This document shows, piece after piece, positions 1 to 50,000 of a stretch of 50,000 nt of DNA. The DNA comes from an uncultured Desulfobacteraceae bacterium (GTDB lineage Bacteria; Desulfobacterota; Desulfobacteria; Desulfobacterales; UBA5852): the NCBI GenBank assembly GCA_913060875.1, contig CAJXSL010000023.1, positions 1 to 50,000 of the forward strand, written 5' to 3'. The translations under genes were made by a program, and so were the position numbers. Numbering within the stretch: the stretch's first letter is position 1; each line of letters begins with the position of its first letter. Under the pieces are notes generated by a model. That model saw only the letters and a list, made by a program, of their open reading frames with translations. It was not told the DNA's origin and made no database searches.

Positions 1-93
1 TACCTGACGGCCTTTGCCGGGGCGGCCTACCAGAACCCGAAATCCATCTGCCCCCAGCACCAGATGATCCTGCCGCGCATTATAAAAGGTTAG
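1..93 (+). CDS. C-terminal end of an unidentified protein (partial)
   Basis: The first frame is open from the window edge for 30 codons and stops with TAG at 91-93. The visible tail begins YLTAFAGAAYQNPKS and ends MILPRIIKG. It has a cysteine and several prolines, but it is too short for me to place in a family. The gene is convergent with the minus-strand MoaD/aldehyde oxidoreductase pair that follows, so it belongs to a different transcription unit. About 155 bases without a convincing gene separate the two convergent ends. That this is a real coding tail is inferred from an open frame with GC-rich third positions; the alternative is a chance frame. Confidence 0.5.
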   Translation, partial: YLTAFAGAAYQNPKSICPQHQMILPRIIKG

Positions 94-250
94 TCATTGG
101 AGGACGGCACCGGTACCCGGCGCGATGGTTTGAGACGCTCGAAGGGCCGGGGAAAAAAGATTTGCAGAGGTCTTTCGACAAGGATGGTGTGGAACGACAC
201 ATGGTACTGATATGAGACATCGATAAAAGAGAACCCAGGGCGAATGCCCC

Positions 251-484
251 TTACCCGCCCTCCATCTGGCGGAACATGACCACATCGTCACCGTCCTGAA
301 GAAGATGGTCCAGCGCCACTTTGCCCCCATTGACCGCCACAAAGGGTTCCAGATCGGGGGGCACGCCAAGCGCTTCCAGGAGCTGCCGCGCGGAAGACCC
401 CGCCGGCAGCGCCATCTCGAAATCCCCCCTGCCCCCCGGGGCATATTGCTGCATACCGGTGAAGCAGCGCACCCGAACCTTCAT
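251..484 (-). CDS. MoaD/ThiS-like ubiquitin-fold sulfur carrier protein
   Basis: A 77-residue protein ending in the di-glycine tail MEGG that defines MoaD/ThiS sulfur carriers. The rest has the expected small beta-grasp pattern, with an MKVRVRCF first strand and an FVAVNGGKVALDHLLQDGDDV core. In this family the C-terminal glycine is thiocarboxylated and donates sulfur for the dithiolene of molybdopterin or tungstopterin. The gene starts 11 bases after the stop of the aldehyde oxidoreductase gene on the same strand, so the two are almost certainly co-transcribed. MoaD-like genes next to AOR-family genes are a known arrangement and fit a role in making the tungsten pterin cofactor. A GAGGTG stretch lies upstream of the ATG. 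The exact partner enzyme is not shown by the sequence. Confidence 0.85.
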   Translation of the reverse strand: MKVRVRCFTGMQQYAPGGRGDFEMALPAGSSARQLLEALGVPPDLEPFVAVNGGKVALDHLLQDGDDVVMFRQMEGG

Positions 485-495
485 GCCGTTGCACC

Positions 496-2325
496 TCAGG
501 CCAGGCCCAGCGCGGCCAGGCGTTCCGCGGTGGGGACGCCGTCGGGGGTCCAGCCCTGGACCTCGTAATACTCGTCCAGCATCTCCTCCAGGTGGCAGAC
601 CATCCCCGCGGCCGGGCCGGTGGGCATGGGCTCATGGGTCAGGCGCCGGGGCAGGGTGTCGTCCTTGCGGGAGATCCCTGTCCGGACCAGGAACTGGCGC
701 TCGGCCGTGATGATCCGCTCGCTGGCCTGCATGAGTTCTTCCAGGGTATAATTCGCGCCGGTAGCGGCATTGAGATATTCCAGGATGCCGTCGGGGTGCA
801 CGTCCAGGGTCTTGCCCGCCAGGTTGCGCACCGCGAAGAAGATACAAAGGCCGGCCGCATCGATGGCTGCGGAAAGATCCTGGTAGGCCTTGGTGATCTT
901 GGCCTTGCCTTTCCACTCATGGGGATCGACTTTTTCAGGCACGCCGAAAAGCTCGAAATACGCCGGATCCCCGCGCATGTGCGAACCGCCAATTGGGGAC
1001 GTGGCGTAGGCCAGACCCATGGCCTGGGCCCCGCGGGGCTCGTAGCCCGGGAACTCCTGCTTCTTGGCCACCATGGCCAGCTCCGGGTGACCGCTGCTCT
1101 CCGCCAGGCGGTAACTGCCTTCGGCCAGGCGATTGCCGAACCCTTCCCGATAGCCTGTCTGGCGGGTCAACTCCACCAGGGCCTCAGCGTCACCCCACGG
1201 AAGAGGACGACCGACTACTTTTTCGGAAAGATAGCCCCGGTCCACCAGTTCCATGGCGCAAGCCACGGTGGCCCCCATGGTGATGGTATCCAGCCCCAGT
1301 TCGTTGCACAGATAGTTGGCCTTGATGATGGCCGCCAGATTGTCGATCATGCAGTTGGCGCCCATGGCATAGATGGTTTCGTACTCCGGCCCCTCCCCTT
1401 CGCCGGCAAAATCCGGATCTTCCACCCGGGTCTTGCGGCCGCAACCGATGGGGCAGGCATAGCAGGCTTTGTTGCTAACCAGGTATTTTTCGGTCAGCCG
1501 CTCGCCATGAATGTTTTCCCAGCCGTCGAAAGTGCCCTGCTGCCAGTTTTTAGTGGGCAGGACCCCCAGGTGCTGGGTGGTGAGCACGACACCGGCCGTG
1601 CCGTTGACGGTGAGCCCCAGCGGTGTTTCCTTGGCCGCCGCTTTGAACGTGTCCAGAATCTGGGTATTGAAGGCTTTGAACCGTTCCGGATCGGCCAATT
1701 CAACCCGCTGCTGCCCCCTGACCACCACGGCTTTGAGGTTTTTGCTGCCCATGACCGCCCCGACGCCGGAACGGCCGGCAGCCCGATCCTTGTCGTTCAT
1801 GATGGCCGCAAACCGCACCAATTTCTCCCCTGCCGGCCCGATGCAGGCCACCCGGGCCTTGGGGTCGGTTTCACCCCTCAAGCGGTCGGTGGCTTCATGG
1901 GTGGTTTGGCCCCAGAGGTGGTCCGCCTCCCTCAGTTCGACCCGGCCATCGTGGATATAGAGATAGACCGGATGATCCGCACGGCCTGTTAGAATGATCC
2001 CATCGTAGCCGCTGCGTTTGAGTTCGGTGGGAAACCGCCCCCCGGAATTGGAGCAGGTGATGGCCCCGGTCAGAGGGGACTTGGTCATGACCATGTAGCG
2101 GGCGCCGGTGGGGGCTCCCGTTCCGGTTAGCGGCCCCGTGGCCATGACCAGCAGGTTTTCCGGAGCCAACGGATCGCAGGCCGGGTCGAGTTCGCGGTTC
2201 AGGTAGTAAATGCCGATACCGCGACCGCCGATGTAGTCCCTGGCCGCAACCGGGTCCAGGATCTCGTCGCGAAGCACCCCGGACGTAAGATCGACCCGAA
2301 GTATCTTGCCCATCCATCCTTTCAT
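496..2325 (-). CDS. aor: Tungsten-containing aldehyde:ferredoxin oxidoreductase family protein
   Basis: A 609-residue protein with the full AOR layout. The N-terminal pterin-binding domain starts GKILRVDLTSG and contains the family stretches RDYIGGRG, ATGPLTG and SNSGGRFPTELK. The C-terminal domains carry the [4Fe-4S] ligands. The cysteines at residues 288, 291, 295 and 493 sit almost exactly where Pyrococcus furiosus AOR has its cluster ligands. The family oxidises aldehydes to carboxylic acids with ferredoxin as acceptor in the cytoplasm, and some members run in reverse on acids. The substrate cannot be read from the sequence. The start is set by GAGAGGAGA seven bases or so before the ATG. 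It is followed closely by the MoaD-like gene, as the first gene of a two-gene unit. There is no fused electron-transfer subunit. Confidence 0.93.
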   Translation of the reverse strand: MKGWMGKILRVDLTSGVLRDEILDPVAARDYIGGRGIGIYYLNRELDPACDPLAPENLLVMATGPLTGTGAPTGARYMVMTKSPLTGAITCSNSGGRFPTELKRSGYDGIILTGRADHPVYLYIHDGRVELREADHLWGQTTHEATDRLRGETDPKARVACIGPAGEKLVRFAAIMNDKDRAAGRSGVGAVMGSKNLKAVVVRGQQRVELADPERFKAFNTQILDTFKAAAKETPLGLTVNGTAGVVLTTQHLGVLPTKNWQQGTFDGWENIHGERLTEKYLVSNKACYACPIGCGRKTRVEDPDFAGEGEGPEYETIYAMGANCMIDNLAAIIKANYLCNELGLDTITMGATVACAMELVDRGYLSEKVVGRPLPWGDAEALVELTRQTGYREGFGNRLAEGSYRLAESSGHPELAMVAKKQEFPGYEPRGAQAMGLAYATSPIGGSHMRGDPAYFELFGVPEKVDPHEWKGKAKITKAYQDLSAAIDAAGLCIFFAVRNLAGKTLDVHPDGILEYLNAATGANYTLEELMQASERIITAERQFLVRTGISRKDDTLPRRLTHEPMPTGPAAGMVCHLEEMLDEYYEVQGWTPDGVPTAERLAALGLA

Positions 2326-2397
2326 GGCTTATCTCCTCTCATGGCATAAAATGATCGACAGGGAATTGAAAATGGTCCCGAAAAAAGAGGCTTATCT

Positions 2398-2467
2398 GTC
2401 ATTCCGGGCTTGATCCGGAATCTCTAACACTTTGATTTCAATAGATTCCGGCTTCCGCCTGAATGAC
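2398..2467. repeat. Imperfect inverted repeat GTCATTC ... GAATGAC
   Basis: GTCATTCCGGGCTTGATCCG and its continuation GAATC (2398-2422) face a partner at 2444-2467 that reads GATTCCGGCTTCCGCCTGAA and then TGAC. The arms pair imperfectly across about 20 bases each. The element lies in the 279-base gap between aor and rocD. Elements beginning GTCATTCC and ending GGAATGAC are common dispersed repeats in many bacterial genomes. I see only this one clear copy in the window. It could act as a transcript-end hairpin for rocD, which ends just downstream on the minus strand. Confidence 0.55.
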
Positions 2468-2604
2468 GTTCAAATGGGAGACGGCGAATTTTTACAGGGC
2501 CATCTTTTCTTTTCCGATAAGGAAAAGAAATAAGAAAATCAATCACACAGGGTTGGTCGGCCCTCTCCGGGTCCGCCACCAGAGGCGGAGGGCTTAGAGC
2601 AATA

Positions 2605-3891
2605 CTACAGCAGGACCTGCCCCAGGCGGTCGACCAGCAGGTCCGCATCGTCATCGGTGATGTTGAGCGGCGGCGACACGCGAATGGTGTGCCCGTGACT
2701 GTCGTTGATGATGAGCCCCAGCTTGACCAGCTGGCGGCAGAAATCCATGGCGTTGCGCTCTTTGACTTCAATGCCGATGAACAACCCCTTGCCCCGCACT
2801 TCCTTGACGTGCGGCGAACGATCGGCCAGGTCCTCGATGGCCTTTTTGAGCCGGGCTCCCTGGCGCGCCGAGGCTTCCGCCAGCTTTTCTTCTTCGATCA
2901 CATCCAGCGCCGTCACCCCGGCCACGCAGGCCAGGGGGTAGCCACCGAAGGTGGAGCCGTCCGAGCCCACGTTGAAGGCCATATCCATCAGTTTGGTATT
3001 GGTGACGAACACGGACAGGGGCACCAACCCCCCGGATAGAGCTTTTCCCAGCACCAGGCCGTCGGGGACCACGTCTTCATGCTGGAAGCAGAAGCGTTTG
3101 CCGGCGCGCCCTAAACCCACCTGGATCTCGTCGAACATCAGCAGCAGGTCGTGGTGGTCGGCAATGGCGCGCAGTCCCTTGAGGAATCCCTGCGGCGGCA
3201 CCTGCATGCCCCCTTCCCCCTGCATGGGTTCCACGAGGATGCCGCAGGTGTTGGGGGTGATAGCCGCTTCCACCGCATCGAGGTTGCCGAATTCCACCGA
3301 AACAAAGCCGGGGGTCAACGGACCGAAGCCGCGGCGGTATTTTTCCGACGAGGAAAACGAAACCACCGTAATCATGCGGCCGTGAAAATTCCGGTCGAAT
3401 ACGATGATTTCCTGCTTGCCGTCCGGTATGCCTTTGGCCTTCCATCCGTAATAGCGGGCCATCTTGATGGCCGTCTCCACCGATTCGACACCACCGTTCT
3501 TGGGCAGCACCTTGTTGCCTTCGGCGCCGAAACGCGTCCCCAGCTGGGGCACGAACGACGCCATGCGGGACAAAAAGAGGCCCAGCGGGTCGGTATAGAC
3601 CACATTGGAAATCACCGAGCCGTAGTCCCCCAGAAGGGCTTTGATCATGGCATTGACGATTTTGGGATGATGATGTCCCGGGTTGGCGGCGGAATAGGCC
3701 GCCAGGCAGTCCAGATAGCGCTTTCCGTTGACATCCGTGATCCAGCTTCCACGGGCCTGGCGCACCACGACGTCCAGGCGTTCATAGTGATGGGCGCCGT
3801 ATTTTTCCTCCAGGGCCCGGATGGTGTCGTCCGGCGAATTGGAAAATCCGAAGACCGGCGTTTGATTCAAAGAGGTAAGTGTGGACAGCAT
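2605..3891 (-). CDS. rocD: Ornithine--oxo-acid aminotransferase (class III PLP aminotransferase)
   Basis: A 428-residue class III aminotransferase. The N-terminal pattern RYLDCLAAYSAANPGHHHPK is close to ornithine delta-aminotransferases. Visible active-site elements are NFHGR (167-171), LVEPMQGEGG (219-228), DEIQVGLGR with the cofactor-binding Asp254, and LGKALSGG, in which Lys283 should form the Schiff base with pyridoxal phosphate. The expected reaction is ornithine plus 2-oxoglutarate to glutamate semialdehyde plus glutamate, in the cytoplasm. Length is normal for the family. GGGAGG precedes the ATG. The gene is divergent from a TrmB-like regulator 450 bases away, and its promoter carries a strong palindrome, so it is likely regulated. 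Acetylornithine or another omega-amino acid transaminase specificity remains possible. Confidence 0.85.
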   Translation of the reverse strand: MLSTLTSLNQTPVFGFSNSPDDTIRALEEKYGAHHYERLDVVVRQARGSWITDVNGKRYLDCLAAYSAANPGHHHPKIVNAMIKALLGDYGSVISNVVYTDPLGLFLSRMASFVPQLGTRFGAEGNKVLPKNGGVESVETAIKMARYYGWKAKGIPDGKQEIIVFDRNFHGRMITVVSFSSSEKYRRGFGPLTPGFVSVEFGNLDAVEAAITPNTCGILVEPMQGEGGMQVPPQGFLKGLRAIADHHDLLLMFDEIQVGLGRAGKRFCFQHEDVVPDGLVLGKALSGGLVPLSVFVTNTKLMDMAFNVGSDGSTFGGYPLACVAGVTALDVIEEEKLAEASARQGARLKKAIEDLADRSPHVKEVRGKGLFIGIEVKERNAMDFCRQLVKLGLIINDSHGHTIRVSPPLNITDDDADLLVDRLGQVLL

Positions 3892-3907
3892 GATGGCCTC
3901 CCTGGTA

Positions 3908-3935
3908 TAATGTTGCTATCTTTGTAGCAACATTA
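3908..3935. promoter_or_regulatory. Palindromic operator-like site at the rocD transcription start
   Basis: TAATGTTGCTA (3908-3918) and TAGCAACATTA (3925-3935) are perfect 11-base inverted arms around a 6-base spacer. The site overlaps the edge of the predicted -10 and the start point of rocD, the classic position for a repressor operator. The divergent TrmB-like protein is the obvious candidate to bind here, but this is inferred from position only. I see no second copy of the palindrome in the window. Confidence 0.65.
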
Positions 3936-3962
3936 ATATCATCATTCATGAGGCATTGTCAA
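3933..3962 (-). promoter_or_regulatory. Sigma-70-type promoter of rocD
   Basis: Read on the minus strand, a consensus -35 TTGACA (3957-3962) is followed after 18 bases by TATTAA (3933-3938), a good -10. Transcription would start near 3925-3928, about 35 bases before the rocD ATG. The start region falls inside the adjacent palindrome. Confidence 0.7.
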
Positions 3963-4343
3963 TCCAGGGAAGAACAAGCCGTCCGCTACCGCCACGGGAT
4001 CGTATTGACCTTTATGCCGCCCTTTTTTATGATAATTTATTCTGTCCAGAAACCTGGTCCTCTGGGCCAGGTCAGAGATAATTGGCTCCGCCGTAATCGT
4101 CGTATAGGAATTCAGGCATCGGAATCCAGAAGTCAGAATAAGGTTTTCGCCTTCGGCTCTTTCGATCTTTTTCAAAAGACGGAGCGAAGCGACATCAAAA
4201 TCCTTCTGGCTCCTGAATTCTGTCTTCTGACGCCTATTGTTTCTCGTGATTGGAGCATCCCCCCTTCCAGGGGGAACCCAAAGCCTGGTCCTCCGGGCCC
4301 GGATATATACTAAGGCTTTTATACGCACCCGGAAAAAACAACC
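3963..4343. other. Intergenic region upstream of the TrmB-like gene: repeats, no gene
   Basis: No convincing coding frame. Two near-identical 16-base direct repeats, CCTGGTCCTCTGGGCC (4053-4068) and CCTGGTCCTCCGGGCC (4284-4299), differ at one position. The second ends six bases before TATACT (4306-4311), a possible -10 for the regulator gene, so it covers the place where a -35 would be. Between them, about 4109-4222, is a loose inverted structure bounded by GAATTCAGG and CCTGAATTC, with GAAGTCAGA-type words repeated in both arms. It resembles dispersed intergenic repeats. A weakly open plus-strand frame (3948-4313) has no ribosome site or family resemblance. Confidence 0.5.
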
Positions 4344-5132
4344 ATGGACATCACCAGCCTGCTCACCGATTTTGCCTTCTCCAAATACGAATCGTCCTGC
4401 TACCTCGCCCTGCTCTCCCAGCATCCCTGCAACGGCTCCCAACTGAGCAGACTGTCCGGGATCGCCCGCTCGCGGATCTACGACGTGCTGCGCAGCCTGT
4501 CCCGCAAGGGTGTCGTCTTCGAAATCGAAAAGGGCCTGTTCGTGCCCCTGCCTTTCGAAGAGCTCAAAAAACGCCTTCAAAACCAGTTCGAATCCAACCT
4601 GAGCCTGCTTGAGAGACAGGTGGCGGAGCTCAATCCGGACACGGACTACGAATATCTTCTGACCCTCCGCGGCCGTACGGAGGCCATGGCCAAAGCTGTC
4701 GACATCATCGAGGGCGCCCGGGAGGAAATTTATCTGCGCCTCTTTCCGGACAGTTGGAAACGACTGGAAAAGCCGATCCGGAATGCCGTTCAACGGGGTG
4801 TCGGCCTGCGCTTGATCGGGATGGGGCCGATACCGCGCATCTGCGACATCCAGGTGACCCATCCGGAGGTGGCCACGCTGCCAACGAAACTCGGGGGGGA
4901 ATCCATCGACATTATCGTGGATCGATCGGAAGCTCTGGTGGGGATCTTTGAATTAGGCCAGGAAGAGACCTCGCCGGTCATCTGGACCCGAAACCGTTGG
5001 TTCGTCATCGCCAACCGGGACAGTCTCCGGCATGATTTCTACCATTATTTCCTGGACAAAATCCACGACCGCCAGGAAACGCTCACGCCGCAGGACGAAG
5101 CGATATATGCGTTTATCAAGAAGGATGATTAG
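4344..5132 (+). CDS. TrmB-family transcriptional regulator
   Basis: A 262-residue protein. Residues 1-70 form a winged helix-turn-helix (FAFSKYESSCYLALLSQHP, then SQLSRLSGIARSRIYDVLRSLSRKGVV), the TrmB/sugar-specific regulator pattern. A short coiled-coil linker (FEELKKRLQNQFESNLSLLERQV) follows. The C-terminal half resembles the phospholipase-D-like effector domain of TrmB proteins (ARGIDIIEGAREEIYLRLFP-type region near 115-130). TrmB proteins are mostly known from archaea and some bacteria, where they sense sugars or other small molecules. Here the divergent neighbour is rocD, with a strong palindrome at its start, so local control of ornithine catabolism is a reasonable inference. The effector is unknown. 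The ATG has only a weak GGA-type ribosome site. Confidence 0.8.
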   Translation: MDITSLLTDFAFSKYESSCYLALLSQHPCNGSQLSRLSGIARSRIYDVLRSLSRKGVVFEIEKGLFVPLPFEELKKRLQNQFESNLSLLERQVAELNPDTDYEYLLTLRGRTEAMAKAVDIIEGAREEIYLRLFPDSWKRLEKPIRNAVQRGVGLRLIGMGPIPRICDIQVTHPEVATLPTKLGGESIDIIVDRSEALVGIFELGQEETSPVIWTRNRWFVIANRDSLRHDFYHYFLDKIHDRQETLTPQDEAIYAFIKKDD

Positions 5133-5180
5133 AAGTTATCTCAGAAAAGCCCTTTTGAAACGGCTTCCATAAAACACGAT

Positions 5181-5194
5181 CCCGGATATTTCAT
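5181..5194. repeat. Half copy of the CCCGGATATTTCA repeat
   Basis: CCCGGATATTTCAT stands alone between the TrmB-like gene and the minus-strand membrane protein. It matches the left arm of the palindromic family seen complete at 26681-26715. Confidence 0.5.
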
Positions 5195-5231
5195 ATAATG
5201 TTGGGCGTCATTCCTCGGGGGAGACCCGCCG

Positions 5232-5741
5232 TCAGTTGCGGCAGGCATTCAGAGGAAAGGGAATGACGTTGTCGCGCATCACTGGGGAAGAAACGTCAAG
5301 ACCGGACGGCATGGTTCTCGGCGGACGCCGCCTGGGAGTTGTAACGGTATGCATATACAAATCAAATGCCTGGACAAACAAGGGATCTTCCTGGCGGGTT
5401 AAACGGATGATCTCCATGCAATAGGTCCGGGCACCGTAGCTATCCCGGCAGGTTGTAGCCAGAAAACGGGCCTTTGACAACAGGCGTTCCAAACGACGGT
5501 TTCGCTGCGCATCCTGAACCGCGGCACCCTGCCTCCAGGGCAACCGGGACGCCAGGTCGTGCACGTTCGCATCCATCGGTCGATCGGCGGGAACGCGCCG
5601 GAGATGGCCATACAGGGCAACCAGCGCCCCAACCCAACCAACCGCCACCAGCCCCCACCAGTTGCCAACCCCGCCAATCAATAAATAGCCTGTCGAACCC
5701 GCCAGCAGCAGCATGAACAATCGTACAAAAGTCAATCGCAT
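5232..5741 (-). CDS. Small membrane protein of unknown function
   Basis: I do not recognise this 169-residue protein. The N-terminal 45 residues contain two hydrophobic helices (LFMLLLAGSTGYLLIGGVG and WGLVAVGWVGALVALYG) joined by a short turn, so it should sit in the inner membrane with a cytoplasmic tail of about 120 residues. The tail has a basic stretch (RNRRLERLLSKARF), two cysteines (CRDSYGARTYC) and a helical end. GGGGAG lies about six bases before the ATG, which supports translation. It is convergent with the TrmB-like gene and divergent from the symporter gene, so it is probably transcribed alone. No operon partner hints at its role. Confidence 0.65.
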   Translation of the reverse strand: MRLTFVRLFMLLLAGSTGYLLIGGVGNWWGLVAVGWVGALVALYGHLRRVPADRPMDANVHDLASRLPWRQGAAVQDAQRNRRLERLLSKARFLATTCRDSYGARTYCMEIIRLTRQEDPLFVQAFDLYMHTVTTPRRRPPRTMPSGLDVSSPVMRDNVIPFPLNACRN

Positions 5742-5766
5742 CTTGCTCTCCCCTGAGATCAGCTAA

Positions 5767-5829
5767 CCCGAACATTTCATGAAAGTTTTTCTTCACAAAT
5801 GAACATCTCGAACACGTGAGATATCCGGG
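5767..5829. repeat. Palindromic repeat, long-loop copy (CCCGAACATTTCA / TGAGATATCCGGG)
   Basis: The left arm CCCGAACATTTCA (5767-5779) and right arm TGAGATATCCGGG (5817-5829) match as inverted copies at 10 of 13 positions, with a 37-base loop. It belongs to the same family as 7602-7627 and 26681-26715. It sits just upstream of the minus-strand membrane-protein gene. Confidence 0.55.
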
Positions 5830-6087
5830 CTGACCCCGTAGCGGTACCATTTGGGTGGAATATGGCGACCTGCCGCCGTTCTGGGGATGCACAGCAATTG
5901 GCGTGCCTAAGCCGACGGGCAATTATTTTTGCTGTCACAATGGGGGGTTGGCCAAAGCCGGCCGGAAGGTCATGCCAACGATCTTGGCAACAACTGCCTA
6001 AAGCTTTGACAAACAGGGGGCATCCGATCAACCCCACGACCGATATAGTCATGCATGTCGTCAGTGCGCTTACGCTCAAAACATCGA

Positions 6088-6116
6088 TTGCCCGCCGCGG
6101 TAAAATCGATTATAGC
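6088..6116 (+). promoter_or_regulatory. Possible promoter of the symporter gene
   Basis: TTGCCC (6088-6093), a 17-base spacer and TATAGC (6111-6116) match the sigma-70 pattern at four of six positions in each box. The site lies 57 bases before the chosen symporter start. Moderate support only. Confidence 0.35.
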
Positions 6117-6172
6117 CACCGGGACTGTTGCGCATGCGCACGAACGATCATCTCTTTCAGGAAAAGGCGTCG

Positions 6173-7462
6173 ATGCTCTATTATCTCATTTTTGTCGTGG
6201 TTTTCGTGGCGGTTATGGTCCTCTCCGCACGCACCGGCCGGGGTGTGGCCTCGGGGACCGATTTCGCGCTCTCCGGACGCAATGCCTCGTCCGCCGATGT
6301 CGCCTGGATCATCATCGGCACCCTGGTAGGGGGCGCTTCCACGGTGGGCACGGTGCAGATGGCCTACCTTTACGGGTTCGCGGCCTGGCACTTCACGCTG
6401 GGCAGCGGCCTGGCCTGCCTGGTGATGGCCCTCTTTTTTGCCCGAGCCCTGCGGGAGAGCGAATCCGTCACCGTGGCCGAATATATAGGGCAGCAGTTCG
6501 GTCCGCGCTTCCGAACCTACAGCAGCATCATCGCCTCCAGCGGCATGCTGATGCAGATCGTGGCCCAGTTCCTGGCCGCAACGGCCCTGCTCGGTGCCGT
6601 CTTCGGCTTTGGGCATGTCGCCGCCATCACCCTGTCCGCCCTTCTGACCCTGGGCATGATCGTGTCGGGGGGCATTGCCGGTGCCGGCCTGGTGGGGAAA
6701 TTGAAATGCTTCCTGCTTTACCTGATCATGCTCCTCTGCGCCGCCATCGCCCTCTATGGCGCCGGCGGGTGGGGGCCGCTGCTGACCGCCGCCCGCGCAA
6801 CAGGCATGGACCTGTCGCTGTTTTCCTATGGTTCCCGGGCGGCCGCCGTAGACCTTGGCTCCATGCTTGTCGGTGTCCTGTCGACCCAGATCTATCTGCA
6901 AGCCCTGTTTTCAGCCAAGTCCGTCCGGGCCGCCCGCCAAGGCGCCCTGTTGAGTGCCGCCCTGACGCCCCCTCTGGGCTTCCTGGGCATCATCGTGGGG
7001 CTATCGCTAAGGGTCAGCGCCCCCGAACTGGCCACGGATACCGCCCGTGCCCTGCCGTTTTTCATCAACCGCTCCTTCCCGCCGGCCGTGGCCGCATTTT
7101 TCCTGGCCGGCCTGCTGCTGGTGGTCCTGGGCACCGGAGCCGGCCTGGCCCTGGGCGTATCCACCAACCTTTTCAACGATCTGTTTGCACGGACCACATG
7201 GATACGGCGCCGCTGGAACAGCATGCTGATCATGCGCGCCTGCTGTCTTCTGATCGTCCTGCTCACCGCCGTCCTTGCCTGGCTGAGCCTCAATACCGCC
7301 ATTCTCAAGTGGAGCTACGTGGCCATGGGGCTGCGCGGCACGGCGGTCTTCGCCGGGTTGTGCCTGGTGGTCTTTTTCCCCAAGGCCCCCTGGGTCCGTA
7401 CCATGAAACCCATTCTCTTCGCCCTGCCGGTGCTTTATTTGCTTTTTATCGCTTTGCGTTAA
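6173..7462 (+). CDS. Sodium:solute symporter family (SSS) transporter
   Basis: A 429-residue, very hydrophobic protein with about 12 membrane helices. The first helix (LYYLIFVVVFVAVMVLSA), the following SGTDFALSGRNASS loop and the IGTLVGGASTVGTVQMAYLYG helix are typical of the SSS family (sodium-coupled uptake of carboxylates, amino acids or sugars). I chose the internal ATG at 6173 because AGGAAAAGG lies five bases before it. The frame stays open to 6128 but has no ribosome site there. It is convergent with the lactate racemase gene. Close genes for lactate racemisation and oxidation make a monocarboxylate a plausible cargo, but that is inference. It is somewhat shorter than the usual 480-550 residues of the family. 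Confidence 0.85.
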   Translation: MLYYLIFVVVFVAVMVLSARTGRGVASGTDFALSGRNASSADVAWIIIGTLVGGASTVGTVQMAYLYGFAAWHFTLGSGLACLVMALFFARALRESESVTVAEYIGQQFGPRFRTYSSIIASSGMLMQIVAQFLAATALLGAVFGFGHVAAITLSALLTLGMIVSGGIAGAGLVGKLKCFLLYLIMLLCAAIALYGAGGWGPLLTAARATGMDLSLFSYGSRAAAVDLGSMLVGVLSTQIYLQALFSAKSVRAARQGALLSAALTPPLGFLGIIVGLSLRVSAPELATDTARALPFFINRSFPPAVAAFFLAGLLLVVLGTGAGLALGVSTNLFNDLFARTTWIRRRWNSMLIMRACCLLIVLLTAVLAWLSLNTAILKWSYVAMGLRGTAVFAGLCLVVFFPKAPWVRTMKPILFALPVLYLLFIALR

Positions 7463-7537
7463 AGGATCCAAGGAATCAGAGGGGTCAAGGATTCCAGGGG
7501 GAAATCTTTTCCAAACCCGCTTGGTCCCTTGGATCCT
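7463..7537. terminator. Inverted repeat between convergent symporter and larA genes
   Basis: AGGATCCAAGG (7463-7473) begins right after the symporter stop and is matched perfectly by CCTTGGATCCT (7527-7537), an 11-base stem with a 53-base loop. It could end transcripts from either side, but there is no T-run, so this may just be the GATCC-rich repeat family that also fills 15101-15609. GGATCCTCGGCCCCTCGAAT follows in the same family style. Confidence 0.4.
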
Positions 7538-7601
7538 CGGCCCCTCGAATCCTCAGTGTCCGTATGCCCGTATCGCACCTCTCCTCTGAGGGCTACCGGA
7601 G

Positions 7602-7627
7602 CCCGAATATTTCATGAGATATACCGG
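7602..7627. repeat. Palindromic repeat, no-loop copy (CCCGAATATTTCA / TGAGATATACCGG)
   Basis: Left arm 7602-7614 and right arm 7615-7627 abut. They match as inverted copies at 10 of 13 positions. Located about 35 bases downstream of the larA stop. Confidence 0.55.
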
Positions 7628-7659
7628 TTAGCCCTCCCGTCCTGCGGGAGGCGATGCAC

Positions 7660-8952
7660 CTACCCCCAGGGCGCCACCAGATTGTCATCGCCATCGAATG
7701 CCAAAGGCGCCGGACCGGCGATGATTTCGGCCGCCGGGTGGCCGCGCAATTCGTCGATAAGAGCGGCACTGGCCAGAAACACGTTGGGGTGCAGGGTATC
7801 CTGAATGATCGCGGCCCGCACCGCTTGGGGAGCGACCGGGCCGAGGGTGGTAAAACCGGCCTGCAACGCCTTGCGGTCGCTGGGCAGCCGCACGGGGATG
7901 AAGGCTTTGTGCAGCGACAGGCTGGTAAGGGCATTCATGAGGGTCACCTCGTAATCCATGGCCCGGAACACCTTTTCAGTGATGATATCGGCGTTGCCCA
8001 GGCCGATGGCATTGCCGCCCGTCCCCGGAGAAAGATCGAGGATCGCCACCCGGGTGGCCTTGAACTGCTCCGAGAAATCGCTCTCCATCAGGTCGAAGGC
8101 CCGCCCGGTGACGTTGGGATCCATGCCGGCGCCGCTGATCTCTTTGCCGATCTGTCCGATGACCAGCAAATCCAGTTCCCGGAAAGGCAGACGCGGCAAG
8201 TGATCTTTGGCTTCTTCCAGCAGCTTTTCTTCCTGGTCGAACAGGTTGTCGCACCGCACCGCTTCGATCCGGCAGGTTTCGTCATAGGCATTTTCCACCA
8301 CCCCGATGGCGCCGCGGAAATTGGTACGCTCCCGCAGTTCCGCGGCCATGGCCTTCAGGAGGGGCAGGAAACCGTACTGCATGGCCTCGCGGTGATAGGT
8401 CATGGCCCCGTCGTGTTTGCCCAGACCGACGCAGAGCATCTTGGCGATACCGCTTTCCAGGGCGCCCTTGAATTTGGTGTGGGGTTTCACGCGATTGATG
8501 GCAATGGTGTGCACGGCCTGAATCGCGGTGCGGGCAAAGGGTACCGGAACGCCGCCCAGCACATGACCCACCGTCTCCGTGGCTATGTCCGGGTGAACCG
8601 GAGCACCGCAATTGGTTTCGGTGACGCCAAGACGCGCCAGGACCGCCTGCTGGCCCTCGGCCGTGGCCCCGCCATGGCTGCCCATGGCCGGAACGATAAA
8701 CGGCACGGCCCCCTGACGCTTGAGTTCGGCCACCAGGGTCCGCACCATCAAGGCCAGGTTGGCAATGCCCCGACTGCCCACCCCGATGGCCACACGGTCC
8801 CCCTTCTTGAGTCCGGTCCCTTCCATCACCCGGGTCAGGGCTGCGGAAACCGCCGCCGGGATATCGTCCACGCACGGCCGGGGGTGATGCATGATCACAT
8901 GCCAGAAATCAGGAAACGCCAGGTCGGCTTCGATAAACGGCGGGTAGCGCAT
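7660..8952 (-). CDS. larA: LarA-type nickel-pincer racemase (lactate racemase family)
   Basis: A 430-residue DUF2088/LarA protein. Counting from the chosen start, Arg61 (GSRG), His93 (GSHGG), His158 (KPHTK), Lys171 and His187 fall at spacings that match Lactiplantibacillus LarA Arg75, His108, His174, Lys184 and His200. These include the lysine that holds the nickel-pincer cofactor and a nickel-ligand histidine. The family interconverts D- and L-lactate or related 2-hydroxy acids. The start at 8952 is set by GGAGGG before the ATG; the frame stays open 34 codons further with no such site. A D-lactate dehydrogenase is divergent 245 bases away, which fits racemisation of L-lactate to the D-form before oxidation. 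The cofactor genes larB, larC and larE are not in the window. Another 2-hydroxy acid is a possible substrate. Confidence 0.85.
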   Translation of the reverse strand: MRYPPFIEADLAFPDFWHVIMHHPRPCVDDIPAAVSAALTRVMEGTGLKKGDRVAIGVGSRGIANLALMVRTLVAELKRQGAVPFIVPAMGSHGGATAEGQQAVLARLGVTETNCGAPVHPDIATETVGHVLGGVPVPFARTAIQAVHTIAINRVKPHTKFKGALESGIAKMLCVGLGKHDGAMTYHREAMQYGFLPLLKAMAAELRERTNFRGAIGVVENAYDETCRIEAVRCDNLFDQEEKLLEEAKDHLPRLPFRELDLLVIGQIGKEISGAGMDPNVTGRAFDLMESDFSEQFKATRVAILDLSPGTGGNAIGLGNADIITEKVFRAMDYEVTLMNALTSLSLHKAFIPVRLPSDRKALQAGFTTLGPVAPQAVRAAIIQDTLHPNVFLASAALIDELRGHPAAEIIAGPAPLAFDGDDNLVAPWG

Positions 8953-9197
8953 ACTTTTTGCCCTCCGGTTTAAGTGGGATCTATTAGAATTGATGGTCTC
9001 GTAAAAAGTCAAATTTGGGAAAATCAACTTAAACAATGGTTTTCTCCCCATCAACGGTCATCGTGAAAGAAAATACCGGGCACAGGAAGGCGTCGTCCAG
9101 ACATTTTTACCGCATTTTTTGAGCTGTTGATATCCACCATCGATCCATTATAGAAGACCTTACCCCATCTAGCGACGATGCAAAAGAGGACGCGCAT
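8953..9197. promoter_or_regulatory. Shared divergent control region of larA and the D-lactate dehydrogenase
   Basis: 245 bases, more AT-rich than the flanking genes, must hold the promoters of both genes. I could not fix a convincing pair of boxes. GGTCTCGTAAAAAGTCAAAT at 8996-9015 resembles a TCGTAAAAAGTC repeat that I recall from related deltaproteobacterial intergenic DNA. There is no gene. Confidence 0.4.
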
Positions 9198-12050
9198 ATG
9201 CCCTTGCATGGCAAATCAAGGTATGATTTTACTTTTCTGGCCGACCGCATTCGGGGAGAAGTATACACCGATCCCCTATCCCGGGCCTTGGTGGCCACCG
9301 ACGGGAGTATCTTCAGTGTGACGCCGGCCGCCGTGGTCTATCCCCGCACGGCCGAAGACGTACGCCAGGCCGTGCTGTTTGCCGCCGCCAACGGTATCAG
9401 CGTCCATTCCCGGGGCGCCGGCAGCGGGCTTTGCGGCAGCACCCTGGGCGACGGCATCGTGATCGACTTCACCCGTCACATGAACCGCCTGATCCGGCTG
9501 GATACCGACGCCCGCACCTTCGAATGCGAGCCGGGCTATCGCTTCGGCGAACTCCAGGCCCGCCTCAAAACCGAAGGGCTGTTCTTCCCGCCCGACCCCT
9601 CCAGCGGGGAGTACGCCACCTTCGGCGGGATGACGGGGACCAATGCCAGCGGCTCCCATTCGGTCAAATACGGCAACGTGGCCGACTATAGCGACGATGC
9701 CGATGTGGTCCTGGGCACCGGCGAAATCCTGCGGCTGTCCGCCATCCGGGAAACCCCGCGCCAGGCCCTGTCCCCCAATCTGCGGGCCCTGGCGGATCTT
9801 TACACGGACAATGCTTCCCGCATCGAGGCCGCCTATCCGGACACGCCCTACAATTCGGCCGGCTACAATCTGCGGGGGCTGGTCCGGCACGATCGCCTGG
9901 ACCTGCGGCGGCTGCTAACCGGATCCGAGGGCACCCTGGCCATTGCCACCCGCCTCAAGTTCCGGCTGCTCGAGCGCCCGCCCCACGACAGCCTGGTGGT
10001 GGCCTACATGAACGATATGGTGGCCTCGGCCAAAGCCGTGCTCGACATTCTGCCCCTGGGGCCCTCCGGCATCGAAATCATGGACAAATCCCTCCTGGAT
10101 GTGGCCAAGGCCAACGATCCCGCCCTGGCCGCCGCCCTGCCGGACCATGTCGACAATGCCCTCATGATCGAGTTCGACGGCCGGGAGGCCGCAACCTGCG
10201 AAACCCGGGCCCGGGACGTCCAGGGCCTGCTGAAACGGCACGGTTACAGCCAGCGCGCCTTCCTGGCCGTATCGGCCGAAGAAAAAGCGCGCTTTTGGGC
10301 CGTTCGCAAGGCGGCCGTTCCGATTCTCTACAAACTCAAGGGGCGCCGGAAAATCCTGGCCCTGGTGGAGGATGCCGCCGTTCCGGTGGTCAACCTGGTA
10401 GCCTTCTACAAGGGCATCTACAAGGTCATGGAAGACAACGGGGTGGCCTTCGTGATCTACGGCCACATCGCCAAGGGGCTCCTGCACACCCGCCCCCTGC
10501 TGGACCTGAAAGACCCGGGCGACGTCGGCCGCCTCAAACGCCTCGCCGACGATTATTACGACCTGGTGCAGGGGCTGGGCGGCACCGTGTCCGGCGAGCA
10601 TGGCGACGGCCGGCTGCGCAGCGCCTACATCAAGCGCCGCTACCCGGACATCTACGCCCTGTTCCAGGAAACCAAAAACCTGTTGGACCCCCGGGGGCTT
10701 CTCAACCCGGAGATCATCACCCGCCACGATCCGGAGCAGATGACCCGCGCCCTGCGCTACGGCGGCGACTACCGCAGCCGGGATCCGGAACGGCCGCGGC
10801 TCAACTGGGCGGCCGGGTTTATCGATGAAATCGAAAAATGCCACGGGTGTTCCAAGTGCACCACCGTGACCACGGCCACCCGCATGTGCCCCATCTACAA
10901 GTTTACCCGGGAGGAGGCCGCCTCCCCCAAGGCCAAGGCCAATGTCCTGCGCACCCTGATCAGCGGGGCCATCGAGGACCAGGCCCTTTATACCGAAGCC
11001 TTCCAATCCGTCATGCGGCACTGCGTCAATTGCGGCAGCTGCCATTACGAGTGCCCCTCCAATGTCAACATTCCCCAGATGGCATTGGAAGCCCGCACCC
11101 GCTACGCTGAAAAATTCGGCTCCCCCCTGACGGACCACCTGCTGGCCCATGTGGAATGGTCGGGGCGCTGCACCCACCCCTTCGCGCCCCTCGTCAAACC
11201 GCTCATGGACCTGGCCCCGGCCCGCACCCTGATGGAAAAAACCACCGGCGTTTCCCGCCGGCGGCGGTTTGTCGCGTTCGCACCGCGCCCCCTGCCGGCC
11301 TATACGAACCCCAATCGCCCGTCGGCGGGCCTGCGCATCCTCTATTTTGCCGGCTGCTATGCCCGCTATATCCGCCCTGAAATCGGCCGGGCCGCCATCC
11401 GGGTGCTCGAACACCTGGGGTTGACCGTGGAAGTGCCGGCCCAGCACTGCTGCGGCCTGCCGCTTTTTTCCAAGGGCATGACCCGGGCCGCGCGCCGGAA
11501 GATCGCCGCCAATCTCAAGCAGTGGGGCCGCCTGGCGGCGGAGGCGGATGCCATCGTGGTCACCTGTTCCTCCTGCGGCTACGCCCTCCAGAAGGAGTGG
11601 GCCTATCTGATGCCGCCGGGAGAGGTGGCCGGGGTGCAGACCAAAACCATCCACATCAGCCGGTTGATCAACCGTCTGCGGGACCGCCTGCACACGGCCG
11701 GCCCCGCACTGGGGCTGGCCTACCACACCCCCTGCCACCTCCGGATCCAGCCCGACCCGGGTGCTTCCGTGGATCTTCTGGCCGGTCTGGAGGGTGTCCG
11801 GGTCCAAGCGCTGGAAACCCACTGCTGCGGCATGGCCGGCAGCTGGGGCATGACCGCCGAGCACCATGACCTCAGCCGGGCCATCGGCGACGACCTGATC
11901 GGCCAGTTGAACCGCTCCGGCGCCGACTTCGGCGTCACCGACTGCCCCACCTGCCGCCTGCAGATGGAGGAATTCAGCACGCTTCCCATCCGCCATCCGG
12001 TGGAGATTGTGGCGGACCGCCTGGCCCCGGCCCAGCCCGCGCCCGAATAA
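9198..12050 (+). CDS. FAD/Fe-S D-lactate dehydrogenase (glycolate oxidase GlcD-GlcF fusion type)
   Basis: A 950-residue fusion. Residues about 45-185 form the FAD-binding type 4 domain (VYPRTAEDVRQAV, RGAGSGLCGS, PPDPSS, GGMTGTNASG) and about 220-520 the FAD-linked oxidase C-terminal domain (YGHIAKGLLHTRP, SGEHGDG). Two ferredoxin-type cysteine sets follow, CHGCSKC near residue 546 and CVNCGSCHYEC near 608. Two cysteine-rich CCG domains then close the protein (HCCGLPLFSKG near 750 and HCCGMAGSWG near 875). Such proteins oxidise D-lactate or glycolate and pass electrons through the clusters to quinone or another carrier. LarA next door favours D-lactate. AAGAGGA stands before the ATG. The first ferredoxin set has a stretched spacing (12 residues before its last CP), which may reflect a modified cluster. 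Confidence 0.88.
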   Translation: MPLHGKSRYDFTFLADRIRGEVYTDPLSRALVATDGSIFSVTPAAVVYPRTAEDVRQAVLFAAANGISVHSRGAGSGLCGSTLGDGIVIDFTRHMNRLIRLDTDARTFECEPGYRFGELQARLKTEGLFFPPDPSSGEYATFGGMTGTNASGSHSVKYGNVADYSDDADVVLGTGEILRLSAIRETPRQALSPNLRALADLYTDNASRIEAAYPDTPYNSAGYNLRGLVRHDRLDLRRLLTGSEGTLAIATRLKFRLLERPPHDSLVVAYMNDMVASAKAVLDILPLGPSGIEIMDKSLLDVAKANDPALAAALPDHVDNALMIEFDGREAATCETRARDVQGLLKRHGYSQRAFLAVSAEEKARFWAVRKAAVPILYKLKGRRKILALVEDAAVPVVNLVAFYKGIYKVMEDNGVAFVIYGHIAKGLLHTRPLLDLKDPGDVGRLKRLADDYYDLVQGLGGTVSGEHGDGRLRSAYIKRRYPDIYALFQETKNLLDPRGLLNPEIITRHDPEQMTRALRYGGDYRSRDPERPRLNWAAGFIDEIEKCHGCSKCTTVTTATRMCPIYKFTREEAASPKAKANVLRTLISGAIEDQALYTEAFQSVMRHCVNCGSCHYECPSNVNIPQMALEARTRYAEKFGSPLTDHLLAHVEWSGRCTHPFAPLVKPLMDLAPARTLMEKTTGVSRRRRFVAFAPRPLPAYTNPNRPSAGLRILYFAGCYARYIRPEIGRAAIRVLEHLGLTVEVPAQHCCGLPLFSKGMTRAARRKIAANLKQWGRLAAEADAIVVTCSSCGYALQKEWAYLMPPGEVAGVQTKTIHISRLINRLRDRLHTAGPALGLAYHTPCHLRIQPDPGASVDLLAGLEGVRVQALETHCCGMAGSWGMTAEHHDLSRAIGDDLIGQLNRSGADFGVTDCPTCRLQMEEFSTLPIRHPVEIVADRLAPAQPAPE

Positions 12051-12204
12051 AACCCCAGGGTGTCCGCGGCGCTTCGAATTCTCCTTAACAACGGTCCCGA
12101 TGAGTGATATGAAACCGGTGGCGACATCGGCGCGCCTCCGTCAGACCGGCCCAGCCCCGCTCCGCTGGCCTGCCCAACCCTCCACCACCGGGATAACGAG
12201 TGCC

Positions 12205-13035
12205 ATGGGCTATCAACCGCCTCAGGAAATCATCGCCTCCGTGAATCGGGCCGGTCAATCCAAGGCCCAAATGGACATCATACGCACCCTTGCCATGGGC
12301 TTCCTGGCAGGGGCTTTCATCGCTTTTGGCGGCCTGCTGGCCCTTGTGGTCGGCGGCGGCGTCCCCGGCATTGCCGCCGGCAACCCCGGACTCCAGAAAT
12401 TCATCTTCGGGGCGGTTTTCCCGGTCGGCCTGATGCTGGTGGTCATCGCCGGGGCCGAACTGTTCACCGGCAACACCGCCATCAGTATCCCGGGTGTGCT
12501 CTCCGGCACCATCCCCTGGACAGCCTGGCTGAAAAACCTGGCCCTTTCCTACCTCGGCAATTTTGCCGGCGCCATCTTCGTGGTCTTCTTTCTGGCCTAC
12601 CAGACCGGCCTGCTGGCCGCCGAGCCCTGGCTGGACTTCACCCGGAATGTGGCCCAGGCCAAGGTTTCCGCCGGTTTCGGCGTACTGTTCCTCAAAGGCC
12701 TCGGCTGCAACTGGCTGGTGTGCCTGTCCATCTGGCTGGCCGTGGCATCGGACGACATCGCCGGCAAGATCCTGGGGATCTGGTTCCCCATCATGGCATT
12801 CGTGGCCCTGGGATTCGAACACTCCATCGCCAACATGTTCTTCATTCCCCTGGGCAAATGCTACGGCGCCGCCGTCACCTGGTACGACATCTTCGTGGCC
12901 AATCTCCTGCCGGTCACCCTGGGCAACATCGTCGGCGGCAGCGTTTTCGTGGGCGCGTTCTACTGGTTTGTCTACGACCGCCAACCCGACCGCCGCGAGG
13001 ATAGCAGAAGTCCTGGCAACCCCACGGAGCCATAA
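12205..13035 (+). CDS. Formate/nitrite transporter (FNT) family channel
   Basis: A 276-residue membrane protein with six expected helices. FNT signatures are GAELFTGN (83-90, with the omega-loop Thr88), LKGLGCNWLVCLSIW (163-177) and GFEHSIANMF, whose His206 is the family's central pore histidine. FNT channels pass small monovalent acids: formate, nitrite, hydrosulfide or, in some members, lactate. Its place 154 bases after the D-lactate dehydrogenase makes lactate or formate most likely. I chose the ATG at 12205 because the product then begins like other FNT proteins. The frame is open to 12007 but overlaps the dehydrogenase gene. An ATG at 12100 is an alternative. The ribosome site is weak, perhaps because of coupling to the upstream gene. 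Confidence 0.85.
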   Translation: MGYQPPQEIIASVNRAGQSKAQMDIIRTLAMGFLAGAFIAFGGLLALVVGGGVPGIAAGNPGLQKFIFGAVFPVGLMLVVIAGAELFTGNTAISIPGVLSGTIPWTAWLKNLALSYLGNFAGAIFVVFFLAYQTGLLAAEPWLDFTRNVAQAKVSAGFGVLFLKGLGCNWLVCLSIWLAVASDDIAGKILGIWFPIMAFVALGFEHSIANMFFIPLGKCYGAAVTWYDIFVANLLPVTLGNIVGGSVFVGAFYWFVYDRQPDRREDSRSPGNPTEP

Positions 13036-13037
13036 TG

Positions 13038-13057
13038 GAAGGCCTCAGGTAGCCTTC
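13038..13057 (+). terminator. Weak hairpin after the FNT gene
   Basis: GAAGGC (13038-13043) and GCCTTC (13052-13057) form a 6-base stem three bases after the FNT stop, followed by TCGAAGGGGGTTTT. The T-run is short and offset, so terminator activity is uncertain. Confidence 0.35.
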
Positions 13058-13409
13058 TCGAAGGGGGTTTTAAAATGGTTTTTCGTTTTGGGTTTTGATT
13101 TTCCCATTGTCCCGCACCGAGCATCGGCGGGGCGGGCGGATTAAAGCGCGCGGACTGTCTGAACCCGCTGTAGCCAAGGCGAAGGCGGGTGAGTTTCCGC
13201 GCGCTCCGGTCGCTGCGACGACGCGCAGGATTAAGCGGGACACGGGCGTTTTCTTTTGATTCCGTTTTCTTTCACGTGAAAGAAAATGAAGAACCGAGGT
13301 CTGAAATAACAATCAGGATGGGAGCAACCTCTAAGGGTACGCCATCAAAAGTAGAAAGCTTGAATCAAAAAGAACCATCCCGCAATGACCCATAACCAAT
13401 GGAGGCCAT
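13058..13409. repeat. Intergenic element with a 22-bp perfect palindrome, no gene
   Basis: About 350 bases between the FNT gene and the gamma-glutamyltransferase gene. The minus strand of 13070-13312 is open for 80 codons and would encode a basic peptide containing ATGARGNSPAFALATAGS. I recall near-identical peptides annotated as hypothetical proteins in many unrelated proteobacteria. That pattern, and the lack of a ribosome site, suggest a dispersed DNA element rather than a gene. At its end TTTTCTTTCAC (13265-13275) and GTGAAAGAAAA (13276-13286) form a perfect 22-base palindrome that would fold as a hairpin. Confidence 0.5.
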
Positions 13410-15017
13410 TTGAACGCTGACGCCAACAACGCCATGCCCGCCCTCTGGCAATACCCCTACCCGTCCCGGCGCATGCCGGTCATGGGCCGCAATGTAGTGG
13501 CCACCTCCCAGCCCCTGGCCGCCCAAGCCGGTCTACACATGCTTCACCAGGGCGGCAATGCCGTGGATGCCGCCCTGGCGACCGCCATTGCCCTGACTGT
13601 GGTGGAGCCCACCAGCAACGGCCTCGGCAGCGATGCCTTCGCCATCGTCTGGGATGGAACGTCGCTTACGGGCATCAACGGATCCGGCCGCGCCCCTGTG
13701 GAATGGTCGCCCGACCGCTTCCGGGATTTGGACACCATGCCCGCGCACGGCTGGGAAACGGTCACGGTTCCGGGTGCGGTGGACACCTGGGTCCAACTCT
13801 CGGAACGTTTCGGCGATCTGCCCTTCGAGGCCCTTTTCGGCCCGGCCCTGGTCTATGCCGCCGGGGGATTTCCGGTATCCCCCATCACCGCCCAGCGCTG
13901 GGCCGAGGCGGCCGAGACCTACCAGGCCTTCGACGCCTTTGCTGATGCGTTCCTGCCGGGCGCGCGCGCGCCCCGGCCCGGCGAGATCTTCCGCTGCCCC
14001 GCGATGGCCGCCAGCCTCCAGGAAATTGCCGCCACCCGGGGGGAATCGTTTTACCGGGGGGAACTGGCCCAACGCATCGCCGCCGATGCCCGGGCCCACG
14101 GGGCCGCCCTGCGCCATGCGGACCTGGCCTGTCACCGATCCGAATGGGTCGTCCCCCTGGCCGTGGCCTACCGCGATGTGGAGGTGCACGAAATCCCTCC
14201 CAACGGGCAGGGTCTGGCCGCCCTGATTGCCCTGGGGGTGCTGAACCGTTTCGACCTGGCCGCCCTGCCGGTGGACTCCGCGGACAGCCTGCACCTCCAG
14301 ATGGAGGCCATGAAAATCAGCTTCGCCCTGGCCGCCCGCCACATCGCCGATCCGGAATGGATGCGCATCGCGCCCGAAAATCTACTGACCCCTGAATTTT
14401 TGGACCGCCAGGCCCAAGCCATCCGCATGGACCAGGCCGGCGAACCGGCCGGCGAAGTGCCCGCCGAGGCCGGCACGGTCTATCTCACGGCCGCCGACCA
14501 TCACGGCGGCATGGTCTCCATGATCCAGTCCAATTTCACCGGATTCGGGTCGGGCATCGTGGTGCCCGGAACGGGCATCAGCCTGCAGAACCGCGCCCGG
14601 GGCTTCACCCTGGAAAACGGCCACCCCAATCAGGTGGGCGGGGGCAAACGCCCCTACCACACCATCATCCCCGGCTTCGTCACCCGCGACGGTCAGCCCG
14701 TATTGAGTTTCGGGGTGATGGGCGGTTACATGCAGCCCCAGGGGCACGTACAGATGGTGGTGCGGCTCTTCGACTACGGGCAGAACCCTCAGGCCGCCTG
14801 CGATGCCCCCCGCTGGCACATCGCCGAAGACGGCCGCATCAGCCTGGAGGCCGGCATCCCGACGCACATCAGGGAAGACCTGATCCGCCGGGGCCATGTG
14901 GTCATCGATGAAGATCCTTACTGGGGCTATGGCGGCGCCCAGCTCATCCTGAAAAACGGGGAAAGCTATTGCGCAGGGTCGGATCCCAGGAAGGATGGCC
15001 AGGCCGTGGCCTTCTGA
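13410..15017 (+). CDS. Gamma-glutamyltransferase family protein without signal peptide
   Basis: A 535-residue Ntn-hydrolase of the gamma-glutamyltransferase family. Signatures are GGNAVDAALATAIALTVVEP (48-67), NGLGSDAFAIVWDG and the cleavage region GTVYLTAADHHGG, in which Thr356 should become the N-terminal nucleophile after self-cleavage into large and small chains. GGGKRPYHTIIPGF and GGYMQPQGHVQ follow as in the family. There is no signal peptide, so it is probably cytoplasmic, unlike the periplasmic glutathione-degrading enzymes. It may act on gamma-glutamyl compounds or other amides. The start codon is TTG, fixed by AATGGAGG four bases upstream. It stands alone between two repeat-rich gaps. 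Confidence 0.85.
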   Translation: MNADANNAMPALWQYPYPSRRMPVMGRNVVATSQPLAAQAGLHMLHQGGNAVDAALATAIALTVVEPTSNGLGSDAFAIVWDGTSLTGINGSGRAPVEWSPDRFRDLDTMPAHGWETVTVPGAVDTWVQLSERFGDLPFEALFGPALVYAAGGFPVSPITAQRWAEAAETYQAFDAFADAFLPGARAPRPGEIFRCPAMAASLQEIAATRGESFYRGELAQRIAADARAHGAALRHADLACHRSEWVVPLAVAYRDVEVHEIPPNGQGLAALIALGVLNRFDLAALPVDSADSLHLQMEAMKISFALAARHIADPEWMRIAPENLLTPEFLDRQAQAIRMDQAGEPAGEVPAEAGTVYLTAADHHGGMVSMIQSNFTGFGSGIVVPGTGISLQNRARGFTLENGHPNQVGGGKRPYHTIIPGFVTRDGQPVLSFGVMGGYMQPQGHVQMVVRLFDYGQNPQAACDAPRWHIAEDGRISLEAGIPTHIREDLIRRGHVVIDEDPYWGYGGAQLILKNGESYCAGSDPRKDGQAVAF

Positions 15018-15100
15018 GAAGGAGGCCTCATTGGCCCAATCTCGACGTTGCCCGGCAGGCTTCGTCGCTACGGCGTACCGGGGTAGGCCTCTATTGGGAA

Positions 15101-15131
15101 GGGGCCGAGGATCCAAGGGGCCAAGGGACGG
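15101..15131. repeat. GATCC/GGCCCC repeat, copy A
   Basis: Begins GGGGCCGAGGATCCAAGGGG and continues CCAAGGGACGG. Its reverse complement matches the copies at 15568-15609 and 7523-7550. Confidence 0.55.
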
Positions 15132-15200
15132 CGGTAAAGCGGGGTATGGATGATGCGGTCCGTTACGAAGGGATTAGGTGGTTAAAGATCGTCAAAAAAA

Positions 15201-15231
15201 GCCAGGATTCCAGGGGCCGAGGGGCCAAGTG
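15201..15231. repeat. GATCC/GGCCCC repeat, copy B
   Basis: GCCAGGATTCCAGGGGCCGA followed by GGGGCCAAGTG. Same orientation as copy A, with GATTCC in place of GATCC. Confidence 0.5.
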
Positions 15232-15298
15232 AAAGAAAAACGGCTATAGTCCTGAGGATTCAAGGATGTAAAGGGTCCTATAAATTTTGGCATTTCAC

Positions 15299-15326
15299 TC
15301 GGATCCTCGACCCCTTGGATCCTTTT
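15299..15326. repeat. GATCC/GGCCCC repeat, copy C (inverted)
   Basis: TCGGATCCTCGACCCCTTGG then ATCCTTTT, the opposite orientation to copies A and B. Confidence 0.5.
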
Positions 15327-15433
15327 CATTTACCCCTAAAACCCTAAAACCTTCTGTTACCCAATAACCAATTCCCTGCTTTTCCCGGCTCACCAGCGCA
15401 ACAGCTGGCGGCTACGCCGTCCCGATTTCGATC

Positions 15434-15522
15434 CCGATCCCGAGACCCGATTTCGATGAAAAGCGAATACTGATTTTTTTGGGGTTTAGCCTTCCTCGGT
15501 ATCGAAATCGGCATCGGTATCG
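15434..15522. repeat. CGAT-rich inverted repeat
   Basis: The left arm (15434-15456) contains CCCGAGACCCGATTTCGAT. The right arm (15500-15522) contains ATCGAAATCGGCATCGGTAT. The arms pair imperfectly over about 22 bases with a 43-base loop that holds a run of seven T. CGAT-word repeats of this style are typical of intergenic DNA in this bacterial group; that comparison is from memory. Confidence 0.5.
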
Positions 15523-15567
15523 CAATTGATGGTTTTATCTTTGGGTGTCAAAGTGTCATTTTATTTC

Positions 15568-15609
15568 GGCCCCTCGCCCCCTTGAATCCTCGGTCCCTTG
15601 GCCCCTTTG
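15568..15609. repeat. GATCC/GGCCCC repeat, copy D (inverted, double)
   Basis: CGGCCCCTCGCCCCCTTGAA, TCCTCGGTCCCTTGGCCCCT. Two motif units in tandem. It forms a long-range inverted pair with copy A across about 450 bases. Confidence 0.5.
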
Positions 15610-15688
15610 TTCAACCTCTTAACCACTCCTGCCCGCCGAAGGTTTACCGTAGGCGGATTAATTACTTAGTCACTTCTTTTTATCGTTC

Positions 15689-17776
15689 CTACATGGCCAG
15701 CCGATTCAATTCCAACGTCAGCGGCCGCTCGTCTTCGCTCTGGCCGTCGAAGAGGATGGGCGCCGGTCGACGGTAGTGGTCTTCACCGGGGGCCGCCCCC
15801 AGCCACTCCTCCCGGCAGGCCTTGACGATCTGGAAGGCCACCGAGTTGATGTCCACGAGGCTTTTTTCCAGCACCAGGGAAAGCTTGCCCTTGCGCTCTT
15901 CCAGGTGCATCAGCGGTGCGATGGGGATGCCGATGGGCTCCCACTCGGCAAAATCCTTTTCCAGATTGCGGATGCCGGCCATCTGCCCGGTGGCGCCGTT
16001 GGCGATCAGGCTGAAGACGGTCAGCCCCAGGTTGTACGTGTAGTTGCAGTCAAACCGGGTGGGATTGCTGCCCCGGCCGTCGTAGCCGTAGAAGTGGGTC
16101 TGGGTCTTGAAATTGGGCACCGACTTCTGGAAGATCCTCGCCGCCGCCGGCGGGATGGCGTCGTCTTCGCCCAGCAGTCCGGCCTTCACCAGGGCCTGCC
16201 GGAGGGTTTTCAGGGAGATGATCGCCTCCTTGACCAGCAGGTAGTCGGCCGTCGGGTCCGCGAACAGGGCTTCGGCATAGTCTTCCGGATCGAGTCCGCC
16301 CTTGAGCATGGTCTTTTTGTAGTAGGCCCGCTCGATCCCCATTTTGTAAAGCCCCTTTTCCCTGAGGATCTTGAGGTAGTCCTGCACCAGGCCCATGAGC
16401 ACCTTGTCCGTCTCCACGAGCGAAAACTGGAAATTGCCGTGGCTGTCGCGTTCGGTTAGCAGCCCTTCCTGGAAAAAAACCGGGATGTCGTTGAACAGTT
16501 CATCGTCCCGGGCGCTCCAGATACCGGCCGCACTGTCGCCGGGGATGTCCTTGGACAGGCGCCGCAGGTATTCCAGTTTATCTTCCAGGCGCGGGTAGGC
16601 GGTGTGAAATCGCCGGTCGTGCTTGTCGTTGTAGTCGGCGATGATGGTGGAAAGCTTGATGATGAAGACCTGGATTTCGTTGATGAATTCCAGTACGCCC
16701 TCCGGAATCACCAGCACCCCGCAGTTTTTGCCCACCGCGGCCCGGCGCACGATCCCCCGGCAGATGACCCGGGAAAGATGGCGCAGGGTGATGCCGTAGG
16801 CCGTGAAATCCGTCTCGCCGAGGGCCGCCGAGGCGATGCGGCGCTCGTCCACAAAATCCGCCAGGTCCTCGCCGATCAGGGTCATGTTGGCATGGGTCTG
16901 GAGGGCCACCTCCAGGGCCAGGTGACTGGCCGAGCGGCCCATGACCTTGCAGATGTGCCAGTATTTGCGGTCCGAACTGCAGTCGTTGCAAAGGTTGGAG
17001 ATGTCCTGGGAAAACGCCCGGGCTGCCGAATGAAACCCGAAGGAGATGGCGCATAGCACCTTTCCGTCGGCATCCCGCACCTGCACGTCGCCGTCGATGG
17101 TTTTAGGCACGCCGATCACCTGGATGCCGTCGTCCATCATCTCCTGGGCCAGAAAAGCCGCGTTGGTGTTGGAGTCGTCCCCGCCCACCACCACCAGGGC
17201 GTCCAGCCCCAGGTCGCGGCAGGTCTGGCGCGAGAGGGCCATTTTCTCCGCAGTGTCGATCTTGGTCCGTCCGGTACGGATCATGGTAAACCCGCCCACG
17301 TTCCGGTATTGATCCACCAGGTCTTCCGTAATCTCGACATACTCGCTCTCGATAATGCCGTCCGGCCCCATCAGGAAACCGATCAGGCGGCTTTGCGGAT
17401 TGACCGCCTTGAGGGCGTCGAAAAGGCCCGCAATCACGTTGTGCCCCCCGGGGGCCGGCCCTCCGGAAAAAACGATCCCCACGGTGCGGGGGCGCTGGTA
17501 GGCCTGAAGTTCCGCGGCCGGCAGCTCGTCCCGGCCGATCACCACCTGGACCGGATTGTCGATGATGCGGGGCACCTGGCGTTTCGCCTCGGCATCGATT
17601 TCAAAACGGTAGCCGTCGACCTCCTCCAGAACAGTGAAGGGCTGGTCGAAAACCGGACAGCGCGGGGGACGAAAGGCCCGCCGCTGGACCAGTCCGGGAT
17701 TGATGCTGCTGATGGCGTTCTGGACTTCCGGCATTTGCATGAGTTCCTGCAGCTGCGGCTTGTCGCTCGGTGTCAT
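15689..17776 (-). CDS. pfp: Diphosphate--fructose-6-phosphate 1-phosphotransferase (PPi-PFK), long form
   Basis: A 695-residue phosphofructokinase-family protein. FSGGPAPGGHN (103-113) is the first phosphate loop. GGDD at 198-201 in place of GGDG, together with PKTIDGD at 224-230, marks the pyrophosphate-dependent type. GRSASHLALEVALQT follows as in other PFP proteins. The enzyme interconverts fructose 6-phosphate plus PPi and fructose 1,6-bisphosphate plus phosphate in the cytoplasm and can serve glycolysis or gluconeogenesis. It is about 140 residues longer than the usual 550-residue form. The extra length lies in the roughly 95-residue N-terminal lead and in the C-terminal third (after about 500). 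It is transcribed alone, towards the repeat field. Confidence 0.88.
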   Translation of the reverse strand: MTPSDKPQLQELMQMPEVQNAISSINPGLVQRRAFRPPRCPVFDQPFTVLEEVDGYRFEIDAEAKRQVPRIIDNPVQVVIGRDELPAAELQAYQRPRTVGIVFSGGPAPGGHNVIAGLFDALKAVNPQSRLIGFLMGPDGIIESEYVEITEDLVDQYRNVGGFTMIRTGRTKIDTAEKMALSRQTCRDLGLDALVVVGGDDSNTNAAFLAQEMMDDGIQVIGVPKTIDGDVQVRDADGKVLCAISFGFHSAARAFSQDISNLCNDCSSDRKYWHICKVMGRSASHLALEVALQTHANMTLIGEDLADFVDERRIASAALGETDFTAYGITLRHLSRVICRGIVRRAAVGKNCGVLVIPEGVLEFINEIQVFIIKLSTIIADYNDKHDRRFHTAYPRLEDKLEYLRRLSKDIPGDSAAGIWSARDDELFNDIPVFFQEGLLTERDSHGNFQFSLVETDKVLMGLVQDYLKILREKGLYKMGIERAYYKKTMLKGGLDPEDYAEALFADPTADYLLVKEAIISLKTLRQALVKAGLLGEDDAIPPAAARIFQKSVPNFKTQTHFYGYDGRGSNPTRFDCNYTYNLGLTVFSLIANGATGQMAGIRNLEKDFAEWEPIGIPIAPLMHLEERKGKLSLVLEKSLVDINSVAFQIVKACREEWLGAAPGEDHYRRPAPILFDGQSEDERPLTLELNRLAM

Positions 17777-18168
17777 GGGTCTCTCCCGGTGAATCGGTTT
17801 GTGCTTTCGCGATAAGCGGATTTGCGGGGTTCCCGGAAAGGGAACCGGGCTGGCAATATGCCAGTTTGCTTATCACAAGGGACATAAGGAATTCAACGGG
17901 TTTCCCCATTTCCCTTGACCAAACGGGAGACATGGCATATGTCAGATGAACCACCTGCGGGGATCAGTCCCCTGCGAACGATTCTGCCGGTGCGCCAGCG
18001 CCACCGGGCCACGGAATGAAATGCTAAGGCGGTGGAACCGCCAACGCCATGCGGGCAACCTCTTCCGGCGAACACCACCGGAGACGGGGAACCATATCCA
18101 GCGGCCTGTTCGGCCCTTTCCAACGGGGTCGCCGCTGACAAGAACCTTTCAACTCAAGGAGGAGAGGA
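17777..18168. other. Intergenic region between pfp and the amino-acid ABC operon
   Basis: 392 bases with no supportable gene. It must hold the divergent promoters of pfp (minus) and the ABC operon (plus). A perfect hairpin GGTTCCC / GGGAACC with loop GGAAA lies at 17828-17846 in the presumed pfp leader. TTGACC at 17918-17923 could be a -35, but no good -10 follows. AAGGAGGAGAGGA immediately before the binding-protein ATG (18154-18168) is an unusually strong ribosome site, fitting an abundant product. Confidence 0.45.
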
Positions 18169-18996
18169 ATGAAAAAGCGTTTTTGGTTGGGTCTTGTGGC
18201 AGCACTCGCGGTTTTTGCTCTGGTGACTCCCTTTGCCATGGCCGACGATATCGAGTTGGCCAAGAAATCGACCCTGGAAGAAATCGTCAAACGCGGTGAA
18301 TTGCGGGTCGGTTTCGAAGCCGGCTACCTGCCTTTTGAGATGGCGGACAAGAGCGGCAACTTCGTGGGCTTCGACATCGACATGGCCAAAGCCATGGCCG
18401 ATGCCATGGGCGTCAAGTTCGTGCCCGTCAACACCGCCTGGGACGGCATCATTCCGGCCCTCGTCACCAAGAAGTTCGACATCATCATGAGCGGCATGAC
18501 CGTCACCCAGCAGCGCAACCTCAAAATCAATTTCGCCGACCCCTACATCATCGTCGGCCAGACCATCCTGCTGGCCAAAAAGCACGCGGACACCGTCAAA
18601 TCCTATAAGGACCTGAACGATCCCAAGTTCGTGGTCACCTCCAAACTGGGCACCACGGGCGAGCAGGCCATCAAGCGCATGATCCCCAAAGCCACCTACA
18701 AATCCTTCGAGGTCGAAGCCGAAGCAGCCCTGGAAGTCCTCAGCGGCAAAGCCGACGCCACCGTCTACGACCTGCCCTTCTGCGCCACCTTCATGGCCCA
18801 GCAGGGTGCCGGCAAGCTGATCTTCCTCGACAAGCCGTTTACCTACGAGCCGCTGGCATGGGCCATCCGCAAGGGCGACCCGGATTTCATGAACTGGCTG
18901 AACAACTTCCTGCGCCAGATGAAAAACGACGGCCGTTACGACAAGATCTACGAAAAGTGGATCACCAGCACGGACTGGATCAAAGAGGTGCAGTAG
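18169..18996 (+). CDS. Amino-acid ABC transporter periplasmic binding protein
   Basis: A 275-residue type 3 solute-binding protein (the family that binds polar amino acids). The signal peptide is clear: MKKRFW, a hydrophobic core, then cleavage after FAMA (residue 25). The mature domain has the family opening GELRVGFEAGYLPFEMADKS, then GFDIDMAKAMADAMG, TAWDGIIPALVTKKFDIIMSGMT and the C-lobe SGKADATVYDLPF. No lipobox is present, so it is free in the periplasm. It leads a three-gene operon with permease and ATPase, separated from the permease by 172 bases that contain a strong hairpin. That arrangement usually keeps the binding protein in excess. The ligand cannot be read from the sequence. Confidence 0.92.
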   Translation: MKKRFWLGLVAALAVFALVTPFAMADDIELAKKSTLEEIVKRGELRVGFEAGYLPFEMADKSGNFVGFDIDMAKAMADAMGVKFVPVNTAWDGIIPALVTKKFDIIMSGMTVTQQRNLKINFADPYIIVGQTILLAKKHADTVKSYKDLNDPKFVVTSKLGTTGEQAIKRMIPKATYKSFEVEAEAALEVLSGKADATVYDLPFCATFMAQQGAGKLIFLDKPFTYEPLAWAIRKGDPDFMNWLNNFLRQMKNDGRYDKIYEKWITSTDWIKEVQ

Positions 18997-19068
18997 AAGC
19001 CGTCACAAGAAAGACTTTTCGCCCGATAGGTGAGATGTCTTCTATGCATTTGGTTAAACGCTGATCAA

Positions 19069-19102
19069 CCGCCGATCCGGCTAAGCCCGGCCGGATCGGC
19101 GG
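19069..19102 (+). other. Strong intercistronic hairpin between binding protein and permease
   Basis: CCGCCGATCCGG (19069-19080) and CCGGATCGGCGG (19091-19102) form a perfect 12-base GC-rich stem with a 10-base loop. No T-run follows, so it is unlikely to be a full terminator. Hairpins in this place often protect the upstream binding-protein message and lower expression of the downstream genes; that function is inferred. Confidence 0.7.
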
Positions 19103-19168
19103 CCACCTGGTGTACCAGGGGAAGCCGGCAACCATAACCCATTCACACCTTACATGATGGGGAGGCCA

Positions 19169-20182
19169 ATGGACTTAATGGCCAAGTTAGAGGAACTGCG
19201 TTACCGAAGCGCCTATTTCCTGTGGGTAGGCGTTTTTTTTATCGGTGTCTTCGCACTCATCGCCCTGCTCTACGGCGCCACCGCCAAGATCGATTACGTC
19301 TGGCACTGGTTCGATGTTCCCAAGTACATCGTCAACCAGGAGCGCATCGAGATCACGGCCGGCATGGGCGGCGAGGTGGCCGCCATCGAGGGCGAGGGCA
19401 AAGACGCCGTGGTCATCGTCAAAGACGGCGACGACAGCGAATCCTATCCCATGGCCGAAGCCGAGGAAATCTGGGTCAGCAAGGGGGACTTCATCACCCC
19501 CGGCAAGATTCTGGGGGTCTACCACAAGTGGCAGCCCGGCATTCTGCTCCAGGGCATGTGGCTGACCCTCAAAGTGAGCATGTACGCCATCGTCTTCGGC
19601 ATCCTGATCGGAATGCTGGGCGGCATCGCGCGCATCTCCAAGAACCCTGCGCTCAAATGGTCCGCCATCTGCTATGTCGAGCTCATCCGCGGCTCCCCCC
19701 TGCTGGTGCAGATTTTCATCTGGTATTTCGTGCTGGCCACCCTGTTCAACCGCCTGCTCATGGTCTACGGTTTCAGCGAAATCGACGCACTGTATTACGG
19801 CGTGGCCGCCCTGGCCTGCTTCACGGGGGCCTACGTCACCGAAATCGTGCGGGCCGGCATCCAGAGCATCCACCGGGGTCAGACCGAAGCGGCCCGCTCC
19901 CTGGGCATGACCGGCCCCCAGGCCATGTACTACATTATCCTGCCCCAGGCCATGCGCCGCATCCTGCCGCCCCTGGCGGGCCAGTTTATCAGCCTGATCA
20001 AGGACTCGTCGCTGCTCGGCATGATTGCCATCCGCGAACTGACCAAGGCCACCCGCGAGGCGATCACAATCAGTCTGTCCCCCTATGAATTTTGGTTTGT
20101 ATGCGCTATCCTGTACTTAATCCTGACATTTACGCTGTCGATGGCCGTACAATATATGGAAAGGAAGATGGCAATCCAGTGA
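19169..20182 (+). CDS. Amino-acid ABC transporter permease with large periplasmic insert
   Basis: A 337-residue permease of the HisM/GlnP type. The C-terminal 215 residues are the usual domain: ISQ-type start [16 protein letters not shown], the [14 protein letters not shown] motif, and the ATPase-contact loop [24 protein letters not shown]. In front lie an extra membrane helix (residues about 15-37) and some 85 residues of polar, beta-rich sequence ([20 protein letters not shown] and onward), probably outside the membrane. Usual permeases of this family have 220-250 residues, so the insert is unusual. The start is the ATG at 19169, because GGGGAGG lies three bases before it; an earlier in-frame ATG would place that site inside the gene. 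As the only permease in the operon it should work as a homodimer. Confidence 0.88.
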
Positions 20183-20910
20183 TCGAAGTCACCGATATTC
20201 ACAAAACATTTTTTGTCCCCCACAAGGTCAAGGCCCTCGTGGGCGTGTCGACCAAGGTTGCCGCCGGTGAAGTGGTGGTGGTGATCGGCCCCTCCGGATC
20301 GGGCAAGAGCACTTTTTTACGCTGCCTCAATCATCTCGAAGCGGCCGATTCGGGCCACATCCTGATCGACGGCATCGATATCCTGGACCGCAAGACCAAC
20401 ATCAACAAGGTGCGCGCGGAAGTGGGCATGGTGTTCCAGTCCTTCAACCTCTTTCCCCACAAAACCGTTCTGGAAAACGTTACCCTGGCCCAGAAAGTGG
20501 TGCGCAAACGGGGAAAATCCGAAGCCCACGACAAGGCCATGGGCCTCCTGCAAAAAGTCGGGATTCAGGACAAGGCCAATGCCTATCCGGACAACCTGTC
20601 GGGCGGGCAGCAGCAGCGCGTGGCCATTGCCCGGGCCCTGGCCATGGACCCCAAGGTGATGCTTTTTGACGAGCCCACTTCAGCCCTGGATCCCGAAATG
20701 ATCGGCGAGGTGCTGGATGTCATGAAGGCCCTGGCGCGGGAAGGCATGACCATGGTGGTTGTCACCCACGAAATGGGCTTTGCCCGCGAGGTGGCCGACC
20801 GGGTCATTTTCATGGACGAGGGCGCCATCGTGGAAGTGGGCACGCCGGAGCATTTTTTCCAGAACCCCACCCATGACCGCACCAAGCTGTTCCTGAGCCA
20901 AATTTTGTAA
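20179..20910 (+). CDS. Polar amino-acid ABC transporter ATP-binding protein
   Basis: A 243-residue ATPase of the GlnQ/HisP type. Walker A is GPSGSGKS, the Q-loop [10 protein letters not shown], the signature LSGGQQQR and Walker [14 protein letters not shown], with the switch THEMGFA. I chose the GTG at 20179, whose first bases overlap the permease stop as GTGA. This gives the normal family length and start [11 protein letters not shown]. The frame stays open upstream to an ATG at 20092, which would overlap the permease by 91 bases and is less likely. It powers uptake with the adjacent permease and binding protein on the cytoplasmic face of the membrane. Confidence 0.93.
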
Positions 20911-20934
20911 CGATATCATACGCTTGATTTCCTT

Positions 20935-20974
20935 GGGACGATCTCTTTGCCGCGACCCAGTGGCAGATCGTCCC
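20935..20974 (+). terminator. Hairpin ending the amino-acid ABC operon
   Basis: GGGACGATCT (20935-20944) and AGATCGTCCC (20965-20974) form a perfect 10-base stem 24 bases after the ATPase stop. GCC...GGC inside the loop can extend it. TCATTATT follows rather than a solid T-run, so termination may be partial. Confidence 0.6.
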
Positions 20975-21388
20975 TCATTATTGCCACTATGATCCGACAA
21001 GACCTCTTCTCCGTCGTATCCCCTCCATTGCAACGAAATCAGGCCAACCTTCATTATGATCCGTCTCATACTGGGACTTCGACAAATTAATAACCTTGGA
21101 GCCCCGGCCTATAGCACCAGATATTGTGCACCATTTCCACCTATTATACCCTCCATTGTGTTTTTCCTTTACACACCCCTTGAATTTTGATAGATCTTGC
21201 ACGATCGGTCGGGATGGTGGTCGAACCGCTTTGAAACGCTAGTAGCGGGCACCGTTGCCACACGATATTGTCCCGGTTCAGTCGCCCTTTCCTGCACGGT
21301 TCTGTTGCCTTACCTTCCCACACGAGCCAGACCGAGACGGAACCCTGCCGCAGGGATATGCGGTCAATATTCAGGAGACAGTGGTAGG
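20975..21388. other. Intergenic region before smc
   Basis: About 410 bases, AT-richer than the surroundings in its first half. Two near-identical direct repeats occur, TATCCCCTCCATTG (21017-21030) and TATACCCTCCATTG (21145-21158), and TATGATCCG occurs twice (near 20988 and 21056). A minus-strand open frame (20987-21202) has a GTG start, no ribosome site and no family resemblance. It could be decayed coding DNA. AGGAGA about ten bases before the smc ATG is the likely ribosome site. No firm promoter is visible. Confidence 0.4.
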
Positions 21389-24300
21389 ATGAAACTCAAA
21401 AAACTTGAAATTTTGGGATTCAAATCATTCTTAGATAAAGCCGCCATTCATTTTCCGCCCGGCATTTCCGCTGTGGTGGGGCCTAACGGATGCGGCAAGA
21501 GCAACATCATCGACGCCTTGCGCTGGGTCATGGGAGAACAAAGTGTCAAGACCCTGCGGGGTAAATCCATGGAAGACATCATTTTTGCCGGCGCCAGTGG
21601 CAAACCACCCCTCAACATGGCCGAAGTCGCCCTGACTCTGGTCAACGACAACGGCAGTGTGCCCGCCGAGCTACGGGATTATTCCGAGATCATGATCACC
21701 CGTCGCCTCTATCGCTCGGGGGAAAGCGCCTATCTCCTCAACAAACGTCCCTGCCGCCTCAAGGACATTCACAACCTGTTCCTGGGCAGCGGTTTGGGCG
21801 CCAAATCCTTTGCCGTGATCCAGCAGGGCAATATCGGCGCCATTACCGACGCCGGCCCGGACGAACGCCGCCATTTTATCGAAGAAGCCGCCGGTGTCAC
21901 CCGCTTCAAGCAGCGCCGCATCGAAACCCGACGCAAGATCGAGTCCACCCGCCGGAACCTCTACCGGGTCACGGACATCGTGGGCGAAATCAAACGTCAG
22001 ATGGCCAGCCTCAAACGCCAGGCCCGCAAGGCCGAACTCTACAAGACCTACCAGGAACGCAGCCGGACGTTCGACATCTTCATCGGCCTGCACTATTTCG
22101 ATGCCTACTCGCAGCAGCTGCAGGAAACCGCCGCCCGCCTGCAGGAAATGAAAGATGCCGACCTGAGCCATGTTTCCGAAATCAAAAAGCTGGATGCCGC
22201 CGTGGAGGACATCAAACTGCAGCGCTGGGAGAAAAACCAGGAAATCGCCAAGCAGAAATCACGCCAGCACGAACTTCAGCGCCTTCAGGATAAAACCGAA
22301 AACGATCTGCAGCATACCCGGGGCGACATCCAGCGTCTGGACGAAGAAATCGTGGCGCTGGAAAAGGCCTGCGAAGACCTGGAAGCCAAAAACGCCCGCA
22401 TGGTGTCGGAGATCGCCGAATCGGAAACCCAGCAGCGGGAGCTGGAACAGTCCGTTCAGTCGGTTCGCGGGGAAATCGATGCGGAACGCAGGGGCTCCCG
22501 GGACATTGCCGCCCAAATGGAGACCACCAAGGCCACGCTGGAAACCCATCGCAGCCGCCTGACGGATCTCATCGGACAGGAGGCCCGCTACCGCAACATT
22601 CACCAGACCGCCCAGAACAACCGCGAGAGTCTCCAGCGACGGCTGAAGAAAACAGATGAAGAAGCCGCCCTGGCCGCCCGCGCCCTGACCAACGCCCGCA
22701 GCGCCGAAACCCGCACCCAGGGCCAGCTGGCCGAAAAGCAGGAAACCCTCAAGGTGCTCGAGCGCCAGATCGGCGATATCAGCGCCCGACTCGAAGACAG
22801 GGGCCGCAAGCTGGCCGATCAGATCAAGAAGGGCAACGCCCTGGACCTGGAGCGCAACCAGCACCGGTCGCGCCACGCGACCCTGAAAAAAATGGAAGAT
22901 AACTACGAGTGGTACCGCGACGGTGTCAAGGCGATCATGCAGCGTCTTTCGCCGGAAGAACGCGCCCAAAGGGGCATCCGCGGATTGATTGCCGATATCA
23001 TTGCTCCGGAGCCCGGCTATGAAATTGCTGTGGAAGCGGCCCTGGGGGAATCCCTGCAGTATGTGCTGGTGAATGCTCAGCAGGACGCCCACCAGGCCAT
23101 CGGTTACCTGCAAGAGCAGTCCTCGGGGCGCAGCGGCTTTGTTCCGGTGGATACCTTTCGCGCCCTGGCCAAATCACCGACCGAACTGCCGCCGCCGGAA
23201 CACTGCCTGCTCAACCATGTCCAGGTGAGCGGCGGCTACCAGCCTGTAGCCGAGGCCCTTTTCCGCCACGTCGCTGTTACGGATGACCTGCAGCAGGCCA
23301 CGGCGCGCTTCAACCGCAACGGTGTTTTCCAGACCATCGTCACCCGCACGGGTGAAATCGTGACCAGCCAGGGTGCCTTGGTGGGCGGCGGAGGTGATGC
23401 CACTGCCGGTATTCTGGCCCAGAAGCAGGAAATCCGGGAACTCGAAGCCCAAATCCAGGCCCTGGATCGGCAGATCGCCGGTTCGCGGGAGGTCCGGTCC
23501 GCCCTGGAATCCGAGGTGCGCACATTGGAAACCGACCTTCAAGTGCTGCTGACCGAAAAACACCAGACCGTGCAGGAGGAAATCGAGGCCCAGAAACGAT
23601 GTTACCGGGCCGCGGAAGACTTGAAAGCCGCCCAGCGGCATCACGAAATCGTCCAACTCGAGCAGGACCGCTTACAGGGCGAGGAGAGTGACATCGGGGA
23701 AGAAATCGAACGGTACCACAAGGTGCTGGCGGAGATTGCCGCCGATATCGAACAAACCCAAAACAATGTCGCCGCTGCAACCACGGAGCTGGAGACTATC
23801 GCGGGCCGAATGGAGGCGTTTCAACAGAAGGAAATGGACATCAAGCTTCGCCTGACTGCCCTGCAGGCCCGGATGGAAAACAATGCCAACAGCCTTCGTC
23901 GGCTCAAGGAGTTCCAAGCCGACGGCATCCAGCGTTTTACAAACTTGAACCACGAGATTCAAACCAAGCGGGAGAGGAGCCAGGAGGCCCGGCGCCAAAT
24001 CCTGAAATTCGAGGAAAACCTGGCCCTGCGCTACAATGAACTGGACCAGTTGACCCAGGCCCTCGTCGCCAACGAGGAGGTCTACCAGGCCATCGATCGT
24101 CAGCTCCAGGACAGCGACAAGACCATCGCCCAGTTGCAGTCCCAACGCGAGCAAAACAATGAAAAGCTACGGCTGCTGGAAGTGGACGTTTCCCAGCGGC
24201 GCATGAAACGGGAGCATATTGTCTCCCGGCTCAACGAGCGCTACCATGGCGATATCGATACCTTCCGGATCGAATTGCAGGCCAAACTCAACGAGGAGTT

Positions 24301-24967
24301 CAACCCCACCATCGAAGAGGCGGAGGGGGAACTCGAGCGCTGCCGCCAAAAATTGGCCCAGATTCATGACGTCAACATGGGGGCCATCAAGGAATACGAA
24401 CAGTACAAGGCCCGCTATGATTTTCTTATCGAGCAGCAGGAAGACCTGAACCAGGCCATCGAAGACCTTCAAACCGTCATTCGCAAAATCAACAAGTTCA
24501 CCCAGGAAAAATTCCTGACCACCCTGGAGAAGGTCAACGAAAAGCTGGGCGAAGTCTTCCCGCAGCTCTTCGAGGGGGGCACCGCCAAACTCATCCTGGC
24601 CAACCCCAGCGAACCGCTTGAGTCGGGTGTGGAATTCATGGTGCATCCTCCGGGCAAGAAGCTGACCCGCATGAGCCTGCTTTCCGGTGGGGAAAAGGCC
24701 TTGTCGGCGATCTCCTTCATCTTCGCGATCTTTCTGATCAAGCCCACGGCCTTTTGCCTGTTGGACGAAATCGACGCCCCTCTGGACGAAGCCAATGTCT
24801 ATCGTTTCAACGAACTGCTCAAAATCATTGGCCAGAAATCCCAGATCATCATGATCACCCACAACAAAAATAGTATGGAATTTGCCGATACCCTATTCGG
24901 CATCACCATGGAAAAGAAAGGGATTTCCAAAGTCGTATCGGTCAATTTGGAAAAAGAAGCGGCCTAG
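21389..24967 (+). CDS. smc: Chromosome segregation protein SMC
   Basis: A 1192-residue SMC protein, the normal length. The N-terminal ATPase half starts MKLKKLEILGFKSFLDK with Walker A GPNGCGKSN (33-41). A long coiled coil runs to the hinge at about 529-670 (RGLIADIIAPEPGYEIAVEA and GGGGDAT), then the returning coil. The C-terminal half has the signature LSGGEKALSA near 1099 and Walker B CLLDEIDAPLD. SMC dimers with ScpA/ScpB load on the chromosome and align its arms. The start is taken at 21389 because the frame upstream (open to 21197) has no SMC homology. ftsY follows 359 bases later; smc-ftsY neighbourhood is known from other phyla. scpA and scpB are not in the window. Confidence 0.95.
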   Translation: MKLKKLEILGFKSFLDKAAIHFPPGISAVVGPNGCGKSNIIDALRWVMGEQSVKTLRGKSMEDIIFAGASGKPPLNMAEVALTLVNDNGSVPAELRDYSEIMITRRLYRSGESAYLLNKRPCRLKDIHNLFLGSGLGAKSFAVIQQGNIGAITDAGPDERRHFIEEAAGVTRFKQRRIETRRKIESTRRNLYRVTDIVGEIKRQMASLKRQARKAELYKTYQERSRTFDIFIGLHYFDAYSQQLQETAARLQEMKDADLSHVSEIKKLDAAVEDIKLQRWEKNQEIAKQKSRQHELQRLQDKTENDLQHTRGDIQRLDEEIVALEKACEDLEAKNARMVSEIAESETQQRELEQSVQSVRGEIDAERRGSRDIAAQMETTKATLETHRSRLTDLIGQEARYRNIHQTAQNNRESLQRRLKKTDEEAALAARALTNARSAETRTQGQLAEKQETLKVLERQIGDISARLEDRGRKLADQIKKGNALDLERNQHRSRHATLKKMEDNYEWYRDGVKAIMQRLSPEERAQRGIRGLIADIIAPEPGYEIAVEAALGESLQYVLVNAQQDAHQAIGYLQEQSSGRSGFVPVDTFRALAKSPTELPPPEHCLLNHVQVSGGYQPVAEALFRHVAVTDDLQQATARFNRNGVFQTIVTRTGEIVTSQGALVGGGGDATAGILAQKQEIRELEAQIQALDRQIAGSREVRSALESEVRTLETDLQVLLTEKHQTVQEEIEAQKRCYRAAEDLKAAQRHHEIVQLEQDRLQGEESDIGEEIERYHKVLAEIAADIEQTQNNVAAATTELETIAGRMEAFQQKEMDIKLRLTALQARMENNANSLRRLKEFQADGIQRFTNLNHEIQTKRERSQEARRQILKFEENLALRYNELDQLTQALVANEEVYQAIDRQLQDSDKTIAQLQSQREQNNEKLRLLEVDVSQRRMKREHIVSRLNERYHGDIDTFRIELQAKLNEEFNPTIEEAEGELERCRQKLAQIHDVNMGAIKEYEQYKARYDFLIEQQEDLNQAIEDLQTVIRKINKFTQEKFLTTLEKVNEKLGEVFPQLFEGGTAKLILANPSEPLESGVEFMVHPPGKKLTRMSLLSGGEKALSAISFIFAIFLIKPTAFCLLDEIDAPLDEANVYRFNELLKIIGQKSQIIMITHNKNSMEFADTLFGITMEKKGISKVVSVNLEKEAA

Positions 24968-25326
24968 CATCAGCGCAATACGGCAGCTGATGAGCTGTTG
25001 AGTTGGTAAGCGCTTAAGCATGTAGCAAAACCAAAACACAAAGAGCCGTTGCTAAGCTGTTAAAATTTTGAGAAAAATCAATAGAAAAAGATTGAATTCA
25101 TTTCGGAATTCATATTAGCGTTTCGAAATTGCGCAACAGCATATGAGCTTAACAGCTCACCCGCTGGCGGCCAAAGCGCCGCCCTTGCAATTTTCCCCGA
25201 ATCATTTTAAAAAAATCCACCCAATGGCGCGGGGTGCGCCCCATTAAGCGCAACGAATGTCTAACACTTGACCAAAATATCTGCGCACAGGCGCGCTGCC
25301 CATAGCATGACAGGAGATACCGAACC
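24968..25326. other. Intergenic region between smc and ftsY with AGCTGTTAA-type inverted words
   Basis: No gene. TGAGCTGTTGAG (24991-25002) and AAGCTGTTAA (25055-25064) both pair with CTTAACAGCTCA near 25148-25159, so alternative hairpins are possible. GAATTCATTTCGGAATTC gives a direct GAATTC pair near 25094-25111, and TAAGCGCTTA (25007-25016) is a perfect palindrome. The centre is AT-rich and may hold the ftsY promoter, but I cannot assign boxes. AGGAG lies about ten bases before the ftsY ATG. Confidence 0.4.
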
Positions 25327-26466
25327 ATGGCCTTCAAATGGCTCAAACGTAAAAAAGACCAGCAGGACACCCCGCCCCCCGATGACGATCACGCCCTTCC
25401 GACCGACGAATCCCACGAGGATCTGCCCGAACCTGCTGAAGAAATTATCCGTGAGGAACCGGAAGGCCTAACGGTGGAAGATATACACGACAGGGAGGAT
25501 GGGATCGAAGCGCCGGAGCCGGCCCTGGCCGACACGGATGCCGATGCCAAACCTGAGCGAAGCGGCTTTATGTCCCGGTTGCGCCGGGGGCTGTCCAAAA
25601 CCCGGGATTTCCTGAATACCGATATCGAAGATTTGTTCAGCGGCAAACGCAAACTGGACGATGAGTTGCTTGAAGAACTCGAGGAGTTGTTGATTACAGC
25701 CGACGTCGGCGTGCAGACCACGATGGCGCTGGTGGATAAAATATCCCGAAAAGCCTCCAAAATCGCCTCGGCCGACGATCTGAAGGCCATTCTTAAGGAA
25801 GAGATTCTAACAATCGTCGATACCGCTCCGGCGGCGGACGAAAGCAAGACGCCGTCGAAGCCCCGCGTGGTCATGATCGTAGGTGTCAACGGCGTTGGCA
25901 AAACCACCACCATCGGCAAGCTCGCGGCCCGTTACGGCCGCGATGGGAAAAAGGTGCTGATTGCCGCATCGGACACATTCCGGGCCGCCGCCATCGAGCA
26001 ACTCACCATCTGGGCCGAACGGGCCGGGGCCGACATTGTCAAACACAAAGATCAGGCCGACCCGGCGGCCGTGGCTTTTGACGCCGTGGAAGCGGCTACG
26101 GCCCGGGGCGCGGACATAGTCCTGGTGGATACGGCCGGCCGTCTGCACACCAAGGTTAATCTGATGGAAGAGCTCAAAAAGATCAAACGCTCCCTGTCCA
26201 AAAATTGTCCCGACGCCCCCCATGAAACCCTTCTCGTGCTGGATGCCACTACCGGCCAGAATGCTCTCTCACAAGCCAAGCTCTTCGACGAAGCGATTGC
26301 CTTAAACGGTCTGGCGCTGACCAAACTGGATGGGACTGCCAAGGGCGGCATCGTCGTCAGTATTTGCAGCACGTTGAACATTCCGCTGAAGTATATTGGC
26401 GTCGGTGAACAAATCGACGACCTGCAGGATTTCGATCCCCAGCAGTTCGTGGAGGCCCTGTTCTGA
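25327..26466 (+). CDS. ftsY: Signal recognition particle receptor FtsY
   Basis: A 379-residue SRP-receptor GTPase. The first 80 residues are acidic and variable (the A domain), apart from the basic MAFKWLKRKK start that may touch the membrane. The N domain four-helix bundle spans about 85-165 (SGKRKLDDELLEELEELLITADVG). The G domain holds GVNGVGKTTTIGKLA near 186, DTFRAAAIEQL, the DTAGRL motif, TKLDGTAKGG and the closing IGVGEQIDDLQDFD. It receives ribosome-SRP complexes at the inner membrane with Ffh. An AGGAG site precedes the ATG. Confidence 0.96.
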   Translation: MAFKWLKRKKDQQDTPPPDDDHALPTDESHEDLPEPAEEIIREEPEGLTVEDIHDREDGIEAPEPALADTDADAKPERSGFMSRLRRGLSKTRDFLNTDIEDLFSGKRKLDDELLEELEELLITADVGVQTTMALVDKISRKASKIASADDLKAILKEEILTIVDTAPAADESKTPSKPRVVMIVGVNGVGKTTTIGKLAARYGRDGKKVLIAASDTFRAAAIEQLTIWAERAGADIVKHKDQADPAAVAFDAVEAATARGADIVLVDTAGRLHTKVNLMEELKKIKRSLSKNCPDAPHETLLVLDATTGQNALSQAKLFDEAIALNGLALTKLDGTAKGGIVVSICSTLNIPLKYIGVGEQIDDLQDFDPQQFVEALF

Positions 26467-26680
26467 CCCCTCTTTGAGGCGCCTCCCCAAAAGGGTGGAT
26501 GGGCGCTGAAAAGCGTCCGAACATTGCTTTGGCCTTGATTTGAAACCAATATCCTGTTCCGGGTTTCCGGAGGTTACGGGATTAAGTTTTTTTCTTTCCA
26601 AACCATAAACCACCAGCACACGCCAGGATTTCTGGCGGCCCCACGGCAAACGTGAACGGATCGTAATCGCCCGATCAATC

Positions 26681-26715
26681 CCGGATATCTCATCGCAAAC
26701 GCGTGAGATATCCGG
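26681..26715. repeat. Palindromic repeat, perfect copy (CCGGATATCTCA / TGAGATATCCGG)
   Basis: Perfect 12-base arms (26681-26692 and 26704-26715) around the loop TCGCAAACGCG. The right arm ends one base before the acylphosphatase stop, so it may end that transcript. The loop with its flanking TCTCA recurs at 33342-33357. Confidence 0.7.
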
Positions 26716-26716
26716 T

Positions 26717-26998
26717 CTAGTAGGTTATATCGAAAGCCTGAAATTCCCCTGCGTAGTCTTCCCACTGAATGTCGAGGCTGTCGACACGGGCGATGGGCGG
26801 TCCTTGGCGGCACCAGTCGATAAGATCCTTAACCTGCTGGCACGGGCCTTCCGCCACCGCTTCCACCCGACCATCCGGGAGGTTGCGCACCCACCCGCTC
26901 ACCTGGCAGCGCCGGGCCGCCTGAAGGGTCTCCCAGCGGAAGGCGACCCCCTGCACGCGCCCGGAAATCAAAAGCCTTGCCCTGACGTTCGCTTCCAT
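26717..26998 (-). CDS. acyP: Acylphosphatase
   Basis: A 93-residue protein, the standard size. It has the family core RLLISGRVQGVAFRWETL, in which Arg21 binds the acyl phosphate, and GWVRNLPDGRVEAVAEG, in which Asn39 activates water. It hydrolyses acyl phosphates such as carbamoyl or acetyl phosphate in the cytoplasm. The ATG at 26998 is chosen because GGGGAGAG lies five bases before it; the frame stays open upstream to 27121 but adds unrelated sequence. It follows ligA on the same strand with a 165-base gap and ends against the palindromic repeat at 26681-26715. Confidence 0.92.
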   Translation of the reverse strand: MEANVRARLLISGRVQGVAFRWETLQAARRCQVSGWVRNLPDGRVEAVAEGPCQQVKDLIDWCRQGPPIARVDSLDIQWEDYAGEFQAFDITY

Positions 26999-27163
26999 GA
27001 TTTCTCTCCCCGATCCCCCAAAACGTTCTTTAAAACAACCGGATACCGGCGGCAATTCGGCCTTTAAACGCATGATCTGTTCGGTTGAGGTTTGACGTCG
27101 TGCCGGCCAGGATACTGCCATCGCATTAGCACAGTGGAGAGAATCGAATCGCGTTGTTCCAAA

Positions 27164-29901
<2,738 letters not shown>

Positions 29902-29944
29902 GAAAACTCCAGAGGTCAGGATTTTGGGATTTAAGGGTTTAGGG

Positions 29945-30199
29945 TTACATCGGTCCGGCCCGACGGCTCAGTTCATCCTTGACCTCGTCGATAATATCAT
30001 AAAGCCACATGACATCTTCGATGGTCAATCGCCCGGCACGCGTGGGGGCTCGATCTGTTCCGTCCTTCTTTTTCAGAACCCGAGGACCGATCTGTACTTT
30101 GGGTTCGCCATCGGCATACTGATTGATGCTGATGATAAGGCCGGTCTCGGCACACTTCCATTCCTGGATGACTTTATCTTTATCCGGTTCGTAAGGCAT
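29945..30199 (-). CDS. Small protein with PC4/ssDNA-binding-like pattern
   Basis: An 84-residue protein I cannot name with certainty. After a charged start it has a strand-rich middle (GLIISINQYADGEPKVQIGP), a basic loop (KKKDGTDRAPTRAG) and a helix RLTIEDVMWLYDIIDEVKDEL. The order of strands, basic loop, then G-x-L-T-x-E helix is that of the transcriptional coactivator PC4 fold, a single-stranded DNA binder with bacterial members. This is pattern reading, not an alignment. AAGGAG lies ten bases before the chosen ATG; a TTG ten codons earlier is also open. It sits between glyS and a phosphorylase-family gene, two genes from ligA, in one minus-strand run. Confidence 0.65.
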   Translation of the reverse strand: MPYEPDKDKVIQEWKCAETGLIISINQYADGEPKVQIGPRVLKKKDGTDRAPTRAGRLTIEDVMWLYDIIDEVKDELSRRAGPM

Positions 30200-30247
30200 A
30201 AGTACGATACTCCTTTTGTCCTTCGACAAACAGCGCTTGGCCGTCGT

Positions 30248-32338
30248 TCAAGTGGCAATCTTCGTAAAATCAGCAATATCGGTAAACAGCTCCGTCAAAC
30301 GCTCCAGCAATGCCAGGCGGTTGGCACGGACGGCGGGATCCTCCGCCATCACCATGACCCCGTCGAAAAACGCATCCACCGGCTGTTTCAAGGTGGCAAT
30401 GTGGTGCAGGGCGGCGTCATAAGCCCCCCGCTGGACCTGGGCGGCCACACTTTCCCGCACCCCTTCATAGGCCTGCAGCAATTGCGTTTCGCACGATTTT
30501 TCAAAAAGCCCCTGATCCAGCGGCAGGACGTCCCCCATGTTGTCCGCCCGCTCCGATTTCTTCAGGATGTTCACGACGCGTTTGAATGCCGCGGCCAGCA
30601 TTTCGAAATCCGCATCAGAGCGGACCTGCTCCAAAGCCTCGACCCGCTGCCAGGCATCCGGGATATGATCGACCGATACCGAGGTGACGGCCGCCACACT
30701 GTCTTTGGCAAACCCCTCGTCGGCCAGGATGCGGTCGATGCGGCGCTTGAAGAAAACATAAATGGCCTCTGTCAATTCCGCCAGGCGGCCTTCGGTCTTG
30801 TCACCAAACTGGGAAAGCCCGAAACGAATCAAGGCCTTCAGGGAAAGGGTCATCTTGGTCGACCGTATGATCTGCACCACCCCGATGGCCTGCCGACGAA
30901 GGGCGTAGGGATCGGCCGCCCCGGTGGGCTCCAGGCCCACACTGAAACATCCGCAGATGGAATCCATCTTGTCGGCAATGGACACAATCGCCCCGGTGAG
31001 GGTTTCCGGCAGCGCCCCTCCGGAACGGGTCGGACGGTAGTGCTCCTCGATGGCCGCCGGGACGTCTCCGGGTTCCCCGGCCACCTTGGCGTAAACCCGC
31101 CCCATGACCCCCTGCAGTTTGGGGAATTCCACGACGACCTGGCTGACCAGGTCGGTTTTGCACAGACGCGCAGCGCGTTCCACCTGCTGCTGAAGCGCCG
31201 CATCCCCGCCGACGGCCTCTGCGATATAACGTCCCAGGGCCGCTATTCGGCGACTTTTGGCGCGCATGGAGCCCAACTCCGCCTGGAAAAGAACACCGCT
31301 CAGTTTTTCAAAACGCTCATCCGCGGAAACATTCAGATCCGCCCGGTAAAAAAACTGGGCATCGCTCAGCCGCGCCCGCAGCACCCGTTCATGCCCGTTG
31401 GCCACCAACGCCAGATCCCGTGTGCGGGTATTGTTGACGGCGATAAAAGCCGGCATGAGTTGGCCGGCCTTGTCCACCACCGCGAAATACTTCTGGTGCT
31501 CCCGCATGGCCGTAATCAGGACTTCCCGGGGAACCTCCAGGAAATCGGTCTCGAAACGGCCGGTGGTGGCCACGGGATTCTCCACCAGGTTGGTGACGAT
31601 ATCCACTAGTTCCTCGTCTTCCAATACGCGGCCGCCGGCCTCCGCAGCGGCCCGGGTCACTTCCGCAACCACCATTTGCCGGCGCGTCCCGATGTCGGCG
31701 ATGACATGCGCCTTTTCCAGGCTGTCAGCATAATCGCCGGCATGGCGGAGCTTCACTTTGCCGGGCGCCATGAAAACGTGGCCGCAACTGTTGCGGCCGC
31801 TTTTGACGTTGCCCACCGCAAACGGAATGGTCTTGTCGCCCAGCAGGGCCACGATGGTGTGAATGGGCCGGGCAAAACTGATGTCCAGATCAGCCCACCG
31901 CATGGACTTGGGAAACGGCACCGCCAACACCACCTCGGGCAACAGGGCTTTCAATACGGTGCGGGTTGCCAGACCGCGCTCGGTCTTGCGGGCCACGAGA
32001 TACTCGCCCTTTTCCGTCACTTTGCGCTTGAGCCGGTTCAGCGGCACGCCGACCTTCTCGGCAAACTTCTGTGCCGCCACCGTAGGCTGGCCGTTGGCGT
32101 CGAACCCCACCCGAGCCGGCGGCCCCATTATCTCCGTGGCTTCGGAGCGCTGTTTGGGGACCACGTCGTCGATGATGACGGACAGGCGCCGGGGGGTGCC
32201 GTAAGTTCGTATGGGACCGTGGTCGATTCGGGCGGCCGACAGTTTCTCCGTCAAAGACTTCTGTATGGCCTGCAATGCCGGGACAATATAACCAGCGGGG
32301 ATTTCCTCGGCCCCGATTTCCAGTAATAATTTTTCCAT
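30248..32338 (-). CDS. glyS: Glycine--tRNA ligase beta subunit
   Basis: A 696-residue beta subunit of the bacterial alpha2-beta2 glycyl-tRNA synthetase. Signatures are LLLEIGAEEIPAGY at the start, GPIRTYGTPRRLSV, EHQKYFAV, ADKMDSICGCFSVG and DPYALRRQAIG, ending with the anticodon-binding region. The subunit binds tRNA-Gly, and the alpha subunit holds the aminoacylation site. I chose the ATG at 32338 with GAGGTG six bases upstream; the frame opens three codons earlier at that GTG. It follows glyQ by 74 bases on the same strand, as expected. Confidence 0.96.
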   Translation of the reverse strand: MEKLLLEIGAEEIPAGYIVPALQAIQKSLTEKLSAARIDHGPIRTYGTPRRLSVIIDDVVPKQRSEATEIMGPPARVGFDANGQPTVAAQKFAEKVGVPLNRLKRKVTEKGEYLVARKTERGLATRTVLKALLPEVVLAVPFPKSMRWADLDISFARPIHTIVALLGDKTIPFAVGNVKSGRNSCGHVFMAPGKVKLRHAGDYADSLEKAHVIADIGTRRQMVVAEVTRAAAEAGGRVLEDEELVDIVTNLVENPVATTGRFETDFLEVPREVLITAMREHQKYFAVVDKAGQLMPAFIAVNNTRTRDLALVANGHERVLRARLSDAQFFYRADLNVSADERFEKLSGVLFQAELGSMRAKSRRIAALGRYIAEAVGGDAALQQQVERAARLCKTDLVSQVVVEFPKLQGVMGRVYAKVAGEPGDVPAAIEEHYRPTRSGGALPETLTGAIVSIADKMDSICGCFSVGLEPTGAADPYALRRQAIGVVQIIRSTKMTLSLKALIRFGLSQFGDKTEGRLAELTEAIYVFFKRRIDRILADEGFAKDSVAAVTSVSVDHIPDAWQRVEALEQVRSDADFEMLAAAFKRVVNILKKSERADNMGDVLPLDQGLFEKSCETQLLQAYEGVRESVAAQVQRGAYDAALHHIATLKQPVDAFFDGVMVMAEDPAVRANRLALLERLTELFTDIADFTKIAT

Positions 32339-32412
32339 TGGTTTCACCTCGTTGATTCTTATCAGGATTCATTCCACCCAGATCGGTCGCATGTCTTCCA
32401 TTCGGCGGGATC

Positions 32413-33297
32413 TCACAGCTTGGGGATGCCGCGTTCCAGGAGAGGATATCCCATGCTCTCCCGCTGCTTGACATAAGCTTCCGCACAAAGGCGCGCCAGG
32501 GTGCGAATACGGCCGATATAGCCAGTCCGCTCCGTTACACTGATGGCCCCGCGCGCATCCAGAAGATTGAAGGTATGGGAACATTTCAGGCAGTATTCGT
32601 AGGCGGGCAGCACCAGGCCGTCTTCGATCACCCGCTTGGATTCGGCCTCATATTGGGAGAAGAAACCAAACAGCATTTCCACGTCGGCTTTTTGAAAATT
32701 ATAGGTCGACTGCTCGACCTCCTGTTGGTGATGCACATCCCCGTACTTGACGGTATCGTTCCATGTCAGATCGTAAACGTTGTCGACCCCTTGCAGGTAC
32801 ATGGCAATCCGTTCGAGACCGTACGTCAGTTCGACCGAAATTGGCGACAGCTCAATGCTCCCGCAAAGCTGGAAATAGGTAAACTGCGTAATTTCCATAC
32901 CGTCCAGCCAGACCTCCCAGCCAAGACCGGCAGCGCCCAGGGTCGGCGATTCCCAATCGTCTTCCACAAACCGGATATCGTGCTCCAGCGGATCGATTCC
33001 CAGCACCTTCATGCTCTGTAAGTAGAGTTGCTGCACATTGAAAGGCGACGGTTTCAAAATAACCTGGAACTGGTAATAATGCTGCAACCGGTTGGGATTC
33101 TCGCCATAACGGCCGTCCGTGGGACGGCGTGACGGCTGGACATACGCCACATTCCAGGGTTCCGGTCCCAGGGCGCGCAGGAGGGTTGTCGGATGAAACG
33201 TTCCCGCCCCCACTTCCATGTCGTAAGGTTGTGCCAGCACACACCCCTTGCCGGCCCAAAACTGCTGCAGTTTTAAAATAACGTTTTGAAAATGCAT
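32413..33297 (-). CDS. glyQ: Glycine--tRNA ligase alpha subunit
   Basis: A 294-residue alpha subunit, normal length. It shows [64 protein letters not shown] and the class II motif region [14 protein letters not shown]. It forms glycyl-adenylate and charges tRNA-Gly with GlyS. GAGGAG precedes the ATG by six bases. No T-box leader is seen in the 134 bases upstream. It lies downstream of a GHMP kinase and recO. Confidence 0.96.
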
Positions 33298-33340
33298 AAG
33301 AACTCCTCGGCAATCGAATCGTACGGTTCCATATGTTGGG

Positions 33341-33360
33341 GTCTCATCGCAAACGCGAGA
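33341..33360. repeat. Loop-and-arm copy of the palindromic repeat
   Basis: TCTCATCGCAAACGCG (33342-33357) is identical to the loop and inner arm of the perfect copy at 26688-26703, but the outer arms have decayed. Located between glyQ and the GHMP kinase gene. Confidence 0.5.
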
Positions 33361-33431
33361 ACCTTATCGACGTTTTAAAAAATGGCGGTTCGGCCTGCCC
33401 GCCGACATCATCCTTGGGCGCCACGGCACGG

Positions 33432-34502
33432 CTAGGAAGCAATGGTCAAGCCCTCCATGTCGGGATTCACCGCCAGCAGTTGCGCTTCGGGCCGCTGGGC
33501 CAAAATCGAACGCCATTCCTGGCGAAGACGCTTTATGGCGCCACGCTCACCTACCGCCCACAAACAGCCGCCGCCCCCGGCCCCGGTAAATCGTCCGCCA
33601 CAACCACAGGCCGCGGCGGCATCGACCAGGGCCGCACCGATATCATCCAGCACCTCCGGGGTCATCATACGACGAATAGCGGTTTCTTCATTCATGGCGG
33701 CCGCAGCCGCAGCCCATTGTCCTTCCTCTATCGCACGGCTGAAACGATGCACGCAGTCCGCCACCTGAGCCCAGCGAAGGCGATCCTTCCCCGCTAAAAA
33801 TCGGCGCACCCAGGTGCCGTTGATGTCCCGTGACGCATGGGGAATTCCGCAATAAGCTACCAGAAAGTGGGCGTCAAGATCATTCGGCCCCGGGCGCGTG
33901 GCCACGGCTTTACGTCGGATGGCCAGTCCGTCCCGACCGACCTCCCAGTGCCAGGTATTCAGCCCTCCGTAGGCCGCGCCAAGCTGGTCCTGCATCCCGC
34001 AGGGGACGCCCGCCGTCGTTTCTTCAATACGATGGGCACGCCGCACAATCTGATCCAGGTTTAAATCCTCGTAACCCGCCAAAGCGCGCAGACGGGCCAG
34101 CGCCCCCACCAGGGCCACGGCCGCCACCGAGGATCCGCCCAAAGCACTGCGGGGCGGCGAGGCACTGTCGATCATGATGTGCAGACCGGCCGCCTCGAAG
34201 TGTACCGCTACGGCGAACATCAGGCCCAGAGCATGGTGGAAGGGAGCTTTCTCAAACGGGAAAGCCGCACTTTCAAATCCGCGGGAACTCACCTTGATCC
34301 AGCCCTTCCGGTAAGGATGCAGTTCCACACGCGTGCGCAGGTTCAGGGCCATGTTGAAGGTACAGGGCCGAGCGTGTTGAAGCGGGTAATAGAAAGTCCC
34401 GATATCCAGGGTGCCCCCCATGTCTACACGGCAAGGCGCCGACGCTTGCACGGTGTGGGTATTGACGGCATTTTCAATCCAAGGGACCACGGAACCCTCC
34501 AT
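33432..34502 (-). CDS. GHMP kinase family protein, substrate unknown
   Basis: A 356-residue GHMP-type kinase. Motif 1 is APCRVDMGGTLDIG, motif 2 the phosphate loop PPRSALGGSSVAAVALVGAL, and motif 3 GRFTGAGGGGCLWAV near the C-terminus. The general layout recalls D-glycero-D-manno-heptose 7-phosphate kinases and galactokinases, but I cannot fix the substrate. Two in-frame methionine-type starts exist. The ATG at 34502 shares its first base with the recO stop (TGATG), so translation is probably coupled to recO. It is placed between recO and glyQ, with no other sugar-nucleotide or envelope gene adjacent, which leaves its pathway open. Confidence 0.8.
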   Translation of the reverse strand: MEGSVVPWIENAVNTHTVQASAPCRVDMGGTLDIGTFYYPLQHARPCTFNMALNLRTRVELHPYRKGWIKVSSRGFESAAFPFEKAPFHHALGLMFAVAVHFEAAGLHIMIDSASPPRSALGGSSVAAVALVGALARLRALAGYEDLNLDQIVRRAHRIEETTAGVPCGMQDQLGAAYGGLNTWHWEVGRDGLAIRRKAVATRPGPNDLDAHFLVAYCGIPHASRDINGTWVRRFLAGKDRLRWAQVADCVHRFSRAIEEGQWAAAAAAMNEETAIRRMMTPEVLDDIGAALVDAAAACGCGGRFTGAGGGGCLWAVGERGAIKRLRQEWRSILAQRPEAQLLAVNPDMEGLTIAS

Positions 34503-35299
34503 CAATGGCCGTCCATGACCCTGGGTTCAGGTCCTTTTACGTCCGGCCTTAATTGGCGCAGCACTTTCAAGCTACGAGGCTCTTTACCTAAATGATAGGG
34601 AACAAACGTCTCCAGAAATCGCTGCGCTTCCCCCAACGCCTGGGCAGAAAAACGCAGCCGCCCCACACGGTCAAGGTCGCCCTGGGCCAGCCACTGGAGC
34701 TGTTTGATGGTGCCCCGGGAAAGGCAGATATGCGTTCCCTCCGGATCCTCACAGCCATGGCATCGCAGCCCCCCGCGGGGCATGTCAAACCCCGCAACGT
34801 GATGGGGCAGGTTGTCCAGGCCGGCATGACAGACACAGCAGTAATTGAGGTTCGGGCACAGGCCGGCGATGTCGAGAAAGCGCATTTGGAACAATAGGTT
34901 CAGCAGGGCAGAATCCATCTTCTGACGATTCAAAGCGTCCAAGACAAACACCAGCAAACCGTAGAGACATTTCTGGGGCTGCGCCTCCTCGCTCCAGGAC
35001 GTTATAAGCTCCGCCCAATAGCTGGCGTATGCCGTCGCCAGCATATTTTCCCGGATGGCGGCAAAGGGCTCTTCCAACACCGCCTCCTGCAGCACGGGCA
35101 GACCGGACCGCCGGCGTGTTTGGCAGGCTATTTTCAGAACTGAAAACAGTTCCAGAACGCCGGCGAAACGTTTTTTGCTTTTCTTGGCATGTTTGGCAAT
35201 AACCGCAACCTTGCCGGCTTCTTCTGTGAAAAACGTCAAGATCAGGTCGTAGTCGCCGTAATCGACCCGGCGAAGCAAAACAGCCGCTGTTGCGTCCAT
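34502..35299 (-). CDS. recO: DNA repair protein RecO
   Basis: A 265-residue RecO. The N-terminal OB domain reads AAVLLRRVDYGDYDLILTFFTEEAGKVAVIAKHAKKSKKRFAG. The helical C-terminal part carries a zinc-type set CPNLNYCCVCH and CHGC, as in many RecO proteins. RecO anneals ssDNA and, with RecR, loads RecA in gap repair. The start is ATG 35299 or the GTG two codons before; GCGGGTGG lies just upstream. It begins nine bases after the mgtE stop and overlaps the following kinase start by one base, so mgtE-recO-kinase look like one transcript. Confidence 0.92.
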   Translation of the reverse strand: MDATAAVLLRRVDYGDYDLILTFFTEEAGKVAVIAKHAKKSKKRFAGVLELFSVLKIACQTRRRSGLPVLQEAVLEEPFAAIRENMLATAYASYWAELITSWSEEAQPQKCLYGLLVFVLDALNRQKMDSALLNLLFQMRFLDIAGLCPNLNYCCVCHAGLDNLPHHVAGFDMPRGGLRCHGCEDPEGTHICLSRGTIKQLQWLAQGDLDRVGRLRFSAQALGEAQRFLETFVPYHLGKEPRSLKVLRQLRPDVKGPEPRVMDGH

Positions 35300-35308
35300 G
35301 GCCACCCG

Positions 35309-36667
35309 CTAAATACCAAGCAGCATCGTTGCCAGTATGAAATAGCAGTAGACGCTGATGATATCAATCGATGTGGTTACAAAGGGACCGGTCGCCACCG
35401 CCGGATCGATATTGATGCGCGCCAAAAGCAACGGCACCCCCGAGCCCACTAACGCGGACACGGTCATCGAAACGATGACCGCCAACCCGACGGCCGTCGC
35501 CAGCATCGGCACCGCATATTGGAACTGGGCCACCGTAGCGATCAGGACGGCATAGAACACCCCCAGGATCAATCCGATCGCAAACTCCTTGGACACCACG
35601 CGCCAGAATTCCCGGACGTTGATCCGACCGGTGGCCAGCCCCCGCACCACAATGGTGGACGATTGGGTGCCAATGTTGCCTCCCATGCCCATGATCACCG
35701 GGATAAAGGCGGCCAGATAGGCAAATTGATTCAGGGTGCCTTCAAAACGGCCAATGATGAAGAGCGCCATGATCCCGCCGGCACAACTGGCCAGTAACCA
35801 GGGCAGGCGGGTTTTGGTGCTGCGGATGACAGACTGGGTCTCCACGTATTCTTCACCGACACCGGCCATTTTCAACATATCCTCGGTGGCCTCCTGGCGA
35901 AAAATATCGATGACGTCATCGACCGTGACAATCCCCTCCAGACGATGGGATTCGTCGACAACGGGCACCGCCAGGATATCGTAGCGTTCAACGAGTGTGG
36001 CGACTTCCTCCTGGTCCACATCCGTTCCAACGGTAAAAACATCCGTGGTCATAAACTGCTTGAGCGGCGTTTCCGGCGGCACCACAACCAACTGGCGCAG
36101 TGAACTGACACCGACAAGCTTCCCATATTCGTCTACAACGTAGAGGTAAAAGGGCATCTCGACGTCATGATATTCGGTCTGGATCTTTTCAATGGCCTTG
36201 CGGGCGGTGAGGTCCTGCGGCAGCGCAATAAAATCCGTTACCATGATGCCGCCGGCCGTATCGTCATCGTACTTGAGCAGACCCTCGATTTCTTCGGAGC
36301 CCTCTTTCTGCATCTTCTCCAGAATGGCATCCGATTTGTCTTCCGGCAGCCGCCCGATCAGATCGGCCACGTCATCGGAAGGCATCTGCTCCAGGACCTC
36401 GACAATATCCTCCAGTTTAAGTTGGTTGGACAGATGGAAAAAAGTGTCCTCGTCCAATTCACTGAACAGGATACCCTTTTTCTCCGTATCCCTAATCATG
36501 TTCAACAGCTGGAGCTGGTTGGCAACCGAAAGGGAGCGGAAGACAATCGAAAGATCAGCCGCGTGGGTTTTGTCGATGATCTTGCGCAAATTGGTCGTTG
36601 CGCCGCGACGCAACAGACGTTTGATACTGTCCACCAGAATTTTATTGTTGTTCAACATGCGCTTCAT
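35309..36667 (-). CDS. mgtE: Magnesium transporter MgtE
   Basis: A 452-residue MgtE. The cytoplasmic N domain of helical repeats (residues about 20-130, with EQMPSDDVADLIGRLP) is followed by two CBS domains (about 135-255) and five membrane helices. PVIMGMGGNIGTQSSTIVVRGLA forms the pore-lining region, and the last helices contain the conserved acidic Mg site region. MgtE is a channel-like Mg2+ importer gated by Mg2+ bound between the cytoplasmic domains. Length is normal. It lies directly upstream of recO with a nine-base gap. No Mg riboswitch is seen in the 35 bases between it and the upstream gene. Confidence 0.94.
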   Translation of the reverse strand: MKRMLNNNKILVDSIKRLLRRGATTNLRKIIDKTHAADLSIVFRSLSVANQLQLLNMIRDTEKKGILFSELDEDTFFHLSNQLKLEDIVEVLEQMPSDDVADLIGRLPEDKSDAILEKMQKEGSEEIEGLLKYDDDTAGGIMVTDFIALPQDLTARKAIEKIQTEYHDVEMPFYLYVVDEYGKLVGVSSLRQLVVVPPETPLKQFMTTDVFTVGTDVDQEEVATLVERYDILAVPVVDESHRLEGIVTVDDVIDIFRQEATEDMLKMAGVGEEYVETQSVIRSTKTRLPWLLASCAGGIMALFIIGRFEGTLNQFAYLAAFIPVIMGMGGNIGTQSSTIVVRGLATGRINVREFWRVVSKEFAIGLILGVFYAVLIATVAQFQYAVPMLATAVGLAVIVSMTVSALVGSGVPLLLARINIDPAVATGPFVTTSIDIISVYCYFILATMLLGI

Positions 36668-36702
36668 CGTTATCGACCACCCATTGCCGTATAGTTTTTC
36701 TG

Positions 36703-37482
36703 TCAGGGCAGTTGCAGATTAACCACTTGACCGGTACGCCCCTGCACCGGAACAGGTTTGTCATTTAATTGAACCGTAACCCCGCCGGCATTGCCGATGA
36801 GCACATTGAACATGGTGTCTGCTTCAAGCTGCAATGTCTCCTCGGGTTTCAGGATGTGCTCCGTTGCGCGGGCCTCATCGGCGATCACCTTCAACCACGT
36901 TTCTTCGTGGGCGATGATTTCCAGCCGATAGCTCCGGGGTTGTTTTTCAGTCTTTTCCCTCGGGCTGACGCCGGTTTCTTCTGGCGCAACCGTTTGAACA
37001 CCGGCCGGTTCGGTCTTGGCGACCTCATGATCCGGTGGAATCACCTCTCTTGTATTATCGTCATGCGGGGCCTGTGGGGCGGTTTCCGTATATTGGGTGT
37101 CGAACAACGGATAGGTCAACAATGTACCGCCAACCAGGATAATCATCAAAGCGGTCACCCATAAAACCGTCAACCAGAACCGCCTCCCTTGCGGAGTTGA
37201 CGCCTCGGAACCCACCGGTTCCGGCGTGAGGTTTTGGCGTCGCCGCTCGAAGCGTTTCAGCACCTCTTCCGTATCCGCATCGATTGCCCTGGCGAACGAT
37301 TGCAGGAATCCTTTGACAAATACGTCACCGGGCAGTTTTTCGTAGTCTTCCGCCTCGATGGCTCGCAGGATCTCTCCACGTATCCGTGTTTCCGCCGCCA
37401 CACGCTCTATGGAAAGACCCTTTTTCACCCGCACCGATTGCAGGTACAGGCCGTAGGAAGGTGTTTTATCGGTTTTCGTCAT
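36703..37482 (-). CDS. RodZ-like membrane protein with N-terminal helix-turn-helix
   Basis: A 259-residue protein of RodZ layout. Residues about 10-80 form a Cro/CI-type helix-turn-helix (YGLYLQSVRVKKGLSIERVA, EDYEKLPGDVFVKGFLQSFA). A single membrane helix lies near 105-125 (FWLTVLWVTALMIILVGGTLL), then a proline- and charge-rich linker, and a C-terminal DUF4115 beta domain (LEIIAHEETWLKVIADE to VTVQLNDKPVPVQG). RodZ links MreB to the cell-wall machinery in rods. I chose the ATG at 37482, with GGAGG five bases upstream. It follows surA by 61 bases and precedes mgtE by 35. The pairing with surA points to envelope work. Confidence 0.85.
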   Translation of the reverse strand: MTKTDKTPSYGLYLQSVRVKKGLSIERVAAETRIRGEILRAIEAEDYEKLPGDVFVKGFLQSFARAIDADTEEVLKRFERRRQNLTPEPVGSEASTPQGRRFWLTVLWVTALMIILVGGTLLTYPLFDTQYTETAPQAPHDDNTREVIPPDHEVAKTEPAGVQTVAPEETGVSPREKTEKQPRSYRLEIIAHEETWLKVIADEARATEHILKPEETLQLEADTMFNVLIGNAGGVTVQLNDKPVPVQGRTGQVVNLQLP

Positions 37483-37543
37483 ACCATCCTCCGCTTCGCT
37501 AACATGGGGGCGCCAGGACAATGTTGGGCCGCCACTGTTTTGA

Positions 37544-38560
37544 TCAGCGAATAATTTTGATATGCGAACGTTGCCGCAACTCGTTCAGCCAGGTCAGGAA
37601 TTTCTGATTGACGATTTCGCCATAAAGGATATCTTCAATCTCGGCGGAAACATCTTCGAGTGATTTACCTTCGCCTGTATCCCGTGCTTCGACATAAAAA
37701 AGCTGCAGCCCCTGGCCTGTTTCAAGAACCTCTGTGACGTCACCGGCTTGCAAGCCCGCAAGGGCTTCCAGAATTTGGGGCGCCAAATCGTCCAGTTGAA
37801 ATGTCCCCAATTCACCACCATCCGCGGCACCCGGCGAGGCCGGATTCTCCCGTGCCAGAGTTTCAAACGGGGTGCCCTCCATGGCCCGCTGGCGGATCTG
37901 GTCCATTTTATTTCGAAGGGCTTGTTTATCCGCCTCTGAGGCCATGGGTGGAACGGTCAAAAGAATTTGCCGCAAATGCACGCTTCCCGATCCGGCATAG
38001 TCCTCTCTGTGTTCTTCGTAGTAAGCCCGTATATCTTCATCGGTAATGACAATCTTCGACTTCACCTCACGGTTCACGAGTCGGACACGCAAAACCTGGT
38101 TTTTCATTCGCTCCCGGTATTCTTCCATCGAGAGGCCTTCTTTTTCGAGGGATGCGCGCAACTGCTGATCCGTCATAAGCGTCCGCTTTTTCATCTCTTC
38201 AATCGTTTTATCGATTGTTTCTTCACTGACGCGAATGTTGTAACGCTGTATTTCCTGTTCGGTCAGCTTTTCATCGACCATCTGGTTCAGCACCTTTTCG
38301 CGCAGTTCATAAATCATCCGTCGTTCTTCATCGAGGGGACGCGCCATGGCTTTTACCCGCCTGATATAAGGCGCCGCCTTACGGTTCAACTCGTAGAGGG
38401 TTATAATGTCATCGTTGACCTGCGCTACAATCCGATCGATCATCACACCTTTTTCCGAACGGGCATCCGTGCCGCCGCCCAGAATGATTGCGCTTACGCC
38501 CAACAACAAAACCGTCATCGCCGATTTAATCCATCGGCATGAAATTCGATTAGAATGCAT
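37544..38560 (-). CDS. surA: SurA-type periplasmic peptidyl-prolyl isomerase/chaperone
   Basis: A 338-residue protein with an N-terminal signal (WIKSAMTVLLLGVSAIILGGG), a SurA N-terminal chaperone domain (DRIVAQVNDDIITLYELNRK to about 180) and one parvulin rotamase domain (about 190-295, VHLRQILLTVPP and ENPASPGAADGGELGTF). It should fold outer-membrane proteins in the periplasm. E. coli SurA has two parvulin domains; a single one is common in deltaproteobacteria. It lies 38 bases after a related lipoprotein gene and downstream of mfd. Confidence 0.88.
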   Translation of the reverse strand: MHSNRISCRWIKSAMTVLLLGVSAIILGGGTDARSEKGVMIDRIVAQVNDDIITLYELNRKAAPYIRRVKAMARPLDEERRMIYELREKVLNQMVDEKLTEQEIQRYNIRVSEETIDKTIEEMKKRTLMTDQQLRASLEKEGLSMEEYRERMKNQVLRVRLVNREVKSKIVITDEDIRAYYEEHREDYAGSGSVHLRQILLTVPPMASEADKQALRNKMDQIRQRAMEGTPFETLARENPASPGAADGGELGTFQLDDLAPQILEALAGLQAGDVTEVLETGQGLQLFYVEARDTGEGKSLEDVSAEIEDILYGEIVNQKFLTWLNELRQRSHIKIIR

Positions 38561-38597
38561 TCGATATCCTGCTCCTCAATTGCGTAGCCCCGAAAAC

Positions 38598-39329
38598 TTA
38601 AGGGGCACTCCCGTCGCGTCCATCTTTGGAAACAGATGGGCCACTATCGGCAATAATTCGTGATACAATCCTCTGATCAATCGCGACCGGGTATTTGGCT
38701 TTTAAGTCCGCGATCCAGGGGGCATAAGCCTGCTCCGCTTTCTGGCGTCGGAGTTGCTGAACCAACAATTGGTCAACCTTGTCGGGCCCTACATCCGTCG
38801 CCCCTGAAGGCGGCACGCCATTTTTAGCGTCATTTTTTTGATAATAGTCAGCGATATCCTTCTCCGTGATCTGAACCTTCAGCGCCAATTCCTGTTGAAC
38901 CAATTGGTCAATGACAAGCCGTACCCGCAAAGCCTCCTTCCAATCCTCAAAATTAATGGCGTTTTCAAGCAGCATCTGCTCAAAGAGATCGTCCGGGTAG
39001 TCACTCCGAATGTCATCAATGGCGGTATTCAGATCCTTTGGAGAGATTTCCACCCCGATTTCCTCGGCATATTCCAAAAGAACCAACTGATCCGCCAGTT
39101 GCTGGATAAATCGCGTCTTGGAAGCCCTTTCGGCAGCGGGATCTTCATCCACGCCGGCTGCGTATGCGGATCGAAACACGCGATAAGCGCGCTGAAATTC
39201 ATCCTGGCGGAACTCACGTTGTCCGACCGTCATGAGGATGGCATTGTCGTAAACGGCATCTTCCCGCTGGCAGCCGTAACCAACCGCAAGCAATAGCAAG
39301 GCGGCAATCGCCATCAGGCCAAAACGCAT
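38598..39329 (-). CDS. SurA_N-type lipoprotein without isomerase domain
   Basis: A 243-residue protein. After a hydrophobic signal it has Cys in LLAVGYGCQRED, a likely lipoprotein cysteine, though Gly at -3 is off the usual Leu/Val pattern. The body resembles the SurA N-terminal domain (AILMTVGQREFRQDEFQRAY, then helices with ELALKVQITEKDIADYYQ) but no parvulin domain follows. It is probably a membrane-anchored periplasmic chaperone working with SurA, which starts 38 bases downstream. The ATG at 39329 has AAGGA ten bases upstream; the frame opens three codons earlier at a TTG. Name and function are inferred from domain and context. Confidence 0.75.
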   Translation of the reverse strand: MRFGLMAIAALLLLAVGYGCQREDAVYDNAILMTVGQREFRQDEFQRAYRVFRSAYAAGVDEDPAAERASKTRFIQQLADQLVLLEYAEEIGVEISPKDLNTAIDDIRSDYPDDLFEQMLLENAINFEDWKEALRVRLVIDQLVQQELALKVQITEKDIADYYQKNDAKNGVPPSGATDVGPDKVDQLLVQQLRRQKAEQAYAPWIADLKAKYPVAIDQRIVSRIIADSGPSVSKDGRDGSAP

Positions 39330-39420
39330 GGCAGCCAAGTCCTTAGTTAAGAGGGTATGCCCTTTTGATCAAAGGCATTATATCACTCATTATTGCTAAA
39401 GATTCTAAATAGATAATCTT

Positions 39421-42400
39421 TTAATTGTTAACATGGTGGGCTATTTCCTGCAAGATGTTTTTAATCTGAGCGATGGCCCCCCCCGCCCCATTTTGATCCA
39501 CGGCGAAACTGAGCATATGGTCCGTCGTCAACTGAAACCGCTGGGGATTTTTCTGAATCACGTCCACAATGCCGGCCGGATTCTCCTGATGGGGTTCGGA
39601 AAGCATCAGGGTCAGTTTACCGTTGCCAAGGTCGAGACGCTTTACACCCGCCCTGGCGGCCAAACTCTTCAGCAATATTTTCGTCAACAGGTTGCGTGCT
39701 GCGGCCGGCAGCTCACCGAAACGATCCTCCAACTCGGCTTTGATATCAGGAATTTCCCCGGGGGTGTCTATTTTCGCCAGGCGGCGATACATGGCCAGCC
39801 GCTGATCGAGATCTGGAATGCAACTTTCCGGTATATACGCTGAAAAAGGAACGTTGATTTCCGGATCCAGGGGTTGGAGCACCGTCTCCCCCTTCAATTC
39901 CGCCATGGTTTCCTCCATGAGCTGCAAAAACATGTCATAGCCCACGGCGGCAATGTGGCCGGACTGGGAGGCGCCAAGTATGGTGCCACCGCCACGTATC
40001 TTTAAATCGTTCATGGCGATCTGGAATCCGGACCCCAGATCACTGTGCTCCATCAGCACTTTCAACCGCTTGCGGGCCGCCGCCGTCAAACGGCTTTCTT
40101 TGGGGATAAACAGGAACGCATAGGCCTGTTCCTCGGCGCGGCCCACCCGCCCCCGCAGCTGGTACATCTGTGCCAAACCGAACCGATCAGCGCGATTCAC
40201 CATGATCGTATTGGCCGAGGGGATATCGAGTCCGGATTCGATAATGGTGGTGGTCACCAGCAAATCGATATCCCGTCGGTGAAAGGCCATCATCTCTTTT
40301 TCCAGTTCATCTTCGCCCATCTGGCCATGGGCGACGCCAATGCGTGCCATGGGAACGAGTGCCCCGATTTTCTCGGCCATGCGGTGAATACTGGCAACAT
40401 GATTGTGGACGAAGTAAACTTGGCCGCCCCGGTCCATTTCCCGCTGAATGGCTTCCTTGACCAGTCCGTCGTTATATTCCGAAACAAAGGTGATGATGGA
40501 GCGACGATACTCGGGCGGTGTCGATATAATACTGATATCCCTGATACCGGCCAGCGAAAGGTGCAGTGTCCGTGGTATGGGGGTTGCCGTCAGAGCCAGG
40601 ACATCGACGGTCCGGCGCAGTTTTTTTAGTTTTTCCTTGTGTCGAACCCCGAAACGCTGCTCCTCATCGAGGATAAAAAGCCCCAAGTCTTTGAACCGGA
40701 CATCTTTCTGCAACAGCCGATGGGTGCCAACGACGATGTCGACGCCACCGGCGGCCAATTGATCGAGGACGCTTTTTTGTTCGGCTCTTGTCCGAAAACG
40801 ACTGAGGCGATCGACGTGAACACCAAACCTTTTGAAACGATGGCGAAAGGTCTCGAAATGCTGCTCGGCCAGCACGGTGGTTGGCACCAGGACAGCGGCT
40901 TGTTTGCCATTGAAAACCGCCATGAAAGCCGCCCTCAGCGCGACTTCGGTTTTGCCATACCCAACGTCACCGCAAATCAGGCGGTCCATGGGAGCGGCAT
41001 TGGCCATATCCGCCCGGACATCTTCAATGGCTTTTAACTGATCGGGGGTTTCCTCGTAGGGGAAACCGGCTTCAAATTCGGCCATGTATTCATCGACTGA
41101 CCGAAAGGTGAAGCCTGTCCGAACCCTGCGGGCCGCATAGAGCTTCAGCAGTTCCCCGGCGATCCTTTCCGCCGAACGTTTGACCCGGGCTCTTACCTTT
41201 TCCCAGGATTTCCCGCCCATCTTGTCCAAGACGGGGGTTATGCCATCCACCCCCATATATTTCTGGATCAGCCCCATGCGATCCACCGGCAGGTACAGGC
41301 GATCGCCCCCCCGGTAAAGGATGGTCAGGTAGTCATTCTCCGTTCGGTTCAAGTTAAGCTTGGTCAAGCCATCATACTGCCCGATGCCGTGCTCCTCATG
41401 CACGACCAGATCCCCCTGATGCAGATCGCCAAACGTGATCGTCGGGCTGAGCCGTTTTCGGGCCGACTTGGGCGCCCGGGTTCGCTTGGCACCAAAAATT
41501 TCCACGTCCGTAAGAACCACGATCCCGGCCGTGGGCCAGGCAAACCCGGCCGAAAGCTGGCCTTCCAGCATCAAGACCTTGGGATGCGCCGCGGGTGCCG
41601 CCGGTGCCACCGGCGCCATCGCGTCCACACGCTCGAATTGAAGGCCGTAAGGATCGAAAACCCCTTCCACACGTTCCATCTGCAGGGCATTACGGCAAAC
41701 GAAATACACCGCCACCCCTGACGCCAATTGATCCTTGAGCCAGTTCGCCAAGGCCTGAAAACGAGGAGGGGCTTTTAAGACATCCGCACCCGCCATTGTG
41801 CTTGCAGGAGCATCGATATCCTGGACATCAAAGGTAATGGCGTGCGGCCCCGTCTTGTTGACGAAGTCGGGTTTGCTGACAGGCAACTCCCGAAGCCATA
41901 TGCTCTGGCACGTGCGCAACGTCTCGCTGGCTTCCGGCCAGGACTGAAACAACTGGGCCGGCGCGATACACAGTTTCTGCTCTTCGCAGGCCGCTGCATA
42001 CAACTGCTCGGCCTTCTGAAAAACGTCCACGGCCGCTTTCTCCAGATCGCCGGGTTCGACTTCCACAACAAGGGCGTTGCGGGATAGAAAATCAAGCAAT
42101 TGGCCCAAATCGGGATAAATAACCGGCATCAGGCTCTCGATTCCGGGGAACCGTCTTTCCTCCTTGATACCGTTGATCAAACGACGCGTTTCATGTTTGG
42201 GCAGCTGTTGTTCGTTGGCCTGCAAACGGATCCGGGAAATGATTTCAGGCAGTCGGTTGCCCGGAAGAATCGCCTCCCTGGCCGGGCACACGATGGCTTC
42301 CTCCACCTCATCCAGCCGACGCTGGTTATCCGCCGAAAAATAGCGCAGGGACTCGATGGTATCCCCAAACTGCTCAACACGCAGAGGGTTGTCGTAAAGC

Positions 42401-42954
42401 GGACAGAATATATCCAGAATCCCTCCCCGGACACTGAAATCACCGGGTTCTTCCACGATATGGGAATGGGTGTAACCACCATCGATTAATTTTTCGACCA
42501 AACGGGACCGGTCCAGATCTTCACCGATCATAAGGAGTTCCGCATAGCCGGCGACTTCCGATCGCGGAATGATCCGTTTCAGAAACGCGCCGATGGTGGT
42601 GATCACGATGGGCGCCCGGGGGGCTTCCAACAGGGTGTAAAGAACTCTCATCCTGCGGGCCGCGGTTTCATTGTGATAAGCAAGAACCTTGTAGGGCAGA
42701 ATGTTATAGGGGGGGAAAAAAAGGACCGGGGCCGCCGCATCGTGACGGAAAAACAGCATATCCTGCCAAAGCGTTTCCGCCTGGCGGGAGTCAGCTGTCA
42801 GAATCAGCATCGGCCTGGGTTCACGGCAATAAAGGCGCCACAGGAAAAAGGCCGCAGCAGCACCTTTTAAACCATTGCATTCCAGGTCGGAGACCGTCTC
42901 TGTAAAAATCTTGTCGTCAAAAGGGGTCAAAATTTTTTCTTGATTTTGGGTCAT
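39421..42954 (-). CDS. mfd: Transcription-repair coupling factor Mfd
   Basis: A 1177-residue Mfd. The UvrB-homology region (GGILDIFCPLYDNPLRVEQFGD) is at the N-terminus. The RNA polymerase-interacting domain (about 510-590, GDLVVHEEHGIGQYDGL) is next. The RecG-like motor has Walker A GDVGYGKTEVA near 660, DEEQ near 763 and TATPIPRTLHL, and the TRCF domain is at the C-terminus. Mfd removes stalled RNA polymerase at DNA damage and recruits UvrA. No good ribosome site precedes the ATG, which is only 26 bases from the divergent tRNA-Thr gene. Confidence 0.96.
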   Translation of the reverse strand: MTQNQEKILTPFDDKIFTETVSDLECNGLKGAAAAFFLWRLYCREPRPMLILTADSRQAETLWQDMLFFRHDAAAPVLFFPPYNILPYKVLAYHNETAARRMRVLYTLLEAPRAPIVITTIGAFLKRIIPRSEVAGYAELLMIGEDLDRSRLVEKLIDGGYTHSHIVEEPGDFSVRGGILDIFCPLYDNPLRVEQFGDTIESLRYFSADNQRRLDEVEEAIVCPAREAILPGNRLPEIISRIRLQANEQQLPKHETRRLINGIKEERRFPGIESLMPVIYPDLGQLLDFLSRNALVVEVEPGDLEKAAVDVFQKAEQLYAAACEEQKLCIAPAQLFQSWPEASETLRTCQSIWLRELPVSKPDFVNKTGPHAITFDVQDIDAPASTMAGADVLKAPPRFQALANWLKDQLASGVAVYFVCRNALQMERVEGVFDPYGLQFERVDAMAPVAPAAPAAHPKVLMLEGQLSAGFAWPTAGIVVLTDVEIFGAKRTRAPKSARKRLSPTITFGDLHQGDLVVHEEHGIGQYDGLTKLNLNRTENDYLTILYRGGDRLYLPVDRMGLIQKYMGVDGITPVLDKMGGKSWEKVRARVKRSAERIAGELLKLYAARRVRTGFTFRSVDEYMAEFEAGFPYEETPDQLKAIEDVRADMANAAPMDRLICGDVGYGKTEVALRAAFMAVFNGKQAAVLVPTTVLAEQHFETFRHRFKRFGVHVDRLSRFRTRAEQKSVLDQLAAGGVDIVVGTHRLLQKDVRFKDLGLFILDEEQRFGVRHKEKLKKLRRTVDVLALTATPIPRTLHLSLAGIRDISIISTPPEYRRSIITFVSEYNDGLVKEAIQREMDRGGQVYFVHNHVASIHRMAEKIGALVPMARIGVAHGQMGEDELEKEMMAFHRRDIDLLVTTTIIESGLDIPSANTIMVNRADRFGLAQMYQLRGRVGRAEEQAYAFLFIPKESRLTAAARKRLKVLMEHSDLGSGFQIAMNDLKIRGGGTILGASQSGHIAAVGYDMFLQLMEETMAELKGETVLQPLDPEINVPFSAYIPESCIPDLDQRLAMYRRLAKIDTPGEIPDIKAELEDRFGELPAAARNLLTKILLKSLAARAGVKRLDLGNGKLTLMLSEPHQENPAGIVDVIQKNPQRFQLTTDHMLSFAVDQNGAGGAIAQIKNILQEIAHHVNN

Positions 42955-42980
42955 AAAATAAGTAGAGGCTATTTCGTCGT

Positions 42981-43056
42981 GCCGGCGTAGCTCAGTTGGT
43001 AGAGCAGCTGATTCGTAATCAGCAGGTCAGCGGTTCAAGTCCGCTCGCCGGCTCCA
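42981..43056 (+). tRNA. tRNA-Thr (anticodon CGT)
   Basis: A 76-base cloverleaf. Acceptor arms are GCCGGCG and CGCCGGC, followed by T and an encoded CCA (43054-43056). The D arm is GCTCAGTTGGTAGAGC. The anticodon stem is GCTGA/TCAGC with loop TTCGTAA, so the anticodon is CGT and it reads ACG threonine codons. The T arm has GGTTCAAGTCC. Its promoter must lie in or next to the first codons of the divergent mfd gene. Confidence 0.97.
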
Positions 43057-43403
43057 GCATTAAACAACATTCTGTAATGGTTACCGTGCCATCCCCTAAC
43101 GGCATCGGGACAATGCTCACTGCGGGCATATTACACGCCGTGAGGCCTACCTCCCATATTATAACTGGTTTGCGAAAACAAGTGGAAGCCGGAATGTTAC
43201 GATTTTGGACGCATTGCAGACGTTTTCGATACAGGTTGATTTTCAAATGTCTGCCCGGTTGAACCGGAGATGAAGTATAGCGGCATCTATCATATAGATT
43301 TTTTTAACATTTTTAACTTGAAATACATGCGCGTCTTTTATACATATAATAAATATTGCCATGGTTAGGTAATCATCTTTCCAGAAGCCATGGAAGACAC
43401 CGA
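43057..43403. other. Intergenic region after tRNA-Thr
   Basis: 347 bases with no supportable gene. Open frames on both strands at 42996-43262 and 43019-43246 overlap the tRNA and are chance readings. The last 130 bases are AT-rich and hold the promoter candidate for the small protein at 43404. A short hairpin CGGTT/AACCG lies near 43256-43265. Confidence 0.5.
43318..43350 (+). promoter_or_regulatory. Promoter candidate of the small coiled-coil protein gene
   Basis: TTGAAA (43318-43323), a 17-base spacer and TACATA (43341-43346), with a perfect TATAAT four bases further (43345-43350). The surroundings are strongly AT-rich. The -10 is ambiguous between the two positions. Confidence 0.45.
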
Positions 43404-43604
43404 ATGATGACAAATGGGAATTTGGCGACGATGAACGATCTGGACGAAAGCGCATTGAAATCGGAAATCAATGCGATTTCAAAAAAAATCGACGCGATTA
43501 TGCGGAAAGTGGATCGCCTGTATCCATCCCAACCGAAACCCGTTGAACCAGAAAACGCTGCATCTGAGGATGGTGTATTGCCTCCCCAAAGTCCCACGGG
43601 ATAA
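43404..43604 (+). CDS. Small coiled-coil protein of unknown function
   Basis: A 66-residue protein I do not recognise. Its centre (LDESALKSEINAISKKIDAI) is a short amphipathic helix with heptad spacing, followed by IMRKVDRLYPSQPKPVEP and a proline-rich acidic tail. GGAAGA lies seven bases before the ATG at 43404; a second ATG 8 codons later is possible. It precedes ihfA by 86 bases on the same strand, and ihfA has its own promoter in that gap. It could be a small DNA- or protein-binding helper, but nothing proves this. Confidence 0.6.
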   Translation: MMTNGNLATMNDLDESALKSEINAISKKIDAIMRKVDRLYPSQPKPVEPENAASEDGVLPPQSPTG

Positions 43605-43611
43605 TTTTACA

Positions 43612-43640
43612 TTGACCTTTGGTCTCAAACCATTTAAATA
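43612..43640 (+). promoter_or_regulatory. Promoter of ihfA
   Basis: TTGACC (43612-43617), a 17-base spacer and TAAATA (43635-43640), good matches to the sigma-70 boxes, 50 bases before the ihfA ATG. TAGGAGGTG (43680-43688) is a near-perfect ribosome site. Confidence 0.65.
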
Positions 43641-43690
43641 AATGAAAATTTTATTGTCGGAATTGTGGAACGCGGTCGTTAGGAGGTGCC

Positions 43691-43975
43691 ATGGCATTAA
43701 CCAAAAGTGACATCGTTGCAAGGGTTCACGAACTCGGCTTCACCAAGAAAAAATCTGTCGATATCATCGAATCCCTGCTGGAAATCATGAAATCGACCCT
43801 TGAACAGGGTGATGACATCCTGATTTCGGGTTTCGGCAAATTCTGTGTAAAACAGAAGAATAAACGCCGTGGACGAAATCCTGCCACAGGATCGGATCTG
43901 ATTCTCAGAGAACGCAAAGTGGTCACTTTTAAGTGCTCAGGAAAATTACGCAATAAGATCAACGGCGCCCCGTAA
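43691..43975 (+). CDS. ihfA: Integration host factor alpha-type DNA-bending protein
   Basis: A 94-residue HU/IHF-family protein. It starts MALTKSDIVARVHELGFTKK, has ISGFGKFCVKQK and the minor-groove arm RGRNPATGSD, and ends with LRNKINGAP. The start and length favour IHF alpha over HU. With a beta partner, absent here, it would bend DNA at specific sites; NtrC-class activators such as the one nearby often need such bending. Its stop is only 18 bases from the stop of the convergent sugar phosphorylase gene, and I see no terminator between them. Confidence 0.92.
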   Translation: MALTKSDIVARVHELGFTKKKSVDIIESLLEIMKSTLEQGDDILISGFGKFCVKQKNKRRGRNPATGSDLILRERKVVTFKCSGKLRNKINGAP

Positions 43976-43993
43976 CACTGCGGCAAAATCGTC

Positions 43994-45694
43994 TCACGTG
44001 GGGGTAAGCCACAAAACCTCATAGGGCGCCATCGTTACTTTCCTTGAAGAAAATAGCCGTTTGGAAAGAAGATCCCGGGTTGGGCCGGTCGTTGCCGTAC
44101 CGATATCAACCCCAATGTCACGGGATGTAACGTTGGTGAGGGCAATCACCGTCTGGTCCTGACTTGAGCGTACAATGGCAAATACGTCACTATCGACAGG
44201 AAGTACTTTGAATCCTGCTCTGGGGTGAAAGGCCGACTGAGCGCGTCGCACCACAATCATTGCCGTATAGACTGCAAAGACCCTGGAACGAAACGTTTCG
44301 GGGTCTTCTATTTCTTCAACCAATCCATCCACATCAAGCTTTTCACGATTGATCGACCTAGCGCGGCCGGTCAGCGCAACCCCTTCGTACCAGTTCCGGG
44401 ACCCCAAAAGACTTTGGATATAGATCCCCGGAACCCCGGGTAAAACGAGGGCAATGGATTGAGACGCCAAAAATCGTCTAGCATGCATTTCATCCCCTCC
44501 AAGGCCACTACCGCGAAGCGCATCTACATAGGTGATATTGAGTTCATAAGGGCTATCCGTTCCATCCGGGTTGCGTTTATAGGATACATCGCCGCCGTTA
44601 GCCCTTACAGTCTTGATGATGGCCGCGATGTCTTCCGATGAGACGAGGCCCTCCAACGGCCTCACACCGATACCGTCATGGGAAGCCGTAAAATTGAAAA
44701 ATGTGGTGTGATCGTTCAGTTGACCGAGTGATTCGGCCCAACGGCTCAACAGAGACACGTCCTCCTTAAAAAACGTATGGAGAAGCAGGGGCGGCAAGGA
44801 AAAATTATACACCAGTTGAGCCTCGTCGCCCCCATCTCCAAAATAACTAATGTTTTCCGCATGCGGCACATTGGTTTCCGTTATCAACCATACATGGGGG
44901 GCGAGGCAATCGAGAATGGCCCGAAAAAGCTTGACCATCAAATGGGTTTTCGGATGGTGAATACAGGGCGTTCCAATTTCCTTCCAGAGATAGGCAATGG
45001 CATCCAACCTCAAAATACTTGCACCGTACTTGACATATTCCAACATAACCCGGGTCATGGCGATCAGGACGTCAATACTTCGGAAATTTAGGTCGATCTG
45101 GTCTTCGCTAAAGGTCGTCCACACATAAACCGTCCGGCCATCCTGTTTTTCAACCGGGGTCAACAACGGCAACGATCGTGGACGTGTCACCATGCCCAGA
45201 TCCTCGTCGGGATCCACTTCAATGGCAAGATTACGGTAACCCGGGTTAGACGCCAAGTAGGCTTCAAACCATGGACTCTTGGCGGAGATGTGATTGATGA
45301 CCCAATCGAACATGAGCCTGAAATCAGAAGAAAAAGCCTGGACATCTGTCCAGGTTCCAAGCTCCGTATTGATTTTGAGGTAGTCGATAACCGAGAATCC
45401 GTCATCCGATGAATACGGGAAAAACGGAAGGAAATGGATGGTGGCAACGGACTCTTTTAAATAAGCGCGGATAAAAGCCTGTAATGTTTTCAAGGGGGCT
45501 TCTCCGTCACGCTTTATGGAATCACCATAGGTAATCAAGACGACTTCTTTTTCATCAGGATCGCCGAACCCCTGGCGCACCCAACGTTCGGAATATGATG
45601 TCATGAGGACCCGAAGCTGGTCAAAGGCCTCTTGCCCTGTGGGTTTTCCGTATATTTTAATTAACAGGTCCTTTATACGATCCATCTTTTCCAT
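43994..45694 (-). CDS. GH13_18 sugar phosphorylase (glucosylglycerate/sucrose phosphorylase family)
   Basis: A 566-residue alpha-amylase-fold enzyme of subfamily GH13_18. FDWVINH (129-135) is the first conserved region. Asp231 in LRLDAIAYLWKE is the nucleophile, Glu273 in WLITETNVPHAE the acid/base, and Asp340 in TASHDGIGVRP the third carboxylate. The family splits alpha-glucosides with phosphate to glucose 1-phosphate. Length and flow resemble E. coli YcjM and related glucosylglycerate phosphorylases more than sucrose phosphorylases (about 490 residues). This assignment is from memory. AGGAGAGG precedes the ATG. It lies 151 bases downstream of an NtrC-class regulator gene on the same strand. 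Confidence 0.85.
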   Translation of the reverse strand: MEKMDRIKDLLIKIYGKPTGQEAFDQLRVLMTSYSERWVRQGFGDPDEKEVVLITYGDSIKRDGEAPLKTLQAFIRAYLKESVATIHFLPFFPYSSDDGFSVIDYLKINTELGTWTDVQAFSSDFRLMFDWVINHISAKSPWFEAYLASNPGYRNLAIEVDPDEDLGMVTRPRSLPLLTPVEKQDGRTVYVWTTFSEDQIDLNFRSIDVLIAMTRVMLEYVKYGASILRLDAIAYLWKEIGTPCIHHPKTHLMVKLFRAILDCLAPHVWLITETNVPHAENISYFGDGGDEAQLVYNFSLPPLLLHTFFKEDVSLLSRWAESLGQLNDHTTFFNFTASHDGIGVRPLEGLVSSEDIAAIIKTVRANGGDVSYKRNPDGTDSPYELNITYVDALRGSGLGGDEMHARRFLASQSIALVLPGVPGIYIQSLLGSRNWYEGVALTGRARSINREKLDVDGLVEEIEDPETFRSRVFAVYTAMIVVRRAQSAFHPRAGFKVLPVDSDVFAIVRSSQDQTVIALTNVTSRDIGVDIGTATTGPTRDLLSKRLFSSRKVTMAPYEVLWLTPT

Positions 45695-45845
45695 AATGCA
45701 CCTCTCCTGGTCACCTTATTCAGGTTACGTTTTGGTACATGGCACAACAAACCATGGCTGAAAAGACCGTCAGAGATGGAAGCACAATCAGAAAAGCACA
45801 GCCTGAATCCGGCAGGGGCGGCAATGGGTAACCCTAAAGGTGTTT

Positions 45846-47234
45846 TTACATGTTGATCTCATATACTTTCATTTTGCTGAGCAAGGATGGTATGCTGATC
45901 TCCAGAAGTTTGGCCGCCTGTGTACGGTTGCCGCCCGTGGATTCCAGTGCCCGCGTGATGAGCCGTTCTTCCATTATTTTCCGGGCATTCTTCAATGAAA
46001 AGCCCTCGAAGAAATCATCCATCCGGTTCGAAGCTCTTTTGATGCCAAATTCGATCGGTAAATTCTCGGGAAGAATAATATGCTTGTCGGCTAAAACAAC
46101 CGCCCGTTCAATCATGTTCTCAAGCTCCCGCACATTTCCCGGCCATTGGTGATCCATTAATAACCGCATGGCACCGGGGGAAACCCCTTCGATTTTTTTA
46201 TCAAGCTGCTTGATGTAGCGATCAATGAAAAATCGGCAAAGCAAGGGGATATCTTCCGCTCGCTCTCTTAATGGCGGCAAGTGAATACGCAATACATTCA
46301 AGCGATAAAACAAATCTTCCCGAAACCGGCCTTCCTGCATCTCGGTTTCAAGGTCTTTTGCGGTGGCGGCAATAACACGCACATCAACCTTGCGGGTTTT
46401 CGCTCCACCCACCGGACGAACTTCGTTTTCCTGAAGAACCCGCAGCAATTTGACCTGAAGAGAAAGTGGAAGTTCGCCAATTTCATCAAGAAAAATCGTT
46501 CCGCCGTGAGCTTCTTGGAACAACCCTTTTTTGTTACGGTCGGCCCCCGTGAAAGCGCCCTTGACATGACCAAAAAGCTCGCTTTCCAGAAGGCTCTCAG
46601 GAATGCCACCGCAATTTACCGGCACCATGTTACCCTTGGCCCGCGCCCCGGAGAAGTGAATGCCACGCGCCACCAATTCCTTTCCCGTGCCACTCTCCCC
46701 GGTGATTAACACCGTTGTATCATACTGAGCCGCCTTTTCGGCTAGCCGAAACATCGTTTTCATCGATTGGCTGTTGCCAATCATGTTGCCAAATTGGAAA
46801 TCGGCGCTGATTTCCTGAATCCGTTCCTTAAGACGCAGATTTTCTTTTTTCAGTCGCTCCCGTTCCTCGGCTTTCTTTAAAGAAAGATAAACTTCGTCAG
46901 GTTTAAATGGTTTCGATATGAAATCATAGGCGCCCAGTTTCATAGCTTCAACAGCCATATCGATCGTTCCATAGGCGGACATCATGATCACGGTCGAAGC
47001 CTCAACGAAAGCACGCGCTTCTTCCAAAAAGGCCATACCATCTTTCCGAGGCATTTTAATGTCACACAGGATGTAATCGTAGACCACGTCTTTAACCTTT
47101 TTCAGGCCTTCATCACCATCGGCGGCAACATCGATCCGATAACCCGATTTTTTAAGTAATGCGGTGAGCATATGACGCATATTGTCTTCATCATCGATAA
47201 TTAATAGTGTTTTGGGTTCCGCAGGTGCATTCAT
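45846..47234 (-). CDS. NtrC-class sigma-54-dependent response regulator
   Basis: A 462-residue protein. The receiver domain (1-120) has the phosphorylated Asp58 in YILCDIKMP and the lysine in ISKPFKPDE. The AAA+ domain has GESGTGKELVARGIH (Walker A), GAFTGADRNKKG (the sigma-54 contact), DEIGELP (Walker B) and REDLFYRLNVLRIHLPPLRER. The Fis-type helix-turn-helix at the end is TRALESTGGNRTQAAKLLEIS. It activates sigma-54 promoters when phosphorylated by the adjacent histidine kinase. The ATG at 47234 is preferred; a TTG two codons before is also open. No sigma-54 promoter was found in the window, so its targets lie elsewhere or I have missed them. Confidence 0.95.
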   Translation of the reverse strand: MNAPAEPKTLLIIDDEDNMRHMLTALLKKSGYRIDVAADGDEGLKKVKDVVYDYILCDIKMPRKDGMAFLEEARAFVEASTVIMMSAYGTIDMAVEAMKLGAYDFISKPFKPDEVYLSLKKAEERERLKKENLRLKERIQEISADFQFGNMIGNSQSMKTMFRLAEKAAQYDTTVLITGESGTGKELVARGIHFSGARAKGNMVPVNCGGIPESLLESELFGHVKGAFTGADRNKKGLFQEAHGGTIFLDEIGELPLSLQVKLLRVLQENEVRPVGGAKTRKVDVRVIAATAKDLETEMQEGRFREDLFYRLNVLRIHLPPLRERAEDIPLLCRFFIDRYIKQLDKKIEGVSPGAMRLLMDHQWPGNVRELENMIERAVVLADKHIILPENLPIEFGIKRASNRMDDFFEGFSLKNARKIMEERLITRALESTGGNRTQAAKLLEISIPSLLSKMKVYEINM

Positions 47235-47303
47235 AGCCAATTTCCATTGATGGTGAATAATACGACCAGGTCACAACGACCTAAACAGCAATCGGAAAGG
47301 TGT

Positions 47304-48848
47304 TCAATGGCATTGAAGCCCAACCAGAGGCAACATGATGGTCATGCAAGTTCCTCCTGCTTCCGTGCGCTCCGCTCCAATGGAACCGCCCAGGTTTTCA
47401 ATGATGCTGAAGCTCACCGACAACCCAAGGCCGGTTCCTTTTCCGGGTGCCTTAGTCGTAAAGAAGGGGTCAAATATGTTGGGCAGACTTTCGTCTGATA
47501 TGCCATGCCCGTTGTCGACAAAGCGAATCATGAGGCGGTCCGGAGACTTATCACCATTCTCAGGCGAGGGAAGAATCGCTGTCTCTATATTCAGTTCTCC
47601 GTCGGCATCTGATTCTCTGATGGCATCCGCCGCATTCAATACCAGATTAAGAAATACCTGGCGAAGCTGCCGAGCGTTGGCGTTTACGTGATCTCTGTCT
47701 GCTTCCAGATGCAATTGAAACCGAATACAGGATAATGCCGGCTGAAAACTGCAAACTTCGCCTAATTCCTTCAGGATGTCGTGAACGGATACGATCTCCT
47801 GATTTTTTCCGGAAGGCCGTGCGAAATCCAGCAATTGTTGAATGATGGCATTGATGCGTTCCACTTCGCTTTCAGTGCGTGCAATAAAATCAGATTTATC
47901 CTCTTCAGAAATCGCTGGATCACCGAGCAGGGACAGATACCCCTTGATGATTCCAATGGGGTTGCCGATTTCATGGGCGATTCCTGCCGACAAACGGCCA
48001 ACCGACGCCAGCTTCTCTGCCCGCACCAGGTCACGTTGGACTTTGGCAAGGTCCCGATTGGCCTTTTCCAACGAATCGACAGAATCCTGCAACATCTCTT
48101 TATCCTGTGCCAGGTGCATCAGCATCCGGTTTAAAGACTTCGACAACTGACTAAATTCATTATCACCTTTCTCAATTACAAAAACCGTATCGTCGGATTC
48201 CCGATAGGCTTCAGCCCGCCGCACCAATCGCTGGAGAGGTTTTATGGTGATTCGATTTAAACGATAGCTTCCCAGCAGGGTTAAAATCACTGTATTGATC
48301 AGTATGTAAATCAAAAGGATGTGCTGAGAGCGTCTAACAAGCCCATAAATCCTGTCCAAAGGCATCAGGAGGCATGCACCGGCCACGATATTGCGGCCCG
48401 CTTTCAAAGGCGCGGCCAGAAAAAAGAGGTTGGATTGCCGCCCAATAATTCCCCATATCATTCCCGGTGTTTGGGTGATTTCTTTACCCTGAATGGCGGC
48501 CTTATGCGCCATTTCGGCCATGGTCGCCTGCGGCAGGCACCCCAGACCATCGCGATAAATTTTTTGTCCATCAATTGTCACTGCTACAGCGCATAATCCA
48601 TCGGCCGTATCAATCAAGGATCTGATTTGCTCCGTATGGGTTATGCGCCATTCCATACCGCCATCGGAGGAAACGGACTGGAGATTACGGGCCAGGGCAG
48701 CAAGCAGGATGCGGCCCTTTTCCACATGCGATCCGACGAGCATCTTCTGCGTCACGATAAGCATGACCAGGTTAATCAGCAGCATGGATATCAGGAGCAA
48801 AACGGCCAGATTCAATACGATGTTGGTGCGGAGGCTCTTAAGCAACAT
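47304..48848 (-). CDS. Membrane histidine kinase partner of the NtrC-class regulator
   Basis: A 514-residue kinase. Two membrane helices (10-33 and about 178-193) enclose a sensor region of about 145 residues likely outside the membrane. HAMP-like and coiled-coil segments follow. The HisKA domain has the phosphorylated His292 in GIAHEIGNPIGI, and the HATPase domain has LNLVLNAADAI, DNGHGISDES and GKGTGLGLS. The start ATG at 48848 fits a kinase beginning just before TM1, with GGGAGA upstream; the frame is open to 48950 but that part reads into the divergent control region. The regulator gene follows after 69 bases. The signal is unknown. Confidence 0.93.
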   Translation of the reverse strand: MLLKSLRTNIVLNLAVLLLISMLLINLVMLIVTQKMLVGSHVEKGRILLAALARNLQSVSSDGGMEWRITHTEQIRSLIDTADGLCAVAVTIDGQKIYRDGLGCLPQATMAEMAHKAAIQGKEITQTPGMIWGIIGRQSNLFFLAAPLKAGRNIVAGACLLMPLDRIYGLVRRSQHILLIYILINTVILTLLGSYRLNRITIKPLQRLVRRAEAYRESDDTVFVIEKGDNEFSQLSKSLNRMLMHLAQDKEMLQDSVDSLEKANRDLAKVQRDLVRAEKLASVGRLSAGIAHEIGNPIGIIKGYLSLLGDPAISEEDKSDFIARTESEVERINAIIQQLLDFARPSGKNQEIVSVHDILKELGEVCSFQPALSCIRFQLHLEADRDHVNANARQLRQVFLNLVLNAADAIRESDADGELNIETAILPSPENGDKSPDRLMIRFVDNGHGISDESLPNIFDPFFTTKAPGKGTGLGLSVSFSIIENLGGSIGAERTEAGGTCMTIMLPLVGLQCH

Positions 48849-49055
48849 GCCATCCGGTCTCCCATCGGCATTTTTTGAGGTGGTAGGATGTCCCAGACCG
48901 GCCGGATACGCATGGTTGCCGGAGGCTGACGCTTCCCAAACAGGTAGCATAAGCCATGATCAAAATCAAATGATCCGGGATCCTTTGACACCCCCTCGTA
49001 TTGCGGCAGTGGCAAGTTCATGTTAAACTTTGGTAATGTGATACTGAGGCTATGA

Positions 49056-50000
49056 ATGATCCTGAATCTGTTTAAGAAAATCCGGCATTTTCGATCAAGA
49101 TTGTCCCCCCAAAACCATTTACGGCTTAGACTGGCCGTTATAATTCTCATTGTCCTCCTTGCCACCGTGTGCCTGAACCGTCCGGGCCATGCGCATAATA
49201 CCAAGCCCAGAAAAGTTCTGGTGCTCCATTCTTATCATCAGGGCTATAAATGGACCGATGACATTGCCAAGGGTCTGAAGACCACCTTTTCCAAAAGCCC
49301 TCGGCGTATAGTGCTGAATGTTGAATATATGGACACAAAACGTACGGCTACCTATGGGTACTACGAAACGCTGGCAACTTTTTATCGGAAAAAATACAGC
49401 GGACAGAAATTCGATATCATTATCTGTTCGGATAACAATGCTGTTCAGTTTATGTCGACTTATGGACGCAAATTGTTTCCGGACATTCCTGTTGTCTTCT
49501 GCGGCTTTAACTTCCTCCGCGAAAAAGATCTAATCGGCCTGGAGGGATTTACCGGCGTCAACGAAGAAGCTGATTTGAAGTCCGGTTTGGACCTGGCCTT
49601 GCGAATTCATCCTGATACAACCACCATTTATGTTATAAATGATCGCACCATAACCGGTTCCAGGGTGATGGAACGGTTGCGGGAGGTTACCCCTGATTTT
49701 GCCGATCGCGCCGAATTCGTATTTCTGGATAACCTTGCCATGCATGACCTGTTGGAAACATTGCGGTCAATGGCTCATGGGGATCTGGTTTTTTATACCT
49801 TTTTCTTCCGGGATCAAGTCAACCGATTCTTCGAATATGATGAAAGCATCCGCTTGATTGCTGAAAACTGTCCGGTCCCCATCTATGGTGCCTGGGATTT
49901 CAGCCTCGGAAACGGTATCGTTGGTGGATTGCTCACCAGCGGCTACTATCAGGGTCAAGCCGCCGGTCAACTGGCTCTGGAAATCCTTAATGGGAAACCC
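49056..50000 (+). CDS. Periplasmic-binding-type sensor or receptor, N-terminal part (cut by window edge)
   Basis: From the ATG at 49056 the frame stays open for 315 codons to the window end, so the protein is incomplete. A signal or anchor helix (LRLAVIILIVLLATVCL) is followed by the ABC-transporter-substrate-binding-like fold: KVLVLHSYHQGYKWTDDIA, FDIIICSDNNAVQF, FPDIPVVFCGFNF, and GNGIVGGLLTSGYYQGQAAG near the end. In sulfate reducers such domains often form the outer part of histidine kinases or diguanylate cyclases. The continuation is needed to decide. GAGG lies six bases before the ATG. It is divergent from the histidine kinase gene, with about 207 bases of shared control region. Confidence 0.8.
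   Translation, partial: MILNLFKKIRHFRSRLSPQNHLRLRLAVIILIVLLATVCLNRPGHAHNTKPRKVLVLHSYHQGYKWTDDIAKGLKTTFSKSPRRIVLNVEYMDTKRTATYGYYETLATFYRKKYSGQKFDIIICSDNNAVQFMSTYGRKLFPDIPVVFCGFNFLREKDLIGLEGFTGVNEEADLKSGLDLALRIHPDTTTIYVINDRTITGSRVMERLREVTPDFADRAEFVFLDNLAMHDLLETLRSMAHGDLVFYTFFFRDQVNRFFEYDESIRLIAENCPVPIYGAWDFSLGNGIVGGLLTSGYYQGQAAGQLALEILNGKP

Follow-up and report, generated by a model that had tools for sequence, protein, structure and literature searches.

We found that a perfect palindrome over the predicted start of an ornithine-aminotransferase-like gene is, as judged by comparison among relatives, a conserved operator, and that the TrmB-like regulator encoded next door very probably docks there. 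The DNA analyzed (the window) is a 50,000-nucleotide stretch from an uncultured Desulfobacteraceae bacterium. We consider it likely that the palindrome serves as the operator of this divergently encoded protein, acting as a repressor of dibasic amino-acid catabolism (we infer the binding, the repression, and the effector). Comparative evidence strongly supports the pairing of this protein with the site, repression is the probable direction of control given the position of the site, and an amino-acid effector is only suggested by the gene context.

The palindromic site and its conservation

The palindrome (3908-3935) is 28 nt in length and consists of two 11-bp arms, TAATGTTGCTA (3908-3918) and TAGCAACATTA (3925-3935), separated by the 6-nt spacer TCTTTG. 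It contains a 24-bp core, ATGTTGCTA-N6-TAGCAACAT (3910-3933), which has 18 of 18 fixed positions in the window and for which a frequency matrix was derived from 60 loci. On the minus strand lies the presumed target gene, encoding a class-III aminotransferase of 428 aa that resembles ornithine aminotransferase (2605-3891; PF00202; called rocD here), and downstream of it is a gene for an aldehyde:ferredoxin oxidoreductase (AOR; 496-2325, minus strand; PF01314/PF02730) that is probably in the same operon. The proposed repressor, a TrmB-like protein of 262 aa, is encoded on the plus strand (4344-5132).

The predicted rocD promoter comprises a -35 box, TTGACA (3957-3962, minus strand), whose spacing from the site is kept in relatives, and a -10 box, TATTAA (3933-3938, minus strand), with 18 nt between them. 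The palindrome shares the last three bases of the -10 box and extends from there to approximately +18 relative to the predicted start point; it ends 16 nt from the rocD ATG (3891), and a likely ribosome-binding site, GGGAGG (3897-3902, minus strand), is located in the interval. Direct reading of the sequence confirmed the preliminary description of perfect 11-base arms combined with TTGACA-N18-TATTAA over the start of the gene. Our promoter scan reported a variant with 16-nt spacing (TTGACA, GATATT) because it demands T as the sixth -10 base, and our inverted-repeat scan missed the palindrome because it requires arms of at least 12 bases.

When the whole 5.88-Mb genome was scanned with up to three mismatches, the palindrome gave a single match whether queried as the 28-mer (22 fixed bases) or as the 24-mer core (18 fixed bases), and neither scan revealed further targets in this genome; a backward-read control for the 24-mer also gave one chance match. 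Uniqueness in the genome and retention in relatives confirm that the palindrome is beyond chance.

The stretch between the operator and the regulator gene contains a 141-nt interspersed repeat (4105-4245). It has 36 matches in the genome, 28 of which (itself included) are near full length with 85-100% identity, and it is absent from the equivalent place in the sister genome G001.

We gathered relatives of the regulator from 291 genomes of the class and from named genome records (the best 80 of 104 relatives). The regulator search matched 78 of the class genomes, and we compared 32 class loci (four earlier ones and 28 new ones among 30 loci). In 31 of the 32, a site matching ATGTTGCTA-N6-TAGCAACAT at 16-18 of 18 positions was located ahead of the rocD-like gene, or ahead of the regulator where both genes are in line. 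A second set comprised 60 linked loci (59 named loci from the best 80 of 104 relatives, plus the window) in which no more than 3 kb separates rocD from the regulator; the arrangement is divergent in 14 and regulator-then-rocD in 46. All 60 had a best site of 15-18 of 18, a score of at least 15 being reached by only 2 of 1,200 shuffles of these regions (first-order Markov samples). Eight core positions (GTTG at 3-6, T8, G18, C19, and C22) were invariant in all 60 loci. The two sets are not independent: several loci of the two collections are one contig under two labels (L115=L198, L116=L201, L117=L202, L103=L192, L107=L193, L101=L187, L104=L195, L109=L203), and G-numbered loci of the 32-locus set also reappear in the named-record set.

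Sites on the rocD side of the 60 linked loci (the best 80 of 104 relatives plus the window) spanned 14-18 of 18. For L126 and L128, the best site was taken from the whole intergenic stretch: L126 scored 15 on both the rocD and the regulator sides, and L128 scored 14 on the rocD side and 16 on the regulator side. Four of the 14 divergent loci (L125, L126, L128, and L130) had a second site at the regulator end; we found none near the regulator's own start in the window, which we count against our preferred explanation. An exact TTGACA was present 17-24 nt ahead of the operator in 57 of the 60 loci, most often at 18 nt (36 loci) or 19 nt (11 loci), compared with an expected 0.4 of 60 at that distance in shuffled upstream stretches.

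We then searched the 291 class genomes for the exact core GTTGCTA-N6-TAGCAAC. It was present in 43 genomes, every one of which had a regulator match, and in none of the 213 genomes that had no such match; the backward-read control pattern was present in 16 genomes, of which 11 had no regulator match. At a threshold of E <= 1e-150, 55 genomes contained a rocD orthologue, 40 with a regulator orthologue and 15 without one. The exact core was found in 39 of the 40, and the fortieth (G216) carried a one-base variant; it was found in none of the 15. These counts include three genomes with a damaged gene: G290, with a broken regulator (among the 40); G068, with a stop in rocD; and G149, with the regulator in two pieces (among the 43). 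Within 900 nt ahead of rocD, 12 of the 15 scored 10-12 of 18, which is the shuffle background. Because the core accompanied 39 of 40 rocD orthologues with a regulator and 0 of 15 without, 12 of the latter being at background, the presence of the site tracks the regulator and not rocD as such. The expectation that rocD promoters keeping the regulator would also keep the palindrome was thus borne out when the check was run.

The other three of the 15 are diverged cases: L253 has a 26% identical regulator homologue adjoining rocD, L254 has a 45% identical homologue on the same contig and a site of 14 of 18, and L257 has an HTH fragment adjoining rocD and a site of 15 of 18 with 13-bp arms. In L253 (2761-5009) and L257 (2095-3718; the fragment is 115 aa), strongly diverged TrmB-like proteins and diverged palindromes stand beside rocD orthologues, a possible case of co-evolution of operator and regulator. 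In the one exception among the 32 class loci (G121), the regulator is unlinked from rocD, adjoins a gene of the ornithine-cyclodeaminase family, and has no site of its own; the only exact core is on another contig, ahead of rocD and behind a TTGACA box.

Genes behind the site and the nature of the effector

A quick tree of the regulators, in which 30 of the 91 inner branches were drawn open (support under 80), contained a rocD clade of 70 rows (clade A), a clade of 17 rows (clade B), and an azlCD outgroup of four, and left three rows unplaced (L187, L102, and L193). The neighbours in clade B are LKR/saccharopine dehydrogenase (SDH) genes, methyltransferases, transporters, and pyl genes. Within clade A, L143 has LKR/SDH, and L142 and L135 have another aminotransferase. 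The outgroup loci (L111-L114) encode distant TrmB-like paralogues (~30% identity) in line with azlC-azlD branched-chain amino-acid transport genes; ahead of azlC in these four loci, the best match to the operator dyad was 6-8 of 10, which gives no hint of the operator in this branch.

To follow the site beyond rocD, we counted the dyad TGTTG-N12-CAACA over 45 loci, which were chosen by hand and include some duplicates. The exact dyad with a spacer of 12 occurred 25 times, and each of eight other spacers between 8 and 16 gave 0-2 occurrences. Matches at nine of ten positions numbered 26 at spacer 12 versus 10-25 at other spacers and are meaningful by position only. With the same TTGACA spacing, the dyad was found ahead of genes for an AOR, for LKR/saccharopine dehydrogenase, and for another aminotransferase, and also ahead of methyltransferase operons that adjoin tRNA-Pyl. 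Exact dyads stood before SDH-LKR (L108 and L115), regulator-LKR-SDH (L143), an aminotransferase (L187), and regulator-aminotransferase (L142), and in L190 a site of 18 of 18 preceded a run of saccharopine dehydrogenase, LKR, MTTB, MtbB, and the regulator. The spread of the dyad is limited, and we count this against our preferred explanation: of the 17 clade-B loci, only 8 (L105, L108, L190, L192, L198, L199, L200, and L201) had the exact form ahead of the regulator or of genes beside it, as did two of the three unplaced loci (L102 and L187).

Four exact cores were found away from both regulator and rocD. Two are in G227, each behind a TTGACA box: one is ahead of an AOR gene whose product is 74% identical to the window AOR, and the other is ahead of an amino-acid ABC operon, the binding protein of which scored best, below the cut-off, as a lysine/arginine/ornithine type. 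The target of the latter core is not certain, because the operon diverges from a phosphoesterase gene. The remaining two may be chance matches, about two of which are predicted in 43 genomes by the backward control; the core in G156 has no clear gene behind it. The core in G220 (L120, 1869-1932) is ahead of an NhaC-type antiporter gene and has no TTGACA box.

The name rocD, used in the preliminary description, is not secure. The closest solved chain to the 428-aa enzyme is the ornithine aminotransferase 3ruy, but the enzyme fell below both NCBIfam cut-offs for this activity (TIGR01885, 374 versus 378.4 bits; NF003145, 419 versus 656 bits), and a paralogue elsewhere in the genome (C1:1101101) passed TIGR01885 (558 versus 378.4 bits) and scored 590 versus 656 bits for NF003145. 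The AOR gene is also beside rocD in L124/L089, L127, L132, and (on the opposite strand) L168, and stands alone behind its own operator in L121. That one regulatory slot can hold rocD, another class-III aminotransferase, or LKR/SDH suggests a common class of substrate or product, namely lysine, ornithine, or their semialdehydes, and AOR could oxidize the semialdehydes.

It is quite possible, though short of probable, that lysine or alpha-aminoadipate semialdehyde is the signal for the regulator and that "rocD" is a lysine 6-aminotransferase, whose product would be that of the LKR/saccharopine dehydrogenase pair, a reading that overlaps with our preferred one. The human counterparts of the SDH and LKR proteins are the two domains of alpha-aminoadipic semialdehyde synthase (AASS), the partner of the AOR orthologue is rocD in some genomes but SDH-LKR in G101, and the OAT scores of the window enzyme and its paralogue point the same way. 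Against this reading, the closest solved relatives are ornithine aminotransferases, the SDH-LKR-AOR genes of G101 adjoin D-ornithine aminomutase, and the unlinked regulator of G121 has an ornithine-cyclodeaminase-family gene as its neighbour. For dibasic amino-acid control in general, saccharopine and ornithine clusters both occur with these genes, so the effector may belong to either the lysine or the ornithine side. An earlier proposal of an amino acid or polyamine effector in place of a sugar fared unevenly: an amino acid is suggested by the genes behind the operator and by the absence of the sugar subdomain (below), and polyamines found no support.

Three further observations concern the LKR-type genes. 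In the G101 run (L236, 2642-11077), SDH-LKR-AOR is located between D-ornithine aminomutase (D-ornithine 4,5-aminomutase) OraE (1289 bits; cut-off 800) and a GlmL/Or-4-like gene (572 bits; cut-off 600). The LKR-like gene of the window's own genome (C11, 41% identity) has no nine-of-ten dyad within its 14-kb stretch. The closer LKR type (at least 63% identity) occurs in 14 genomes, which do not overlap with the 55 rocD-orthologue genomes, although an overlap of only two or three would be expected.

In some loci, the operator lies near pyrrolysine genes. We detected tRNA-Pyl in five of the seven loci scanned, and the dyad was located 98-104 nt from it in L115, L116, L243 (nine of ten), and L244, with none in L197. 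These dyads occupy the divergent region ahead of the methyltransferase/SDH operon. In L115, pylB, pylC, pylD, and the small PylS subunit (confirmed by NCBIfam) adjoin the regulator. No dyad was found ahead of pylB in the selected loci, only partial matches inside pylB itself, and it is by its position beside tRNA-Pyl that the operator appears linked to pyl.

Trimethylamine/dimethylamine methyltransferase genes are in or beside LKR/saccharopine dehydrogenase operons in L106 (3586-4569 and 3085-3519), L104, L190, and L242-L244; an in-frame TAG was read directly in the L106 methyltransferase gene. Such operons also contain a non-TAG MTTB homologue, and those of L200 and L192 include an amino-acid ABC importer as well. 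Speculatively, they might form a route for methylated lysine.

A broader picture can be offered tentatively, as one we would not expect to hold in full. This Desulfobacterota branch of the "sugar" TrmB family might have turned to sensing dibasic amino acids or their shared semialdehyde or cyclic-imine products (pyrroline-5-carboxylate, piperideine-6-carboxylate), with one operator kept and the enzyme behind it swapped: an OAT-like aminotransferase in some cases, another class-III aminotransferase or the saccharopine pair in others. In pyrrolysine users, it might also act through a shared divergent promoter region to control a methylamine methyltransferase operon with embedded lysine-catabolic genes and, perhaps, tRNA-Pyl and pyl genes.

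Proposed repression and its alternatives

We propose that a dimer of the TrmB-like protein would bind the two ATGTTGCTA half-sites through its winged helix-turn-helix (wHTH) domains. Bound across the -10 box and the start point, the dimer would block RNA polymerase at the aminotransferase-AOR promoter. A small molecule of dibasic amino-acid breakdown (lysine, ornithine, or a derived semialdehyde or cyclic imine) would then bind the phospholipase-D (PLD)-like C-terminal domain and release the protein. In most relatives, where the regulator precedes the aminotransferase in one operon behind the site, the protein would also repress its own synthesis. The preliminary description had this protein repressing rocD; the site is indeed kept with the regulator and lies over -10/+1, and repression is the likely consequence because the left half-site contains or abuts the -10 box, so that a bound dimer would exclude RNA polymerase.

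The protein might alternatively bind the site as an activator or need a bound amino acid (co-repressor logic), which we consider unlikely. TrmB-family members can act as repressors, activators, or both (PMC4158304). An activator is at odds with the position of the site, which starts 18-19 nt after a TTGACA-type -35 box in 48 of the 60 linked loci and thus sits on the -10 box. Activators of TTGACA-type promoters normally bind at or upstream of -35.

Operation of the palindrome by a different, unlinked transcription factor, with the TrmB-like gene a neighbour by chance, is very unlikely. The separation of regulator and target in G121 shows that the two are not always adjacent, but the exact core is missing from all 213 genomes without a regulator match and from all 15 rocD orthologues without a regulator orthologue, and in the 46 operon-type loci the regulator gene itself has the site ahead of it.

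It is still less probable that the inverted repeat is an RNA hairpin of the 5' leader (an attenuator, stability, or translation element). A hairpin of 8-11 bp can form in the window leader, but the left arm in those same 48 loci starts in the -10 region and would be untranscribed there, and the site is also found ahead of genes of quite different type. We rejected an RNA element, as the Rfam search of the window site gave no match up to E 1 and leader folding was unremarkable (z-scores of only -0.6 and -1.9).

The regulator and known TrmB proteins

The proposed repressor matches the TrmB DNA-binding profile PF01978 (56.2 bits versus a cut-off of 25.6; residues 8-63) and, weakly, PF11495 (profile positions 3-137 of 233 only). 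It missed the NCBIfam equivalog cut-offs for TrmB/TrmBL1 (50.2 versus 650, 46 versus 500, and 43.5 versus 600 bits) and for TrmBL2 (28.1 versus 530 bits). Residues Y46 and D47 are invariant in 23 aligned homologues and align with the DNA-contacting Tyr-Asp pair in the recognition helix of TrmB (Y50/D51). An AlphaFold model (mean pLDDT 89, pTM 0.62) had TrmBL2 and TrmB as its best folds (VIA fit: 3qph, Z 14.8, rmsd 4.7 over 227; 2f5t, Z 15.4, rmsd 2.0 over 126). For the C-terminal domain, the fit was to TrmB's first effector subdomain and to the phospholipase-D fold. The chain ends at the residue aligned to TrmB 262, and the second effector subdomain is absent, along with Asn305, Gly320, Met321, Val324, Ile325, and Glu326. 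In the portion of PMC4158304 available, this subdomain of Pyrococcus TrmB is described as holding six of the seven sugar contacts. As modelled, the regulator has the TrmB fold without the sugar-binding subdomain, and the invariant polar residues D193, E196, R225, D226, H230, and D231 are a candidate ligand site. That this is an ordinary sugar-sensing TrmB that happens to control an amino-acid gene is therefore scarcely credible, despite its Pfam matches, given the loss of the subdomain that carries these contacts.

The recognition helix is mostly ARSR in clade A and mostly PRAR in clade B, and the inner half-site letters of clade B are often GTTGTC or GTTGTA. Covariation of helix and operator is not strict, because L190 pairs a PRAR helix with a clade-A site.

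TrmB of Pyrococcus furiosus and Thermococcus litoralis is a sugar-responsive repressor of the trehalose/maltose operon. The window regulator shares with it a wHTH domain with the Tyr-Asp pair, a coiled-coil helix, a PLD-like first effector subdomain, and a palindromic promoter operator. Unlike TrmB, it lacks the second subdomain carrying the sugar contacts, is associated with a bacterial sigma-70-type promoter and amino-acid catabolic targets, and has an operator of the form ATGTTGCTA-N6-TAGCAACAT in place of TACT-N3-AGTA. The chromatin-type TrmBL2 of Thermococcales is similar in length (264 aa) and domain content and was the top Foldseek match, with a whole-chain TM of only 0.37, perhaps reflecting a different domain setting. 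TrmBL2 is reported, in the available part of PMC4158304, to bind coding and intergenic DNA broadly, whereas here there is a single highly specific site in the genome.

Two other TrmB-type proteins serve non-sugar roles, as we propose here: a Haloferax protein is described as a thiol-based regulator with a single wHTH domain (PMC9426492), and MreA of Methanosarcina is given as 139 aa (PMC4158304, Table 1). We take the Haloferax thiol regulator to be OxsR. No link of either protein to this operator or to lysine/ornithine genes was seen in the accessible portions of these sources, and at the level of titles and abstract openings we found no description of this TrmB-like operator/amino-acid system in the literature.

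A local repressor with a palindromic operator is ordinary in kind; the family and the regulon are what is unusual. Archaeal sugar sensing is what TrmB regulators are best known for, and a bacterial gene of this kind inherits the Pfam label "sugar-specific". A bacterial branch without the sugar subdomain, with a sharp operator and a putative amino-acid regulon, makes the effector directly testable, and the defined operator is a pattern that can be searched for elsewhere. In sulfate reducers, such a branch would link a regulator with lysine/ornithine breakdown and, by neighbourhood, with pyrrolysine-methylamine clusters.
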